The translations under genes were made by a program, and so were the position numbers. A model generated the notes under the pieces. It searched no databases. It was given only the letters and a program-made list of their open reading frames with translations, and was not told the origin of the DNA. From NCBI RefSeq assembly GCF_014647195.1, contig NZ_BMOS01000004.1:58012-122011 (forward strand): DNA of 64,000 nucleotides, written 5' to 3'. Positions 1 through 64,000 of the stretch are shown in pieces; the stretch's first letter is position 1; each line of letters opens with the position of its first letter. The stretch comes from Oceanobacillus indicireducens. GTDB lineage: Bacteria > Bacillota > Bacilli > Bacillales > Amphibacillaceae.

Positions 1-251
1 TTCGCCCGGAAGATATTAAAGATGAACTTGTCTTTCTAGAGGCAAATCTAGAGTCTACGATATCTGCTGGCATTGAAGTTGCCGAGCTGAATGGAGCAGA
101 GACGTTCCTTTACTCGAAAGTCGCGGATCAAAGCTTTATTGCCCGAGTCGACTCCCGTTCTGATGTTAAAGCTGGAGATACCGTGAAATTAGGTTTTGAG
201 ATGAATAAAGCACATTTCTTTGATGCGGTGACGGAAGAGAGAATTTATTAA
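1..251 (+). CDS. ABC transporter ATP-binding protein, C-terminal fragment (MsmX/UgpC type)
   Basis: Only the last 82 codons are in the window, read from base 3. The piece starts with RPEDI, the usual entry to the C-terminal TOBE-like regulatory domain of MsmX/UgpC/MalK ATPases, and continues through a beta-rich stretch to a terminal HFFDAVTEERIY. In this family the domain follows the nucleotide-binding domain, and the ATPase energises several sugar or oligosaccharide importers. The Walker motifs lie outside the window, so the call rests on the tail alone. A strong hairpin terminator follows the stop. Confidence 0.7.
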   Translation, partial: RPEDIKDELVFLEANLESTISAGIEVAELNGAETFLYSKVADQSFIARVDSRSDVKAGDTVKLGFEMNKAHFFDAVTEERIY

Positions 252-295
252 GTTACTTCTTTTAGTCAAATGGTTCAACCTTATTTCTCCATGGG

Positions 296-330
296 AAAAG
301 GGATACCCCTCTTTAAGGAGTATCCCTTTT
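296..330 (+). terminator. Rho-independent terminator of the ABC ATPase gene
   Basis: An 11-bp perfect stem (AAAAGGGATAC at 296-306 with its complement at 320-330) ends in a T-run. It lies 45 bases after the stop codon of the ATPase fragment. Confidence 0.8.
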
Positions 331-789
331 ATCTTTCAGTAACATATAAGCTTATTTTTAATATTTTATATCCCGAATATCTCGGGTGGGAAATTCTTCG
401 TTTTCGTTTTAATTATTGGGTGATTATTTCAAAACGCAGCATGAATCATCGTGTTAATTCAAGAATTTCACTTAACCGCGGTACGTGTTCCACTGGGTGT
501 TCTCTAACTTAAGCAACGCAAGCCCTACCTGCTCTTGCGTCCTTGCGACCCCTTAGTCGCTCCAGTTTGAATAAGCATCTTCAAAAACATTGTAGAATGC
601 CAGAGTGCTTATTTGTTACTCGATTTACTATAATACCATCTTAAAGAATTCTTGTCAATCTTTTTTTGCAAAGAAATGAACTGGGATCCGTTTGTTAATT
701 TATGTTTAGGTTTTATTGGTTGGAATGGATTATTATCTTTATATCAATTAAACTTAGATTACTACATTATACATAGGGGAGGGATCTTT
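331..789. other. Gene-free leader region before the lyase gene
   Basis: I see no convincing gene here. Short open frames occur on both strands but lack a ribosome binding site and any recognisable motif. The lyase reading frame stays open back to a TTG at 652, but that part of the frame is unlike a conserved N-terminus. A TATAAT hexamer lies near 629-634 without a good -35 partner. Confidence 0.5.
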
Positions 790-2463
790 TTGTGGCCTTT
801 TAAGAAAACCGTGCAACCTACATTAAATATAATTGAACCAATCAAGAAAACCAACTACACAAAAGACACAGATAAAATTGTCGAAGGTTTGTTTGAAGGG
901 CAGTACTTTCTTATAAAATCTTTAGAAGTTCTTGATTTTAAAAAAGGAATTGACTGGAACTATCAGCACCATTCGGGTGCAAATACTTATCAACTTTATC
1001 TTCATTCGTTGGAAACCATTCATCATCTTTGTAATCATTACGAGAAAAAGAAAGACAAAAAATCATTAAAAAAAGCTCATGAAATTTTACAAGATTGGGC
1101 TAAACACGACGAAGCCCATCCAAAGGAAAATTACCGTTCTCGCTGGAGTGATCACGCAACGGCAACGCGTGCGTTAGCAATTATTTATCTATACACTTCC
1201 GCTGTAGATATAATAAAAATAGATGAGGAACTGATCTATAATCTTCTCTTGAAGCATGCTAGATTTTTAAATGATGACCAAAATTATCGGAAAAATAACC
1301 ATGGAATCATGGTCGACAGGGCTTTACTATCGATTGCATTAGTTTTGTCCGAATATCCAGAAGCAGAACACTGGAAAGAGAAAGCAATTTATAGAGTCAG
1401 GGAAGCTTTCAATAGAGATTTCAGTTACAAAAATGTCCATTTAGAGAATTCGCCGGACTATCATAGTATGGTGATGAGGCTTATTCAATCCGTCGAAACC
1501 TTCTTGGTAAAAAATAATTTGACCCTCGGAAAGGACATCGTAGAAAGATTAGAGCAAGCGGATGATTATTTTCACTATTTTTTAAAGCCAAACCTAAAAG
1601 TCCCGACCATTGGAGACACCTCTTCCGGTCATTTAAAACGGAAGAAAAAGAAATTTGATTCCTTCATTGATGAAGAAGCGGGTATTGCAATCCTTCAAGA
1701 TGAGCATGAGGAGCCAGAAAGATCAACTTGGCTATCTTTTATCTGTGGTTATGGGAGTAAGACTCATAAACATTTCGATGATTTATCGTTCAACCTGTTT
1801 TATAATGGCAAAGACATTTTCGTTGATTCGGGAAAATATAATTATGTTAAAAGTGATAAGATCAGACAATACGTCCTTTCCCCAATTGCACACAACACCC
1901 TTGCAATCGATGGAAAAGAATATAAATTAGGCGATCCGCTAGTCTACCGCGATAAAATTAAAATAACCGGTTATCACAAAACGTTACACTATGAACTAAT
2001 TCAAGGGGAAAATAAAGCACATAACGGAGCGAAACTAAAGCGGACACTTATCTTTTTCAAGCCGGATGTCATAATTATTTTCGACCAAGCTGTAAGTGAC
2101 GAAGATCAGAAATTTTTACAATTGTACAACCTTGCCCCACATATTGAAATCCTTGAGACAAAAGATAATTACGCAAAAATAAAATCAGGTGCCGATATCA
2201 TTGAAATCGAGCAACTGCTCGGAACAAGTTCCGTTACGAGTTTCCAAGCGGATCGAACTGAACCGAGAGCAATCATGTCCGAACGTTTCAATGAATTAAT
2301 CGATATATCACAATTGGAGTTTTCAAAAACGGGTGAGAACGTGAATTATCTGACGATGATTAATCTGGGAAATGATACTTCTGTTAAAGATGTCACTTTT
2401 GATGAAATCGCTAGAGTTTTAACGTTAACTAAAAATGGTAAAAAGCTAGATATAGCTTTGTGA
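790..2463 (+). CDS. Heparinase II/III family polysaccharide lyase-like protein
   Basis: A protein of about 557 residues, read from a TTG at 790 that lies 6 bases after AGGGGAGGG (775-783); the frame is open further upstream to 652 but has no ribosome site there. The N-terminal ~330 residues are helical, as in the alpha/alpha-toroid domain of alginate/heparin lyases. The rest is the beta-sandwich heparinase II/III domain, recognisable from HKHFDDLSFNLFYNG followed by DSGKYNY and AHNTLAIDGKEY. Enzymes of this family cleave acidic polysaccharides by beta-elimination. No signal peptide is visible, so the protein may act inside the cell or on imported oligosaccharides, or in cell-surface polysaccharide metabolism. 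It stands alone, without transporter or sugar kinase beside it, so the substrate cannot be named. Confidence 0.8.
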   Translation: MWPFKKTVQPTLNIIEPIKKTNYTKDTDKIVEGLFEGQYFLIKSLEVLDFKKGIDWNYQHHSGANTYQLYLHSLETIHHLCNHYEKKKDKKSLKKAHEILQDWAKHDEAHPKENYRSRWSDHATATRALAIIYLYTSAVDIIKIDEELIYNLLLKHARFLNDDQNYRKNNHGIMVDRALLSIALVLSEYPEAEHWKEKAIYRVREAFNRDFSYKNVHLENSPDYHSMVMRLIQSVETFLVKNNLTLGKDIVERLEQADDYFHYFLKPNLKVPTIGDTSSGHLKRKKKKFDSFIDEEAGIAILQDEHEEPERSTWLSFICGYGSKTHKHFDDLSFNLFYNGKDIFVDSGKYNYVKSDKIRQYVLSPIAHNTLAIDGKEYKLGDPLVYRDKIKITGYHKTLHYELIQGENKAHNGAKLKRTLIFFKPDVIIIFDQAVSDEDQKFLQLYNLAPHIEILETKDNYAKIKSGADIIEIEQLLGTSSVTSFQADRTEPRAIMSERFNELIDISQLEFSKTGENVNYLTMINLGNDTSVKDVTFDEIARVLTLTKNGKKLDIAL

Positions 2464-2538
2464 TTGCAAGCGGGTGTGATCTGGAGTATTAGATTTTGCT
2501 AAGATGTAGCTAGTAGTATTTGTAACTGGAAAATCAGG

Positions 2539-2580
2539 TAAAAGCGCGGGTATGCCCAAAACATGTAACCCGCGCTTTTA
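2539..2580. terminator. Bidirectional terminator between the lyase and solA-like genes
   Basis: Perfect 13-bp stem TAAAAGCGCGGGT (2539-2551) and its complement (2568-2580), with A and T tracts in the arms. It sits between convergent genes and can serve both. Confidence 0.85.
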
Positions 2581-2628
2581 TTCATTATTTCTGCTGACTG
2601 ACTTGCGCACACCCATCAAGAAGAACAG

Positions 2629-3802
2629 CTATTCCTTTTTAATATGACAATCGGCGAATCGAGCTAACTTAAATAACGATATATCATGCTCCGTTACTCC
2701 ATGCATTGCTAATTGGGATAGGATTTCTCCTACTACACTAGCGAATTTAAATCCATGACTGGAGAAGCCTGTCGCTATCAATACATGGGCATGTTCTGGA
2801 TGCTGATCGATTATAAAATGTCCGTCAGGCGTTCGGGTATAAATGCAAATTGCCGCTTTCTTTAATTTCCCAGCAGCCTCTGGCATGAAGGTATCCAAGA
2901 ACTCTCGCAAATGCCCCTCATCATGGATATCTGAACCAAATTCACGGTTCATCGTAGACGGATCAATTACATCTTCATAGTCATGACGCCCAATTTTCAG
3001 CCCGCATCCGCCAAAAGATGGGAAACCATAATAAAGTGCTTTAGAACCATTAATTGCTACTTCCGCCGCAAATGTTGGGAAGTTGTGCAAATTAAACAGC
3101 GCTTCATTCGCTTCAAACCACCCAATCGGTTGACGAGTTGTCTTTAATGGGAGCTTTAAGCCTATTTTTTCCGATAACGTTCCACTCCAAGCACCTGCAC
3201 TTATAATCAGCTTATCCCCAGTAAACGTAGCGTTTTCCGTTATAACGCTCACCGACCTATCACTTGTCTCTATATCGATTACCGGATTTTGAAAGGAGGT
3301 TTCAGCTCCGTGGTGAATAGCCAACTCTTTATATGCAGCGATACAATTCTCACTAAATAAGAACCCGGAATTTGCCTCATAAAACCCAATATAATCATCC
3401 GGCAGATTAAGCCCAGGAAATCGTTCCTTTATTTCAGCACTGCTAAGAAAGTCGATATGCAAGTTATGTTCTTTTCCACTCGCTATCGCTTCATCGATAA
3501 ATGGCGCATTTCCTTGTGGTCCAAACCCCATCGCACCTGCCTGGGTGAATATTTTCAAGTGACTCTTTCTCTCCAATCCTTCCCACAATTCTTGAGAACG
3601 AAGAGCAAGTGGAACGTATTCCCTTCCTTCTCCATATGCATGGCGGGATAATTCGTGTTTCCCCGTAATGGCTTCCTTGATCATGTGGCGGATTATGTGC
3701 GTCAATCAGCAAAACCTTCACCCCTTGACGGGCTAAATAGTAGCCAGCAGCCATCCCCATTGAACCTGCCCCGGCTATAATGACATCATAGTTTTTCTTC
3801 AT
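2629..3802 (-). pseudogene. solA: Frameshifted SolA-like N-methyl-tryptophan/sarcosine oxidase
   Basis: Two overlapping frames form one protein of about 390 residues, the normal size of monomeric sarcosine oxidase/SolA. The first frame carries the FAD-binding Rossmann start ([19 protein letters not shown]) and [15 protein letters not shown]; the second resumes with [18 protein letters not shown] and continues to a normal C-terminus containing ATGFSSHGFKFA. The break is one extra base in the GGG run at 3645-3647 of the plus strand. If real, the gene is dead, because the upstream frame soon ends in unrelated residues; if a sequencing error, it encodes a flavin oxidase acting on N-methyl amino acids. 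The start at 3802 has a GAGGGGGA ribosome site. The start lies 45 bases after modB and may share its transcript. Confidence 0.8.
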
Positions 3803-3846
3803 GGAATCCCCCTCATATGCTTCTTTATTCCAAATTCACGTTATCA

Positions 3847-4527
3847 TTATTCTTGCTTCACCCGTACAACGAGCATCATACAAAATGAAAGAATCATAAT
3901 CGCAATCACCCACATCCAGGCCATCGCCTTATTCCCTGAGTCCAGTGCAATATAAATTGCTGTTGGAATTGTTTGGGTGACGCCTGGGATATTTCCCGCA
4001 AACATTAAAGTCGCACCAAACTCGCCTAACGCGCGGGCAAAACTTAATATACTTCCAGCAAGCAGCATTTTAGAAGCTAAAGGAACAGAGATCGTTAGGA
4101 AGGTTTTCCACTCCCCCGCCCCGTCAATCCTTGCCGCCTCTTCAATATCACGGTCCACTTCCTCGAATCCCGATTTCGCTGCTTGGTACATCAGCGGAAA
4201 TGCGACAACGACTGCAGCGATCACAGCGGCCCACCATGTAAAAATAATGGGTTGATTAAAAACCCATTCAATTGCTTGACCAATAATACTATTTTTTCCG
4301 AAAACGACAATTAATAAAAATCCAACGACCGTCGGGGGCAACACCATGGGAAGCATCAGAAGCGTTTCTAATACGGCCTTCCCTTTGAATTTTCTCCTCG
4401 CAAGCACTTTCCCGATTAACGTCCCCATTACAATTACGATAACACCTGATATCGCAGCAACTTTAAGAGATAACCAAATCGGACTGAGAAATGCTTGCAT
4501 AAAAGCACTATTTAATTGTAAATCCAT
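3847..4527 (-). CDS. modB: Molybdate ABC transporter permease ModB
   Basis: About 226 residues with five or six hydrophobic segments and the inner-membrane ABC permease loop (EAARIDGAGEWKTFLTISVP, then LARALGEFGATLMFAGN), which contacts the ATPase. GEFGATLMFAGN is typical of ModB/CysTW permeases. The ATG at 4527 is preferred; a TTG in frame at 4536 is also possible. Either way the start lies inside the end of modA, indicating translational coupling. No modC ATPase follows: the next gene is the solA-like frame. The transporter must borrow an ATPase from elsewhere or be incomplete. Confidence 0.9.
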   Translation of the reverse strand: MDLQLNSAFMQAFLSPIWLSLKVAAISGVIVIVMGTLIGKVLARRKFKGKAVLETLLMLPMVLPPTVVGFLLIVVFGKNSIIGQAIEWVFNQPIIFTWWAAVIAAVVVAFPLMYQAAKSGFEEVDRDIEEAARIDGAGEWKTFLTISVPLASKMLLAGSILSFARALGEFGATLMFAGNIPGVTQTIPTAIYIALDSGNKAMAWMWVIAIMILSFCMMLVVRVKQE

Positions 4528-5320
4528 ATTCTTCAAATACCTTTAAGGCTTCATCGCTTTGGAGATAGTCCAAAAAGACTTTTGCCATTTCGTATTGGGC
4601 AGAACCTTTGATCACTCCGACTGGATAAATAATAGGTGTATGTGTTTGGGCATCAACGGAAGCAACAATATCTATTTTTTCTGAAGTGAGGGCGTCTGTT
4701 TGATACACAAGTCCAGCCTCAACATTCCCGGTTTCCACATAGGATAAAACTTGCCGAACATCCTTTGCAAAAACGACTTTCGATTCCAGCTTATCCCATA
4801 AATCCATCTCTTCCAGTGCTTCTTTTGCATATTTGCCTGCAGGTACGGATTCAGGTGTACCGATGGAAATGTTACTTATTTCTCCTTTCGTAAGGTCCTC
4901 CAGTCCCCTGACTGATTGATCCTCTTTTGGAGTAATTAATACAAGCTCATTTCCAAGCAAGTCTACCCTATCTTCTCCAGCAATCAATCCTTCTTCTAGC
5001 AAGTTAGCAAACTTATCTTCTGCCGCTGAGAAAAATAGATCCACTGGTGCACCTTGTGAGATTTGTTGCTGCAGTGAACCTGAGGCTCCGTAATTAAAGG
5101 TCAAGGCTATTTCCGGATGTTCTTCTTGAAAATCCGCTTGAATCGTATCTAGTGCCTCTTTCAAACTTACCGCTGCCGAAATCGTTAACGCAGCATTTTC
5201 AGCCGCTGTCCCGGCTTCCTCGTCTCCTGGATCTTGAGCAGAATTATTCGTATTAGAACATGCACCTAATAGTAGAAATAAGAAGAAGAGCATACTAATA
5301 AAAGACATTTGTTTTTGCAT
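4508..5320 (-). CDS. modA: Molybdate-binding lipoprotein ModA
   Basis: 270 residues. The N-terminus is a lipoprotein signal with lipobox LLGAC, cysteine at residue 21, so the protein is anchored outside the membrane. The body has the type II periplasmic-binding fold of ModA: AAVSLKEALDTIQADF, FNYGASGSLQQQISQGAPVD and a later VETGNVEAGLVYQTDA. These motifs in the family bind the oxyanion (molybdate or tungstate). AAGGAGGC before the ATG supports the start. It is the first gene of a modA-modB pair. Confidence 0.92.
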   Translation of the reverse strand: MQKQMSFISMLFFLFLLLGACSNTNNSAQDPGDEEAGTAAENAALTISAAVSLKEALDTIQADFQEEHPEIALTFNYGASGSLQQQISQGAPVDLFFSAAEDKFANLLEEGLIAGEDRVDLLGNELVLITPKEDQSVRGLEDLTKGEISNISIGTPESVPAGKYAKEALEEMDLWDKLESKVVFAKDVRQVLSYVETGNVEAGLVYQTDALTSEKIDIVASVDAQTHTPIIYPVGVIKGSAQYEMAKVFLDYLQSDEALKVFEEYGFTIK

Positions 5321-5393
5321 ATTCTAATTGCCTCCTTCCGCACATTTACCTTTCATTATATCCTATTATAATAACTCACGCTGAAAATGAAAA

Positions 5394-5419
5394 TCTCCTG
5401 ATGCGGGAACATCAGGAGA
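5394..5419 (-). terminator. Terminator downstream of purU
   Basis: Perfect 10-bp stem TCTCCTGATG / CATCAGGAGA with a 6-base loop. Read on the minus strand it is followed by TTTTCATTTT, so it would stop purU transcription before the modA promoter region. Confidence 0.7.
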
Positions 5420-5445
5420 AGCATATTATAATTTTCCCCAAAAAA

Positions 5446-5468
5446 TTTAGGGCGTGGGAAGTACTTCC
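5446..5468. repeat. Half copy of a REP-like palindromic element
   Basis: Shares TTTAGGG-GTGG--GTACTT with the right arm of the 54-base element at 6461-6514. It begins 3 bases beyond the purU stop codon and contains its own 12-bp palindrome GGAAGTACTTCC (5457-5468). Confidence 0.5.
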
Positions 5469-5471
5469 TAA

Positions 5472-6371
5472 CTAAAACACAATCGTCTTATTCCCATGCA
5501 CAATAATCCGGTCTTCCAAATGCCACTTCACCGCGCGCGCAAGTACACTGCGCTCAATTGCTTGTCCAATCTTCTTCATTGCTGCCACGTCATCTCGATG
5601 GTCAACACGCCCAATATCCTGTTCAATAATTGGACCTTCATCAAGATCATTTGTCACATAATGTGACGTCGCACCGATCATTTTCACTCCCCGGTTAAAC
5701 GCGCGTTCATATGGATTGGCACCGATAAACGCTGGTAAGAAGGAATGGTGGATATTGATAATTTGATTCTTATATTCTTCTACAAAATCAGGCGTCAGAA
5801 TCTGCATATAGCGTGCAAGAATGACAAGATCCACATCATACTGCTCTAGGATTTCTTTTTGCTGTGCTTCCGCCTGGCTGCGAATATCCCGATTGGCTGG
5901 AATATAGTGGAACGGAATACCACGGGATTCTACCATATCTCTTACAACTTCATGGTTACTGACGACAACAGCAATATTAGCCATTAAGTCACCGCTCTCC
6001 CACTCCCATAACAGCTCAAGCAGACAATGCGGCTCTTTTGAAGCAAAAATCGCTACATTCTTCAGTTCATGGACGTACCTAACATCATAATGCATATTGA
6101 ATTTTTCAGCGATTGGAGTAAAGTCCTTTTCCAAATCGGCTTTCTTATCCCTTAACCCCGGACAATCGAATTCAATCCGCATAAAGAACTGTCCACCCTC
6201 TGGGTCAAGTGTATATTGGTCAGACGTTACAATGTTTGCCCCATGTTCATAAAGAAACTGGGATACAGTTGCAACAATCCCCGGTTGATCTGGACAACGA
6301 ATTAATAGTCTTGCCCGATTTTTATTTTCATTTTGGTACGCTTCTATTTTCTCTTCTGTATAGGTATGCAT
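5472..6371 (-). CDS. purU: Formyltetrahydrofolate deformylase PurU
   Basis: 299 residues from the ATG at 6371, preceded by AGAAGAGGA; a longer in-frame start at 6389 lacks such a site. The N-terminal ~85 residues form an ACT domain (RCPDQPGIVATVSQFL). The C-terminal formyltransferase-like domain has NIHHSFLPAFIGANPY and GATSHYVTNDLDEGPIIEQD, the catalytic motifs of PurU and GAR transformylase. The enzyme hydrolyses 10-formyl-tetrahydrofolate to formate and THF, balancing one-carbon pools. It is flanked on both sides by members of a short REP-like repeat and is probably transcribed alone. Confidence 0.95.
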   Translation of the reverse strand: MHTYTEEKIEAYQNENKNRARLLIRCPDQPGIVATVSQFLYEHGANIVTSDQYTLDPEGGQFFMRIEFDCPGLRDKKADLEKDFTPIAEKFNMHYDVRYVHELKNVAIFASKEPHCLLELLWEWESGDLMANIAVVVSNHEVVRDMVESRGIPFHYIPANRDIRSQAEAQQKEILEQYDVDLVILARYMQILTPDFVEEYKNQIINIHHSFLPAFIGANPYERAFNRGVKMIGATSHYVTNDLDEGPIIEQDIGRVDHRDDVAAMKKIGQAIERSVLARAVKWHLEDRIIVHGNKTIVF

Positions 6372-6460
6372 AAACGATCCTCTTCTCATCTAAAAATTTT
6401 CTTTATAACCTACTCTATGGAATTCAGTTCAAACTTTCAAGCTTTTTGTTAACAAATAAG

Positions 6461-6514
6461 AAGTACCTGTCAGCCCTGAATCGTTTAAAAAGATTTAGGG
6501 TGTGGCAGGTACTT
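6461..6514. repeat. REP-like imperfect palindrome, probable terminator of the TRAP/cupin operon
   Basis: Left arm AAGTACCTGTCAGCCCTGAA (6461-6480) pairs with the right arm at 6492-6514 with few mismatches around a short A-rich loop. It starts 3 bases after the cupin stop codon on the minus strand, the same placement as the half copy after purU, and would form a strong hairpin in the transcript. Confidence 0.6.
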
Positions 6515-6517
6515 TAT

Positions 6518-6856
6518 TTAACTCCAAACAACAGCGATTATTTTTAATGGCTCGTCCCCCGTATTAATCAAACCATGACTTCCGCCTCGCGTAATAATGC
6601 AGAGATCACCTTTCGAAACGGCATGCTCTCCTTCGTCATCCTGAAAGTTCCCCGTTCCTTCAACAATATAGTAGGCTTCCGCATCCTTATCATGTGAATG
6701 AAAACCAATCGAGCCGCCAACTGGTATGCTGACTTCTGCAAACATATCAAGACCAGCAATCTGATCCTCTTTAGTCAGTTTACGAGATAAGTCCACGATT
6801 CCTTTTCCACCATGCAAATTCTCCACCGATTCAACTGTATTGGAGCGTTTAATCAT
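6518..6856 (-). CDS. Small single-domain cupin protein
   Basis: 112 residues forming one cupin barrel. Motif 1 is GFHSHDKDAEAYYIVEG (metal-ligand His, His and Glu) and motif 2 is GDLCIITRGGSHGLINTG with the second His. Proteins of this size and type are metal-binding enzymes or sensors of small acids; a specific reaction cannot be read. The start has AGAGGGTG at good spacing and lies 11 bases after dctM, so it is the last gene of the TRAP transporter operon and probably acts on, or senses, the imported compound. Confidence 0.8.
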   Translation of the reverse strand: MIKRSNTVESVENLHGGKGIVDLSRKLTKEDQIAGLDMFAEVSIPVGGSIGFHSHDKDAEAYYIVEGTGNFQDDEGEHAVSKGDLCIITRGGSHGLINTGDEPLKIIAVVWS

Positions 6857-6867
6857 TTAATCACCCT

Positions 6868-8148
6868 CTAATTAAAAAGACTTGGCAGGAATGTGGAAAT
6901 ACCTGGTATAAAAATAATTAACAGAATAACAACTACGAGAATACCAATCACATGCAGAATATAAGGTAATGTATCTTCTATCCCCATATTTCGATCTGTC
7001 ACACTCGCACCTGCAATTAATGATAAACCTACAGGAGGTGTTACGTTAGCAAGCGCAAAGTTCATGACGAGAACCATTCCAAAGTGGATTGGGTCAATTC
7101 CATATTCCATGGCAATTGGCATGAAAATTGGACTAAGCAAGATAATAAGTGACGTCACCTCCGTCAACATTCCAAGAATAAGCAAGATAACAGATACGAT
7201 CAGCAGGAACTGAAGCGGTGTACTCGCAAACTGCAAGAAGAAATCCGAGATCATCGCCGGAATTTTATTGGCAGTTAGTACGTATGTAAATGCATTCGCC
7301 ACGGAAATAATAATTAAAATCGTGGCAGATGTCACCGCAGAAGAAACCATAATATCTTTAAACTTTCTAAACGTTAACTCTCTGTAAAATATAGATAAAA
7401 TAAAGCTATAGACAACAGCAATGACCGCTGCCTCTGTCGCTGTCGCAAATCCGCTGAAAATACTTCCTAAAATAAAGATCGGCGTAAGCAGCGGGAAAAA
7501 AGCTTTCACACCTACTCGCAGAAATTCTTTTCCTGTCATCGGGGCAGGCTTGTCAGCACCATAGCCTTTCTTTTTTGACATATAAGCTACGTAAATACAG
7601 AGCAGTAACGTAAGGACAACTCCCGGAACTACTCCAGCAATAAATAAGTCACCGATCGAGATATTCGCGGTGATACCGAGGATAACCATTGTAATACTCG
7701 GCGGAATAATCAATCCAAGGACACCCGCAGGACCAATAATACTTGCAATAAATGAATTACTATATTTTTCTTCTTTGAGACGCGGCACAAGAACGGATCC
7801 AACTGCATAAGTCGTGGCAACCGTCGAACCAGAAACTGTTCCGAAAAGCGCACTTGTTACAACAGTTGTCATCCCGAGCCCACCGGTTAAGCGTCCGACA
7901 AAGGCTCTTGCAAACTCCATCAACCTACGCGTTAAACCGCCCTCTCCCATAATATTTCCGGCCAAAATAAATAGCGGAATAGCAAGATAGGAGAAATTAT
8001 TTACCCCTGCAAACATCCGTTGTACGAGTACTTCCAGGGAAACATTGCCAAGAATCATCATACCCGCACTTACAATTCCTAAAATAAAAGCAATTGGCAT
8101 TCCTAAAAAGAGAAGTCCAAAGAATACGGCAAGAATTAATAGAATCAT
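6868..8148 (-). CDS. dctM: TRAP transporter large permease (DctM)
   Basis: 426 residues, almost entirely hydrophobic, with about 12 membrane segments as expected for the 12-TM subunit. Family motifs are visible: PLFILAGNIMGEGGLTRRL near residues 56-74, SGSTVATTYAVGSVLVPRL, GIIPPSIT-like LGLIIPPSITMVIL, and NLxIGxxTPPVG-like NFALANVTPPVGLSLIAGA near the C-terminus. It catalyses sodium- or proton-driven uptake of an acid delivered by DctP. The start overlaps the dctQ stop (ATGA), showing translational coupling. Confidence 0.93.
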   Translation of the reverse strand: MILLILAVFFGLLFLGMPIAFILGIVSAGMMILGNVSLEVLVQRMFAGVNNFSYLAIPLFILAGNIMGEGGLTRRLMEFARAFVGRLTGGLGMTTVVTSALFGTVSGSTVATTYAVGSVLVPRLKEEKYSNSFIASIIGPAGVLGLIIPPSITMVILGITANISIGDLFIAGVVPGVVLTLLLCIYVAYMSKKKGYGADKPAPMTGKEFLRVGVKAFFPLLTPIFILGSIFSGFATATEAAVIAVVYSFILSIFYRELTFRKFKDIMVSSAVTSATILIIISVANAFTYVLTANKIPAMISDFFLQFASTPLQFLLIVSVILLILGMLTEVTSLIILLSPIFMPIAMEYGIDPIHFGMVLVMNFALANVTPPVGLSLIAGASVTDRNMGIEDTLPYILHVIGILVVVILLIIFIPGISTFLPSLFN

Positions 8149-8615
8149 ACAGTCGGCTCCCCCTCTCCAGTAGAACGGAAAATATCCGTTACAATAAAGT
8201 AAATTGAAAAGAGAGAACTAAGTGGAATCGCCAAGTAAAATAATCCCATCGGTAATTGTAACGTGGACGAAGTAGTCGACATTGCGCCCATCGTTAACCC
8301 GAAGCCGTAATAGGCCAAGATTCCAAAGAAAAGGATCGTTAATAGATGAACCGAAAAATGAATCATCTTTTGAATCGTCGGTCTTGCTCGCTTAACAAAG
8401 AATGTCACCGCTAAGTGCATCTTTTCATAGATTGCTAGACTGGAACCGAAAAAGGTAAGCCAAACGACTAAAAGCCGAGCAAGCTCATCTGCACCCGGGA
8501 AGGATATACTCACCATTCTCGTTAACACTTGCAGAAATACGATGACCGTTAAACCCGTAATTGCAACAACACATAAGTAGACTAATATTTTGGCTATGAT
8601 TTCTTTCACTTTCAT
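8145..8615 (-). CDS. dctQ: TRAP transporter small permease (DctQ)
   Basis: About 156 residues with four membrane segments. The ARLLVVWLTFFGSSLA stretch is the usual DctQ signature. I prefer the ATG at 8615 (9 bases after the GGGGGAA ribosome site) to the GTG at 8624, which would touch that site. It forms the membrane complex with DctM and lies between dctP and dctM in the standard order. Confidence 0.9.
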   Translation of the reverse strand: MKVKEIIAKILVYLCVVAITGLTVIVFLQVLTRMVSISFPGADELARLLVVWLTFFGSSLAIYEKMHLAVTFFVKRARPTIQKMIHFSVHLLTILFFGILAYYGFGLTMGAMSTTSSTLQLPMGLFYLAIPLSSLFSIYFIVTDIFRSTGEGEPTV

Positions 8616-8692
8616 GGGTATCACTTCCCCCTATTCCATTAGTTTCTTATAAAGTAAGAAAGGAAGAGAGCCGATTCCCTCTTCCCTTTTCA

Positions 8693-9703
8693 TTACCAGC
8701 CCGACGCCTCACGATAAATATCCATCATCTCTTCACCAAATACTTCTTTTTCCCATTTATCATAAACCGGCATCATCGCTTCACGGAATGCATCTGTATT
8801 CACATCATCATTGACCTGCATTCCATTGTCGATTAATTCCTGAATATACGTTTCTTCCTGTTCGTCATTCATTACCGTCACTTCATCTTGAATCCGTTCT
8901 GTTTCCGCCAATATAATTTCCTGATCTTCCTCGGAAATGCTATCCCATACATCCGTGCTCACAATGAGCATGATTGTATTATAAAAATGTCCAGTCAATG
9001 ATAAATAATCCTGTACTTCATAAAACTTCGGCAGCAACGTATTTGCGAGCGGATTTTCCTGCGCATCAATTGCCCCTTGTTGTAATGCCCCATATACTTC
9101 GCTGAAAGCCATTACAGTAGGCAGTGCTCCTAATTGCTCAAACGCATCAACCCGTAATTTTGTCTCAGCAACTCGAATATTAAGCCCTTCCAAATCTTCT
9201 GGTTCAACAATCGGGCCTCTATTATTCGTAATGTGGCGGTATCCCCATTCAAGGTACCCGATTTTAGTCATGTCCTGTTCAGCCATAATATCTGCCAAAT
9301 AATCGCCAAATGCTCCCTTATATGCTTCTCGCGCATGTTCGATATCTTTCCACATATATGGTAAATCTTCAATTGCCATCCGTGTATCCAGTGCTTGCAT
9401 CGATCCAACCATAATCGCTGCTGCTTCCATCGAACCGAGCTGTACTTGCTCAAGCATTTCTGTCTCAGAACCGAGCTGGCTGTTCGGATAAATATCAAAG
9501 GTTACTCGGCCCTCAGTTTGCTCTTCTACTTCGGTCGCCATTTCTTCAAGCAAATCAGAAGCAGGAGTCCCTTCCGTCAAAGCATGTCCGAGCTGCAATG
9601 TGACGGAATCGGCACTACCTCCTCCCCCATCGGTATCCGAACAAGCTGCTAATACAAATACTAGTAGTACAGCAAAAAAACTCACTTTCCATTTATTAGA
9701 CAT
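8693..9703 (-). CDS. dctP: TRAP transporter substrate-binding lipoprotein (DctP)
   Basis: 336 residues with a lipoprotein signal (VLAAC, cysteine about residue 21), so it is membrane-anchored outside the cell. TRAP-binding-protein motifs include LGHALTEGTPASDLLEEMA, FDIYPNSQLGSETEMLEQVQ, NRGPIVEPEDLEGLNIRV and FSEVYGALQQGAIDAQENP. The Arg in NIRVAETKLR is where the family usually clamps a carboxylate, so the ligand is probably an organic or amino acid. A good ribosome site (GAGGAGAGAG) precedes the start. It leads the dctPQM-cupin operon, behind a GntR-type operator and promoter. Confidence 0.92.
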   Translation of the reverse strand: MSNKWKVSFFAVLLVFVLAACSDTDGGGGSADSVTLQLGHALTEGTPASDLLEEMATEVEEQTEGRVTFDIYPNSQLGSETEMLEQVQLGSMEAAAIMVGSMQALDTRMAIEDLPYMWKDIEHAREAYKGAFGDYLADIMAEQDMTKIGYLEWGYRHITNNRGPIVEPEDLEGLNIRVAETKLRVDAFEQLGALPTVMAFSEVYGALQQGAIDAQENPLANTLLPKFYEVQDYLSLTGHFYNTIMLIVSTDVWDSISEEDQEIILAETERIQDEVTVMNDEQEETYIQELIDNGMQVNDDVNTDAFREAMMPVYDKWEKEVFGEEMMDIYREASGW

Positions 9704-9737
9704 TTTCTCTCTCCTCTTTTTGTCAAAAATAATCGCG

Positions 9738-9751
9738 AGAAAGCGCTGTCA
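9738..9751. promoter_or_regulatory. Candidate cre (CcpA) site in the dctP leader
   Basis: AGAAAGCGCTGTCA matches the CcpA cre consensus except at the first base. It lies between the dctP promoter and start, a position where CcpA would act as a roadblock. Confidence 0.35.
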
Positions 9752-9817
9752 AACAATGTTTCCCCTTATGTAATTTAGCGTACTTCCTTCTATTTTGACG
9801 AGTCTTTTGAATTATTC

Positions 9818-9830
9818 GTATACTGTATAC
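9818..9830. promoter_or_regulatory. GntR-type operator overlapping the dctP promoter
   Basis: Perfect palindrome GTATACTGTATAC. It overlaps the -10 of the minus-strand promoter, so binding would block dctPQM transcription. A near-identical site lies before the divergent aminotransferase gene. The GTATAC core resembles the known operator of B. subtilis GntR. Confidence 0.7.
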
Positions 9831-9855
9831 TACAATACAAAAATATAAAAGTCAA
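9827..9855 (-). promoter_or_regulatory. Promoter of dctPQM-cupin
   Basis: TTGACT (9850-9855 on the complement), 17-base spacer, TAGTAT (9827-9832). Good SigA-type spacing and close to consensus. Confidence 0.7.
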
Positions 9856-9944
9856 TAGAAATTGAATAAACAGAAAAATGGTGTGTAAACAACGTCGTAC
9901 ACTTATATACCCAACGCTTATTAGGTTTAATCTTATTTCTTGAG

Positions 9945-9973
9945 TTTACAAAATATTCCCCTTAATGTATGAT
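9945..9973 (+). promoter_or_regulatory. Promoter of the aminotransferase-gntR-rocB operon
   Basis: TTTACA (9945-9950), 17-base spacer, TATGAT (9968-9973). Confidence 0.65.
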
Positions 9974-9985
9974 ATAAGATAAACC

Positions 9986-10000
9986 TGTATACAGTATACA
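9986..10000. promoter_or_regulatory. GntR-type operator before the aminotransferase gene
   Basis: Perfect palindrome TGTATACAGTATACA just downstream of the -10, about where transcription starts. Sharing this motif with 9818-9830 suggests that one regulator, most likely the product of 11218-11889, represses both divergent operons. Confidence 0.7.
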
Positions 10001-10044
10001 AGCTCTGACAGCGTACATTTTTTAGAATAAAGGAGATAAAATCC

Positions 10045-11196
10045 ATGCTGAGCAAAATAAATTCTCGCGTAAAAAGTATTTCCATACCAGGCATCCGCGT
10101 CTTTGCAAATAAAGTAAACGAATATGAAAACGGTATCAACTTCACGATTGGTGAATCTGATTTTCCAACGCCTGAAAATGTAAAGCAAGCTGGAATAAAA
10201 GCGATAGAAAACAACTTGACCGGCTACTCCCATAATGCTGGCTTATTAGACGTCCGCCAAGCGATCTCACGCTTTTTTGAGGAAACGTACCATTTTTATT
10301 ACGACCCAGCAACTGAAATTGTCGTAACGAACGGTGCCAGTGAGGCAATTGACTCAGTCCTGCGTACTATTTTAGCAAGTGGTGATGAAGTCATCCTGAC
10401 CTCCCCCATTTACTCTGGATACGAATCGATTATCCATCTAAATGGCGCAAAATCTGTCACAATCGATACAACAGACAATGGATTCATTCTCGATCCCGAA
10501 CGTTTGGAACAAGCAATAACAGATAAAACGAAAGCAATTATCCTTAACTATCCATCGAATCCGACCGGAGCCACACTTAGCCGCGATCAGATGGAAAAAA
10601 TTGTTGCTGTTTTAAAGAACCATAATATTTTCATTATTTCCGATGAGATTTATAGTGAAAATACATTCGATGGCGAACATTGTTCATTCGCTTCGTTCCC
10701 GGAGATACGTGAGCAATTATTTCTGATCCATGGACTCTCCAAATCCCATGCAATGACGGGCTGGCGGATCGGTTATGTGCTCGGAAGTAAAAATTTAATG
10801 GAACACGTTTTAAAAGTACATTTAAACAATTCGATTTGCGCTTCTCTGCCAAGTCAATACGCAGCCATTGAAGCACTGACCGCAAACAGAGAAGCGCCTG
10901 CTGATATGAACAAAGCTTACATCGAACGAAGGGATTTTGTATACAAGCGGCTAAGAGAAATGGGACTTGAGACAACACTTCCGACCGGAGCTTTTTATTT
11001 TTTCCCATCGATTCAATCAACCGGTCTGACTTCAATGGAATTTGCGACTAAACTTTTAGAAAATGAACAGGTAGCCGTCGTCCCTGGAAGTTCGTTCACT
11101 GGAAACGGCGAAGGATATATTCGAATTTCTTACGCCAATTCCATGGAGAATTTACATGAAGGCCTTGTAAGGCTAGAGCGATTCCTGCAGAAATAA
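10045..11196 (+). CDS. PLP-dependent class I/II aminotransferase
   Basis: 383 residues with the type I aminotransferase fold: NGASEAID for phosphate contacts, ILNYPSNPTGATLS with the conserved NPTG, SDEIYSENTFDGEH with the PLP-pyridine Asp, and GLSKSHAMTGWRIGY with the Schiff-base lysine. The C-terminal RISYANSMENLHEGLVRL includes the Arg that binds the substrate carboxylate. Overall it resembles PatA-like aminotransferases (N-acetyl-diaminopimelate or aromatic amino acids), but the substrate is not determined. AAGGAGATAAAATCC precedes the ATG. It is the first gene of an operon with a GntR regulator and an M20 peptidase, opposite a TRAP importer; the natural reading is deamination of an imported amino acid or of a product the peptidase releases. 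Confidence 0.9.
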   Translation: MLSKINSRVKSISIPGIRVFANKVNEYENGINFTIGESDFPTPENVKQAGIKAIENNLTGYSHNAGLLDVRQAISRFFEETYHFYYDPATEIVVTNGASEAIDSVLRTILASGDEVILTSPIYSGYESIIHLNGAKSVTIDTTDNGFILDPERLEQAITDKTKAIILNYPSNPTGATLSRDQMEKIVAVLKNHNIFIISDEIYSENTFDGEHCSFASFPEIREQLFLIHGLSKSHAMTGWRIGYVLGSKNLMEHVLKVHLNNSICASLPSQYAAIEALTANREAPADMNKAYIERRDFVYKRLREMGLETTLPTGAFYFFPSIQSTGLTSMEFATKLLENEQVAVVPGSSFTGNGEGYIRISYANSMENLHEGLVRLERFLQK

Positions 11197-11217
11197 TCAA
11201 AGGAAAAGGAGAAGACA

Positions 11218-11889
11218 ATGAAAAAAATAGTTCAGCATGAAACTCTATCTGACCAGGCATACCGGATTATTAAACAAGCGATTACAGATGGAAAACTGAA
11301 AGATAAAGAATCATTGCCGGAAGAAAAGCTCGCAAAAAACTTGGGAATCAGTCGCACCCCGCTCCGAGACGCCTTTGCACGCCTCGCAGCTGAAGGACTT
11401 ATTATACAGCAAAAAGGCGCACCGGCAATTGTTGCTAGCTTTACGAAAAAAGATTCTCTTGAATATATGGAACTCCGTAGTTTGCTTGAGGTTTACAACA
11501 TTGAAAAAGTAACAGTGAAGATGCATAAGGAGACGATTGAAAAACTGCAGGAAAATCTTGTCAGCCAGCGCGCAGCAATTAATGAGAACAAGTATCATGA
11601 GTTTATAGAGCTTGATCGTGATTTTCACTTACTGTTAGCGGCTTGCAATGATAATGAAGAGATAAAAAAGGTAATCCATCGTATGAATACCGGTGTCAGC
11701 CGGGCATTTCTTATTTTGTCCAGCACCGTCCCTAAGAGTGCGGAAGATGCTTACGAGGAACATCAAGAAATTATAAAGGCATTGGAGCAGAAGGATGTCG
11801 TTGCGGCAAGAAATAGTATGCTGATTCATATGAATAACGTCCAAAAACGATTTTTAAGTTACTACGACCACGCGAAAAATAAAAATTAA
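11218..11889 (+). CDS. GntR-family (FCD domain) transcriptional regulator
   Basis: 223 residues. The N-terminal winged helix is clear: AYRIIKQAITDGKL, then LGISRTPLRDAFARLAAEGL. The remainder is the all-helical FCD ligand domain, with a FIELDRDFHLLLAAC-type metal-binding Asp/His pair and the later EEHQEIIKALEQKDVVAA. FCD regulators usually respond to organic or amino acids. AAAAGGAGAAGACA supports the start. It lies 21 bases after the aminotransferase. The two GTATAC palindromes upstream are its probable targets. Confidence 0.92.
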   Translation: MKKIVQHETLSDQAYRIIKQAITDGKLKDKESLPEEKLAKNLGISRTPLRDAFARLAAEGLIIQQKGAPAIVASFTKKDSLEYMELRSLLEVYNIEKVTVKMHKETIEKLQENLVSQRAAINENKYHEFIELDRDFHLLLAACNDNEEIKKVIHRMNTGVSRAFLILSSTVPKSAEDAYEEHQEIIKALEQKDVVAARNSMLIHMNNVQKRFLSYYDHAKNKN

Positions 11890-11911
11890 CCTACACAGGG
11901 AGGCATTAATC

Positions 11912-13537
11912 ATGCTTTGGCAGACAGAGCAACAATTAGAAGATTTACTATGTGAAGTTGTTAGCTGGGATAGTCGGACTGGAACAGAAGGGGAAATCCA
12001 GTTTGCTGAAAAAATAAAAGGTAAGCTGCTTGAGTTAGAATACTTTAAGGAAAGGCCCACTCTCATTCAATTTCATGATGCAGGAAATGAACGAAATGCC
12101 GTAACGGCTTTATACAAACAGGAAAACATCAAAAAAACAATCGTACTCATTAGCCACTTCGACACGGTACATACAGAGGAATTCGGTGCACTTGGTGATT
12201 TAGCTTTTCAACCTCGGGAACTAACAAAGAAATTTAAGGAAATGCTTGATTCGCTGCCAGAAGATGTGCAAAGTGACGTTACATCCGGTGATTATTTGTT
12301 CGGGCGTGGTACGATGGATATGAAGATGGGTCTCGTTCTGCACCTTCATCTGCTTGAGCAAGCCATTTATGAAAAGTGGTCGATTAACCTGCTCCTTGTC
12401 ACCGTTCCCGATGAAGAAGTAAATTCAAGCGGTATGCTTACCGCTGTTAAAGGACTTGTAGATATCCGGGAGCGTTATGATTTAAATTACACCCTATTTT
12501 TAAACAGTGAACCGAGTTTTTCCATGCAGCCACAAGACGCGCAGTATTATATATATTCCGGAACGATTGGAAAAATCATGCCCTCAGCGCTTTTTTATGG
12601 GCGAGAAACCCATGCCGGCGAACCTTTGCAAGGAATCAATGCACACTATATGGCTAGTTTTTTGACGAAGAAAATGGAATATAATCAAGCGTTTAGCGAG
12701 GAAGTATATGGCGAGCGCACACCGCTTCCACTTTGCTTAAAAACCTATGATTTGAAAGCGGATTATTCCACACAAACATCCAACCACGTTGCAGCGCTTT
12801 ACAACGTCTTTTTAATGAAACGAAATGCGAAAGAGACGATGACTTCTTTCCGTGAAGTCGCAACAAAGGCTATGGAGGAATGCGCAGAAGAATACAGACG
12901 TGTGTTAGCAAGGGAAGAAAATAGTGAGGAGCACTTCAACATAGATGTATGGGAATATGAAGAACTATTGAATTATGCTAGGGGTAAACTTGGCAAAGAA
13001 AAGACGGAGGAAATAATTAAAGAAACCGTCGCACTTCCCAATTTGGATCAGCGGGAAATTTCCATGAAAGTATGCGATCAAATAATGGCTCATTGCCAAG
13101 AACTTGCACCAGCATGCATTTTATTCTTTGCGCCGCCGTATTATCCGGCAATAAATTCTTCAGATGACCCGCTCGTTCAGGAGAAAATTCTGTTAACGAA
13201 GCAGCTGCTTCAAGATCATTTTAATGTTAAGGCAGAGCAAGTGCATTATTTTAATGGAATTTCTGATTTGAGTTATGTGAATTACGATAAGGATGATAAA
13301 GGCTGGGAATCTTATCAAAATAATACTCCAGTTTGGGATCACTTATATACGATTCCATTTGATGAAATGCAGAAGCTTCAAGCACCGGTCTTAAATATTG
13401 GACCTTTCGGGAAAGATGCTCATAAATTGACAGAACGGCTTCATAAGCAAAGTGCTTTCGTGCATACCCCTTTTGTTTTGCAGAAGGTGGTGCAGACTAT
13501 GTTTGATGGAGTGATTGCTGGAGTGGGAAAGGAGTGA
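11912..13537 (+). CDS. rocB: M20-family peptidase, RocB-like
   Basis: 541 residues, the size of RocB of Bacillus (arginine utilisation locus). M20 metal-site motifs are HFDTVHTEEFG near residue 80, GRGTMDMKMG near 131 (bridging Asp) and PDEEVNSSG near 165 (catalytic Glu-Glu), with HAGEPLQGINAHY further on. RocB proteins are predicted aminoacylases or peptidases of unproven substrate. Its place beside an aminotransferase and opposite a TRAP importer suggests it hydrolyses the imported compound, for example an N-acyl amino acid; that is inference. GGGAGG precedes the start. The stop codon lies inside the terminator stem. Confidence 0.85.
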   Translation: MLWQTEQQLEDLLCEVVSWDSRTGTEGEIQFAEKIKGKLLELEYFKERPTLIQFHDAGNERNAVTALYKQENIKKTIVLISHFDTVHTEEFGALGDLAFQPRELTKKFKEMLDSLPEDVQSDVTSGDYLFGRGTMDMKMGLVLHLHLLEQAIYEKWSINLLLVTVPDEEVNSSGMLTAVKGLVDIRERYDLNYTLFLNSEPSFSMQPQDAQYYIYSGTIGKIMPSALFYGRETHAGEPLQGINAHYMASFLTKKMEYNQAFSEEVYGERTPLPLCLKTYDLKADYSTQTSNHVAALYNVFLMKRNAKETMTSFREVATKAMEECAEEYRRVLAREENSEEHFNIDVWEYEELLNYARGKLGKEKTEEIIKETVALPNLDQREISMKVCDQIMAHCQELAPACILFFAPPYYPAINSSDDPLVQEKILLTKQLLQDHFNVKAEQVHYFNGISDLSYVNYDKDDKGWESYQNNTPVWDHLYTIPFDEMQKLQAPVLNIGPFGKDAHKLTERLHKQSAFVHTPFVLQKVVQTMFDGVIAGVGKE

Positions 13538-13563
13538 AGATGATTTGATCTTCACTCTTTTTT
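13532..13563 (+). terminator. Terminator of the aminotransferase-gntR-rocB operon
   Basis: GAGTGAAGAT / ATCTTCACTC 10-bp stem with a short loop, followed directly by six T. It overlaps the last codons of rocB. Confidence 0.85.
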
Positions 13564-13678
13564 GGGTTCACTATCTATTTTTATGGAAATTATCCAAAAG
13601 TAGAAATTTAATTAGAACTGTGATATGTAAGTAAAACACACGAGTTCTAGCTTTTTATTCCTAGTATAACAAGATTTA

Positions 13679-15951
13679 TTAAAATAACTTCATCTGCTCA
13701 GTTAACTTTTCTTGCCCTTCCTTAGGCATTACATAGCCTAAAGCTTTATAGCCCTTCTTCCTATTCTCATACATATTTTCAAATATACCTTCTTTACGGT
13801 CAATATAATCATAGACTTTCACAACTGATTTCTGTTCATGGATACGATGTAATCTTCCGACATACTGTTGCAAAGTACCTTTCCAAGAAAAAGGGAAAAT
13901 TAAAAACAGAGTATCTAGCCGGGGATTATCAAAGCCCTCTCCTATATATTTTCCGGTGGCTATGATGAGACGTTCTTCTTCATCTGGTAACTTATTTAGT
14001 GCATCTAATCTACTTGCTTTCTCTCTGTCACTTAAGTTTCCGGTTAATATAAATAGATTCTTAGTAAAACCCGCAAATTTATCGGCCAGAATTTTCACAT
14101 GGTCCACTCTTTCAGTTAATATGATCGGTGCGGCCCCCTGCTCTAACTCCTTTAGTACATCATTAAATATCATCGTATTTCTTTTTTCGTCCAGTATTAG
14201 TTCCTTATACAGTCCTTCATTCGTATTCCCCTTATCTATTAACTTACTTTTAAACGATGTATAACGGGGAATTAAAATGTGTTTGAATGGGCGAAGTTTT
14301 GATAGATCTTTAGCACTGATTTTATATCTTGTTCGACCTAATTGCATACGCATAATTGCTTCATGTCCGTCTTTACGTTTAGAAGTTGCGGTTAGACCAT
14401 GTACATAAGCTGAATCAAATCGTTTCAATACTTTTTCAAATGTATAAGCTGAAAATGGTGACATTCATCCACAATTATTTGACCATATTTATTTAAATCC
14501 TTTAATTTCTTTTCATCTTTAATTGATTGGATCATTGCTATGTCTATCTTACCTTGACGGGAATTCTTACCACCTCCAATTAATCCAATTTGTTCTGGTT
14601 GTATGTCCAAAAATGCACCTAATTGTTCTCGCCATTGATTCATCAATTGCTTTCGATGAACAATGACTAAAGTATTTACTTTTCTCTCAGCAATAAGTGC
14701 TGCGCCAATTACTGTTTTTCCAAATCCCATTGCCGCTTCCAATATTCCTGTGTTAAATTTAGTCATCGATCCTCCTGTAAAATTTACATCTACTCTACTT
14801 CCCAAATAAGTATTATTAACTAACGTATAGTCGATAGATGCTTTCTTTAACAACTCTTTTAAGTCCTCCAAACAACCTCTTGGCAAAATTAAATAATTAC
14901 CATCTCGCTCAGAGCAATCGATCACTCTAGGAATTCTTTTTGTTGAATGGCGTTTCTTTTCAGCACGATAATAATCTGGGTTACTGAACTTTGCCAATCC
15001 AACTACTTGCTCTAAAATATGTTGTGAGATTTCATTTGTATTAATATAGATCCCATTCGTGCAAATAATGTTTATTTTATTTGAAAGAGGTGCTACGACT
15101 GGTCCTTCTTGAATAAACATATTTTTATTTGAAGAGGTATTGATTAAACTCTGTATTTCTTTTTTACTTATTCTATTCACTTTCGCCAAGTAATCCCATT
15201 GGTCCTTAAACGGATTAAAGTTCTCGTCTATAAACACGCTATTGTGTTCTTTTCGGGATTGGCCTTGTAATGGTAAAGCAATTAAATTACCAAACTTGCC
15301 TTTCGTTAATTCATCCTGATTTGGAAACATGCGATCAAAGGATTTTAATTCTCGTTTATTTCTCCGATCAATAGTATAGGTTAGTAAAAGAGTTCCAAAT
15401 TCCCTAGCCAGTGTTGCCGATATTGGCTCCGTAAAGAAGAACCATACATGACAGCCATTTCCAGAGCGAGAGCGTTCCATATATGCAGGAATGCGAAGTT
15501 GTTTACAGGTGCCAATAAAATGTTTTACATCCTCTTTCCAGTCATTTTTGTCAAAGTCAATTGCAAGAAACCAGCAAGTATTATTTCTTAAAAGAGGGTA
15601 TATACCAAGCGTAAGATCACCGGTTAGATGTCCCTCTATCACCGTTTTAGTTAATGGATAATAAGAATTTGACTTTGAATTCTTAGCAGGTGCATAGCCA
15701 GAATCTCCGTCTTTACTTACCCATCTATAGGCATAAATATCTTTGCGACCTTTAAACAAATTAGAAAACAATTGAATTCTTTCATTCATTTTAGCTTGAA
15801 TCATCGCTTCTTTATTCAGATTCGGTTCTATATGCTGTTTCATATTAGATTGATAGTATTCCACCAGATGCTTTAGTTGCCTATTTTCCTCTTTTAATTC
15901 TCCTACCTCTTTAATCAACCGCTTATTCTCTTGTATAAGTTTACTATCCAT
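13679..15951 (-). pseudogene. Frameshifted helicase-primase (AEP plus DEAD/DEAH helicase, TOTE type)
   Basis: Two frames make one protein of about 757 residues. Residues 1-45 are a coiled coil. Next comes an archaeo-eukaryotic primase-like domain with the metal-site AIDFDKNDW and the nucleotide-site GNGCHVWFFF. A superfamily-2 helicase follows: AAMGFGKTVIGAAL (Walker A), VDECHH (DEAH box), GLTATSKR (motif III) and QYVGRLHRIHEQK (motif VI). This architecture is that of the primase-helicase of TOTE conflict systems, thought to act in defence or mobile-element conflict. One base is missing in the A-run at 14452-14455, straight after the DEAH box, so the first frame ends as a truncated ATPase. 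Restoring one base makes the halves continuous (CHHFSAYTFEKVLKRF). Either a recent mutation or a homopolymer sequencing error. Confidence 0.75.
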
Positions 15952-16046
15952 GACAGACCATATCCTTATGTTTTAATTTTTCTATTAATTAATAATACAG
16001 CATTCCCACTCAAATCAGTATTAAACAACATATAACAGACATTTCA

Positions 16047-17213
16047 TTAAAGCTGAACAAACCCACCAAATAACCAAATCAGCACTCCACTAACCGCTCC
16101 CACAGAAATCGCTGCGACAAACCCAATATAAAACGGCTTTAGCCCTAATCCTTTAAACATCTTGAAATTCGTTGATAGTCCAACTCCAGCCATCGCCATC
16201 CCAAGGAGATAGGTCGTTCCAAATGAACTAAGATTTGTATAGATACTGCTCCAGCTATCAGACGCGAAAATACCAAATGCATTTCCTGTACTTTCCAATG
16301 TTGCATCCCCGATCGTTCGCATAATAGAAAGAATCAGAAATCCAATGACAAATAACGGAATGAATGTATACCATTTCGGCAAACTGTCCTCTTTATTTTC
16401 TACCTGAGCAGCCAGCTCCTTCGACTTGCTAAAAAATAAATAAGAGACAAAAGGAATGATCGCAATGATAAATAAATTTCTCGTTAATTTCGTAACGGTT
16501 GCTGCATCCACCACTTGCGGCATCTGATACAGCTGATCATAAATTAGCGCTGCTCCGGTCACCTGCGCTGTATCATGGATAGCGGTACCTAAGAATAACC
16601 CAGCCTTAATCGCATCCTCCGCAAATAAGAAATGAGCGAGAAATGGATACAACAACATCCCTGTTAAACCAAAGATGGTAATATTCGCTACCGCATAAGA
16701 AATTTCATTTTCCTTCGCCTTTATTACAGGAGATGTCGCCATAATTGCAGTGACACCACAAATGCTCGTTCCGCTTGCAATTAAAGTTGCCAGACGTATG
16801 GACTGATTCATTTTATTAGCTAAGAATAAGGTTACTAATAAACCGACAGATATACATGCAACAATAAGCGGGATTCCGAATGCCCCGAGTTTTAAAGCTT
16901 CCATCAAACTCAATCGGAGACCGAGTAAAATAATCCCTGCCCGTAAGATATATTTCATCGAAAAGGAGATTCCTTTTGTAAAAATATCGGAGAGCCCGAT
17001 TGAATTCCGAATAATAATACCAAGTATAATTGCAACAAAAATTCCTGAGATTGGTGTTTCGCTGCCTTCAGATAATAAACCGATAGCTTTTAAACCTGTC
17101 CCAATGAGCTGAGCACCGTACATCCCGCTAAGCATGATCAGAAGACATAATAGAAGACCGGGTAAAATATTTATTAAAAAATGTGGTTCTTTTCGTTGTA
17201 TTGCATTTTGCAA
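16047..17213 (-). CDS. YeiH/UPF0324-family putative sulfate exporter
   Basis: 388 residues with about ten membrane segments. Motifs of the YeiH family include GISFSMKYILRAGIILLGLRLS, ASGTSICGVTAIMATSPVIKA and GTAIHDTAQVTGAALIYDQ. Some members are reported as sulfate or sulfonate-linked transporters, but the direct substrate is uncertain. The start is TTG, supported by GGGAGGGTAGG seven bases upstream; no in-frame ATG gives a normal N-terminus. It is a single-gene unit between the helicase-primase and the Rpn-like nuclease. Confidence 0.85.
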   Translation of the reverse strand: MQNAIQRKEPHFLINILPGLLLCLLIMLSGMYGAQLIGTGLKAIGLLSEGSETPISGIFVAIILGIIIRNSIGLSDIFTKGISFSMKYILRAGIILLGLRLSLMEALKLGAFGIPLIVACISVGLLVTLFLANKMNQSIRLATLIASGTSICGVTAIMATSPVIKAKENEISYAVANITIFGLTGMLLYPFLAHFLFAEDAIKAGLFLGTAIHDTAQVTGAALIYDQLYQMPQVVDAATVTKLTRNLFIIAIIPFVSYLFFSKSKELAAQVENKEDSLPKWYTFIPLFVIGFLILSIMRTIGDATLESTGNAFGIFASDSWSSIYTNLSSFGTTYLLGMAMAGVGLSTNFKMFKGLGLKPFYIGFVAAISVGAVSGVLIWLFGGFVQL

Positions 17214-17419
17214 GGTAACCTACCCTCCCTCATATGCGCACTTTTTCTCCATCCCTTATTATCGCATAACTAAGATAGTTTCGACAAAAATTTAAAGGAT
17301 GATAGAAATTAAAGAACGGAACACTTGTTCCTAACCTTTAATTCTGTTATGCTATATCTAGAATCACATCTCGGTAAGTTCTCGCTAAATTCTAAAAACT
17401 TCAAAAGGGATGTGTTATA

Positions 17420-18532
17420 ATGGAATTAACAAAATCACTTCGCCAGTACCCCCTAGAAAGCATCATACACGATACAGTAAGAGACGAGCCTACAGACTAC
17501 AGCAATAACGAATCAGATTTCCAAAGCAACAAAAGATTCAGAGCATTAAAACGGATACCGCTGCCAAGGTTGATGAATTTAAAGATTGATTATGCTTTTA
17601 AGCAACTTTTTGGTATCGAAAAAAACAAACAAATTACCATTGTATTTTTAAATGCTTTTTTACAGGAAACGGGACGAGATCCGATTAAAGACATTACTTT
17701 CAATAATATCGAAGCAGGCGGAGAACATGTCGATGATAAGCAATCAAGACTTGACTTATTAGTCGTCACCACTACTGGTGAAAAAATCAATGTTGAAATT
17801 CAGTTTACCGATCGATATAACATGATTAGACGCTCTATCTATTATTGGTCAGGAATCTACCGCAGCCAGTTGCTTTCGGGAATGGGATACGAAGAGCTAA
17901 GCGATGTTATTTCCATCAACCTGTTGAATTTTAATATTTTTGATCAGACGGAACGGTTCCATACGATGTATCACCTATTTGAGGATGAAGAACAATTCAA
18001 ACTGACAAATGCCATGGAGTTTCACTATATTGAAATGCCGAAACTGTTGAAAGCTTGGAAAGAAGATAAACTGGATCCTTGGAAAGACGTTTTAGCTAGA
18101 TGGCAATTGCTGCTCGGGATGGTTGATCATCGGAATAAAAAATTCTATGAAGATATTTATCATGAATTGGAGGAGATTGCAATGGAAGATAAGACACTTC
18201 AAAAACCGTTTCATAACTGGGAAGAGCTCAGCATGACACCAGAACAGTATTTAGCTTATGAATCTCGCTTAAAGCATATTTTGGATGAAGAAGCGGCAAA
18301 GCGGGAGGCAGAGCTCCGAGCACAGGAAGCAGAGAAAGATGGTATGGAACGTGGCATGAAACGAGGAATGAAACGTGGAATAGAACAGGGAATGGAACGG
18401 GGCGAGGAAAAAGCTAAAAAATCAATAGCCCAACGTCTTCTTTCAGATGGTACAGAAATCCAATACGTAATGAATATAACAGGGCTATCAAAAGAGGAAG
18501 TACTTGAAATTCAAAAAGATATAGCTGAATAA
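17420..18532 (+). CDS. Rpn-family recombination-promoting nuclease / PD-(D/E)XK transposase-like protein
   Basis: 370 residues. The N-terminal two thirds match the Rpn/PDDEXK_2 family: DYAFKQLFG about residue 57, then SRLDLLVVTT and INVEIQFTDRYNMIRRSIYYW. The Asp and the Glu-x-Gln form the nuclease active site. The C-terminus is rich in charged near-repeats (MERGMKRGMKRGIEQGMERG) and ends in a short helical domain, as in family members with variable C-terminal tails. Rpn proteins nick or cut DNA and have been tied to recombination and, in some lineages, to phage defence. AAAGGGA before the ATG and a terminator afterwards show a single-gene unit. Confidence 0.85.
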   Translation: MELTKSLRQYPLESIIHDTVRDEPTDYSNNESDFQSNKRFRALKRIPLPRLMNLKIDYAFKQLFGIEKNKQITIVFLNAFLQETGRDPIKDITFNNIEAGGEHVDDKQSRLDLLVVTTTGEKINVEIQFTDRYNMIRRSIYYWSGIYRSQLLSGMGYEELSDVISINLLNFNIFDQTERFHTMYHLFEDEEQFKLTNAMEFHYIEMPKLLKAWKEDKLDPWKDVLARWQLLLGMVDHRNKKFYEDIYHELEEIAMEDKTLQKPFHNWEELSMTPEQYLAYESRLKHILDEEAAKREAELRAQEAEKDGMERGMKRGMKRGIEQGMERGEEKAKKSIAQRLLSDGTEIQYVMNITGLSKEEVLEIQKDIAE

Positions 18533-18588
18533 GTTATCTTCAGCTACCTATCCACTCATCATCATGACTCTCAATGGGCGATAATGCA

Positions 18589-18628
18589 AAAGACCACCTC
18601 AGTCCATATCAAGGATGAAGTGGTCTTT
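18589..18628 (+). terminator. Terminator of the Rpn-like gene
   Basis: AAAGACCAC / GTGGTCTTT stem, extended by three more pairs after one mismatch, about 50 bases after the stop. Confidence 0.75.
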
Positions 18629-18641
18629 CATATTACATATT

Positions 18642-18880
18642 TCACCATCTCTCAGGAAATACCAGACGTTTTATCTCAATGTTTCCTGCTGGAAAATCAA
18701 GCTTATATTCATTTTCACTTGCGACAGTTCCTAATTATGTAAGGCACCAAGCTCTTTATCTTTCACGATTACTCTTCCATATGTAGGTGTTTCTAAAGCA
18801 TTAACCAACAGCACCATAAATATCATATGATACTTCACCGAATAAAAATGCTAAAGCGTCCCTTACTTCAAATTCCTAGA
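18642..18880 (-). pseudogene. Decayed gene fragments, including an SDR C-terminus
   Basis: Two unrelated coding scraps lie end to end on the minus strand. Near 18795-18880 the reading frame gives EVRDALAFLFGEVSYDIYGA, a decayed form of the SDR C-terminus found intact at 19732 (EVGDVVAFLLGEESSYIHGA). Beyond it, 18642-18815 reads ALETPTYGRVIVKDKELGAL and, after a frame change, KLDFPAGNIEIKRLVFPERW; I do not recognise that family. There is no start codon or ribosome site. Confidence 0.5.
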
Positions 18881-18939
18881 GTTAGGTTAGTGAAATTGTT
18901 CACATATTATACACAACTTTTGGCTTATTAAGCGTATAT

Positions 18940-19446
18940 AATAAAGATAGAATCAATGCTCACCGTCTGCCATATATATTTGGAACAATGCCTGGTCGCA
19001 AGCCTTTATGGGAAATGTTTTTACCACAAATTCAAGGTAATGAATTCGTACCTGTTTTAGGTGGCGGTTCAGCAATGGTTACCGTGAAACAAGTCGCAGA
19101 AGCAGCGATCGGTGCTTTAGAACATGGCGAACATGGTGGAAAGTATGCAATTTCTGGAACGAATATGAAACATAAAGCCTTCTTTGAAATCATTGCGGAA
19201 GTATTAGGTCAAAAAAATACGGTTGTTCAAGTTGTCGATTTAGAGCAGATGAAGCCAGGATATATACAAGGTGATGAACAAGCTGCAAAAGAAGGGAAAG
19301 AACATGGTATCCATCTAGAATTAACAGCAGAGATACAAAACCGTGATGCTTATTTAGATCCAGCAGATACAATGCCAATTTTACAGTATAACGAAGATGA
19401 TATTCATGCAGCTATTGTAGAAAGTATTAAAGCGTGCTTAGAATAA
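18940..19446 (+). pseudogene. 5'-truncated NAD(P)-dependent epimerase/dehydratase-like gene
   Basis: The recognisable frame runs from about 18946 (DRINAHRLPYIFGTMPGRKP) to the stop at 19446, roughly 165 residues. LPYIFGTMPGRKPLWEMF is the middle motif of atypical SDR/NmrA-type epimerases, and the remainder is the substrate-binding half (KYAISGTNMKHKAFFEIIAE). The Rossmann nucleotide-binding half is missing, so the product cannot bind NAD(P). An ATG at 18988 is open to the end but has no good ribosome site. This is a deletion remnant next to the decayed SDR scraps. Confidence 0.65.
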
Positions 19447-19551
19447 TATCTTTAGTAACGAAAAGAATACCTTAAAGCATTAGACATCGCTTTAAATCTA
19501 CAAAAAAGAATATATAAATAGCGTCTACAAACCACTTTTAGACGTATCATC

Positions 19552-19592
19552 AGACACCTTTATCTTGGTTGAAAAATCAAGTATAGGTGTCT
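19552..19592. terminator. Imperfect hairpin, possible terminator
   Basis: AGACACC..CTTG pairs with CAAG..GGTGTCT with small bulges. It lacks a clear T-run; it may be the old terminator of the truncated epimerase gene. Confidence 0.35.
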
Positions 19593-19731
19593 TTCGATAT
19601 GCCACTAATTTTGATTCGATATATTAAGCACATTAACACTAAGGCATTATAAAAACTAGTTGAGTGGCCCCAGATGAAACAATTCTCTTCAGATATTATT
19701 CACTAGCTCTTATAAGGTCCTACTTTTCCAT

Positions 19732-20463
19732 TTATAATGCAGCTGCTCCCCCATCAATCGAAATTACCGCTCCATGAATATAAGATGATTCTTCACCTAA
19801 TAAAAATGCTACGACATCCCCTACTTCATGTGGCTGACCTAATCTATCCGTCGGTACTTCTTCGGCCATTGCATCAATCTCTCCCCGTGGGAATGCCATC
19901 GGTATCTTGTTCGTCCCTGGTGCAATCGCATTAATACGGATATTATCCCGGCCATATTCACCAGCAATTGTTTTGGTTAAACCAATAATCGCATGTTTCG
20001 TTGCAGAATAAGCCCCAAGTGTTGGCATGCCGGCCACGCCACCCAAGGAAGCCGTATTCACTATCACGCCACCGCCAGTCTTCAGCATTTCATTCACAAC
20101 AAATTTCAATCCATAGAAAGCACCATTCAAGTTCACATTGACGATGGAATGAAATTCTTCAATCGAGCATTCCAGTGTGCGAACTCCTGAACCAGAGATA
20201 CCTGCATTGTTAAAGAATAAATCTACTCTTCCAAATTTGTCTATTGTCTCGGCAACATAACGCTGAACATCTTCCATCATGCTCACGTCCGCTTCAACAA
20301 AAATTGCTTCCACTCCTAACTCCTCACATAGCCTTACTGTTTCTTCTCCTCTTTCCTTTGACAGATCAACAATAGAAAGGTTTGTTCCTTTCTCCGCAAG
20401 TTTTAAAGCTGTTTCCCTACCAAAGCCACTACCACCACCTGTAATGATTGCTGTTTTTATCAT
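19732..20463 (-). CDS. SDR-family NAD(P)-dependent oxidoreductase
   Basis: 243 residues, classical short-chain dehydrogenase. Cofactor motif TGGGSGFG at about residues 9-16, an acidic residue after beta-2 (SIVDLSKE) favouring NAD, FFNNAGISGSG, active-site serine in TASLGGVAGM, and YSATK with the catalytic Tyr and Lys. The C-terminus GAVISIDGGAAAL is typical. The substrate cannot be read. ACGGAGGTTTTCAT precedes the ATG. It is monocistronic, next to relics of related genes at 18.8 kb. Confidence 0.93.
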   Translation of the reverse strand: MIKTAIITGGGSGFGRETALKLAEKGTNLSIVDLSKERGEETVRLCEELGVEAIFVEADVSMMEDVQRYVAETIDKFGRVDLFFNNAGISGSGVRTLECSIEEFHSIVNVNLNGAFYGLKFVVNEMLKTGGGVIVNTASLGGVAGMPTLGAYSATKHAIIGLTKTIAGEYGRDNIRINAIAPGTNKIPMAFPRGEIDAMAEEVPTDRLGQPHEVGDVVAFLLGEESSYIHGAVISIDGGAAAL

Positions 20464-20642
20464 ATGAAAACCTCCGTTATTATTATTAGTTAAATTTATT
20501 GTGAATTGTTGAACATATAAGTTTTATTATATCATTAACAACTTAAATAATCTATCTCTCTTGTTTGGTTAACTTAGAATTTACTTATTAGAGGCAACCT
20601 ATTCTCCACTGATTCCCACAACCATTCGACAGAATTCGAGTA

Positions 20643-20670
20643 GTGACATATACCTGAACCATGTTAGAAT
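20643..20670 (+). promoter_or_regulatory. Candidate promoter of the Wadjet operon
   Basis: GTGACA (20643-20648), 16-base spacer, TAGAAT (20665-20670), about 30 bases before the jetA start. Confidence 0.45.
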
Positions 20671-20700
20671 AGAACTAACTATGAACCGAGTGGTGATAAT

Positions 20701-22185
20701 ATGTTTAAACGTGTAAAAGAAGCAACTTATTTGACGGCTGAAAAGGCGTGGAGCTACCGGGCAATTCTCCGTTATTTTTTTATTCAGCATGAAAGAATGA
20801 GAGAATTTCTTTTCCCAGAAGAAATCTATGAATACCTTATTCAATATGACGAATTCAAAGACTATCCAATTGAAGCCCTTCACATTGACCTCGACACGCT
20901 GGTGAAATGGGGAAACCTCATAGCTAGACAAGAATTGGGTAAATCGCGAACCGTTGAAGAATTTAAAAAGAAGCGATTTCGTTACCAATCCACACCTTAT
21001 ACCATCGAATTTGAGAGAATGCTCATCCAGCTTGAAGGCATGGGAGAAGTATTTGGCGGCTCTCTTGAAAAATCCCAATTTGAACGCCTTTATCAATCCC
21101 TTGCAAAAATTGAACGTATTATCAAAGGAAACTTAATGGAAAAAAATGAAGAATGCGCTCAACTTTGGGATGATACTCTTTCCTATTTCCGGCAAATTAC
21201 CCAGAACACATCCGACTATATTGCCTACCTAAATAGTGAAGAAGTTGAAGAGCAAATGCAAACGGAAGCTTTTCTCGTTTACAAGGATCAGTTTACTACC
21301 TATTTAAGAGACTTTATTATAGCGCTGCAAGGAACATCCCTGCAAATTCAGGATATTTTACTTGCAATCACAAAAAGTGAACTGCGCGCCTTTCTTCAAA
21401 AGGTCATCCAGCATAAAGATCAAGTTTTCCGCTTTGAGCAAGAACAAGAAGAAACAGATCCATATAAAGAACAGGAGGAAAAATGGGCAAGCATTAAAGA
21501 TTGGTTTCTCGGGAACGAACACGGGGAAAGTCAATACGAAATGTTACAACAACGTACAACCGAATCCATTCGTCGGATTACTCGAGTAGTTCAGCGACTT
21601 GGGGAGAGACATCAATATTTCCGGAGCAGGAAAAAGGATTACCTTCATCTCGCAAAATGGTTTAGCTCATTGGAAGACTTGGAGGAAGCACATCAGCTTT
21701 CCTCTGTAGCCTTTGGTGTCTTACATACTCGTCATTTCCACATCGATCACATCCCAACGGAAAACATTTATACCGACGTCTGGGACGAGGAACCAATGGA
21801 ACACGAAACAAAACCGATCACACGGAACTACCGGGAAAAAACAAGACCTGGTGCAGTTACCAGTAATACCAAAAAGAAAGAAGAATTAAAAAAACAATAT
21901 TTAGAACAGAAGCAACAGGAGAAGAAACTAATCGAACAATATATTGAAGGAAACGAAATCCACATTGAAAATCTTCCGCTTGTTGAATCCCATGTTAGAA
22001 AACTGTTACTCTCCTGGATCGGTAAAGCGATGGTTCGCAAAGATCGGACGATAAAAACAGAGCTTGGTGTAAAGGTACGTGTAGTTATCCGTGATGGTCG
22101 AGTTTTACTACGAGCAAAAGACGGCGTCCTCAAAATGCCTAATGTAACCTTTCAATTTATAGATCTGGAGGGATCAGCATCATGA
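20701..22185 (+). CDS. jetA: Wadjet type II subunit JetA (TIGR02677/DUF2397)
   Basis: 494 residues. The N-terminus (KAWSYRAILRYFFIQHERM) and its winged-helix-like first 120 residues match the DUF2397 kleisin subunit of Wadjet type II. A long helical middle follows, then a charged linker near residues 380-420 (TKKKEELKKQYLEQKQQEKK), and a compact C-terminus. In the family JetA bridges the JetC SMC heads, like MukF, and recruits JetB. GAGTGGTG five bases before the ATG. The gene overlaps jetB by four bases (ATGA). Together jetABCD make an SMC complex that extrudes DNA and cleaves small circular plasmids. Confidence 0.9.
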   Translation: MFKRVKEATYLTAEKAWSYRAILRYFFIQHERMREFLFPEEIYEYLIQYDEFKDYPIEALHIDLDTLVKWGNLIARQELGKSRTVEEFKKKRFRYQSTPYTIEFERMLIQLEGMGEVFGGSLEKSQFERLYQSLAKIERIIKGNLMEKNEECAQLWDDTLSYFRQITQNTSDYIAYLNSEEVEEQMQTEAFLVYKDQFTTYLRDFIIALQGTSLQIQDILLAITKSELRAFLQKVIQHKDQVFRFEQEQEETDPYKEQEEKWASIKDWFLGNEHGESQYEMLQQRTTESIRRITRVVQRLGERHQYFRSRKKDYLHLAKWFSSLEDLEEAHQLSSVAFGVLHTRHFHIDHIPTENIYTDVWDEEPMEHETKPITRNYREKTRPGAVTSNTKKKEELKKQYLEQKQQEKKLIEQYIEGNEIHIENLPLVESHVRKLLLSWIGKAMVRKDRTIKTELGVKVRVVIRDGRVLLRAKDGVLKMPNVTFQFIDLEGSAS

Positions 22186-23333
22186 ATCAGACCGGATTTG
22201 ATGAAGAAACAATTGAAGCTTTAAGCATATTATTTGAACAGTTTTGGGTGTTACGCACGAAAGAACCTGCTACATACCAATTCATCCGTGAACGGGAAAA
22301 AACATTGAAACGATATATTTCCGATAAATTGGGATTTGACTTAATCGTTCACCAACATTTTATCAAATTGGAAAAAATACCAGTTACTCCAAAAGGATGG
22401 ATGGGAATTCAAGATTTTACTGAGCCACTTGATTATGCAATTTTTTGCTGTGGATTGTCTTTCACCGAACAGCGATCCGTTGAGGAGCAATTTTTATTAT
22501 CCGATATTACGGAAGAAATCGAGGATCTCTATCCAGGAGATTTTCCGCTGGATTGGACGAATTATCAGCAGCGTAAATCACTTGTACGTGCACTGAAGAA
22601 AATGGTTGAACTCGATATTATTAAAGTTGTCGATGGCGATATTGAATTGTTTGCAGGTAATGAGGAGCATGAAGTTCTTTATGAAGTGACAGTTTACGCC
22701 CGCTATTTCATGCGCTCCTATCCAGATGATTTGTTCTGCTACCAAACAACAGAGGAAATACTCGAGAGCGAATGGCTGAGACATCAAGATGATGTGCGTC
22801 GTAAACGGGTATACCGGAAACTGCTTTTCTCCCCCGCTGTCTATCGCGAGAGCGAGGAAGATCCTGATTTCGGTTATATCCGGAGCTTCAGAAACAGACT
22901 GCGTGAAGATTTAGAAGCACATACACAGTTTCAACTAGAGGTATTTAAAAATGCAGCCATGCTCGTCATGCCGGAACGAAAACAGCGCTATACCCTATTT
23001 CCCGACCAGAAAGCAATTATGAATGTCGCACTCCATTTTCAAGCGTATCTGCGCGAGAATAGCGAGACTTATTCCATTAATGCACTTGGTGAACTCAAAT
23101 TGACGATGGCAGAATTCAGCCAAATAACAGGAACGGTAAAAGAGATTTACGGACAAGGCTGGAGTAAAAAATACCGGGACATGTCCTATAACCTGATTGC
23201 CGAAGAACTTTTACAGCTCTATAAAGATTGGGAATTAGCGACAGTCGAAGCCGATTCAGACATGATCATATTAAAACCTGCCATTGCAAGAATGGTCGGG
23301 CATTATCCTAAAGACTTCGAGGTGAACAATTAA
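22182..23333 (+). CDS. jetB: Wadjet type II subunit JetB (TIGR02678/DUF2398)
   Basis: 383 residues, the usual length for DUF2398. Recognisable stretches include FEQFWVLRTKEPATYQFIRE, KLEKIPVTPKGWMGIQDF and DYAIFCCGLSFTEQRS, with an RKLLFSPAVYRESEEDPDFG segment in the middle and a winged-helix-like C-terminus. JetB is the MukE-like partner that packs on JetA. GGAGGGA lies within the end of jetA, and the ATGA overlap couples translation. It ends one base before jetC. Confidence 0.9.
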   Translation: MNQTGFDEETIEALSILFEQFWVLRTKEPATYQFIREREKTLKRYISDKLGFDLIVHQHFIKLEKIPVTPKGWMGIQDFTEPLDYAIFCCGLSFTEQRSVEEQFLLSDITEEIEDLYPGDFPLDWTNYQQRKSLVRALKKMVELDIIKVVDGDIELFAGNEEHEVLYEVTVYARYFMRSYPDDLFCYQTTEEILESEWLRHQDDVRRKRVYRKLLFSPAVYRESEEDPDFGYIRSFRNRLREDLEAHTQFQLEVFKNAAMLVMPERKQRYTLFPDQKAIMNVALHFQAYLRENSETYSINALGELKLTMAEFSQITGTVKEIYGQGWSKKYRDMSYNLIAEELLQLYKDWELATVEADSDMIILKPAIARMVGHYPKDFEVNN

Positions 23334-23334
23334 A

Positions 23335-26300
23335 ATGAATAAATGGAAAATGAACCGTGCTGGGTTACTGAATTTCTGGTATTACGATGAAGAAATTTTT
23401 AATTTTTCTAATGGAAAACTATTGCTCCGAGGTAGTAATGGTTCCGGAAAATCCGTGACCATGCAAAGCTTCCTCCCTGTACTTCTTGACGGAAGAACAT
23501 CGCCTGACCGTTTAGATCCATTCGGTTCCAAAGCAAGAAAGATGGAAGATTATCTTTTAGGTGAAAAAGAGATCGTCAATCGGGATGAACGGACCGGCTA
23601 CCTATTTATCGAATTTAAACGGGAGCACACCGAGCAATATTTAACAATTGGGATTGGCTTACAAGCAAAACGCAATAAACAGATGAAATTCTGGGGGTTT
23701 GTCATAAATGATAACCGTAGGATTGCCATCGACTTTCATCTGTATAAATTGGAGCGGAGTGCAGGTGAAGAACATAAACTCCCTCTCTCCCGCGTTGAAC
23801 TCGAAAACCTTCTTCAAGATGGAGGTCATGTTGTACAGACGAAATCAGAATATACGAAGCTCGTAAATAAATATCTATTCAACTTTGAAACAATCGAAGC
23901 TTATGAAGACTTGATTAAACTGCTTATCCAGCTCAGAAGTCCAAAGCTTTCCAAAGACTTTAAACCGACCGTCATCTATGAAATTTTAGAAGCCGCTCTT
24001 CCCCCATTGTCCGACGAAGACCTGCGTCATCTGTCGGATACGATTGAACAGATGGATCAGACCAAACAGCAGATCGAACAACTAGACCGGGAAGCAGCTG
24101 CCATCACCAGCTTAAATAATTTCTATCAAACGTATAATGAATATATACTCGCCGAACAGGCACATGAATATTTACAAGCCGAAAAACGTTTGGCAAAAGA
24201 GCAAGAAAATGAACAGGAAACCAAATTGAAACAAGAACAGCTAATAAATGAAATCGAGCAGCTGGAAGTAGACAGGAAAGAACTAGAATTAAAAAAATCC
24301 ACCTATATGGCGCAAGAAAAGCGATTACGCTCCCATAAAATTTGGAACTTAGAAGAGGAACGTGCGGAAATAGAAAATAAACTTACACAAGAAACTGCGA
24401 TACACCGCAGAAAAACGGATCAACTGCAAACAAGGCGAAATCGAGAGCATAATCTAAGAATAGATTTACAGAAACTAGAAACAACTATTGCAAGTCAAGA
24501 AAAAGACATCAAAGACAAGCTGACCGATCTTGTAAATGACGCGGAAGAAGCTGCGTTTACGGAATCTCATCATATAAATGAACAAGATTTTAAACGTCAC
24601 GGGCAAGCAACCTTTGATTTCAGCTTATGGAAAAAAGAAGCAGGCAACCATTTGTCGAATCTTGAATGGTTAGAAGAGAAACTAAGAGAATTTGAAGCAT
24701 TAAAAGAGAAATACCAAGAAAAAAACAAACAATTGGCAGATGAAAATAAAAAATTGGATGACGCCCTGTATCAAGAACAGGAATGGGTACGACTTTTCGA
24801 AGAGGATAAAGAGATAAAATTGAATGAAATCCACACTTGGGTAAATGAAACATCTTGGCTTGATATTCCAGATGAAGTTATGCAGGAAACTGCTCGTGCG
24901 TTGCAAAGTTTATATGAGGATACCTCCTATGAAACGATAAAGGAACCATTCCGCCAAGCAACATATCAATATGAACAGAGCCAACGAGAAAAACTGTCTG
25001 AGCTTCGTTTCATGCAAAATCAATTAATAGAAGAGCTCGAAGCAAAGGAAGCAGAACTGGCTGAATGGAAGTCGAAAAAAGATCCCGAGCCAGCCACTGA
25101 TCCGTTAACAAAAGAAGCTAGGCAGCAACTAACAGAAATGGGGATTGCCTACTCCCCTTTATACGCAGCAGTTGAATTTCATGATGATGTCGAAGCGTCA
25201 CTTCAGAAGCGGATTGAAGCTGCTTTGATTGATAGTGGTATGCTGAACGCATTGATTGTAGAAAAAAATATCGAAATAAAACATGATAAAGTACTGACTG
25301 CGGATCCGCAGATGATGGCTTACACGCTTGCTAATTATTTAAAACCTGACCTTGATTCAAACAGCAAACTACCAACGAGCTTAGTTGATGATATATTAAG
25401 AAGTATTTTAATCGATGAAAGCGATGAAACTCATTTCTCCGTGGATGAACAGGGTAACTATAAAATAGGACTTCTCAAAGGTCATGCTCTCCCGGTGGAA
25501 AATGTTCGGTATATCGGTAAAAATGCAAGAAAAAGATACCAAGCAGAACAAATCGAACGCATCCAGGAAGAAATCTATGCATTACAAAACGAAAAACAAT
25601 CCCTGGACAGCAGAATCGAACAAATAGAAACAGCTATTAAACAAGCGAGCACGCGACTTGCTGCTTTTCCACCCGACAAAGACTTAGCTGAAAGTTTCAA
25701 CCAGATTAAGGATGTTCGATTAACGATCAATCACCACAATGGACAGATCGCAATATTAACTACTGCAATCCAGACAATATATGCGGATTATACAACTATA
25801 AAACGTACCATTGATGAAAAAACGAGGAGTTATAATTTAGAAGTGAGTCTCTCTTCATTTCAAGAAGCAATCGTTGTAATGAAGCGTTATGAAAAAGATT
25901 TATCCGAAACAGAGAAATCACATATCCAGTACATTAACTTTTCTCTCCAATATCAGGATAAACAAGATCAACTTCGCGAATTGACAGAAGAAATATTGGA
26001 AATTCAAGGAGACATCAACATAGCAGAAGACTTGATTAAAGAGCTCGAAGTAAACTTAAAACAAATCAAACTCGAACTTGAAAAACACGGAGAAATGGAT
26101 ATTCGTAAACAGATCAACGAAGTACAAGACATGTTAAAAGAAATCGATCATGCCCTCGATAAAACGAAGGAAAAGCTGCCGGTTAAACGAACAGAACGAA
26201 AACAGATCGATGAACAGCTCACACATGTCCGACAAACCGTTCAATTCTGGTTGCACCTGAAGGAAACTTGGGAGAAGTCTTTCTTAAGCGAATTGCATCG

Positions 26301-27477
26301 GGAATTCGTACTAACTGGAAATGATCAACCTGCACATGAGGCTGCTAGGAAAGTTACAAACGAATTTGGACATCTTTTAAAAGAGAAAGAACGTCCTAAA
26401 CTTTTGGAACAGCTGACAAAAGAATATTATAAACAGCATGGCGACTTGATGGAATATCGTCTGAACAGCTTCAGTGCACTCTACCAGACACCTGAATGGA
26501 TGAATAACGAGACAAGTGATGAGCAGAAACTTCATATTGATAATTGGAAACAAAAAATGTCCCGGCAGCTTATTGAATTGAATCATCTCGGAAAACAGAT
26601 GAGTCCTTCGATGCTTAAACAGCAAATAGAAATGGAACAAGCTCGTCAAGAAAGCTTCCTTGACGATCAGGACAGAGCACTATATGAAGAAATCCTTTTC
26701 CATACCGTTGGGCAAAAGCTGCGTGCACGAATCCGTCGAGCAGAGCAATGGGTGAAGCAAATGAAAAAATTAATGGAATCTCGCGACACCTCATCCGGCT
26801 TATCCTTCTCTATCCAGTGGAAGCCCCGAACAGCCGATTCGGAGACTGAGATGGATACGGTTGATCTTGTCCATCTACTAAGACAGGATGCCAAGCTTTT
26901 AAAAGAAACAGATAGAGATAAAATTATTATGCACTTTCGCTCCAAAATAGAAAAAGCAAAAGAAGTAGCCGAAAATGAAAATGAATTACAGACATTCCTT
27001 CAAGTGTTGAAAGAAGTGCTTGATTATCGTAAATGGTTCTCCTTTGTTCTCTATTTTCGCCGTGAAGGAGAGAATAAACGTGAACTGACAAATAATCAGT
27101 TTTATAAATTCAGTGGTGGTGAAAAAGCGATGGCAATGTATATTCCTCTGTTCACTGCTTGCTATTCGCGCTACTTGGAGGCTGATCCGGAGGCACCCTA
27201 TATAATATCGTTAGACGAAGCTTTTGCTGGAGTGGACGAAAATAATATTAGGGAAATGTTTGAGATTGTGGAGCAATTAGGTTTTGATTATATGATGAAC
27301 TCGCAAGTGCTTTGGGGAGATTATGATACGATCAGTGAGCTTTCCATTTATGAACTTCTAAGACCGAAGAATGCTGATTTCGTCGGCGTCATGGGCTATT
27401 ACTGGGATGGAAATAAACGCATCGAACTTGATAAAATAGAAACAGATGAAGAAAGCGACATGAAGGTGACACAATGA
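23335..27477 (+). CDS. jetC: Wadjet type II SMC-like ATPase JetC (TIGR02680)
   Basis: 1380 residues with SMC layout. The N-terminal head has Walker A GSNGSGKS at residues 33-40. Two very long coiled coils (about 240-560 and 800-1100) flank a hinge-like globular part around residues 590-760. The C-terminal head has the signature FSGGEKAMAM near 1258 and Walker B IISLDEAFAGVDE near 1291, then a switch-like MMNSQVLWGDY. All ATPase residues are present, so the protein should be active. It powers loop extrusion on plasmid DNA. GAGGTG precedes the start. It overlaps jetD by four bases. Confidence 0.93.
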   Translation: MNKWKMNRAGLLNFWYYDEEIFNFSNGKLLLRGSNGSGKSVTMQSFLPVLLDGRTSPDRLDPFGSKARKMEDYLLGEKEIVNRDERTGYLFIEFKREHTEQYLTIGIGLQAKRNKQMKFWGFVINDNRRIAIDFHLYKLERSAGEEHKLPLSRVELENLLQDGGHVVQTKSEYTKLVNKYLFNFETIEAYEDLIKLLIQLRSPKLSKDFKPTVIYEILEAALPPLSDEDLRHLSDTIEQMDQTKQQIEQLDREAAAITSLNNFYQTYNEYILAEQAHEYLQAEKRLAKEQENEQETKLKQEQLINEIEQLEVDRKELELKKSTYMAQEKRLRSHKIWNLEEERAEIENKLTQETAIHRRKTDQLQTRRNREHNLRIDLQKLETTIASQEKDIKDKLTDLVNDAEEAAFTESHHINEQDFKRHGQATFDFSLWKKEAGNHLSNLEWLEEKLREFEALKEKYQEKNKQLADENKKLDDALYQEQEWVRLFEEDKEIKLNEIHTWVNETSWLDIPDEVMQETARALQSLYEDTSYETIKEPFRQATYQYEQSQREKLSELRFMQNQLIEELEAKEAELAEWKSKKDPEPATDPLTKEARQQLTEMGIAYSPLYAAVEFHDDVEASLQKRIEAALIDSGMLNALIVEKNIEIKHDKVLTADPQMMAYTLANYLKPDLDSNSKLPTSLVDDILRSILIDESDETHFSVDEQGNYKIGLLKGHALPVENVRYIGKNARKRYQAEQIERIQEEIYALQNEKQSLDSRIEQIETAIKQASTRLAAFPPDKDLAESFNQIKDVRLTINHHNGQIAILTTAIQTIYADYTTIKRTIDEKTRSYNLEVSLSSFQEAIVVMKRYEKDLSETEKSHIQYINFSLQYQDKQDQLRELTEEILEIQGDINIAEDLIKELEVNLKQIKLELEKHGEMDIRKQINEVQDMLKEIDHALDKTKEKLPVKRTERKQIDEQLTHVRQTVQFWLHLKETWEKSFLSELHREFVLTGNDQPAHEAARKVTNEFGHLLKEKERPKLLEQLTKEYYKQHGDLMEYRLNSFSALYQTPEWMNNETSDEQKLHIDNWKQKMSRQLIELNHLGKQMSPSMLKQQIEMEQARQESFLDDQDRALYEEILFHTVGQKLRARIRRAEQWVKQMKKLMESRDTSSGLSFSIQWKPRTADSETEMDTVDLVHLLRQDAKLLKETDRDKIIMHFRSKIEKAKEVAENENELQTFLQVLKEVLDYRKWFSFVLYFRREGENKRELTNNQFYKFSGGEKAMAMYIPLFTACYSRYLEADPEAPYIISLDEAFAGVDENNIREMFEIVEQLGFDYMMNSQVLWGDYDTISELSIYELLRPKNADFVGVMGYYWDGNKRIELDKIETDEESDMKVTQ

Positions 27478-28757
27478 TGATGAAAGAAGCTTTAGCTTAT
27501 TTTAGCGACGGAGATCATTTTCGTCGCTTGTTTTCTCTTTTTAAGAAAAAATATGAATCTCTTGGCAGAATTGGCGGTACAGTTAGATTAGAATATTTTT
27601 CAGATGAAGAATTAGATGCACTCGCACGATTTTTAGGTGTAACAGATAAAGAATTAAGAAGGAAGGGCAATGTTTCCCTTGAGAAATTTGAGCAACAGCT
27701 ACAATCAACGAGATTTGAAGGAGTCCATTTAAAAGCGTTACTCGAAGCGTATTTCGGGGAAACCCTTCTTTCAAAAAAGGAAATGAAAGAGAAACAAGAT
27801 GAAGAGACCCGGCAATTTTTCATTCAACTGAATGATAATTTCCCTGCACTACGTGATTGGCTAAACCATGTCAGAAAAAAGCCGGCTGATACATACTGGA
27901 TTTATCGGTTAATAGAAGAGTCTAAACCTCGCTTTATAAAATGGATGGAACGCTTGGAAAAAGCAATTACACATTTACCTGAGCAATATGAACGACTACC
28001 GTTGTTCAGTCAACGTATCACTCGTGATCCACATGCATTTGACCAAAATACAAACTTAGGACGACTGTTTATTCATATGCTGTCCATTTACTCCATGAAC
28101 GACGGGAACGTATTTATTCCATCGACCAGCGAAGGGATAAATGATTTGCTATTATCTCATCGAATTTTAAGGGATGATATAACGAATTATGTTACATGCG
28201 CGAACATCATTGGTGAAACAGAAAGTGGTATTCATCCAATGTGGCAGGCAGCCGCAGAAACACATAGCGTCATGAATGTTCCACTTCGGGAATTAGTCGA
28301 TTTATCACATGCTTACCCAGCTAACCATGGATGCGATGTTTGGATTGTTGAGAACTCGGGTGTCTATTCAAGCTTGCTTGACGAACTTCCAAGTGTTCCA
28401 TTGCTGTGCACGCATGGACAATTTAAATTAGCAGGTCTTGTTCTAATCGACTTACTCGTGCAAGAAGGATGTACAATCCATTATGCAGGTGACATTGATC
28501 CAGAAGGTTTAAATATAGCGGAACGATTATTGCTCCGGCACCCAAGTAATGTGCGGATTTGGAAAATGGATCTGGAATCGTACAAAAAATCGATCACAGA
28601 GGTAGAACTATCCACCGAGCGTATCCAAAAGTTAGCTTCGATCACATCCTCTGCATTAATACCAGTCGCGAATGAATTAAGAAGAAAGAAAAAAGCAGGT
28701 TATCAGGAAGCATTGGTTCCTGATATGGTGCAGGAATTAATGATGTATTTAGGATAG
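27474..28757 (+). CDS. jetD: Wadjet type II nuclease JetD (TIGR02679/DUF2399)
   Basis: 427 residues. The N-terminal half is the DUF3323-like region; the C-terminal half is a Toprim-like nuclease domain, with the acidic motif WIVENSGVYSSL near 290 (catalytic Glu) and HYAGDIDPEGLNIAERLL near 335 (DxD). These metal-binding residues match JetD, the topoisomerase VI-like subunit that cuts DNA once JetABC has stalled on a small circle. The motif residues are intact. It is the last gene of the operon; a strong terminator follows. Confidence 0.9.
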   Translation: MMMKEALAYFSDGDHFRRLFSLFKKKYESLGRIGGTVRLEYFSDEELDALARFLGVTDKELRRKGNVSLEKFEQQLQSTRFEGVHLKALLEAYFGETLLSKKEMKEKQDEETRQFFIQLNDNFPALRDWLNHVRKKPADTYWIYRLIEESKPRFIKWMERLEKAITHLPEQYERLPLFSQRITRDPHAFDQNTNLGRLFIHMLSIYSMNDGNVFIPSTSEGINDLLLSHRILRDDITNYVTCANIIGETESGIHPMWQAAAETHSVMNVPLRELVDLSHAYPANHGCDVWIVENSGVYSSLLDELPSVPLLCTHGQFKLAGLVLIDLLVQEGCTIHYAGDIDPEGLNIAERLLLRHPSNVRIWKMDLESYKKSITEVELSTERIQKLASITSSALIPVANELRRKKKAGYQEALVPDMVQELMMYLG

Positions 28758-28813
28758 AGATTAATTTTTATGGCAGCAAGGATATTTTTAGAGGATAAAT
28801 GATTTTTTCAGGT

Positions 28814-28866
28814 AAAAAAGCTTTCTTTCCAATAGATCTATTACGAACTTGGAAGAAAGCTTTTTT
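28814..28866 (+). terminator. Terminator of the Wadjet operon
   Basis: An arm starting AAAAAAGCTTTC (28814-28832) pairs with 28849-28866 over about 18 bp with a one-base bulge; the right arm ends in six T. It lies 56 bases after jetD. Confidence 0.85.
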
Positions 28867-29000
28867 ACTATTGTTTTTTCTTCTTAAAAATTACTCTACA
28901 TCACTGTACAAGAAGACTTTAAATAATGCTTGATGAGCTTACTATAATAAATGTGCAGCTTTACTGGACGGCGGAATCGAACAAGGAAAGTTTTTCACAA

Positions 29001-29230
29001 ATTGATAAGACCCCTCTGCGTGAACGAACTCTAATCTTAGTTTCTTCGAGGGATTAAACTACCTTTAATTGCATGAATGAACTCTAATCTAGTTTCTTCG
29101 AGGAATTAAAGCACCTCTAATCGACCGAACGATTTCTATGCTGACTTATTCAGGTGATTAGAACCCCTCTAATCAACCGAAATGAAGTCGAATCTAGGAC
29201 AAACGGGCGATTAAAGATGAAACGCTCTAT
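29001..29230. repeat. Degenerate ~52-bp tandem repeat downstream of Wadjet
   Basis: Four units begin at about 29022, 29075, 29127 and 29179, preceded by a half unit. Units 1 and 2 share GAACTCTAATCT and AGTTTCTTCGAGG; later units are more diverged. Each unit ends in a small inverted repeat such as GATTAGA-ACCCC-TCTAATC (29156-29174). No open frame spans the block. Spacing is too regular for chance, but divergence is too high for a recent expansion. Confidence 0.65.
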
Positions 29231-29325
29231 TCTACTCGAAAAAAATCTTGGAATCGCATTCACAATTATAATGAATTACTAGTTTCACTCACTATACCAG
29301 AGGGTTTCTTACTGTAAAAGGTGAA

Positions 29326-29772
29326 TTATTTATTTTCAATAATAACTTTATTCAATTTCATTGTTACTGGGTTCGCAATGGTGTCACCAACGGGACAGGT
29401 TGCTTCGATAAACTCAATGAATTTTTCAACTTTTTCTCGTGGTTCGTCTGTGTCGATATGAATATTATAACGAATTTCTGAATAACCTTTACGAACATCA
29501 GATATCCCCATAAATCCGTCTGTATCAAGGTCACCTTCCAGCTCTACCCAAAGATTATGGAACGTCATATCATGTTTTCCAGCAAACGTTGCGGCGGTAA
29601 TAGCTTGACAAGCACCAAGGGCTCCTAGAATCATTTCCACCGGATTCATTCCCGTATCTGTCCCGCCCAAACTTTTAGGCTCATCAACCGTAATTTCAAA
29701 ATCCCTAGATTTCACCTTCACTTGAACACCTTTTTCCAGATGTGCAGTTGCTTTAAATATACTCTGGGGCAT
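29326..29772 (-). CDS. OsmC-family peroxiredoxin-like protein
   Basis: 148 residues from the ATG at 29772, preceded by AAGGTGG; longer upstream frames have no such site. OsmC fold features: GGTDTGMNPVEMILGALGAC with the first redox cysteine (C55) and ATCPVGDTIANPV with the second (C126). In OsmC/Ohr proteins the cysteine pair reduces organic hydroperoxides using thiols. Whether it is an OsmC, Ohr or YhfA-type member cannot be settled here. Monocistronic; a hairpin at 29881-29917 separates it from the lactonase gene. Confidence 0.88.
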   Translation of the reverse strand: MPQSIFKATAHLEKGVQVKVKSRDFEITVDEPKSLGGTDTGMNPVEMILGALGACQAITAATFAGKHDMTFHNLWVELEGDLDTDGFMGISDVRKGYSEIRYNIHIDTDEPREKVEKFIEFIEATCPVGDTIANPVTMKLNKVIIENK

Positions 29773-29880
29773 GATGATAACCACCTTTTCTTTAATATTT
29801 TTCCTTTCAATTATATTGTACACCTTTTCACATTGATAGTCTGTAGACACATTGTGAAATATTGAACAAAATAATGAAAA

Positions 29881-29917
29881 AGGTAAAAAATCAAATATAA
29901 TACTTGATTTTTTACCT
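29881..29917. terminator. Terminator of the lactonase gene
   Basis: Perfect 14-bp stem AGGTAAAAAATCAA / TTGATTTTTTACCT. Read on the minus strand it follows the lactonase gene at 29998; the T-tract lies within the arm. Confidence 0.75.
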
Positions 29918-29997
29918 CGATTATCATCGGCTGGCATGTTTCCACTTTTTCTTGTCATAATTAGGAAACGTGCCAAGCTTTTTAGTTACGCAATCAA

Positions 29998-31035
29998 TTA
30001 AGCATGCAAGAATTTAACGCATACTGCTTCCGGTGCTTCTACATCTTTCTGCAGTAGAGTTAGTTTTCCTGTTTCGCTATCTCTTTCAAACAATGTTAAT
30101 GTGCCACTTTCCTGGTTTGCAGCTACAATAAATTGCTCACTGGGATCGAGTACAAAATCACGAGGCCAGTTTCCTTCTGTATGTGTATACTTAACCAGCT
30201 CGACCGAATAATCCGCTGCAATTCGGTAAACGGCGATGGAATCATGGCCTCTATTACCTACGTACACAAATTTCCCGTCGGAAGATAAATGGATTGCGCT
30301 TCCTTGGTTATTTTCCGTAAAATCTTCTGGAATTGTTGCTACATACTGGACTTCTTCAAATGATCCCGTATTCTCATCATATTTAAGCACAATAACCTCA
30401 TTGCTTATCTCTGTCATTACATAAGCATAGGGAGCTGTCGGGTGGAATGCAATATGGCGCGGACCACTGCCGGCTTTTACAGTTAACACATTAACTTCTT
30501 GTAATTCATCTCCATTCGGGGAGTAAGTTGTAATCGTATCACTGCCGAGATCCACAACTACAACATATTTCTCATCTGGCGTATATCCTGCAAAGTGGAG
30601 ATGCGGTTTTTCCTGACGCTCATGGGGGCCGCTTCCTTCATGAGTTACAGACTTTGGAGCCTGGATGGAGCCATCTTCGTTCGTGAGGAATGTTTCCACT
30701 TGTTTTGTATGGTAATTCGCCGCGACAACTAAACGGTTCCTACTATCGACACTCACGTGGCAAGGCGGGGCACCAGCTGTTACTTCACTGTTTAATTTTT
30801 CCAAGTTGCCATTTGAAACAGAAAAGGCCGCAATACCTCCCTCCTCACCTTCCTGAGAAACAGCATAAACATAATCATTATTATGACTTACAGCTAAGTA
30901 CGTCGGATTATTCAATTTAACCGCCACTTCTACGTCTGTTATCTTTTTCTGTTCGGTATCCAAGGTGAAACGATAAATTCCTTCACTCGTTTTCTTTGTG
31001 TAACTACCGAGATAACCTGTATATTTTTTGCCCAC
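29998..31035 (-). CDS. Lactonase family protein (6-phosphogluconolactonase/YkgB-like beta-propeller)
   Basis: 345 residues, matching the seven-bladed propeller lactonase family. Motifs are YTGYLGSYTKKTSEGIY at the N-terminus, NPTYLAVSHNNDYVYAV, KPHLHFAGYTPDEKYVVVVD, GPRHIAFHPTAPYAYVMTE and NWPRDFVLDPSEQFIVAANQ. Members hydrolyse 6-phosphogluconolactone in the oxidative pentose phosphate path. The start is GTG with AAGGAGGA upstream. No zwf or gnd is next to it. Confidence 0.88.
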   Translation of the reverse strand: MGKKYTGYLGSYTKKTSEGIYRFTLDTEQKKITDVEVAVKLNNPTYLAVSHNNDYVYAVSQEGEEGGIAAFSVSNGNLEKLNSEVTAGAPPCHVSVDSRNRLVVAANYHTKQVETFLTNEDGSIQAPKSVTHEGSGPHERQEKPHLHFAGYTPDEKYVVVVDLGSDTITTYSPNGDELQEVNVLTVKAGSGPRHIAFHPTAPYAYVMTEISNEVIVLKYDENTGSFEEVQYVATIPEDFTENNQGSAIHLSSDGKFVYVGNRGHDSIAVYRIAADYSVELVKYTHTEGNWPRDFVLDPSEQFIVAANQESGTLTLFERDSETGKLTLLQKDVEAPEAVCVKFLHA

Positions 31036-31156
31036 TTAAAATTCCTCCTTCAATATTGCCAATAATTCAAGTTACATCATACACTACCATAAGCATGACG
31101 GCTTTGTCCTCTAACTAGTATTATATATCTCTACTCCCAAAGCTGTCTCGTTCAAC

Positions 31157-31510
31157 CTAGCTTACTTTTTTATCAAGAGCCACTGTCTCCTTGTGACCTG
31201 TCACAAACCGGTCCATAACATATCCAACAATTGCACCGGCAAACGCTGGAACAATCCAGCCTAAACCTAGATCAAAGAACGGAACAAACCCGATGATTTG
31301 TCCTACATTTTCTAAAAGGAAAAAAGCACGCACAAATAAAATAGCTAGAGCAACAAGTAAAATTGGTGTGAGCAATTGTCCCACACGGTCAACTATCTTC
31401 TTAGGATTTAAAGAAATATAATAAGCAATAGCAAAAAATAATAGGGCAAACAGTATAAGCGGTCCACTACCTTCATTTGTAAAATAGGGTTGAAAACCTA
31501 ATTACATACG
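31157..31510 (-). pseudogene. Remnant of a BrnQ-type branched-chain amino acid transporter
   Basis: An in-frame stretch of about 115 codons with no start. It reads GSGPLILFALLFFAIAYYIS, LNPKKIVDRVGQLLTPILL and then PFFDLGLGWIVPAFAGAIVG. The first part is the middle of BrnQ (family motif LNPxKIVDRxGxxLTP); the second is its C-terminal end. The region between them is deleted and the N-terminal two thirds are absent; a stop codon blocks the frame at about 31500. Confidence 0.6.
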
Positions 31511-31560
31511 GTATATTGGGATTTGCCGGAAGAGTAGGATAGTTGTTTCCTTTTATATTT

Positions 31561-33033
31561 CTACCCATACACCCGATACTGATTCTTCCCTCTTCCCTTT
31601 GACTCATACAATGCTCGGTCTGCCCGCTTGTAAATCTCACTCACGTCCTTTACTTCATCATCAACTAGCGCAATTCCAATGCTTGCTGTTAAATCAAGAC
31701 CTCTTGTTTTGTAATACTCTGTTACAGCTTCATTCACTGCAGTGATAACTTGTTTTGCGACTAATTCTGCTTTATCTCGGTTCGTATTTTGAAGTACAAT
31801 CGCAAATTCATCCCCGCCTAATCGATAAGCCTTCCCTTCTGAATGGATAGTCGACTGAATAGAAGTTGCCATGTTTTTCAATAATTCATCCCCATCTGCA
31901 TGTCCGAACAAATCATTAACAGACTTGAAATGATCCAGATCAATCATTAATAACCCTGTTTCACCTTCACTCTCACACAAAATTCCATCTAAATCCTCTT
32001 CAAATGCCGCCCGATTCCTTAAGCCCGTCAAACTATCATGAAACGCCATGTACATCGGACGGGACACCCATTTTGAAATAATAAGAGCGATTATAATTGT
32101 TATAACTAAAATAAATGCCAGTTGCAGAATAAATGATTCCTTGTGCCCTTTAAGAATAGATTCAAGTTCCTGTTCGTTATAAGCGATTTCAACCACTTTA
32201 TTCTGTGTCGAACCAAAATCATAGCCAGAATCGTAGGGCACGTAATGATAAATGACTGCTTCGCCCTTATCGTTTAAGGTGCGAACTTCAGTAGTTTCTC
32301 CTTCAGCTAATGTTTCTTCAAAAGCGGTTCTCCGCTCCGGCGATAATTTCGACTCTTCTGCAGGATCCCCCAATGCAAGACCACCTAGATTCAGTATATT
32401 TATTTCATTAATCGATGGGTAACTTTTTTCCAAATCATGGGTCACCGTTAGGAAATTAAAATCCTTGAAAATATCCCCTTCCTGCAAGGAATAACTAAGC
32501 TCAATGATATATTCTTTATCAGGAGTCGCCATGTAGCTGTATTTAGTTATCTCGCCGGTTGCTTGAGCAATGTCCATTCCATCGTGGTAGAATGCACCAG
32601 CTTCCCTCCGAGTGTCAAGTATCTTAGCAAGCTTGCCACAACATTCATTAAAATCCATCCCGATATCATTCTCATTCGAACTATGTGAAATGACATTGTC
32701 CGGATTAATGAAATACACGTCCATCTCGTATTTCTTTTTTAAATTTTGTATATCCCACGTATCGACGGCTGGATTATTTTCATAAAGCTCTAACATCTCC
32801 CTTGTATTCGCTTTCATCTTCTCCGCTACATCGTTATCAAAATAATAATAGGCTTTATCTATTGTATTTAAGGAATACTCTACCGTAGCCTCAATGCTTT
32901 CCAATTGAAATGCATTATTTTGAATAGCCTGGTCTGATATTCTTTTATGATTGATTGTTGCAATAACAAAAGCTATTACTGCAGCAAAAATAACCATCGT
33001 AACGACTAATTTAATACGAAAGCTGCGCCACAT
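31561..33033 (-). CDS. Membrane-bound diguanylate cyclase (GGDEF)
   Basis: About 490 residues from the ATG at 33033 (GGAGG 11 bases upstream). A membrane segment lies near residues 8-28 and a second near 290-310. Between them is an extracytoplasmic sensor region of ~260 residues with no family I can name, possibly Cache-like. The C-terminal ~170 residues form a GGDEF domain: DSLTGLRNRAAFEED, MIDLDHFKSVNDLFGHADGD and YRLGGDEFAIVL, so the active site is intact and should make c-di-GMP. The product-inhibition RxxD motif is not seen before GGDEF. Single gene. Confidence 0.9.
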   Translation of the reverse strand: MWRSFRIKLVVTMVIFAAVIAFVIATINHKRISDQAIQNNAFQLESIEATVEYSLNTIDKAYYYFDNDVAEKMKANTREMLELYENNPAVDTWDIQNLKKKYEMDVYFINPDNVISHSSNENDIGMDFNECCGKLAKILDTRREAGAFYHDGMDIAQATGEITKYSYMATPDKEYIIELSYSLQEGDIFKDFNFLTVTHDLEKSYPSINEINILNLGGLALGDPAEESKLSPERRTAFEETLAEGETTEVRTLNDKGEAVIYHYVPYDSGYDFGSTQNKVVEIAYNEQELESILKGHKESFILQLAFILVITIIIALIISKWVSRPMYMAFHDSLTGLRNRAAFEEDLDGILCESEGETGLLMIDLDHFKSVNDLFGHADGDELLKNMATSIQSTIHSEGKAYRLGGDEFAIVLQNTNRDKAELVAKQVITAVNEAVTEYYKTRGLDLTASIGIALVDDEVKDVSEIYKRADRALYESKGRGKNQYRVYG

Positions 33034-33158
33034 GAAGATTCGTTCCTCCATTCCCTTTATAGAAGCTGCAAATATATAGTTCATTTGTATGATATACTTT
33101 TTAACTAGGGAATTCAAGTAGAGATGCCAGTTACTACCTTTAAAATAACAAAGACTTT

Positions 33159-34751
33159 CTAATTCACAAACCTTCCACTCTTACCTACTGACTCCCAATA
33201 ATCATGCCGCAGCCGGACTTTTTGTATTTTACCTGATGCAGTTTTAGGAAGCTCATCTACAAAGGTAACACCTGTAATTGCTTTAAAATGAGCAAGTTTA
33301 GCTCTAGAAAATTGAATCAATTCTTCTTCCGTAACTTCTGCTCCCTCTCGCGATACCACAAATGCGTGGGGTGTTTCGCCCCATTTTTCATGTGGTACAG
33401 CAATGACAGCCGCTTCTAAAACCATCGGATGTTCATATAAGGCTCCTTCTACTTCTATTGAAGAAATATTCTCCCCACCAGAAATAATGACATCTTTTTT
33501 CCGATCAATGATTTCGATATTTCCTTCTTCATCTACATTGGCCATATCCCCAGTATATAACCATCCGTCACGTATCGTTTCTCTTGTCGCTTCTTCATTT
33601 TTCCAGTAACCTTTCATCACCCCGTTTCCTCGAACAATAAGTTCACCGACTTCCTTAGCATTCCAAGCAACTTCTTCACCTAATTCATTAACAACCCTTA
33701 CCTCTGTTCCAATCATTTGAACACCAGACTTCGCTTTTATCCGGTATTGTTCTTCTTGTGGAAGATCTTGAAAATGAGAACGAATCGTTGAGATAGTAGT
33801 TAAAGGAGTGGATTCCGTCATACCGTAGACTTGAATAAACTCCCAGCCCAATTCCTCTTCTACCCTTGTAACAAACGATGGTGGAGGCGCAGAGCCAGCA
33901 ATAACCACCCGTATATTCTGGTTAAATATAGGAGTATTGTTCTCATAATACTGCAACAAGGAATTTAAGACTGTCGGTGCCATATGCATCACGGTAACCC
34001 CATGCCTTTCAATCGCTTCAACAATACTTTCAGGAGACGCCTTTCTCAAACAAACTTGGGTTGCACCGTTTGCTGTATAATAAAAAGGAGAGCCCCAACC
34101 ATTTACATGAAACATTGGTAACACATGAGCCAGCACGTCCTCATCGTCAACCCTTAAATGATGCATACTCGTTAAAGCGTGAAGATAATTATTGCGATGG
34201 GTTAACATCACTCCCTTTGGATTACCAGTAGTCCCGCTCGTATAAAGCAAGCTGCAGATATCCGTTTCCTCTACGTATTCCCGCTCAAATTCCCTATTTG
34301 AATAAGAACGTAAAAACTCGTCATAGTCCCGTTCGTCACAGCTTCCGTCATGATAATGAACAATAATATCTTCTACGGTATCCAGTTGATCTTTGATTGG
34401 TGCGATTAAATGATATAATTCCTGATCAATGAATAATATCCTAGATTCACTATGATTTAGTATATATAGGTAATCTTCTGATGTTAAACGGATATTTAGA
34501 GGTACCATAACTGCTCCAAGCTGGAAAACCCCATAAAATCCCTCCAACATCTCAACCGTATTTGGTGCAAGATATGCCACTTTGTCACCCTTTGTCACTC
34601 CAAGATCGCTAAGACCACGTGATAATTGATTGACACGTTCGTTTAGTTCGCGATAGGTATATACACGATCATCATTAATGATTGCTTTCTTATCCCCGTA
34701 AAGTTTGACAGCTCGATCTAGAAATTGAGTCAGAATTAATGGTACTTCCAT
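33159..34751 (-). CDS. Acyl-CoA synthetase (fatty-acid--CoA ligase, AMP-binding)
   Basis: 530 residues from the ATG at 34751, with GAGGGGGA upstream. Adenylate-forming motifs: YTSGTTGNPKGVMLTHRN (P-loop), VYGMTESTPLTT, the hinge-region GWLYTGDMANVDEEGNIEI with DRKKDVIISGGENISSIEVE, and the C-terminal PKTASGKIQKVRLR with the catalytic lysine. It activates a fatty or aromatic acid to its CoA thioester. The chain length cannot be told. It starts straight after the broken kinase fragment and may once have been read with it. Confidence 0.9.
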   Translation of the reverse strand: MEVPLILTQFLDRAVKLYGDKKAIINDDRVYTYRELNERVNQLSRGLSDLGVTKGDKVAYLAPNTVEMLEGFYGVFQLGAVMVPLNIRLTSEDYLYILNHSESRILFIDQELYHLIAPIKDQLDTVEDIIVHYHDGSCDERDYDEFLRSYSNREFEREYVEETDICSLLYTSGTTGNPKGVMLTHRNNYLHALTSMHHLRVDDEDVLAHVLPMFHVNGWGSPFYYTANGATQVCLRKASPESIVEAIERHGVTVMHMAPTVLNSLLQYYENNTPIFNQNIRVVIAGSAPPPSFVTRVEEELGWEFIQVYGMTESTPLTTISTIRSHFQDLPQEEQYRIKAKSGVQMIGTEVRVVNELGEEVAWNAKEVGELIVRGNGVMKGYWKNEEATRETIRDGWLYTGDMANVDEEGNIEIIDRKKDVIISGGENISSIEVEGALYEHPMVLEAAVIAVPHEKWGETPHAFVVSREGAEVTEEELIQFSRAKLAHFKAITGVTFVDELPKTASGKIQKVRLRHDYWESVGKSGRFVN

Positions 34752-34768
34752 ATTTATCCCCCTCATTA

Positions 34769-35640
34769 TTAACAGAAAATTTTATTATCATCATAACACA
34801 ACAGAAACGGCCTAACAGCATCTAATTTTAATAATTCATTCAGTTGCTGAGTTGTTTTATTTACATGGGAACCGACGATAATTAATCCACCTGATTTCTT
34901 GCTTCCAAGGATCACCTGCTCACTGGACAATAAATCTTTATCTGAAATATGCCCAATTATTTTTGTAAAGGATGCTGCCGTCCGATATAAAAATTGCTTA
35001 CCGTTTTCAATTGCTTTTGTAAGTGCAATTGAAAATACCTTTAAATCATCATCAGAAATAGCATTAACAATAACTTTATTAAAACCTTCAATTCCCATTA
35101 ATTGTTCTGTGATTTTTTCAATATCTACTGCGCGTAAATCGTCAAGTGCGATATAGGTTACATCTTTCTGTTTAAATCGGCCTTGAGATTTTTCTTCCAC
35201 ATATTCGCCAAGATGACTTTTCGTAAAGCCAAATGTCCGATCCTTTGCAAATTCAGTTTCAGCAGCCGGAACTAATGCACCGTCTTTCTCCACGTAGTGA
35301 ATGTTCTCAATCGTATATCGTCCACCTTCTTTGAAGAACGGAATGATAATTTCACCATCAGCGCTGTTTCCAAGTGTTGCATTAATCGTTTCTGTTTCAA
35401 GCGGGAAATGTCCCCGAAGCGTAGAATCACTTCTACTAATAATAAGAAAAGGCTTATTAAATTGCTTCGATACTCTTTGAACCCGATTCGTAATATCTTT
35501 ATGGACCTGCTCCGTCTTCTCTTTTGAAAATGCCCGTGAATTCGTTAAAATAAAAAACATTTTCTCATCCGATTGGAAACCATCTAATATCGACGCTTCA
35601 TCCCAATTTGTATACACATGAATACCGCCTGACTTACTTG
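34769..35640 (-). pseudogene. Truncated four-carbon acid sugar kinase (DUF1537/OtnK-like)
   Basis: The frame carries the family middle: HVYTNWDEASILDGF, FFILTNSRAFSKEKTEQVH, ISRSDSTLRGHFPLETE (substrate-site SDSTLRGHFP) and GGLIIVGSHVNKTTQQLNEL. The N-terminal DDLTGANDTG segment is missing, replaced by a piece of a dehydrogenase in the same frame, and the ATP-binding C-terminal ~120 residues are lost just before 34769. Family members phosphorylate threonate or erythronate. The fusion ORF stays open for 316 codons but cannot encode a working kinase. Confidence 0.75.
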
Positions 35641-35800
35641 CCAAAACAACCGCTTCGGATAGTGCAGCTATATTTACGTTAACAATAATTTGATTTGCCA
35701 ATTTCAGCACCATTGTCACCTACATAAACAATGTTTTCCCCCATTGCTTCAAAAAGCGGCCGAACCTTATTAAAATGTTCCTCCGCACCTCCAGCCATGA
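35630..35800 (-). pseudogene. Fragment of an LtnD/GarR-like 2-hydroxyacid dehydrogenase
   Basis: About 55 codons across a frame break. Reading the two frames together gives MAGGAEEHFNKVRPLFEAMG, ENIVYVGDNGA and then KLANQIIVNVNIAALSEAVV, the central part of beta-hydroxyacid dehydrogenases (catalytic Lys in KLANQ). Several residues between GDNGA and KLANQ are missing, breaking the frame. It is joined on one side to a GH4 gene and on the other to a DUF1537 kinase. Confidence 0.75.
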
Positions 35801-36378
35801 ATTCGTTCTGGCTCAACACCTAATTGGTCGGCAATCCCCATTTTCATTCCGACTGGGACATTACATAGACCGACGATTTTCTTCCAATTACTATGGCGGA
35901 GAACTGCTTCCGTCACCATTCCTGCTGGGTTGGTGAAGTTAATTAGCCATGCGTTCGGACAGAGTTCTTCCATATCTTTAACGATATCTAAAATAACTGG
36001 AATCGTCCTTAAACCTTTGAATAGTCCAGCTGGCCCATTCGTTTCTTGTCCAATTACACCATATTTTAAAGGAATACGTTCATCTTTCGCACGCGCTTCC
36101 AGTAAACCGACACGTAACTGGGTTGTTACAAAGTCTGCATTTTTCAATGCCTCCCGGCGGTCTAAAGTAAGATGTACATCGATTGGCAATCCAGCTTCTT
36201 TAATCATTCGCTTAGCTAAGCCACCAACGATTTCCAGTTTCTCTTTTCCTTCCGGGATATCGACTAACCAAAGCTCACGAACTGGCAAACTAACATACCG
36301 CTTAATAAACCCTTCTACTAACTCCGGAGTATAGCTTGATCCTCCCCCTATCGTGACAATTTTAACGCCTTTACTCAT
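35800..36378 (-). pseudogene. Truncated 6-phospho-beta-glucosidase (GH4), N-terminal part
   Basis: About 195 residues of GH4 sequence: KIVTIGGGSSYTPELVEGF (NAD-binding start), QLRVGLLEARAKDERIPLKY, GQETNGPAGLFKGLRTIPVI and WLINFTNPAGMVTEA, with GLCNVPVGMK carrying the metal-site cysteine. After GVEPERIH the sequence switches to the dehydrogenase fragment; the C-terminal half (~240 residues) is gone. AGGAGGTCATTT precedes the ATG, and a complete promoter with cre and operator sites stands upstream. GH4 enzymes use NAD and manganese to split phosphorylated beta-glucosides. Confidence 0.85.
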
Positions 36379-36463
36379 AAAATGACCTCCTAATACTAAA
36401 ACCTCTCATTCTTCCTTTGACAATTGATTCCTTATGCATACATAACGGTTTCGGCAATAAAAA

Positions 36464-36515
36464 AACCCGAACTGTATGAAAACGCACGTACAGCGCTTCC
36501 ATATCAATTCAGGTT
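36464..36515 (-). terminator. Terminator-like hairpin in the GH4 leader
   Basis: On the minus strand AACCTGAA pairs with TTCGGGTT through an extended, imperfect stem, then a run of seven T. It lies between the GH4 promoter and gene, with no gene upstream to terminate, so it looks like an attenuator. I find no convincing BglG-type antiterminator sequence. Confidence 0.55.
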
Positions 36516-36560
36516 ATGCCCAATTAAGGTTACATCCCTTAAAATGAAGTTAACTTATTT

Positions 36561-36576
36561 AATTACAATTGTAATT
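36561..36576. promoter_or_regulatory. Palindromic operator overlapping the GH4 -10
   Basis: Perfect 16-bp palindrome AATTACAATTGTAATT, touching the -10 hexamer. Symmetry and placement fit a dimeric repressor; the protein is not identifiable here. Confidence 0.5.
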
Positions 36577-36609
36577 TACCATACTTTATGTTTAGTGTCA
36601 ACGTTTACA
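36573..36609 (-). promoter_or_regulatory. GH4 promoter with overlapping cre site
   Basis: TTGACA (36596-36601 on the complement), 17-base spacer, TAAATT (36573-36578). The -35 lies within TGTAAACGTTGACA (36596-36609), a full match to the CcpA cre consensus, so glucose repression would block polymerase entry directly. Confidence 0.7.
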
Positions 36610-36670
36610 TTAAAAAATTACTCCACAGCCCAATTTCCATTTTTTTACTTAATCTGTTATACTAAGGCCT

Positions 36671-36758
36671 GTGTCTTGCCGGCACTCTACTATTAACTCC
36701 CCACTCTATTTATTGATTCAGCATCAATAAATAGAGATTGAGAGAGCCGGCAAGGCAC
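36671..36758. repeat. Long interrupted inverted repeat
   Basis: Outer arms GTGTCTTGCCGGC (36671-36683) and GCCGGCAAGGCAC (36746-36758) pair with one mismatch; inner arms CTCTATTTATTGAT (36704-36717) and 36723-36736 pair perfectly around a 5-base loop. The whole can fold as an 88-base cruciform or hairpin. It lies upstream of both divergent promoters and does not look like a simple terminator. Confidence 0.7.
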
Positions 36759-36776
36759 ATTTTGTTTTTCTCGGAT

Positions 36777-36801
36777 GTTTAAACATTGGACAAGAGGGTA
36801 T
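36777..36801 (+). promoter_or_regulatory. SigB-type promoter of hsp20
   Basis: GTTTAA, 13 bases, GGGTAT: both hexamers match the general-stress sigma-B consensus. The ATG lies about 39 bases downstream. Confidence 0.75.
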
Positions 36802-36839
36802 ACATATATTGGAATAAATGATTTAAGGAGGAATGGAAT

Positions 36840-37286
36840 ATGTTTGATCTAAGACCGTACAGCAACAGAAGTCAGAATATGATGGAGCAATTTTCGAAAG
36901 CATTCGAGGATATGTTCAATCGAGACTTCCTTCCGTCTGGCAAGAATGATTTTCAGTCACTCAGAACAGACATCACGGAAAGCAAGGATGCTTACGTCGT
37001 GCAAGCTGATCTTCCAGGATTCTCCAAAAATGACATTCAAATCAATTTAGAAAACAATCAGCTTACCATCCGGGCAAAGCGTGATGATCAGATGGAAGAA
37101 CGGGATGAAAACGACCGAGTGATCCGCCAAGAACGCCATTTTGGAGAGTTTGTGCGCTCCTTCTACGTAGAAAATATCGATCAGGATAAAGTGGAAGCTA
37201 GTTTGGAAGATGGTGTCCTGAAAGTTAAGCTGCCAAAAGCAAATCCGGATGACAGCGGATCAGCGAAACAAATTGAAATTAATTAA
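36840..37286 (+). CDS. Hsp20/alpha-crystallin small heat shock protein
   Basis: 148 residues. A short N-terminal arm (MFDLRPYSNRSQ) leads to an alpha-crystallin domain, about residues 40-140: ITESKDAYVVQADLPGFSKN, LTIRAKRDDQMEERDENDRV and EASLEDGVLKVKLPKA. The tail ends IEIN, the IxI motif that locks dimers into oligomers. It binds unfolding proteins without ATP. AAGGAGGAATGGAAT gives a strong ribosome site. The SigB-type promoter fits a general stress role, next to the ectoine operon. Confidence 0.93.
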   Translation: MFDLRPYSNRSQNMMEQFSKAFEDMFNRDFLPSGKNDFQSLRTDITESKDAYVVQADLPGFSKNDIQINLENNQLTIRAKRDDQMEERDENDRVIRQERHFGEFVRSFYVENIDQDKVEASLEDGVLKVKLPKANPDDSGSAKQIEIN

Positions 37287-37290
37287 CCCT

Positions 37291-37332
37291 AAAAAAGGAA
37301 GGGAGATTCGAAAAAATTCCCCTTCCTTTTTT
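37291..37332. terminator. Bidirectional terminator between hsp20 and ectC
   Basis: Perfect 13-bp stem AAAAAAGGAAGGG / complement ending in six T. The A/T tracts on both sides let it serve the convergent hsp20 and ectABC units. Confidence 0.85.
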
Positions 37333-37337
37333 GACGT

Positions 37338-37739
37338 TTATTTTTGAATATCCTCCAATGTCAACGCCGGATAAATCCCATCCTCATCATGCGTTTCTGT
37401 CCCGACAAGCGGTGGATTAAATACGCAAACCATGCGCATGTCTGTTTTCGTACGTACTTCATGTTTGTCATTTTCATTCAGTACGTAAATCGTTCCTGGC
37501 TTCAGCTGCCAAACTTTACCGGTTTCGATCTGCTCAATCTCCCCTTCCCCTTCTATGACATAGACAGCTTCGATATGATTTTTATACCAGAAATAGTTTT
37601 TCGTACCGCCCTTAATTACCGTATCATTTACACTGAATCCTAATCTATCATGTGCGGAAACAAATCTGCGGCTTCTCCAATTCCCATCTGCTACATCGTC
37701 TTTCGTCCCCACAATATCTTCAAGTGATCTTACAATCAT
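37338..37739 (-). CDS. ectC: Ectoine synthase EctC
   Basis: 133 residues, the standard length. Cupin-fold sequence: MIVRSLEDIVGTKDDVADGN, RRFVSAHDRLGFSVNDT, FWYKNHIEAVYVIEGEGEIE (metal-site Glu) and LNENDKHEVRTKTDMRMVCV with the His ligand. It cyclises N-gamma-acetyl-diaminobutyrate to ectoine in the cytoplasm. AAAAGGAGAAGTAAAAC precedes the ATG. It is the last gene of ectABC; no ectD hydroxylase follows. Confidence 0.96.
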   Translation of the reverse strand: MIVRSLEDIVGTKDDVADGNWRSRRFVSAHDRLGFSVNDTVIKGGTKNYFWYKNHIEAVYVIEGEGEIEQIETGKVWQLKPGTIYVLNENDKHEVRTKTDMRMVCVFNPPLVGTETHDEDGIYPALTLEDIQK

Positions 37740-37771
37740 GTTTTACTTCTCCTTTTGTGTTCATTTTAAAT

Positions 37772-39055
37772 TTAAGCAAGTACATGCTTGATACTAGCTT
37801 CTAGAATTTCTAATCCTTTGCTTAACCCTTCTTCATCTATTATTAATGGAGGAAGGAATTTCACGACTTCATCTTTCGGTCCAGATGTTTCGATGATTAA
37901 ACCGCGCTTGAATGCTTCAGCACAAATTTCTTCCGCAAGTCCATCGACATGCACTGCGATCCCTTGCATCAGTCCTCTCCCCCGCGCTTCAGCCTTTAAT
38001 TCTGGATATTTTTCAACAATGGATTCGGCAGTATCTTTCAAGAAGTCTGCACGCTCCATAATATTTTCGGAAAAATCATCTGTTTCCCAGTAAGTTAACG
38101 CTTCTGTTGCAGCGAGGAATGCCAGGTTGTTTCCACGGAATGTTCCATTATGCTCACCTGGTGTCCATTGGTCATATTCCGGCTTAATCAATGTGATTGC
38201 CATCGGTAGGCCGATTCCGCCAATTGACTTAGACAGGCAGACAATATCAGGGTTAATTCCAGCTGGTTCGAAGCTAAAGAATGTTCCAGTTCTTCCGCAA
38301 CCCGCTTGCACGTCATCAATAATCAATAGAATATCAAAACGTTTACAGATTTCCTCGATTCTTTTCAGCCACTCCATCCGAGCAGCATTAATGCCGCCTT
38401 CCCCTTGTACCGTCTCTAGAATAATTGCAGCCGGCAAATCAACACCAGTACTGCTTCCTTCTAAATAACTTTCCAAATAGAGAGTCGTGTCTTGATCATC
38501 AACGAATTGATCAAATGGCATTGACACTGTGTGGTTTAACGGAATTCCCGCACCCTTTCGCTTCGTTGAATTACCTGTTACGGATAGAGACCCGATTGTC
38601 ATGCCGTGGAAAGCGTTTGTAAAACTGATGACTGTTTCTCTTCCGGTTACTTTTCTTGCAATTTTAAGTGCGCTTTCTACCGTGTTTGTCCCGGTTGGAC
38701 CTGGAAACATAATTTTATAATCGAGGTTTCGAGGTTTAAGGATGGTTTCCTGAAACTTTTCAAGAAACTTCTTTCGTGGAGTCGTTCCCATATCGAGGCT
38801 ATGCAGAATTCCATCATCCTGTATGTACTCGATTAATTTATCTTGCATCGTGTCGTTGTTATGCCCATAATTCAATGCGCCTGCCCCAGCGAAGAAATCA
38901 ATATACTCCTTGCCATCTGTATCCCATAAACGATAGCCCTTCGCTTTTTCAAAAACCGTCGGCCATCCGCGGCTGTAACTCCTTACTGCTGATTCCAATT
39001 CTTTAAAAGTTTTCATTTTCTCGTTATCCATTACTGCTGTTGTCAAAGTACTCAT
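37772..39055 (-). CDS. ectB: Diaminobutyrate--2-oxoglutarate transaminase EctB
   Basis: 427 residues, class III aminotransferase. It shows [68 protein letters not shown] and the PLP lysine in [14 protein letters not shown]. It makes 2,4-diaminobutyrate from aspartate semialdehyde and glutamate, the first ectoine step. The ATG at 39055 touches AAGGG; the ATG at 39031 ([14 protein letters not shown]) may be the real start, since the family usually begins close to FEELES. Confidence 0.96.
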
Positions 39056-39068
39056 CCCTTATCATTTT

Positions 39069-39614
39069 TTATTTATTCACAGGCCCTATTCTGTAAAGCC
39101 ATTCTTCTTCATGAGTTTCATTTTCAGCCTCTGGAAAGATTTCCGATTCAAAGTATTTACTGATCTTATAATTGGCTTGATGTTTCCTCGCAAGACCAAT
39201 GAATAAATTATTCGAAGCTGTATTCGACGTTGTTACAGTAGTTTCAATATACTGAATTTCTTCGCAAGACTTACGCTCTAAAAGCTGATTCAGCATTCGA
39301 GTTGCCAACCCTTGCCCCCGCTGTGATGCGTGAACAGCGACCTGCCAAATAAATAATGTGTCGGGATTATCCGGATGAATAAATCCAGATACAAATGCAA
39401 CAGGCTTTCGAATATAACCTCTCTCTTCAATCGCTACAATGGATGTCTCGGAAAATATCTCACACCACATAATATAGCTGTAAGAAGAATTCAAATCGAG
39501 GTTGCTAGTCTGCTTAATCAGTTCCCAAACAGCCGCCCCATCTTCCTTGTTCGGTTTCCTAAAATGAAGTTCCTTTTTAACAATTGGCTTCTCAGCCGTT
39601 TCTAACGTTTTAAT
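39069..39614 (-). CDS. ectA: Diaminobutyrate acetyltransferase EctA, apparent ATT start
   Basis: GNAT enzyme that acetylates diaminobutyrate using acetyl-CoA. Family sequence begins at ELHFRKPNKEDGAAVWELI and continues DLNSSYSYIMWCEIFSETSI, FVSGFIHPDNPDTLFIWQVA and SQRGQGLATRMLNQLL (acetyl-CoA loop). The conserved N-terminus extends at least 30 codons upstream of the only in-frame TTG (39494), yet no ATG, GTG or TTG exists in that stretch. The best start is ATT at 39614, seven bases after AGGTGG, giving 181 residues, a normal EctA length. A mutated or misread ATG is the alternative. Confidence 0.9.
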   Translation of the reverse strand: MKTLETAEKPIVKKELHFRKPNKEDGAAVWELIKQTSNLDLNSSYSYIMWCEIFSETSIVAIEERGYIRKPVAFVSGFIHPDNPDTLFIWQVAVHASQRGQGLATRMLNQLLERKSCEEIQYIETTVTTSNTASNNLFIGLARKHQANYKISKYFESEIFPEAENETHEEEWLYRIGPVNK

Positions 39615-39656
39615 GCTCCCACCACCTAAGTTAATTTTTAATTTTCATTCTTTTAA

Positions 39657-39685
39657 AGCTTAACGTTAATAAAAAGTTACGTCAA
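39657..39685 (-). promoter_or_regulatory. Candidate promoter of ectABC
   Basis: TTGACG (39680-39685), 17-base spacer, TAAGCT (39657-39662). The weak -10 with a good -35 is common in osmotically induced promoters, but this is a guess from spacing alone. Confidence 0.4.
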
Positions 39686-39689
39686 AACG

Positions 39690-40327
39690 GATAAAACAGG
39701 ATATAGTGGGATTAAACATGGTTAAGCTGGATTAGCTTACTGTGGCCTATAGATGTCTATAAATAACTGGTAAATAGTTGCTGATTGTCTGCATAACTGC
39801 GGATTCTGTTTTTCGTCTTCATTAAAAAAACAACATTGGAGCTTGATCTAGAGCCTTTTATCGGGGCGTTTAATTTTGTTTGATATTTTTTGTAATGTTT
39901 TCTTATCATTAATTGGTGCGGGACGATTGTATATTATAACGGTGCTCCGGCAGTCCATACTGTAGTACAGCCTTAAAAATTTCACTTGACTGCTCTTGGT
40001 CCAAAAGGAAGAGCTCCCCCCCATCTATCATAGGTACCTCTTTACGTTATAATTCATTTGATATTTAAGTATTTGCACACCCTCGTTTTTAAATAACCAT
40101 CCAAATTCGATAAAGTTCGGCATTTTACGATTGATGACAGCATTTAGGAAGTGTATTAACCACTTCACCTCGTTTAAATAAGAGCTTTATCAGTGGAAAT
40201 TAGAAAAGTTCATCCATCTATTACGTGACATTGGGGTCGGAACAATTGTCTCCCGGGATGGGGTAAGTTTTTTATCGGGGGAGTGTGTGAATTCCTTTAG
40301 TTGTTTAAAAAATTTGGTTAAAAAAGA
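39690..40327. other. Gene-free region between ectABC and ilvD
   Basis: No intact gene. Around 39900-40040 the minus strand reads ELFLLDQEQSSEIFKAVLQY and GLPEHRYNIQSS without a start, faintly like the core of a DDE transposase, too weak to name. A GC-richer patch at 40220-40270 holds the near-palindrome GGAACAATTGTCTCC. Confidence 0.4.
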
Positions 40328-40370
40328 GGAAATAAACATTTGGTTTCCAAGAGACCAAACGTCTATTTCC
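40328..40370 (-). terminator. Terminator of ilvD
   Basis: GGAAATAGACGTTTGGT pairs with ACCAAATGTTTATTTCC with small bulges, followed on the minus strand by TCTTTTTT. Confidence 0.75.
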
Positions 40371-40422
40371 TTAGGCTTTGATGCTTTACGATTAATCCAT
40401 TAAGGTAATTTATTGCATCAAA

Positions 40423-42093
40423 CTATATACTCATTACGCCACCTTTAGATGCATTAGTTACCAACTTCGAATACCTTCCTAACCATCCTTGTTTAATCTT
40501 CGGTTCGAATGGTGGCAGGTTTTTCTTTCTTTCTGCTAAAACTTCATCTGTTAGGTCAACGTTGATTGTACGATTTGGTAGGTCAATCGTAATCATATCT
40601 CCGTTTTCAATTAATGCAATTGGGCCACCTTCTGCAGCTTCAGGTGAAATATGTCCGACTGAAATTCCGCGCGATGCACCGGAAAATCGGCCGTCTGTGA
40701 GAAGTGCAACAGATTTACCAAGTCCGCGTCCCATTATAGCAGAAGTTGGAGCGAGCATCTCCGGCATACCCGGCCCGCCTTTGGGTCCTTCATAACGAAT
40801 AACGACAACATGCCCTTCTTTTACTGTACCGTTATCAATCGCTTCTTGCGCTTCATCTTGTGAGTTAAAAACAATGGCTTCACCAACAAACACTTTAATG
40901 CTCGGGTCTACCGCACCAACTTTAATGACGGCACCCTCTGGCGCTAGGTTACCGAAAAGGATCGACAGTCCACCAACTGGGCTGTATGGATTGTCTTTCG
41001 TACGAATAACTTGATCATTAGTGATTTCATAATCGCTAACAAGCTCCCCCATCGTTTGGCCTGTAATCGTCAAGCGTTCAGGGTGCATGGCGCCTGGAGT
41101 CTTCGTTAGTTCATTAATAATCGCACTGACGCCACCTGCTTTGTTTATATCATCCATCGAGATGTCGGATGCAGGCATGATTTTTGCAAGATATGGCACG
41201 CGTTCTGCGACTTTATTAATCTCTTCCAACGAATACTCAATACCGGCTTCATTCGCAATTGCTAATGTATGTAAAACTGTATTGGTGGAACCACCCATTG
41301 CCATATCCAATGCAAATGCATCATCAATCGCTTCTTTTGTAATCAGGTCACGAGGTTTAACGTCTTCTTTCACCATGCGCACGAGATGTTTAGCAGCTTC
41401 ATAGATTAATTCTTTCCGCTTTTCACTTGTGGCGACAATCGATCCGTTCCCAGGAAGTGCAAGCCCTAACATTTCCATTAAACAGTTCATCGAATTGGCT
41501 GTAAACATTCCTGAACAAGAGCCGCATGTCGGACAAGCATTTTGTTCGATGAATTCGAATTCTTCTTCTGACATTTTACCAGCTTTCACCGAACCAACAC
41601 CCTCAAAAACGGATGTTAATGATAAATTCTTCCCATCTTGGCTAACCCCCGCTTCCATCGGTCCGCCGGAAACAAAAACAGAAGGAACGTTGGTACGAGC
41701 CGCTGCCATTAGCATTCCGGGTGTGATTTTATCACAGTTTGGAATGTAGAAGACACCGTCAAACCAGTGAGCATTAATGACCGTTTCTGCACTGTCAGCA
41801 ATTAGTTCCCGACTTGGGAGAGAATAACGCATTCCAATATGTCCCATAGCAATCCCATCATCGACACCGATTGTATTAAATTCAAATGGAATACCACCGG
41901 CTTCATAAATCGCATCTTTTACGACGTCAGCAAATTCACGCAAGTGCACATGTCCTGGAATAATATCAATATAAGAGTTACATACCCCGATAAATGGCTT
42001 TTGTAAATCCCCGGGTTTTACTTTTCCAGTCGCATATAAGAGACTGCGGTGTGGACCACGATCAAGTCCGATTTTGATTTTATCACTTCTCAT
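40423..42093 (-). CDS. ilvD: Dihydroxy-acid dehydratase IlvD
   Basis: 556 residues from the ATG at 42093, with AAAGGG seven bases upstream. Fe-S cluster and substrate motifs: [65 protein letters not shown] and [20 protein letters not shown]. All three cluster cysteines are present. It dehydrates dihydroxyisovalerate and dihydroxymethylvalerate in valine and isoleucine synthesis. It is separated from other ilv genes and sits beside a GntR/FCD regulator, which also leaves room for a sugar-acid dehydratase role; the N-terminus is typical of Bacillus IlvD. Confidence 0.9.
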
Positions 42094-42130
42094 TTTATTC
42101 ACCCTTTAAAAAAATTTAAATATTATTGTT

Positions 42131-42168
42131 ATTTTAAATGTTGAGTTGTCTGCTGTCAACAACGTTGT
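42131..42168 (-). promoter_or_regulatory. ilvD promoter with overlapping palindrome
   Basis: TTGACA (42154-42159), 17-base spacer, TAAAAT (42131-42136): near-consensus SigA. The palindrome ACAACGTTGT (42159-42168) abuts the -35 and could be an operator for the adjacent GntR protein. Confidence 0.65.
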
Positions 42169-42241
42169 ATGACTTCGTTATGAACTTTAAAGCGTTTATA
42201 AAGTGAAGGATTACAGACCGTTAATGGGTAATAAAAAATAA

Positions 42242-42272
42242 GAACCCCTATGACTTCAATCATAAGAGGTTC
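42242..42272 (-). terminator. Terminator hairpin at the end of the GntR gene
   Basis: GAACC..TATGA pairs with TCATA..GGTTC around a short loop; it overlaps the stop codon of the gene at 42271. Confidence 0.5.
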
Positions 42273-42945
42273 AATCCAATCCCAGTGCTTTCATCGCATG
42301 TAAAATATGAATCTTCATTGCACTTCTTGCCCCTTCTGGGTTGCGGTTTCGCATAAAGTCCATAATCATACGATGATCACTGATTGTATCTTTAATCGCC
42401 ATTTCTTTTTCATTCGTTAAAATAACGCCTTTTGCAATCGCTCGTTGAATGACAGGCATTAGTCTTTCCATAAATGCATTGTGTGTCGCTTTCACAATGC
42501 ATTTATGGAATTTATGCTCCACTTCTGTGCGATCTTCGTTGTTTTTTACTTTTTCTTCTATTAATAAACCATAATCAATAATTCGTTTTAACTCGGCTTC
42601 ACTCGCTCGAATCGTTGCAAGGTAGGCAACCTCTGGTTCAAAGATGAGACGGATTTCATATAAATCTTTCGTGTCGATTTTAGCATCGGCAAGGAAGCTT
42701 AAGGATTCGATATTGTTGATGTCAACGTCATCTTTGACATATGTACCTTTTCCACGGCGGATTTCTAAAATGCTGTTTGTCACAAGAATGCGGATTGCTT
42801 CCCGTAACGTTGTCCGGCTGATATCAAGTTCTTCGGATAGCTCGATTTCGTTTGGTAGTTTATCTCCTGGTTTAAAACGTTTTTCTATAGAAATCATCGC
42901 AATAATATCGTCTGCAATATGGTCAGATAATCTTTTTTGAACCAT
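42271..42945 (-). CDS. GntR-family (FadR/FCD) transcriptional regulator
   Basis: 224 residues from the ATG at 42945. Winged helix: DDIIAMISIEKRFKPGDKLP and ELDISRTTLREAIRILVTNS, then GKGTYVKDD. The FCD domain includes YEIRLIFEPEVAYLATIRAS and EHKFHKCIVKATHN, with Asp/His metal ligands. The P-G-D-K-L-P wing is typical of FadR-type regulators of organic acid, sugar acid or gluconate genes. It lies upstream of and in line with ilvD, its likely target. Confidence 0.9.
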   Translation of the reverse strand: MVQKRLSDHIADDIIAMISIEKRFKPGDKLPNEIELSEELDISRTTLREAIRILVTNSILEIRRGKGTYVKDDVDINNIESLSFLADAKIDTKDLYEIRLIFEPEVAYLATIRASEAELKRIIDYGLLIEEKVKNNEDRTEVEHKFHKCIVKATHNAFMERLMPVIQRAIAKGVILTNEKEMAIKDTISDHRMIMDFMRNRNPEGARSAMKIHILHAMKALGLD

Positions 42946-43069
42946 ATACTTTATCACCCTGTTTTGTTTTCTTATTAGTATAGCATATAGGTTATAAAAG
43001 CAGATTTCGATAAGTGACAGGAAGCAATAAAAGTCCTATGATAAGTAAGAAACACGCGGAATCGATTTC

Positions 43070-43804
43070 TTATTTCTTTCTATACTTATCATTAACCACC
43101 ACATACCCAACATGGTTAATCTTATCCCACTCTGTCTTCTTGTAATTGAGCATCTTAAGCATGTGATTAATCCATTCAAAGTCATATTCTCTAAAATTGA
43201 AAGAGTCCGCCCAAGCTTTGGTATCTTCATGATCAGGATGATTTGGATCCCTGTAAATTTCAAGAAATTCATAAAAATTGTCCATCCCGCCCACATCTTC
43301 AGGTGGCGCAGTTCCCGCTCCATCCAGAAGGGTAGGATAACCAAAATAGTAATCATCGACTATTTTTTCAAGTTTAATCGTGAAATTCCAATTATCGCCG
43401 TAATCATAGACATAGTTAATTTCTTTGTATTTTTCCAAGTATCCATCAATTTTTAAACCACTAGGTTTCCGAACTTCTGCCTGCTCCCTCCCTTGATATT
43501 TTTGCTCGAATACCCGCATATTATCTGGCATTGTCTCTAATCGTTTTTTGAAAACAGCCTTGTTCTTTTTATAATTCTGATACTCCAGATATGCTTCTTC
43601 ATTATTCGTTACTTTTATATTTTCTTCTATCAAGTTAAATTCATAGAGGTGATAGCCATCTGAAGGATAGCCTCCCTGAAAATTGGTCACAGTTTGGATC
43701 GAATCATGCAATCTTTTATAAGTTGCGTCCGCTGGCATAATGACGCTTCTCCAAATTAATGGATTGGATTCTTTTAGTTCTATCGTTATAATATATGCTT
43801 TCAT
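43070..43804 (-). CDS. Plasmid pRiA4b ORF-3 family protein
   Basis: 244 residues from the ATG at 43804. The family signature is near the N-terminus: YIITIELKESNPLIWRSVIM, then LHDSIQTVTNFQGGYPSDGY and HLYEFNLI. The second half has YVYDYGDNWNFTIKLEKIV and GAGTAPPEDVGGMDNFYEF, both typical of PF07929. The function of the family is unknown; members are scattered on plasmids and chromosomes and often lie in accessory regions. Single gene. Confidence 0.88.
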   Translation of the reverse strand: MKAYIITIELKESNPLIWRSVIMPADATYKRLHDSIQTVTNFQGGYPSDGYHLYEFNLIEENIKVTNNEEAYLEYQNYKKNKAVFKKRLETMPDNMRVFEQKYQGREQAEVRKPSGLKIDGYLEKYKEINYVYDYGDNWNFTIKLEKIVDDYYFGYPTLLDGAGTAPPEDVGGMDNFYEFLEIYRDPNHPDHEDTKAWADSFNFREYDFEWINHMLKMLNYKKTEWDKINHVGYVVVNDKYRKK

Positions 43805-43883
43805 TTTGTTGATACGCTCCTTGCTTGATTCTATTATTAGTGATTGTATCATCACCTCTCCCTCGCCTATTAATAGAATTTAA

Positions 43884-45395
43884 TTAGTTCCGAGAATCTG
43901 CAACAACACGCAATTGCCGCTTCAGTATCTTACCACTAGCATTCCGCGGCAATTCCTCTACTATTTCCACTTGTTTCGGAACTTTGAAGTTCGCTAAATG
44001 AGCCCTTACATGCTCGAGGATTTTTTCTTTTGTAATCGGAGCTTTTACAACGATAAAGGCAGACACTGCTTCAATCCACTTTTCATCCGGCACACCGACA
44101 ACAGCAACTTCAGCAATCTCAGGCAGCTGATAAATACAATCCTCAATCTCCCTTGAAGCAACAAGCACCCCACCGGTGTTAATAACATCCCTCACACGAT
44201 CAACCACTTCGATAAAGCCATTCTCATCCTGCTTAACGAGGTCACCAGAGCGGAACCATCCATCGACAAAAGCATCTTCTGTAGCTGCGGGCTTGTTCCA
44301 ATAACCAAGGCAAAGTTGAGGAGAGCGGTAAGCAATTTCACCAAGTTCACCGATTGCGACACGATTACCCTCTGAGCCCACGACTTGTGCCTCAACGAAC
44401 AATAGAGGTCTGCCTGCTGAACCTGGATGGTCTGCATGCTCTTCTGGACGCAGGACCGTACAAGCTGGCCCCATTTCAGATTGGCCGAACACATTGTAAA
44501 AACCGAGTTTCGGCAAATGACTTTGTAACCTTTCAAGAATTGGTCCAGGCATAATCGAAGCACCGTAATACGCTTTCCGCAGCGTATCAAGCTCACGAAC
44601 CGCGAGATCCGGATGATTCGCTAAGGAAACCCAAACGGTTGGTGCGGCAAAGAAGGAAGTAATCGCTTCTTGTTCCATCGTTGCTAGCACCTCTTCAGGA
44701 ACTGGTGCAGGTAGAATCTTATTCCAGCCTCCGACCATTAGAGCAGGCAGCAAGAACACATGCATCTGTGCCGAATGATAGAGCGGCAAACTATGAAGCG
44801 CCCTGTCCGACTCCTCAATGTCCAATCCTTGAATACAACTCATATAATGGTAAATCAAGGCACGATGTGTCATAATCGCACCCTTTGGATCAGACGTTGT
44901 CCCCGACGTGTAGAGAAGCTGCGCAATATCTGTATCTTCCACAGCAAATTCATCATCCTGCAAGGTTTTATCATCGTCACTCAGAGCCCATGTAAGGATT
45001 TCCTCTTCAAAAAGCAAAACACTCCGCTCACGATTTGACTTCGTTTTAGTGATTGTCTCTGCTAATTCACAGTCAGCAAAGATAAGAACCGGGTCCGAAT
45101 CGCTAAGAATATAGTCAAGCTCATCTCCATGTAATTGAAAATTCACTGGGACATGAATGGCGCCTAAACGGGCAGTTGCCAAGAATAAAAGTACATACAT
45201 ATCGGAATTTCTTCCATAAGCGGCGACACGGTCTCCTTTTGTAACACCTTGTCCACGCAAGCCCTGCGCAACACGTGTAACTGCTTTATCCAGTTCTAAG
45301 TAACTCCATTCCCTGTCATCAAAAATAATAGCAGTGCTATTTGGGACACGCGCGGCTGTACGTCGGATCGTTTCGGCTATAGTGCTTGTTCTCAC
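43884..45395 (-). CDS. Acyl-CoA synthetase (AMP-binding, fatty-acid--CoA ligase)
   Basis: 503 residues. Motifs: LLYTSGTTSDPKGAIMTHRA (P-loop), NVFGQSEMGPACT, WFRSGDLVKQDENGFIEVV with DRVRDVINTGGVLVASREIE, and PRNASGKILKRQLR with the catalytic lysine near the end. It forms acyl-adenylate and then acyl-CoA. It differs clearly from the other ligase at 33159 and the two are not adjacent copies. GTG start with AGAGGA upstream. An SDR relic lies just upstream, so this was perhaps a two-gene lipid locus. Confidence 0.88.
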   Translation of the reverse strand: MRTSTIAETIRRTAARVPNSTAIIFDDREWSYLELDKAVTRVAQGLRGQGVTKGDRVAAYGRNSDMYVLLFLATARLGAIHVPVNFQLHGDELDYILSDSDPVLIFADCELAETITKTKSNRERSVLLFEEEILTWALSDDDKTLQDDEFAVEDTDIAQLLYTSGTTSDPKGAIMTHRALIYHYMSCIQGLDIEESDRALHSLPLYHSAQMHVFLLPALMVGGWNKILPAPVPEEVLATMEQEAITSFFAAPTVWVSLANHPDLAVRELDTLRKAYYGASIMPGPILERLQSHLPKLGFYNVFGQSEMGPACTVLRPEEHADHPGSAGRPLLFVEAQVVGSEGNRVAIGELGEIAYRSPQLCLGYWNKPAATEDAFVDGWFRSGDLVKQDENGFIEVVDRVRDVINTGGVLVASREIEDCIYQLPEIAEVAVVGVPDEKWIEAVSAFIVVKAPITKEKILEHVRAHLANFKVPKQVEIVEELPRNASGKILKRQLRVVADSRN

Positions 45396-45428
45396 GGTTC
45401 ATTCATCCTCTCTAATTTGGTGGTAGCT

Positions 45429-45588
45429 TTAATAGCTTAATAATAAAACCTCACCCGGAACTACAGGTAAGACTTTTCCTCTATCAACTACGAGAGATTG
45501 CCCCTTAATATACTTAACTTCTTCGGATGCAAAGAAACAAACTGCCACTCCAATATCCTCTAGTTCACCATAGGGATTCTGTCTGTTA
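45429..45588 (-). pseudogene. C-terminal fragment of an SDR oxidoreductase
   Basis: About 50 codons in one frame with no start: NPYGELEDIGVAVCFFASEE, VKYIKGQSLVVDRGKVL. This is the C-terminal end of classical SDRs (family: EDIAxAVxFLASxEAxYITG..LxVDGG). The catalytic and cofactor parts are missing. It is unlike the 19.7 kb SDR and is a separate relic. Confidence 0.7.
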
Positions 45589-45589
45589 A

Positions 45590-45936
45590 CCTAAACATAT
45601 TAGTTAGTTTCCTCTTTTAGCATTAAAAATAGAAACTTTTTTGCCATTATCGGATCGTTCGCAGATTTTTTCCAATCGTTGCTGGGTTGACGAATTTCGC
45701 TATTATTTATTATATTAGTAATTCAACTCTCGAACACCAATTATGTGATTATTGTGAATATTACAAGTAAATATTCACCTATGTTACGATGGAGTGATAT
45801 GGACCAAAAGAAGAGATAGAATCTACATACTACATGGGAAACAAAGTAAGTACATATGTCACTCAGGTGTTCACCGTCAAGAAGAGCATCCCTCCCCTTA
45901 ACACATTAGACACGAAATATCCTCTCCAGCCTACAT
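45590..45936. other. Gene-free region
   Basis: I see no gene, hairpin terminator or convincing promoter here. Confidence 0.4.
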
Positions 45937-46497
45937 TTAAAAAATCAAATCTAAATCAATGAACAAATCATCGAATATATTAACCTTTACTTTATCTTGC
46001 TTTGAAAATGTTCCCTTTTTGACAAATTCCTTGTTCTCCAATAAATAAACTTCAATTAAATCATAAGCTGGATCCACTATCCAATACTCTTTAACACCGC
46101 TATTTTTATAGAGATTAAATTTTGTCACCTTATCTTTTTGAGCAGTTGACTTAGATAATATCTCAATAACTAAATCCGGAGCTCCCGCAATATGATTTTC
46201 TTTCTTCTTACTTTTATCGCAAATAACAGAGATATCTGGACGAACCCACTCTCTTATTTTCGTAACGTCCTCTAGACCTTCTAATGAAACATCAATTTCA
46301 GGTATCACTTCGCACTTCTTCCCCCGTAGATAAATGTTAAATTCTGTTACGAGTTCCTTTGCAATTGTTTGGTGCTTCACACTTGGAGAGGGGGACATAT
46401 TATAAAGTTCGCCATCAATTATTTCGTATTTTATATTTTCACCCATACTTAAATATTGATCATAAGTTAACATATTATCTTCTTTTCTTAAAGGCAT
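45937..46497 (-). CDS. Uma2-family (DUF820) putative endonuclease
   Basis: 186 residues. The PD-(D/E)XK fold of Uma2 is visible: YDQYLSMGENIKYEIIDGEL, SPSPSVKHQTIAKELV, VRPDISVICDK and PDLVIEILSKSTAQKD, with YKNSGVKEYWIVDPAYDLIE at the end. Catalytic acidic residues are present. Such proteins are abundant in cyanobacteria and some Firmicutes; their targets are unknown, although some lineages link them to transposon-like spread. GGGGAGGTAGAAAAC precedes the ATG. Single gene. Confidence 0.88.
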   Translation of the reverse strand: MPLRKEDNMLTYDQYLSMGENIKYEIIDGELYNMSPSPSVKHQTIAKELVTEFNIYLRGKKCEVIPEIDVSLEGLEDVTKIREWVRPDISVICDKSKKKENHIAGAPDLVIEILSKSTAQKDKVTKFNLYKNSGVKEYWIVDPAYDLIEVYLLENKEFVKKGTFSKQDKVKVNIFDDLFIDLDLIF

Positions 46498-46592
46498 CGT
46501 TTTCTACCTCCCCTTGTATAGTATACTACACTTTATTTTCATTTTATTCTACACAAATTAAGGTAATCTTCTGCCCTCCTTCATTACAAAAA

Positions 46593-46626
46593 ACCCCCAA
46601 AGATATTCATTCTTACCTTTGAGGGT
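46593..46626 (-). terminator. Terminator of the FMN reductase gene
   Basis: ACCCTCAAAG pairs with CTTTGGGGGT (one mismatch), then TTTTTT on the minus strand. Confidence 0.8.
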
Positions 46627-46644
46627 CAATCTCCATAATTTCAC

Positions 46645-47262
46645 TTACTCACTCAAATTTCCCTCCGCAGGGATCGGATTATCCTTCAATATCTTCGCTA
46701 AGTGAACAAGATTATGACTTGCAATCTGTGCATTTTTTTGTGTGAATTCATTATTTTTATCTTTGGCCTCAATGTAAGATGGGCCTGGACCGGCATCCCC
46801 CACCCAGTAGGACAGTGGATTAGGTGGCAAGGAGAATCCAAAATGTCCTAAGCTAAAGAGAATATCTCTTGCCGCATGTTTGGCACCATCTTCATTACCA
46901 GTCACTACAGCCCCGGCAACTTTATTATAATAGACGGGTTGTCCTTTATCATTCGTTTCAGAACCGGACCCACTAATTCGTTCCAGAACCATTTTGGCAA
47001 CACTACTCTTTTCACCAATCCACAAAGGTGTTCCAAAGAGTAGAATATCAGCATTTTCTATTTTCTCTGCAATTACTGGCCACTCGTCCCCGTCGCCCAT
47101 ATCAGCCTCAACGCCAAATGCTATATGATAATCTACTACTCGAATCGTTTCTGTTTCTATTTGTTTTTCTCTAAAGACATTGATGAACTCTTCTAACAAA
47201 GCATCAGTATTGGACACTTCATTAGAGGGTTTTAAGGAACAGTTTAAGATTAATGCTTTCAT
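46645..47262 (-). CDS. NADPH-dependent FMN reductase / flavodoxin-fold oxidoreductase
   Basis: 205 residues from the ATG at 47262; a GTG at 47271 is less well spaced from GGAAG. Flavodoxin fold: KALILNCSLKPSNEVSNTD (phosphate loop), ADILLFGTPLWIGEKSSVAK (isoalloxazine loop) and VAGAVVTGNEDGAKHAARDI. It resembles YwqN/WrbA-like flavoproteins that reduce quinones, azo or nitro compounds. Substrate not determinable. Monocistronic. Confidence 0.85.
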   Translation of the reverse strand: MKALILNCSLKPSNEVSNTDALLEEFINVFREKQIETETIRVVDYHIAFGVEADMGDGDEWPVIAEKIENADILLFGTPLWIGEKSSVAKMVLERISGSGSETNDKGQPVYYNKVAGAVVTGNEDGAKHAARDILFSLGHFGFSLPPNPLSYWVGDAGPGPSYIEAKDKNNEFTQKNAQIASHNLVHLAKILKDNPIPAEGNLSE

Positions 47263-47409
47263 AAAAGACACTTCCTTTCTTTAATATATATTGTTTCTTC
47301 CCGATTTCCTTAATGTATAATCGTTGTTCAGATAACTAGATCATTTTCGCTGCGCTAGGTACGTTACCTAACAATTATTGATACAACTCAAGAGTTGACA
47401 GATATAAAA

Positions 47410-47446
47410 AACGAGTCAATCAGGGATATTTCCCGATTAACTCGTT
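47410..47446 (-). terminator. Terminator of the nitrilase/DUF2848 operon
   Basis: AACGAGT..AATC.GGG pairs with CCC.GATT..ACTCGTT; on the minus strand a TTTTTT tract follows. Confidence 0.8.
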
Positions 47447-47547
47447 GAATCAACTTAGAATCTTAAAATCTATTCTTACTTCTACTAAAAAGTAGTTTGG
47501 CAGTCCTACTCTCTATAGCAGGCTTCATTTACTATTGGACTCTAAAG

Positions 47548-48765
47548 TTAATCATTCCAAAGTGCTGCGATACCTTCTAAAGAGAACCAACCCGCAATTA
47601 ACGTAATAATGACGGCAAGAATACCAAAAGCAAGTAGCCATGTTGGATGATGGTAATCACCAACAATACTTTTCTTCCGCGATGCAATCAGTACAGCGCC
47701 CAATGTAAGTGGTAAGATCAAGCCATTTAAAGACCCTACAATAACTAAAATGACGACTGGTCTTCCAACAAATACAAATACTAAAGTTGAAAAGGCAATG
47801 AATCCAATAATAATATATTTACTATATTCTGCAAACTTTTTATGGAAAGAACGCAAGAAAGAAACACTTGTATAGGCAGAACCAATTACAGAGGTCAATG
47901 CTGCTGCCCAAATTACGATACCGAATATTTTATATCCGACGTCCCCTAGAGCAATTTGAAATACAGAGGCTGCAGGGTTACTGGCATCAAGTTTATACCC
48001 AGCTGTTACAACACCTAATACCGCGAGAAAAAGAAAGACTCGCATGACACCTGTCGTGAGTATTCCATAGCTAGCTGCTTTTGATACGAGAGACACATGT
48101 TCTTTTCCAGTTACGCCAGCATCAATTAAACGGTGTCCCCCTGCAAATGTAATATAACCCCCGACGGTTCCACCTACTAATGTAACAATTGGAAGGATTA
48201 GGGACCTAAATTCATCCGGAATGAAACTCTTTACTACGGCTTCTCCTACCGGTGGGCTAGTTGTAAACATGACATACCCAACCATCGAAATCATGACTAC
48301 TCCAAGAATAACCACGACAATATCCATAACTTTCCCTGCATCTTTCAATAAAAATATGATAATTGCCAAAATTGCAGTTATGACTGCACCTGTTTCAGCT
48401 GAAACGCCGAACATGACGTTCATTCCAAGTCCCCCACCGGCTACGTTTCCAATATTAAAAGCCAGTCCTCCAATCACGATCAATACCGCAATGAGAGATC
48501 CCAGTCCCGGAAAGACCATATTTGTTACATCTTGTCCGCGTTTTCCCGTTACAACAAGGACACGCCATATATTTAACTGCGCCCCTATATCAATGATGAT
48601 AGAAGCTAAAATGGCAAAACCAAAGCTCGCAAGAAACTGTTCGGTAAATACCGTAGTTTGTGTTAAAAACGCTGGACCAATTGATGATGTTGCCATTAGG
48701 AAGACAGCGCCCAGTATGATTCTCCTACGCCCTACAATTTGATTCCCGGGTTGTAAATTACTCAT
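47548..48765 (-). CDS. Nramp-family-like membrane transporter
   Basis: 405 residues with about 11 membrane segments. Nramp-like features: an N-terminal SSIGPAFLTQTTVFTEQF in TM1 and LASFGFAILASIIIDIGAQL in TM2. In canonical Nramp proteins TM1 has the DPGN metal ligands; here the equivalent stretch is S-I-G-P, so divalent metal transport is doubtful. It is close to the YcsG branch, found with catabolic genes such as those for 5-oxoproline. As last gene of this operon it is likely to import an organic substrate. Its start follows the NHL gene after about 50 bases. Confidence 0.75.
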   Translation of the reverse strand: MSNLQPGNQIVGRRRIILGAVFLMATSSIGPAFLTQTTVFTEQFLASFGFAILASIIIDIGAQLNIWRVLVVTGKRGQDVTNMVFPGLGSLIAVLIVIGGLAFNIGNVAGGGLGMNVMFGVSAETGAVITAILAIIIFLLKDAGKVMDIVVVILGVVMISMVGYVMFTTSPPVGEAVVKSFIPDEFRSLILPIVTLVGGTVGGYITFAGGHRLIDAGVTGKEHVSLVSKAASYGILTTGVMRVFLFLAVLGVVTAGYKLDASNPAASVFQIALGDVGYKIFGIVIWAAALTSVIGSAYTSVSFLRSFHKKFAEYSKYIIIGFIAFSTLVFVFVGRPVVILVIVGSLNGLILPLTLGAVLIASRKKSIVGDYHHPTWLLAFGILAVIITLIAGWFSLEGIAALWND

Positions 48766-48815
48766 TTTCTTTCTCCCTCCACTTCCACTGTGATAAAAAG
48801 TATTAAATAAAACTC

Positions 48816-49652
48816 TTATGAACTTATTATCTCTAACTTTGTAATACTGTCCGGAAACATTTCCGCAATATAAATGGATCCGCTTTCATCAACTGCTATT
48901 CCATGACCGTATATCCCAAAGGTTCGGCACCTTCCTATCAAATTCTGTTTCGAATCAAATAAGTTAAGACTTGGAGTTTGATCCGTTACATAGATATAGC
49001 CTTCTTTATCAAACCATATATCCATCGGGTGATACAGATTCCTCATCTCTTGAAGAAAGGCTCCCTGCTGGTTAAAGATTTGAATTCGATTATTCTCACG
49101 GTCTGTAATATATAAATGATCTTGGCTATCCGCTACAATTGCATGAGGGGTTGAAAATGCTCCTGCATCTGCCCCTTTTTCTCCCCATGTATTCACTAAT
49201 TGCCAATTAGAATCGAAGTGGTGCACGCAACAATTCCCATAACCATCCGTCACATAATAGTGTCCATTTGATGTCATCGCAATGTCCGTTGGATGGTTAA
49301 AAGGTCTTCTCCACGCTCCAGGAAATCGTTTGTCCCCAATACTATCTAGCTTTTCACCAGTATGGTTAAAAAATACGATTCGATGAGAATCACGGTCTAC
49401 TACAAATACTTTATTATCAGGAGTTGTATACAAATAGTGCCCATCAACGATATCCATATCTGTCCAAGAATCAATCAGTTCACCAGTACGATTAAAGATC
49501 AACATAAAAGGTTGGCTTCTCTGTAATACAAAGATTTTTCCCTCATGGTCAATTGTTAATGCCGAAATATTCGTGTAAGAAAGGGAAGTCGGAAGCTTCC
49601 CCCACCCTTTATTTACTTGATACCGCTTCGGACCAAGTCGGAATACATGCAT
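48816..49652 (-). CDS. NHL-repeat beta-propeller protein
   Basis: 278 residues made of five or six NHL-type repeats, for example HPTDIAMTSNGHYYVTDGYG, TPHAIVADSQDHLYITDREN and HPMDIWFDKEGYIYVTDQTP, GHGIAVDESGSIYIAEMFPD. No signal peptide, so it is cytoplasmic. NHL propellers include the peptidyl-alpha-hydroxyglycine lyase catalytic domain, and the size fits that branch, but active-site identity cannot be judged by eye. It sits between DUF2848 and the transporter in a five-gene operon, so an enzymatic role on the operon's substrate is more likely than a scaffold. Confidence 0.85.
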   Translation of the reverse strand: MHVFRLGPKRYQVNKGWGKLPTSLSYTNISALTIDHEGKIFVLQRSQPFMLIFNRTGELIDSWTDMDIVDGHYLYTTPDNKVFVVDRDSHRIVFFNHTGEKLDSIGDKRFPGAWRRPFNHPTDIAMTSNGHYYVTDGYGNCCVHHFDSNWQLVNTWGEKGADAGAFSTPHAIVADSQDHLYITDRENNRIQIFNQQGAFLQEMRNLYHPMDIWFDKEGYIYVTDQTPSLNLFDSKQNLIGRCRTFGIYGHGIAVDESGSIYIAEMFPDSITKLEIISS

Positions 49653-49683
49653 AAAGGAATCACCTCAAATTCTTTCATAAGAA

Positions 49684-50394
49684 TTATACGATTGGCTCAG
49701 TTAGTACATTTACATAATAATGATGTTTAATAGAACGATTTAAAACAGGATCACGTAATTCAAACTCATATTTGTCAGCAAAATCTAGCGTATTTTCCTC
49801 CGTATTTATTGTAGCTGAGAAGAACATATTTCCATCATCTTTTACATTGAGCTTGGAAAAATGCTCCTCCCATTGCTCTGGATTTAACAAATCTGCACAG
49901 GTTCCTTGTTGATAAACCTTTTTTTCTCCCTCAGAAGTTACCCAACAGATCAGTTCTAATTGATTCCAATGGTCTTTTACATCCTCATATTTCCATACAT
50001 CTCCAGCAATCACATTCGGATATGCCTGTTTAGACATTGGTACACTGAATGTTTCTAATTTCCGATCAGTATGATCGCTACCAACAGTGACAAATAACTC
50101 GTCATCATGCCAAATAAGTACGTATTCAATTTCTCCACTTGTTTCGTTATGCTGGACTTGTACTTCTGATGTCGTTGAAACAATATAATCAGAAACAGGG
50201 AAAAGAATCGGAGTTGTGGTAGGAGCCTCCACACCTAATTTCACCAATTCATCAATATGTTCTTGGACTTTTTCCTGGTCACTTCCCGCATATCCAGCAT
50301 TAAATACATGATTAACGTCAAATTCAATTGATTTATTTTCTCCTTGCACATGTAAGCTCAGTTTGTTTTTCATAATAATTCCTCCATTATTCAT
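49684..50394 (-). CDS. DUF2848 domain-containing protein
   Basis: 236 residues, full length for DUF2848. Landmarks are VFNAGYAGSDQEKVQEHIDE, PTTTPILFPVSDYIVSTTSE, ELFVTVGSDHTDRKLETFSV and the C-terminal FELRDPVLNRSIKHHYYVNV. The conserved GSDHTDR and LRDP stretches suggest an enzyme, perhaps with an FAH-like hydrolase/decarboxylase fold; that fold guess is inference. No characterised member is known to me. The true start may be the second ATG (MKNKLSLHVQ) at 50373; AGGAATTATT lies before it. Linked to nitrilase and NHL genes. Confidence 0.8.
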   Translation of the reverse strand: MNNGGIIMKNKLSLHVQGENKSIEFDVNHVFNAGYAGSDQEKVQEHIDELVKLGVEAPTTTPILFPVSDYIVSTTSEVQVQHNETSGEIEYVLIWHDDELFVTVGSDHTDRKLETFSVPMSKQAYPNVIAGDVWKYEDVKDHWNQLELICWVTSEGEKKVYQQGTCADLLNPEQWEEHFSKLNVKDDGNMFFSATINTEENTLDFADKYEFELRDPVLNRSIKHHYYVNVLTEPIV

Positions 50395-50405
50395 ATTTTT
50401 ATTTA

Positions 50406-51191
50406 TTAATATAGTTTCGGTACTCTGCTAGAGAAAACCGGAACACTTTCTCTAATCTTAGGGACAGCATCTAAATCTAGCGTCGCAATGAGCGTCTCTT
50501 CCTTTACCTCACTTCCAACTTTTATTACATCCCCCCAAGGATCAATAATCATCGATGTCCCCGCAAAGGTCTCGGTATCATTAGAGCCAGTAATATTAGA
50601 AGATACAATGAACATTTGATTCTCAATCGCCCTAGCTAATTGCAGATATTTCCAATGGTTTTTTCTAATTAATGGCCATTCGGCAACAACATGCAAGATT
50701 TGGGCACCCTCCAAGGCAAGCTTCCTCGCAAGTTCAGGAAACCTCAAATCATAGCAAATGATAACCCCCATCTTGATTCCTTCCAGTTCAAATGTTTCTA
50801 TCTGGTTTGTACCACCAGTTAAATATTTATGTTCATTAAGCATTGGTACTAAATGTATTTTGTCATATCTATGCACAACAGCTCCTTCTCGGTTTATTAC
50901 TAGACTTGTGTTATATATTTTCCCTTCTTTTTTGTTTGCAATTGAACCCCCGACAATATTTACATGATGCTGTTTTGCTAGTTTCTGCAGCAAGGACTGA
51001 GTTGGCTCGTTATCTTCATCGGCAAGCTTGTCCAATTCTGCTAGTGTAAAACCGGTGTTCCACATTTCCGGAAGTACAAGAACATCGGGTTTTTCTTTTT
51101 CCATCGTTTCATTAATCCAACTACTCACTTTCTCCCTATTTTCTTGCGGGTTACCAACAATAAGATTCATTTGATAAACTGCATATTTCAT
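50406..51191 (-). CDS. Nitrilase-superfamily carbon-nitrogen hydrolase
   Basis: 261 residues. The catalytic triad is visible: Glu42 in VLPEMWNTGF, Lys111 in YDKIHLVPM and Cys146 in GVIICYDLRFPEL. The sequence resembles omega-amidase/YafV-like amidases rather than true nitrilases. It should hydrolyse a small amide in the cytoplasm, releasing ammonia. It is the second gene of the GntR-led operon, 17 bases after the regulator, and probably releases ammonia from the operon's substrate or intermediate. Confidence 0.9.
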   Translation of the reverse strand: MKYAVYQMNLIVGNPQENREKVSSWINETMEKEKPDVLVLPEMWNTGFTLAELDKLADEDNEPTQSLLQKLAKQHHVNIVGGSIANKKEGKIYNTSLVINREGAVVHRYDKIHLVPMLNEHKYLTGGTNQIETFELEGIKMGVIICYDLRFPELARKLALEGAQILHVVAEWPLIRKNHWKYLQLARAIENQMFIVSSNITGSNDTETFAGTSMIIDPWGDVIKVGSEVKEETLIATLDLDAVPKIRESVPVFSSRVPKLY

Positions 51192-51207
51192 TCTTTAACC
51201 CCCTGTT

Positions 51208-51882
51208 TTAATTACTACTTTTGTCCATACTATTATAGGATTTCATCGTATTATCCAAATGTAGAAGTAAAGCTGTTTTTGCATCTTCAATATTTTTAGC
51301 TTCTATAGCCATGAGAATCGCTTCATGCTCTTCAATTACTTCGTGCATTCTTCCTTTTTTCCTGATGGCCCGATGGCCAATCAAAACAGTTAGATCATGT
51401 AATCTCATGAAGAATTCTTCTATTAAAAAATAGTTAGTTCCCCGAATAATTTGATTGTGGAATTTTTGATCCAACTTCATAAAAAGTTGCTTATTCTCCT
51501 TACTAACTGTCTCTCTTTGTTCCAACAAAATGTGCTTTAATTCCTGAACCTGTTCTTCTGTAACCACTTTCAAAAAATCCATCAATACTTCTTTTTCGAT
51601 AGCTCTTCGAAGGATAAAGATCTGATTAATTTCTGTTTTTGAAAATCCTCTTACCTTTACTCCTTTCCTTGGCACCGTTTGCAGTAAGCCGTCGTAAACC
51701 AAACCCTGAACCGCCTCTCTGACAGGAGTTCTTGAAATACCTAGTACTTTCGCAAAGTCTTCCTCTGTATAAAATTCCTCAAAATCCAGCTGGTTTGAAA
51801 GTATAGCAGATTTCAATTCTTTGTATGCAATTTCGAAAACTGTTTCTCTTTTAATAGATTTACCAAAATTAAGCTTACTCAT
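51208..51882 (-). CDS. GntR-family (FCD) transcriptional regulator
   Basis: 224 residues from the ATG at 51882 (AGAGGGGTAACGAA upstream); longer frames run into the operator and are unlikely. Winged helix: AYKELKSAILSNQLDFEEFY, KVLGISRTPVREAVQGLVYD and VPRKGVKVRGFS. The FCD domain carries LDQKFHNQIIRGTNYFLIEE. First gene of the operon, directly behind a long perfect inverted repeat, so it likely represses itself and the four enzyme and transporter genes. Confidence 0.92.
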   Translation of the reverse strand: MSKLNFGKSIKRETVFEIAYKELKSAILSNQLDFEEFYTEEDFAKVLGISRTPVREAVQGLVYDGLLQTVPRKGVKVRGFSKTEINQIFILRRAIEKEVLMDFLKVVTEEQVQELKHILLEQRETVSKENKQLFMKLDQKFHNQIIRGTNYFLIEEFFMRLHDLTVLIGHRAIRKKGRMHEVIEEHEAILMAIEAKNIEDAKTALLLHLDNTMKSYNSMDKSSN

Positions 51883-51900
51883 TTCGTTACCCCTCTGCGA

Positions 51901-51936
51901 ATCTTTATGTATACATAATACAGTATACATAAAGAT
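51901..51936. promoter_or_regulatory. Autoregulatory operator of the nitrilase operon
   Basis: ATCTTTATGTATAC (51901-51914) and its exact complement (51923-51936), a 14-bp perfect inverted repeat separated by 8 bases. The left arm extends into a smaller palindrome, ATGTATACAT. It lies about 20 bases before the gntR start. Confidence 0.75.
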
Positions 51937-52147
51937 AAGTAAAGATATAATAATATGAATACTTTATTTTTTCTCTCCCTTGCCTCTTATGATTATCAGC
52001 GATTAATTAATAATCGAGCCAGGCTCAAGAAAATAATAATACCTTTCTTAAAAAAGGTAAAAACATACACAAGCAATCGTATTTTTATTTGAGATTAAGC
52101 AGACATCCCGCCCTTCACCTGAACCAACAAAAATCGGCCCTTTTTCA
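51937..52147. other. Gene-free divergent intergenic region
   Basis: AT-rich spacer between the GntR operator and the opuF promoter. No gene or strong hairpin seen. Confidence 0.4.
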
Positions 52148-52176
52148 TTGAGCTTTCACCAAACTCCCATTACACT
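52148..52176 (+). promoter_or_regulatory. Candidate promoter of the opuF-like operon
   Basis: TTGAGC (52148-52153), 17-base spacer, TACACT (52171-52176). Confidence 0.5.
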
Positions 52177-52222
52177 TAAATGAAAGTCAAAGAACTCCTA
52201 TACAGAAAGGATAATTTTCCCA

Positions 52223-53182
52223 ATGATTTCTTTTGAAAATGTTTCAAAAAAATATAATGGCGGTACGCCTGCAGTGGATTCCATCAACTTTACAGTTAAT
52301 AAAGGGGAATTTTTAGTATTAATTGGTCCGAGTGGCAGCGGAAAGACGACGACATTAAAAATGATCAATCGCCTCATTCCCCTGACAACAGGAACCATTT
52401 ATATGAATGGAAAAAGGATTAGCGACTATAAAATAGATGAACTTCGCTGGAATATCGGTTATGTTTTACAGCAAATTGCGTTATTTCCCCATATGACGAT
52501 AGAGGAAAATATTGCAATTGTGCCCGAGCTCAAACAATGGAACAAAGAAAAAATCCGCAATCGTGTAACTGAATTATTGGATATGGTTGGTCTTGATCCT
52601 ATTTTGTACCGGAACCGGAGACCTGACGAACTTTCTGGTGGTGAGCAGCAACGAGTTGGCGTTGTCCGTGCTTTAGCAGCCGATCCGGAAATCATTTTAA
52701 TGGACGAACCTTTCAGTGCATTAGACCCGATCAGTCGGGAAAAATTGCAGGAGGATATCATTCATTTGCAGCGTACCATTAAGAAAACAATTGTATTTGT
52801 TACACATGATATTCAAGAAGCACTGAAACTAGCGGATCGGATTTGTTTAATGAAGGAAGGGAAAATCATTCAGTTAGGAACACCAGATGAACTAATAAAC
52901 GAGCCAGCGAACGACTTTGTCCGAGATTTCGTTGGGAATGCCGGCCATCCAGGGACAGATTTTGATTTGGAAAAATTTATTCATCCCCTGCCGAATCTGA
53001 CAGGACAGGAAGCTCCTACTATTTCCATCCAAGCAACATTGGCCGAAGTGTTAGAGCGTTTATCCGACCATGATTCTCTTTCCGTAGAAAAAAACGGAGT
53101 TCCGATTGGGATTGTGAATCGGCAAATCATGATCGATTATCTCTCCCAACAGGTAGCGAAAGGGGGAAATAGCGATGAATAA
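52223..53182 (+). CDS. opuFA: Osmoprotectant ABC transporter ATP-binding protein (OpuFA/OpuCA-like)
   Basis: 319 residues. ATPase motifs: Walker A GPSGSGKTTT near residue 37, Q-loop LQQIALFPHMT, signature ELSGGEQQRVGVVRA and Walker B ILMDEPFSALDP. The last ~70 residues form a single CBS-like domain (SIQATLAEVLERLSDHDSL), as in glycine betaine/carnitine/choline importers of the OpuA/OpuC type, where it senses ionic strength. It overlaps the next gene by 8 bases. Probably osmotically induced. Confidence 0.9.
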   Translation: MISFENVSKKYNGGTPAVDSINFTVNKGEFLVLIGPSGSGKTTTLKMINRLIPLTTGTIYMNGKRISDYKIDELRWNIGYVLQQIALFPHMTIEENIAIVPELKQWNKEKIRNRVTELLDMVGLDPILYRNRRPDELSGGEQQRVGVVRALAADPEIILMDEPFSALDPISREKLQEDIIHLQRTIKKTIVFVTHDIQEALKLADRICLMKEGKIIQLGTPDELINEPANDFVRDFVGNAGHPGTDFDLEKFIHPLPNLTGQEAPTISIQATLAEVLERLSDHDSLSVEKNGVPIGIVNRQIMIDYLSQQVAKGGNSDE

Positions 53183-54695
53183 CATGATCGAAGTATTCCA
53201 AAACCGCCAGCATGAACTATTTCAAGCGCTCATCGAACATATTCAGATTTCATTTATTGCGCTCTTTTTTGCTGTCTTAATAGCTGTACCACTCGGTATT
53301 TATTTAACGAAAAAGCTTCGTTTTGCGGAGAGTATTATTGGGATTGCTGCGATGCTGCAGACGATTCCTTCCTTAGCATTACTCGGACTCTTCATTCCAT
53401 TGCTAGGGATTGGTAAAATTCCCGCTATTATTGCCTTAGTCATCTATGCCTTACTTCCTATTCTCCGCAACACGTACACTGGAATTAAAGAAGTGGATTC
53501 CTCTTTAATTGAAGCGGCGATGGCAATGGGAATGAACACAAGGAAAAGATTGTTGAAAGTGGAACTACCACTTGCAATGCCGGTGATTATGGCAGGTATT
53601 CGGACGGCGATGGTATTAATTATTGGAACTGCAACCCTTGCTGCATTAATCGGTGCAGGAGGTTTAGGAGATCTGATCCTGCTTGGAATCGATCGCAATA
53701 ATTCTGCACTTATTTTACTTGGAGCGATTCCAGCAGCAATACTTGCTATATTATTTGACCTCGTGTTACGCGGCATCCAAAAACTTTCGTATAAAAAGAC
53801 TCTCGTCACAATTGGAATCATCGTTGTCTTCACTTTCGGTGTATCCGTGATCCCCAATTGGCTCGGTGGAGACGAAGATACGATCGTAATTGGGGGTAAA
53901 TTAGGTTCCGAGCCAGAGATTTTAATTAATATGTATAAAATCCTAATCGAAGACGAAACCGATTTGAACGTGGAATTAGAACCTAGTCTTGGGAAAACAA
54001 CCTTTTTATTTAATGCTTTGGAATCAGGAAATATCGATATTTATCCAGAATTTACAGGAACGGCAATAACGCAATTTCTGGATGAGACCCCAGTAAGTAA
54101 TGATAAGGAAGAAGTATACGAACAGGCCAGATCCGGATTACTAAAGAATAACGATTTAGTCTTGCTAGAACCGATGGATTATAATAATACGTATACATTA
54201 GCTGTATCTAAAGTCTTTGCCGAGGAGCATAACGTAAAATCAATCTCTGATTTACAGGGATTAGAAAACGAGGTAAAAGCCGGATTCACTTTGGAATTTA
54301 CGGATCGCGAAGATGGGTATGTTGGTATTCAAGAACTTTATAATCTCGAATTTCCTAATCTCGTAACAATGGAACCGAAGCTGCGTTATACGGCGATTGA
54401 GCAGGGAGATATTAATGTATTAGATGCTTATTCTACGGATAGTGAGTTGAGACGCTATAATCTTACCGTATTGGAAGACGATCTAGAATTATTCCCTCCT
54501 TATCAAGGTGCCGCCTTGCTGAGAAGTGAAACGCTCGAGGAATATCCTGAACTGGAAGGTATCTTAAATCAGTTAGCCGGGAAAATAACGGATGACGAGA
54601 TGCGGGAGATGAATTATCAGGTGACTGTCGAAGGAAGAAGTGCTGCGGAAGTGGCGCGGGAGTTTTTAGAGAATGAAGTGCTCCATACAAACTAA
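53175..54695 (+). CDS. opuFB: Fused osmoprotectant ABC permease and substrate-binding protein (OpuFB-like)
   Basis: 506 residues. The N-terminal ~220 form the permease: six hydrophobic segments, with the EAAMAMGMNTRKRLLKVELP coupling loop and LIGAGGLGDLILLGIDRNN. From about residue 235 (TIVIGGKLGSEPEILINMYK) the C-terminal half is an extracellular glycine-betaine-type binding domain: DIYPEFTGTAITQFLDETP is the OpuAC/OpuCC signature. This fusion, paired with one ATPase, is the OpuF/BilE layout and imports compatible solutes such as betaine. A long perfect terminator follows. Confidence 0.92.
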   Translation: MNNMIEVFQNRQHELFQALIEHIQISFIALFFAVLIAVPLGIYLTKKLRFAESIIGIAAMLQTIPSLALLGLFIPLLGIGKIPAIIALVIYALLPILRNTYTGIKEVDSSLIEAAMAMGMNTRKRLLKVELPLAMPVIMAGIRTAMVLIIGTATLAALIGAGGLGDLILLGIDRNNSALILLGAIPAAILAILFDLVLRGIQKLSYKKTLVTIGIIVVFTFGVSVIPNWLGGDEDTIVIGGKLGSEPEILINMYKILIEDETDLNVELEPSLGKTTFLFNALESGNIDIYPEFTGTAITQFLDETPVSNDKEEVYEQARSGLLKNNDLVLLEPMDYNNTYTLAVSKVFAEEHNVKSISDLQGLENEVKAGFTLEFTDREDGYVGIQELYNLEFPNLVTMEPKLRYTAIEQGDINVLDAYSTDSELRRYNLTVLEDDLELFPPYQGAALLRSETLEEYPELEGILNQLAGKITDDEMREMNYQVTVEGRSAAEVAREFLENEVLHTN

Positions 54696-54698
54696 AGC

Positions 54699-54736
54699 AG
54701 AAAATCGGTTTCTTCACTGTTAGAAACCGATTTTCT
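54699..54736 (+). terminator. Terminator of the opuF-like operon
   Basis: 15-bp perfect stem AGAAAATCGGTTTCT / complement with an 8-base loop and T-rich end. Confidence 0.85.
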
Positions 54737-54760
54737 ATGTATTCCTTGATTAATTAAAGT

Positions 54761-55270
54761 TTAGGATAATTTCGCTAAAATTTCCCGAATAAAAGCAGGT
54801 TCATCCTTAGGTGTACGTGAGGTAATCAAATTTTCACTAACTACAACTTCTTTATCGTGGTAGGCCGCACCTGCTAGTTTTACATCATCACGAATTCCGA
54901 TGAAGCATGTTGCTTCCTTTCCTTTTAGAACGTCAGCACTAATCATGACCTGTGGTCCATGACAAATACCAGCAATTAATTTGTCGTTTTGATTGATTTC
55001 CTTCACAAAGCGAACAACGTCATCATTTACACGCAATGCTTCCGGAGCACCTCCACCTGGTATAATAACCGCATCAAAATCGTCAGCCTTTGCCTCAGAT
55101 GCCCCAAGATCAGCAGTATAGGAGATTGTTCCTTTTTTCCCATCACAGCGTGCACCTTTTTCCAAACCAATAATGACTGTTTCGTGCCCTGCTTCTTTAA
55201 CAGCTTCATATGGATTTTTCATTTCAGAATCCTCAAAGCCACTTGCTAAAAGAAATGCTACCTTAGCCAA
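54761..55270 (-). CDS. DJ-1/PfpI-family protein (YfkM-like)
   Basis: 169 residues with the class-I amidotransferase-like fold. The nucleophile elbow is LIAGICHGPQVMISA with the reactive Cys-His, and the start KVAFLLASGFEDSEMKNPYE carries the family's conserved Glu. Members such as YfkM/YraA are stress proteins with proposed deglycase or chaperone-like activity. The start is TTG with GGAGGT upstream. Single gene. Confidence 0.9.
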   Translation of the reverse strand: MAKVAFLLASGFEDSEMKNPYEAVKEAGHETVIIGLEKGARCDGKKGTISYTADLGASEAKADDFDAVIIPGGGAPEALRVNDDVVRFVKEINQNDKLIAGICHGPQVMISADVLKGKEATCFIGIRDDVKLAGAAYHDKEVVVSENLITSRTPKDEPAFIREILAKLS

Positions 55271-55490
55271 ATTAACTACCTCCAGTTTAAATTTATTTAC
55301 AAGGTTATTTTAATTTACGAGCAAGAAATTAGCAAAACAACTGCTTCAGGTAAAACCGGATTATAGTAAACTTTATTATAAAAAGTGATTGCGTATGCAG
55401 GCGAATCATTATATATGTTGATGCTAGTATAGTTTCATGGACACATCTAAGTTAAATTTTATACAATGAATTTCAAGGAGGATGTGTCCA

Positions 55491-55575
55491 ATGATTACAA
55501 AAAATAATGGTAAACGATATAACGATGATTTTAAAAAAATGATTATCGATCTTTATCATTCTGGAAGTTCTGTAG
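55491..55575 (+). mobile_element. IS3-family transposase (OrfA) fragment
   Basis: A start with AAGGAGGATGTG is followed by [20 protein letters not shown] and LYHSGSSV, the helix-turn-helix start of IS3/IS150-type OrfA. After about 28 codons the sequence turns into a ribokinase on the other strand. The rest of the IS is gone. The sequence before it (55437-55490) may be the old IS left end. Confidence 0.7.
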
Positions 55576-55794
55576 GATATCCTTTCCAAACTGATCATCC
55601 CCAACCGCACCAATCATGGTAACTTCAGCTCCTAATCTTGCAGCGGCTATTGCTTGATTGGCGCCTTTACCACCGTGATAAGTTTTAAATTCTCCACCTA
55701 AAACGGTTTCACCTTGTTCAGGGAATTCTTTAGCAGTCGTGACCATATCAATATTAATACTTCCCACGACACAAACTGCCGGTTGCTTTTCCAT
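55576..55794 (-). pseudogene. rbsK: Truncated ribokinase, N-terminal part
   Basis: About 73 codons of ribokinase: [40 protein letters not shown] and [20 protein letters not shown]. GSINxD and GGKGANQA are substrate-binding motifs of the PfkB family. The gene stops at the junction with the IS3 fragment, losing the C-terminal ~220 residues with the ATP site and catalytic Asp. Its promoter and two operators upstream look intact. Confidence 0.85.
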
Positions 55795-56008
55795 ATGATC
55801 ACCTCTCTCTCGTAATTAGTTGATTTTATATTTTTCCGATGGGATCTTTTTATTCGGTTTTCCTATGTTTTGGATATATCCACGTTGTAAAAAGCCGTTT
55901 AAAATTAATTATCTTACTGTACTTCATCTAAATAGCCTTCAAGCCTTTCAACATACCCCCTGGAAACAGCTGCTATTTCGGCGACATCAAGGATACTTTA
56001 ACCATATG

Positions 56009-56022
56009 TGTAACGGGTTACA
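56009..56022. promoter_or_regulatory. LacI/RbsR-type operator 1 for the ribokinase gene
   Basis: TGTAACGGGTTACA, near-perfect palindrome of LacI-family type. A second copy lies 46 bases away. Confidence 0.65.
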
Positions 56023-56054
56023 TATAGATGAAAAAACTTGGGTTCGCATATTTG

Positions 56055-56068
56055 TGTAACCCGTTACA
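56055..56068. promoter_or_regulatory. LacI/RbsR-type operator 2 for the ribokinase gene
   Basis: TGTAACCCGTTACA, the reverse complement of operator 1. It lies just downstream of the -10 on the minus strand, so a bound repressor would cover the transcription start. Confidence 0.65.
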
Positions 56069-56071
56069 TAT

Positions 56072-56100
56072 AGAATAATACTGTTATAAAAAAATGTCAA
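56072..56100 (-). promoter_or_regulatory. Promoter of the ribokinase gene
   Basis: TTGACA (56095-56100), 17-base spacer, TATTCT (56072-56077): consensus -35 and good spacing. Confidence 0.7.
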
Positions 56101-56355
56101 ATTATTTTTTAAATAAAAAGGCAAAGTTATATTAAAGTCACAAGTTATTTTGCAATTTTGCTAGGGAGGAAATATATTTTTCCGCCCCAGTTTGGCCAAA
56201 TAATAGTGGAGAAACAGCACATTCCTATACAGATGATGATGAACTCCTTTATCAGTAGGTACAGATGTATCGAGCATTTTTCTCCCAATTTAACTTTTTA
56301 TTAAAGTGAAAAATCCTTAAGTTCCAGTTTTCTTAATTCAAGGCTGTTCAGTAAT
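56101..56355. other. Gene-free stretch
   Basis: Between the ribokinase promoter and the small gene's terminator I see no gene. A GGGAGGAAATATA at 56163 looks like a ribosome site but is not followed by an open frame. Confidence 0.4.
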
Positions 56356-56360
56356 GCAAA

Positions 56361-56400
56361 ATCCCACTCATCACATTTACATGTTGAGTGGGATTTTAAG
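56361..56400 (-). terminator. Terminator of the small gene at 56408
   Basis: Perfect 13-bp stem AAAATCCCACTCA / TGAGTGGGATTTT. It lies directly beyond the stop codon on the minus strand. Confidence 0.8.
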
Positions 56401-56407
56401 AGTGGGC

Positions 56408-56644
56408 TCACTCTCCATTAATAATCTTCCTATACTCTTCTTCCGACATATTCAAAGCTTCTGCAGAATACTTTGTCCCTTTTTCCTCATATACTTTTCT
56501 AAAAGATTCATCCAGCTCTTCTGCAGTAATAACGCCTTTTTCGATTAATAGATTTGCAAGTGCTTCTGTTGCCACACGCTCTTTAACAATTTGCCCAAAA
56601 ATCCTGCCCATCGTAGCATTTAACTCGGTTTTGTCTTCATACAT
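56408..56644 (-). CDS. Small conserved-looking hypothetical protein
   Basis: 78 residues from the ATG at 56644 with AGGAGGAATTAAG upstream; a longer frame upstream is not supported. It is acidic and helical (KTELNATMGRIFGQIVKERV, IEKGVITAEELDESFRKVYE), with no membrane segment or cysteine. ITAEEL resembles helix caps in small regulators. I do not recognise a family. A perfect terminator follows, so it is a real single gene; it is not part of motAB. Confidence 0.7.
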   Translation of the reverse strand: MYEDKTELNATMGRIFGQIVKERVATEALANLLIEKGVITAEELDESFRKVYEEKGTKYSAEALNMSEEEYRKIINGE

Positions 56645-56843
56645 CTTAATTCCTCCTACCAAAAAATGAAACCGCATTTAGTGGGGTATTACAGAACGTA
56701 ATGCCTGATAATATACGACAAAAGAGATTAGAAGAAGTTATCTTGCATGCTACTATTTTTCGTCCTTTTAGTCAAAGTGCCGATTCAACTATAGGGAGTC
56801 AGTCCACCAACAAATAAATCTCACTTGCTTTCTCCAATCGATT

Positions 56844-57650
56844 TTAAACTCCATTTCCGTGAATTTGCTTAGTTTCTTCAACATCTATTTCGTAGTTAGG
56901 CAAAATAAGAACCTCTACTCGTCTATTTTTCTCCCGGTTCTCTTCACTCGTGTTCGGCATAATTGGATGGTACTCACCAAATCCCTTCGCACTAAAGCGA
57001 GCTGGATCATGTCCTCCATTTTCCAAAATTAATCCCATGAAGTTAACGGCTCTTATTACACTTAATTCCCAATTCGAAGGGAATTCTTCGTTGTGAATCG
57101 GCCGGTCGTCTGCATGTCCGCTTATCTCAATATGATGAGGCGGATCGGTGTTTAACAACCTTGAGATTTCGGTTATGATTTCCCTGCCGCCCTCATTAAC
57201 TTCAGCGCTCCCCATATCAAACGTGACATCATTTAAAATCGTGACCATTAATCCTTCATTGCTTAATTCTGTTGATAGTGCATCAGTTAGTTCATTTGTT
57301 TCGATATAACCATTGATACTCGCTTGAAGTTTTTTAAGATTTTCTACTTCTCTCATACCTTCACTTAAGTCTTCTTCATTTGCCTCATTATCTTCTTTAC
57401 TTCGGTCTTCATCTATGGCAGTTTCTGAAGGATCCTCCGCTGGGCTTTGTTCCAGTATAATGGATCCACCGCCAGAGAATTCACTTTTAAAAACTTTGGA
57501 AAGCTGTTCATACTTTTGGGCGTCTATTTCGCCCATGGCAAATAATACAATAAATAATGCCACAAGCAATGTCAGCATATCAGAATAGGGAAGCAGCCAT
57601 GAATCATCTGATTGAGCTTCACTCTTTCTTCTGCGTCTCCGGCTACTCAT
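56844..57650 (-). CDS. motB: Flagellar motor stator protein MotB
   Basis: 268 residues. One membrane segment follows a basic start (SSRRRRRKSE): SWLLPYSDMLTLLVALFIVL with the ion-carrying Asp in YSDML. A plug/linker rich in acidic residues (about 85-115) leads to an OmpA-like peptidoglycan-binding domain: HIEISGHADDRPIHNEEFPS and NWELSVIRAVNFMG. It anchors the stator. The gene overlaps motA by eight bases. The Ala-Leu-Phe pattern after the Asp resembles the proton-type MotB more than MotS, but ion choice cannot be settled by eye. Confidence 0.92.
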   Translation of the reverse strand: MSSRRRRRKSEAQSDDSWLLPYSDMLTLLVALFIVLFAMGEIDAQKYEQLSKVFKSEFSGGGSIILEQSPAEDPSETAIDEDRSKEDNEANEEDLSEGMREVENLKKLQASINGYIETNELTDALSTELSNEGLMVTILNDVTFDMGSAEVNEGGREIITEISRLLNTDPPHHIEISGHADDRPIHNEEFPSNWELSVIRAVNFMGLILENGGHDPARFSAKGFGEYHPIMPNTSEENREKNRRVEVLILPNYEIDVEETKQIHGNGV

Positions 57651-58428
57651 CTTCTGTCACCTGCTTTATCTTAGCAATTTCTTTTGAAGTGAGGTACGAA
57701 CTCAGCTTATCCCTCATCGCCGCAGGAGAATCCCCATTCACGACGGAAAGAATCCCTTCCACAATAATTTCCTTTCGTTGAATCTCTTTTTTCGATTTCT
57801 GTCTTAATTTATTTGCAAACGGGTGCCATAGTACATAACCTGAAAAAATCCCTAATAAAGTTGCAACAAAAGCCGCTGCTATCGCTTCCCCCAAGATTTC
57901 CATATCATCCATACTACCAAGTGCGGCAATTAATCCAATAACAGCACCTAACACTCCCAGCGTGGGCGCATACGTACCAGCTTGCGTAAAAACTGCTGCA
58001 CCTTCTTCATGTCTCGTTTCCATTGCATAAATTTTCTCGAGCATGACTTCACGGATGAACTCCGGTGAATGACCATCAACGGTCAATTGTAGTCCGGAAG
58101 AAATAAAGTCATCATCCCATGCTTCTATTTCAGTTTCTAAAGATAACAAACCTTCCCTACGAGCTTGATCGGACATCTTTGAAAACTTTTCAATAAGCAC
58201 TGGTATATCATCTTGTTCCTCTTCTTTAAGCAATATTTTAAAATAGGAAGGAATCTTTTTAATCGTGCTTACAGGAAATGCTATCAATACAGATGCAGCC
58301 GTTCCTACAAATATAATGAGAAGTGCTGCCGGATTAATTAAGGCTCCCGCACCAACACCTTTTAAAACCATCCCAACAGTAACCGCAATAATTCCTAAAA
58401 TAATACCAATAATTGATGTTTTATCCAT
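57643..58428 (-). CDS. motA: Flagellar motor stator protein MotA
   Basis: 261 residues with four membrane segments in two pairs. The signature FTQAGTYAPTLGVLGAVIGL and AFVATLLGIFSGYVLWHPFA match Bacillus MotA. The cytoplasmic loop (residues about 60-150) has the charged residues that contact FliG (ARREGLLSLETEIEAWDDDF). GGAGGTACAGAG precedes the ATG. MotA and MotB form the stator that turns ion flow into flagellar torque. Confidence 0.93.
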   Translation of the reverse strand: MDKTSIIGIILGIIAVTVGMVLKGVGAGALINPAALLIIFVGTAASVLIAFPVSTIKKIPSYFKILLKEEEQDDIPVLIEKFSKMSDQARREGLLSLETEIEAWDDDFISSGLQLTVDGHSPEFIREVMLEKIYAMETRHEEGAAVFTQAGTYAPTLGVLGAVIGLIAALGSMDDMEILGEAIAAAFVATLLGIFSGYVLWHPFANKLRQKSKKEIQRKEIIVEGILSVVNGDSPAAMRDKLSSYLTSKEIAKIKQVTEDE

Positions 58429-58761
58429 CTCTGTACCTCCATCAAATAACTCTATAATACTACATAACCTATATCGGTCTTTTGTACTGTTTTTGAAGGT
58501 AATATGGAAAAGAAGAAATAATTAGTTTATTAGGTAAACATTTTTACTAGTTAGTTTTATTATCTTATCTTTATGATTTGATTGAAACCGAGGTGGCTAT
58601 GGAGAAGATTAAAAACGCAATGTCTAGGAATTAATATTGGAGCTATGACGCGGAAGTTTTTGGAGACATCGAGGTTATGGAAGTTAATTGAAACATTAAG
58701 AACGTTTATTAAAAGACGTATGCATAGAAACTTGCCATACGCCTTCTTGAAAGGAAGAATT
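58429..58761. other. Region with a probable decayed fragment
   Basis: Plus-strand codons at about 58597-58700 read MEKIKNAMSRN, then YWSYDAEVFGDIEVMEVN after a stop, suggesting a gene fragment, but I cannot name it. No ribosome site. Otherwise nothing seen. Confidence 0.3.
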
Positions 58762-59709
58762 TTATTGAATCGTTTTTAAAACCTGTAATAAACACTCTTT
58801 ATACTTAGCTCGATCAACAGCTTCACAAACACGAACATTAGGTTGTTTCCCACTCCTATTATTAATATCAACCAAGCTGTAACCTCTTGTCAGTTCACCT
58901 TTCGTTTCAACAGCTACATAATACGTATTAGATGACGTCATGATTTCTTCATTTGCTGCAATCGCTACTAATATCGTATCCGGATGTGTTGTACCATTCA
59001 GACGATGAACGTTTGCATTGAAATCTTTCACTACTTTATTAATTTTAATAAAGAAATCGGACCCGGTTGTATTCAACTGTTCAATCTCTTTATGGTCATC
59101 ATTGTCCATTAGAGAATATTTTGTGCAAATATCCCAACCAACCATTGTAATCGGTATACCTGAATGTAAAACAATATTTGCAGCTTCAGGATCTACCCAG
59201 AAGTTATATTCAGCAGCAGCCGTAATATTGCCTAATGTGTTATTTGTTCCACCCATAATGTAAATATGTGGGATGTCCTTTATAATTGTAGGATCCTTTT
59301 TAATTGCCATCGCAATATTGGTTAGTGGTGCAATAGCTAATAGAGAGACTTCACCAGGCATTTCTTTTACTTTTTCAATGATAAAATCAACCGCATGTTT
59401 TTCCTCTGGTCGTTGCTTTGCTTTTTCAAAAAAGGCATCACCCATTCCATCCCTGCCATGGACATCTTCTACCGTACGATGTTCCTCTTCTCCTGTTGCG
59501 AGGATAGGGCCCTCGTATCCTTTATAGACAGGAACATAATAATCTTGATTGGAAACCTGAATAGAATATAAAGCATTCTCTACTTGTTGATCAAACGCAA
59601 CATTTCCACCTGTAATTGTTACACCTTCGACTTTAAAATAATGTAATGCTGTTAATAGAGCAATTGCATCATCACCAGCTGTATCTGTATCTATAATAAT
59701 TTTTCGCAT
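58762..59709 (-). CDS. Nucleoside hydrolase (IunH/RihA-like)
   Basis: 315 residues. The N-terminal calcium-binding motif is IIIDTDTAGDDAIALLTALH, followed by GNVAFDQQVENALYSI and IAPLTNIAMAIKKDP, IYIMGGTNNTLGNITAAAEY and NFWVDPEAANIVL, all as in inosine-uridine hydrolases. It splits ribonucleosides to base and ribose. Its start lies 10 bases after the next gene upstream, so the two hydrolases form an operon. The TDTAGDD Asp residues are intact. Confidence 0.93.
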   Translation of the reverse strand: MRKIIIDTDTAGDDAIALLTALHYFKVEGVTITGGNVAFDQQVENALYSIQVSNQDYYVPVYKGYEGPILATGEEEHRTVEDVHGRDGMGDAFFEKAKQRPEEKHAVDFIIEKVKEMPGEVSLLAIAPLTNIAMAIKKDPTIIKDIPHIYIMGGTNNTLGNITAAAEYNFWVDPEAANIVLHSGIPITMVGWDICTKYSLMDNDDHKEIEQLNTTGSDFFIKINKVVKDFNANVHRLNGTTHPDTILVAIAANEEIMTSSNTYYVAVETKGELTRGYSLVDINNRSGKQPNVRVCEAVDRAKYKECLLQVLKTIQ

Positions 59710-59719
59710 TCTTTACACC

Positions 59720-60661
59720 TCAATCTTGTTGTCTTGCTAGCTCTGTAATGTATTCAAAAAATGCATCGCGGTCTACTTCATAAACTAAATTGACCGGTCT
59801 TCCATTCTCTGAAATAACTGTTTTACCTTGACTCGCCCCTTCAGTATGAACAATACTCTTCACTACTTTTTGCTTGACTAGATCCGGTTTCCCAATGCTT
59901 GCTGCGGTTAGCACATCCCAGAGAAAATAAGTCGAGTTCGTCTGAAAATGTACAAGAGGAGGTACCATCGCATAACATTGTCCAAGAAAATCGATTCCGA
60001 TATTCGTTCGCTGCGCCGCCCAATAATTTCGAATATCTACTGTTAAAGGAACCATATTTGTACTTTCTAACGCGACTAGATCAATTTCAATTTTACTATC
60101 CCAAACAACTTTGACAGCATCCGGATCCCAAAAAGCATTCCACTCAGCTGAACCATCATGTTCCGGCTCTTCGACATTTCCTTTTTCTAAAAATGTACCA
60201 CCCATCCAAACTAATTTTTCAATATTGGATTCAATATCTGGCGCAACATATAATGCTCGAGCTAGATCTGTCAGTGGTCCAATAAACACCAATGTTACAG
60301 GTTCATCGCTTTCACGAATGTGTTTAATCAAATGTACATGCGCCTTAAGTTCTGAAACATTTGTGTTGATTCTTCCCGATTCATTCAAGATTGGTAACGC
60401 ATCGATAAAAAATGCGTGCATACGCCAATCTTTAGGAAAAGAATGTTTTCCACGAGAATTAGAGGCTGCTACATCTATCCCTTTATTATTCCCAAACCGA
60501 TCAATAATTTTTCGGCTAGCATATAATGCCGGCTCCAAATAACAGTCTGCCGGGATAACACCAACGCCTAATAAATCTACCTCTTCCATCTGGAGTAATA
60601 GAAATAAGGATACGAGGTCATCCACACCTCCATCGTGATTGAGGTATACTCTTTTTGTCAT
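59720..60661 (-). CDS. Nucleoside hydrolase, second copy in tandem
   Basis: 313 residues, clearly diverged from its neighbour. The calcium motif is RVYLNHDGGVDDLVSLFLLL, i.e. D-G-G-V-D-D in place of D-T-D-x-G-x-D-D: the first Asp is replaced by Asn (LNHDGG). Later motifs are FIGPLTDLARALY, WMGGTFLEKGNVEEPEHDGS and AEWNAFWDPDAVKVV. The altered first metal ligand suggests a different substrate or altered activity. AAGGAGTTAATCATA precedes the ATG. First gene of the pair. Confidence 0.88.
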   Translation of the reverse strand: MTKRVYLNHDGGVDDLVSLFLLLQMEEVDLLGVGVIPADCYLEPALYASRKIIDRFGNNKGIDVAASNSRGKHSFPKDWRMHAFFIDALPILNESGRINTNVSELKAHVHLIKHIRESDEPVTLVFIGPLTDLARALYVAPDIESNIEKLVWMGGTFLEKGNVEEPEHDGSAEWNAFWDPDAVKVVWDSKIEIDLVALESTNMVPLTVDIRNYWAAQRTNIGIDFLGQCYAMVPPLVHFQTNSTYFLWDVLTAASIGKPDLVKQKVVKSIVHTEGASQGKTVISENGRPVNLVYEVDRDAFFEYITELARQQD

Positions 60662-60845
60662 TATGATTAACTCCTTATCAGTTCATAATAATTCATTTAA
60701 TTGATTTCCTGGAGTAAGTTTATTTTTCGCACCTAAATCTACATTAATACAGTTATCATTATTCTCACTTAGCAGAATAATACCTACTCCGCTACTTACA
60801 TCGTCCTTACAAAATAATATAGGATGTGGTAAACTTCAACATCAA

Positions 60846-61949
60846 TTACCTCATCGGATCATACGGTCCTAAATCAATATCAATCTCTTCTCTCAGCGCC
60901 ATCTTTCCAGCCAATGCTCCCACATAGGGCCCCATCGTCAACCCAGAAGCCCCCAACCCTGTTGCAACAATGACATTTTCCAAATTGGGAACTTCGCCTA
61001 ATAAAGGTTTATTATCCGGACTCATTGGCCGAAACCCTATCCGGATGTCCTGCAATGTTTGACTTTGGAGACCTGGCGCGACTTTCAATCCTTCATTCAG
61101 TACTTCCTGAATCCCACCTGCCGTTATCCGATAATCATAACCACTTCCAGCTTCACGTGTCGCACCAAAAGCAATTCGATTATCATCAAAAGGAACAATA
61201 TAATGACTGCTATCTTGTGGAAGAATAACCGGCCAATTTGAAGTATCTTCATTCACAGCCAAATGGACAATTTGCCCGCGCTGGGGTTCCAATTTGATAG
61301 AAGTACCGACAGATTGCAACAAGTCATTTGTCCAAGCACCAGCTGCAATAATAACTTGATCAGCTGATAAATTTCCGCTGCTCGTTGAAACCGAAACCAG
61401 CTTGCCTTCTTTTTTCAGTGCAGCTTTTTCCTGTATAACTTTTCCATTACTTTTCTTTACGCCTTCTACTAAAGCGCTAGCGAGCAATCTTCCATCCAAG
61501 CGAGCGGCACCTGATAAATAGAGCGCATGCAATTTTTCATTTATTTGCGGGAAAAATTTATTGGCATGTCCAGCTTGTAATACGTCAATATTTCCAATTA
61601 TAGGAAATGCCTCTTTTTTCTTTTCTAATTGCTCCTTCAATTTACGAATGACCTCTATGTCTTCACTCGTTGCAATTGCACCTGTCTGCCGATAACCAGT
61701 GTTTGTCTCCCCCAGTTCTTTAAGAGATTCGATCAGCTCTGGATAATACTGGGCTCCCCTGCTTGCTATCCTGAACCAATCAGAATCATTATACCGTGAA
61801 ATCCATGGACAAATAATCCCTGCGCCAGCTAAAGTCGCCTTCCCTTCGAATTCCTCATCAATCAACGTGACATCAACATTTTCATTCTGCGATAAATAGT
61901 AAGCAGCACAAGCACCGACGACTCCCGCGCCAATAACAATGACTTTCAT
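60846..61949 (-). CDS. FAD-dependent oxidoreductase (DAO family)
   Basis: 367 residues. FAD motif VIVIGAGVVGACAAYYLSQN at the N-terminus, then TLAGAGIICPWISRYNDSDW, IIAAGAWTNDLLQSVGTSIK and the C-terminal IRIGFRPMSPDNKPLLGEVP, VIVATGLGASGLTMGPYVGA. This is the glycine oxidase/D-amino-acid dehydrogenase layout; the exact substrate cannot be told. CAAGGGGGAAAAAC precedes the ATG. Single gene; unlike the solA-like frame at 2.6 kb it is intact. Confidence 0.9.
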   Translation of the reverse strand: MKVIVIGAGVVGACAAYYLSQNENVDVTLIDEEFEGKATLAGAGIICPWISRYNDSDWFRIASRGAQYYPELIESLKELGETNTGYRQTGAIATSEDIEVIRKLKEQLEKKKEAFPIIGNIDVLQAGHANKFFPQINEKLHALYLSGAARLDGRLLASALVEGVKKSNGKVIQEKAALKKEGKLVSVSTSSGNLSADQVIIAAGAWTNDLLQSVGTSIKLEPQRGQIVHLAVNEDTSNWPVILPQDSSHYIVPFDDNRIAFGATREAGSGYDYRITAGGIQEVLNEGLKVAPGLQSQTLQDIRIGFRPMSPDNKPLLGEVPNLENVIVATGLGASGLTMGPYVGALAGKMALREEIDIDLGPYDPMR

Positions 61950-62091
61950 GTTTTTCCCCCTTGTATGATTTCCGTATTGTCAAAAGATCCTAGTTAAAAT
62001 GAATCTTTCATACTTTCTTCTATATATGGTTCGCTTCTCTTTGTCAATAGGATGTATTTTAACTGGAAAAAAGTTTTCACTGGATATAGAT

Positions 62092-62119
62092 AGGGAGAAG
62101 CGCGCTAACACTTCTCCCT
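62092..62119. terminator. Hairpin downstream of the lipase-like gene
   Basis: 9-bp perfect stem AGGGAGAAG / CTTCTCCCT. No T-run on either side, so a terminator role is weak. Confidence 0.4.
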
Positions 62120-62145
62120 GCAACCGCCTCTGTTAGGTACTCCTT

Positions 62146-63072
62146 TTATATCGTACCATTTATAAAATCAATAATCCCCTCCACTACTTCATCACGAATA
62201 TCTCTGTAATTATGAATTTCGTGTCGGTAACCGGAATACAACTTAGTTTTTACAAAGTTGCCCGTCTCTGCAAGCCAATTGGAGACTTGATACACGCCCT
62301 CCCCATATAAACCTACCGGATCAAAGTCACCTGCAATATTATAAACAGGAATAGAGGAAGGGACCTTCTCTGCCCATTCCGTACCAATAATTGTTTCCAT
62401 CATTTGAACAAAGAAATAGAGGGAGCGAATATTTGGTGTTGAAGTAAAATTGTTAAACGGATCATTCGCATGGTCTGTCACAACGTCAGGGTCGCCACTT
62501 ATCCAGTCATTTGGACTATTTGGGTTCTCTATCCGCTCTGTCATCCAGCCAAATAAGCTTTCAAGATAACTATCTTCGACAACTTCACCATCCCCCTCAT
62601 CGATACGCTTTTTCATTTCTTCAGATATCTCTTTTAAATTCGGGAAAACACCAGATGTTCCACATAAAATAAGTCCAGAGATTCCTTCCCCATATTTGGT
62701 TGCATATCCTCTTACAATCATGGAGCCCATACTATGTCCGAACATGAAATATGGAAGTCCGTCATACTCTTTCTGAACAATTTCTCGTAATTTGTGCTCA
62801 TCTTCTGCCATCGTCATGTAGCCCTTATCGCCCCAGTCATTCCAATTGCCTGAATCATACGCCGTTTTCCCGTGGCCAACATGATCATCTGCTGCAACTA
62901 TAAAACCCGCTTCATTAAGCACAAGAATCATATGTAAATACCTGCGCGAATGTTCACCAAAACCATGGACAATCTGGACAATTCCTCTCGGCTTACGAAT
63001 TGGCGTGTAAATCCATGCTTTTATAGTGTCCTTTTCATTAAATGATTTAAACTGGACTTCTTGTATCGCCAT
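62146..63072 (-). CDS. Alpha/beta hydrolase (lysophospholipase/monoacylglycerol lipase-like)
   Basis: 308 residues from the ATG at 63072 with AGGAGGG upstream; an extended frame to 63150 has no ribosome site. Motifs: RGIVQIVHGFGEHSRRYLHM (oxyanion), AADDHVGHGKTA and the nucleophile elbow MFGHSMGSMIVRGYATKYGE with Ser in GHSMG. The C-terminal catalytic region holds YNIAGDFDPVGLYGEG (Asp) and GYRHEIHNY (His). The N-terminus IYTPIRKPRGIVQIVH fits PldB/MGLL hydrolases. Confidence 0.9.
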   Translation of the reverse strand: MAIQEVQFKSFNEKDTIKAWIYTPIRKPRGIVQIVHGFGEHSRRYLHMILVLNEAGFIVAADDHVGHGKTAYDSGNWNDWGDKGYMTMAEDEHKLREIVQKEYDGLPYFMFGHSMGSMIVRGYATKYGEGISGLILCGTSGVFPNLKEISEEMKKRIDEGDGEVVEDSYLESLFGWMTERIENPNSPNDWISGDPDVVTDHANDPFNNFTSTPNIRSLYFFVQMMETIIGTEWAEKVPSSIPVYNIAGDFDPVGLYGEGVYQVSNWLAETGNFVKTKLYSGYRHEIHNYRDIRDEVVEGIIDFINGTI

Positions 63073-63089
63073 GATAGATACCCTCCTAT

Positions 63090-63530
63090 GATCAGAGTTT
63101 GATAGATAATGGTCTTTTCTAGATGTATCGGTTCTCTCTGAACCAATCATTTTACCGAAATGATATACTTATTTGGAATCGATGTCAAAGTAAACTCAAG
63201 AAGGAAGCTGTGAAAGTTCATCCAATCGTTTAGCCAGTCTTTCACCACTTATACCAGAATGATTTAATTTTTAATATAATCTTCACACAACTTCAAGTAA
63301 AGTTTACCTATATTACTTTGCATCATAATCTCCTTTCCATGTGAATTCCACTCTACCGTATTTCGTGCTTTTTAAATTTAAAAAAACAGCATAAATGCCC
63401 CCGACAAGCAATTATCCCCTTAAAGAAACATCACTATATTATCCATATTAGCCACTTTAGATTTTGATAACAAATAATTGAAAACCTTTAACAGGATAAA
63501 CCAAAATTTTTCGGAAATTCTATTCATAAG
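63090..63530. other. Gene-free region before the spore protein gene
   Basis: No convincing gene. The region must hold the SASP promoter, but I could not recognise a clear SigG pair. Confidence 0.4.
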
Positions 63531-63542
63531 GAGGTGTTTTAC

Positions 63543-63785
63543 GTGGCAAAGAAAAATCTCAGTCAGTTTAAAGGACGTGTAATGAAGGAAGCTGGATATG
63601 ACGTAGATCTTAATAATCCAGAATCGATAAAATACGAAGTTGCTGAAGAACAAGGCGTACCTTTACAAAAAGGAAATAACGGACATCTTACCTCTGAGCA
63701 AGCAGGAAAAGTTGGCGGACCAATCGGTGGCAATATGGTTAAAGAAATGGTTAAAATGGCAAAAGAGCAGATTGCAAACAAATAA
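63543..63785 (+). CDS. Alpha/beta-type small acid-soluble spore protein
   Basis: 80 residues from a GTG preceded by AAGGAGGTG. It matches alpha/beta SASP: IKYEVAEEQGVPL (with the protease-cleavage type E-x-A/E segment) and KVGGPIGGNMVKEMVKMAKE. These proteins coat spore DNA and protect it from UV and heat; germination protease degrades them. The N-terminal KNLSQFKGRVMKEAGYDVDL is longer than in the major SspA/B types, so it may be a minor paralogue. Confidence 0.88.
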   Translation: MAKKNLSQFKGRVMKEAGYDVDLNNPESIKYEVAEEQGVPLQKGNNGHLTSEQAGKVGGPIGGNMVKEMVKMAKEQIANK

Positions 63786-63794
63786 TTAAGACTC

Positions 63795-63838
63795 TCCTGC
63801 TGGTTTTAACACATGAACCAGCAGGATTAGCTTTTTTT
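63795..63838 (+). terminator. Terminator of the SASP gene
   Basis: 11-bp perfect stem TCCTGCTGGTT / AACCAGCAGGA followed by TTAGCTTTTTTT. Confidence 0.85.
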
Positions 63839-64000
63839 ATTGTCCTTGTTGATTCTTTTTCCGAACTTGTTCAGCGTTTGTATTGCTATAAATTTCAGTT
63901 CCATGGCCACCAGTAGTCCTTGCAATATACTCTTTTGCTTCGTTATATGACATACCAGAATTTTCATTTGCCCGTTTTACTTCTTCAATATTGGTACCGG
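63837..64000 (-). CDS. Gamma-type small acid-soluble spore protein, C-terminal fragment
   Basis: About 54 codons to the window edge. Two degenerate repeats are visible, TNIEEVKRANENSG and TNAEQVRKKNQQGQ, separated by MSYNEAKEYIARTTGGHGT. The T-N-x-x-x-V-(K/R)-x-x-N pattern is the repeat of gamma-type SASP (SspE-like), which stores amino acids in the spore. The N-terminus lies outside the window, so the call is moderate. Convergent with the alpha/beta SASP gene. Confidence 0.65.
   Translation of the reverse strand, partial: GTNIEEVKRANENSGMSYNEAKEYIARTTGGHGTEIYSNTNAEQVRKKNQQGQ

Follow-up and report, generated by a model that had tools for sequence, protein, structure and literature searches.

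Does the run of four genes at positions 20701-28757 of the window, the 64,000-nucleotide stretch of Oceanobacillus indicireducens DNA analysed here, encode a complete anti-plasmid system of the Wadjet type II (JetABCD), and would such a system still work in its host? The window corresponds to positions 58012-122011 of contig C4 in the host genome (G000; 3.87 Mb in 89 contigs). The spore-forming halophile way of life suggested by an earlier note on this DNA fits the genus Oceanobacillus.

All genes reside on the forward strand, adjacent and in the order A-B-C-D, the arrangement by which type II Wadjet is recognized. jetA (20701-22185, +) codes for a kleisin subunit of 494 aa, jetB (22182-23333, +) for a KITE subunit of 383 aa, jetC (23335-27477, +) for an SMC-like ATPase of 1380 aa, and jetD (27474-28757, +) for a Toprim nuclease of 427 aa. 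None of the four frames is interrupted or truncated. jetA and jetB, as jetC and jetD, overlap by 4 bases, and a single base separates jetB from jetC, a layout typical of coupled operons. The earlier note had described four coupled genes with the order and sizes of JetABCD type II; every ORF lies where it was placed, and the families match.

The profiles by which this assignment could be checked, TIGR02677-02680 along with PF09660, PF09661 and PF09664, all scored over their cut-offs, which are curated for the TIGR set. JetA scored 457.2 bits with PF09660 (DUF2397; cut-off 28.5), 438.5 bits with TIGR02677 (cut-off 165.85; E 3.1e-131), and 737.1 bits with the PADLOC model JetA2. Corresponding values for JetB are 341.3 bits with PF09661 (DUF2398; cut-off 26.9), 295 bits with TIGR02678 (cut-off 124.65; E 8.3e-88), and 509.2 bits with JetB2. 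JetC was recognized by TIGR02680 (952.8 bits, cut-off 462.85; E 3.5e-286), by JetC2 (1626 bits) and, over its cut-off, by the Pfam model SbcC_Walker_B (83.7 bits). JetD carries both DUF3323 (PF11796, 154.7 bits) and DUF2399 (PF09664, 103.5 bits) over cut-off, is matched by TIGR02679 (233.2 bits, cut-off 196; E 5.1e-69) and JetD2 (511.1 bits), and marginally by the Pfam model JetD_C (22.7 bits vs. a cut-off of 22). PADLOC type II models rank first for each of the four proteins. Type I models rank far lower (JetC1, 4.2e-17; JetD1, 5.1e-9), those for JetA and JetB giving no match at E <= 0.001, and among type III models only JetD3 matched, marginally, its JetD counterpart. Type I and type III models are thus outranked by type II models in all four proteins.

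JetA, JetB and JetC match one and the same JetABC complex in the PDB, 9qe0/9qe1, almost end to end: residues 2-489 of JetA align to 9qe0_E (E 3.5e-159), residues 5-381 of JetB to 9qe0_D (E 4.2e-135), and residues 3-1364 of JetC to 9qe0_A (E 0). From the title of the structure reference cited in PMC12647877 we infer that this is the complex of Neobacillus vireti; a literature search linking Wadjet with 9QE0 returned nothing. JetC features a Walker A motif (GSNGSGKS, residues 33-40), an ABC signature (FSGGEK, from residue 1259), and a Walker B stretch ending with LDEAF (residues 1293-1297). Conservation was monitored in 45 aligned rows, made up by the window protein and by non-redundant sequences of 1300 aa or longer from 65 loci, two loci of the own genome and shorter, split or duplicate genes being excluded. 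GxNGxGKS is conserved in all 45 rows, as are L1293, D1294, E1295, A1296 and F1297; the signature reads FSGGEK in 43 rows and LSGGQR in the other two.

Close to the N-terminus of JetB lies the tripeptide F6-D7-E8, and FDE is found at the aligned position of the 9qe0 JetB. Out of 49 aligned rows, 41 keep the F, 43 the D and 39 the E, the motif being missing in the three most distant ones (L058, L059, L060). The excerpts of PMC10586767 report that in type I Wadjet an N-terminal IFDR motif of JetB contacts JetD, according to cross-linking mass spectrometry. FDE may be the type II counterpart of IFDR, in which case one element would dock and activate JetD in type I as well as in type II, a suggestion we regard as tentative and rather doubtful; if confirmed, the motif would hint that the Wadjet types activate JetD in a common way.

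No PDB chain was found for JetD at E <= 0.1, either with the single sequence or with a profile of 39 rows (the window protein plus 38 out of 48 distinct relatives with 400 aa or more). An AlphaFold model built on the same 39-row alignment (mean pLDDT 95.1, pTM 0.78) gave 271 Foldseek matches at E <= 10, nine of which at E <= 0.001. The best two PDB entries are JetD-type nucleases, that of Corynebacterium glutamicum (8b7f) and the Pseudomonas aeruginosa JetD (7til, two chains); the structural comparison suggested in the earlier note was carried out on JetD alone. The other matches at E <= 0.001 are five topoisomerase VI chains (9o7o, 9o8p, 2zbk, and 9o0g twice) and a Spo11 chain (8uru). Query-normalised TM-scores range from 0.23 to 0.41 for the nine matches, and from 0.23 to 0.34 for 8b7f and 7til; since these whole-chain values are low, the support for the fold concerns domains, and not a single rigid arrangement. 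The Toprim residues correspond to E293 and to the stretch D340-x-D342-P-E-G. All 49 rows share E293, and 47 contain DxDPEG, the two exceptions (L037 and L065) probably reflecting broken reading frames; E293, D340 and D342 are invariant in the 39-row alignment. The Glu and DxD residues, whose loss in an alignment to type II references would, according to the earlier note, have refuted the type II reading, are thus retained in the comparison with homologous loci, and the claim that Walker A/B, signature and Toprim residues are intact holds in this protein set as well as among relatives.

Upstream of jetA, after a gap of 237 bases, lies a divergent SDR oxidoreductase gene (19732-20463), and downstream of jetD a convergent gene of the OsmC family (29326-29976); because of the orientation of these neighbours, jetABCD most likely forms a transcription unit of its own. 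The operon had been credited with a private promoter and terminator, and only the latter stood scrutiny. An intrinsic terminator is located 3' of jetD (28811-28869, +), as a hairpin with a T run within its 3' arm, followed by T-rich sequence. The fold of 28808-28885 has a free energy of -24.9 kcal/mol (z -4.84), and none of 200 shuffled sequences was as stable; the hairpin is absent from the list produced by a consensus scan. The promoter-like site found 5' of jetA (20643-20670, +) is weak, and consists of GTGACA and TAGAAT spaced by 16 nt, with TG before the second hexamer. Sites of this type are no commoner than expected by chance (22 in the interval 19500-30000 vs. a mean of 28.0 in shuffles), and the call is therefore unproven; by layout alone, a promoter within the 237-base gap is plausible. 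Imperfect direct repeats were noticed past jetD (29017-29141, +), namely one pair of 52 nt (75% alike) and another of 21 nt (90% alike). Each is present in two copies only, the stretch holds no listed ORF of at least 60 aa, and the similarity may be due to chance.

A second Wadjet was sought in the own genome with the jetC protein and with the JetD_C family, and each search returned this operon alone. TIGR02680 scored over cut-off in 28 of 159 genomes of the family, some of the genes being partial or split; in 14 control genomes the single match, in C. glutamicum, fell below cut-off. Within the genus, carriers number three out of 28 genomes, that is, the own genome, Oceanobacillus halophilus (G069; jetC locus L012) and Oceanobacillus senegalensis (G083; L002), coordinates and protein scores agreeing for the latter two, and a weak match below cut-off was found in a further one (G077). 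A quickly built tree of the 45 JetC rows, with SH-aLRT support alone and long branches flagged, places the window protein in a set of 11 rows (support 97), without a settled position inside it. The set also includes JetC from O. senegalensis, Ornithinibacillus halophilus, Allobacillus, Virgibacillus, Gracilibacillus, Amphibacillus and two Carnobacteriaceae; JetC of O. halophilus resides in a different supported clade. As the tree places members of the genus apart and the distribution is patchy, the sequence data fit lateral spread of the operon. Literature on Wadjet in Oceanobacillus was searched, and nothing was found beyond the PADLOC server paper.

Of 34 related loci, 33 have the four jet genes side by side; in the remaining one the contig ends inside jetC. 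Genes broken into two frames were seen for jetC in L021, L023 and L046, and for jetD in L003; three of these loci (L003, L021, L023) are among the 33. The splits may denote repeated loss of the system, or sequencing errors. Genes travelling along with the operon were looked for by clustering ORFs of at least 80 aa from the 34 loci, each taken with at most 10 kb of flank on either side, and with far less where a contig ended, as in L003, L026 and L035. JetA, JetB and JetC were found in 34 loci and JetD in 33; the next cluster spans only seven and, to judge by the opening residues of its first member, resembles a generic ABC-transporter ATPase, and a fifth component was accordingly rejected. To look for a conserved insertion site, nine neighbours in the window were compared with the same loci, and only two gave matches at E <= 1e-5, with 27-41% identity: the SDR protein in L005 and L009, and a Cons_hypoth698 protein in L019. 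At E <= 1e-60 the SDR gene is found in 6 and the lactonase gene in 25 of the 28 genus genomes, own included.

Further genes of the window deserve mention. A TOTE-type primase (AEP-TOTE, 2.7e-88) plus helicase is encoded at 13679-15951 (-) in two overlapping frames of 508 and 261 aa. The gene corresponds to one open frame in the genus mates G069 (771 aa) and G065 (763 aa), its split state here being due either to a frameshift or to an error in sequencing. Between it and the Wadjet operon lies a gene of the PD-(D/E)XK_2 transposase family (17420-18532, +), which we take to be Rpn-like. The two genes and the operon could make up a small defence or mobile cluster; no literature linking Wadjet with TOTE conflict was found. 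Positions 503-590 (+) match the small RNA BsrC of Rfam (71.8 bits vs. a gathering score of 38).

TIGR models, PADLOC type II ranking, alignment to 9qe0/9qe1 and the fold of JetD agree with the type II identity originally proposed, and the region is almost certainly a complete chromosomal JetABCD operon. A Wadjet type II by descent, silent or inactive in its host, would look much the same if the copy had just started to decay, with frames still open; the broken jetC and jetD genes of some relatives, the frame-split TOTE gene nearby and the unproven jetA promoter are in line with such a state, which we nevertheless hold to be improbable, given four open, full-length frames, intact catalytic motifs and a strong terminator past jetD. 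Even less credit, to the point of being hardly tenable, is given to a chromosome-organising SMC complex, similar to MukBEF/MksBEF, in which JetD would be an accessory and defence would play no part. JetC does match the general models SMC_N (Pfam) and SMC_prok_B (NCBIfam), weakly and under their cut-offs; against this role stand the patchy spread in family and genus, neighbourhoods which differ among relatives, and a nuclease gene found alongside in all loci except one. The JetABCD operon is thus read as a defence system which is probably functional.

According to the excerpts of PMC10586767 and PMC12647877, cleavage by JetD follows once JetABC has fully extruded a circular DNA, with no sequence specificity, linear DNA escaping. 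By analogy with these published relatives, extrusion, sensing of size and shape, and cleavage would be carried out by the proteins encoded here. The kleisin JetA, the KITE subunit JetB and the ATPase JetC would assemble into a dimeric loop-extruding motor, able to load on DNA regardless of sequence and to reel it in with ATP; upon full extrusion of a small circle the Toprim nuclease JetD would be activated and the plasmid cut, linear DNA and the chromosome being spared. Excerpts of PMC12287153 indicate that the native Wadjet of Clostridium cellulovorans hinders conjugative plasmid transfer, and homology to the systems studied suggests that the operon should act alike in its host. The host is therefore predicted to resist small circular vectors, a point of relevance to the genetic manipulation of such strains.

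The own genome also hosts a conjugation module (locus L088, contig C10, 3278-14352) with DUF961, FtsK_SpoIIIE, Rep_trans, AAA_10, lysozyme-like/NlpC_P60 and TcpC genes, presumably Tn916/ICEBs1-like, denoting that mobile elements have entered this Wadjet-carrying host. Once circular, it might be targeted by Wadjet, with no contradiction to the Wadjet reading, and would offer a natural test substrate for the system. Rep_1 was found neither in the own genome nor in 14 controls; three genomes of the genus, out of 28, have it, among them a Wadjet carrier (G083, partial match). Rep_trans is found in ten, including the own genome, where the match lies inside the conjugation module on a contig of 133,707 bases, and is missing in the carriers G069 and G083. 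The search for RepA_N was uninformative, no match being found anywhere, controls included; three carriers among 28 genomes are too few to associate replication genes with Wadjet.

The folds matched by the JetD model include, as said, the A subunit of topoisomerase VI and Spo11, from which the window JetD is distinguished because part of a four-gene SMC operon; topoisomerase families were not found among the ten neighbour genes scanned. Wadjet type I/MksBEFG of Escherichia coli GF4-3, P. aeruginosa PA14 and C. glutamicum shares the four-gene logic, described in the excerpts of PMC10586767, and a JetD-like fold, yet the window proteins match type I models weakly (JetC, JetD) or, at E <= 0.001, not at all (JetA, JetB). 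The closest known system is the Wadjet type II of N. vireti (nvJET, 9qe0/9qe1). JetA, JetB and JetC are alike over almost the whole length, and sequence divergence is the only difference in the alignments as displayed, that of JetC over part of its length. Purification, assays and a published structure already exist for a type II Wadjet, the N. vireti complex cleaving naked circular DNA, as stated in the excerpts of PMC12647877. The operon is an ordinary copy of this already described system, and adds nothing to the knowledge of Wadjet itself; it puts on record one more well-formed type II Wadjet, for an Oceanobacillus. As JetABC aligns almost fully with nvJET, a hinge without channel, as reported for the latter, is expected from the sequence here too.
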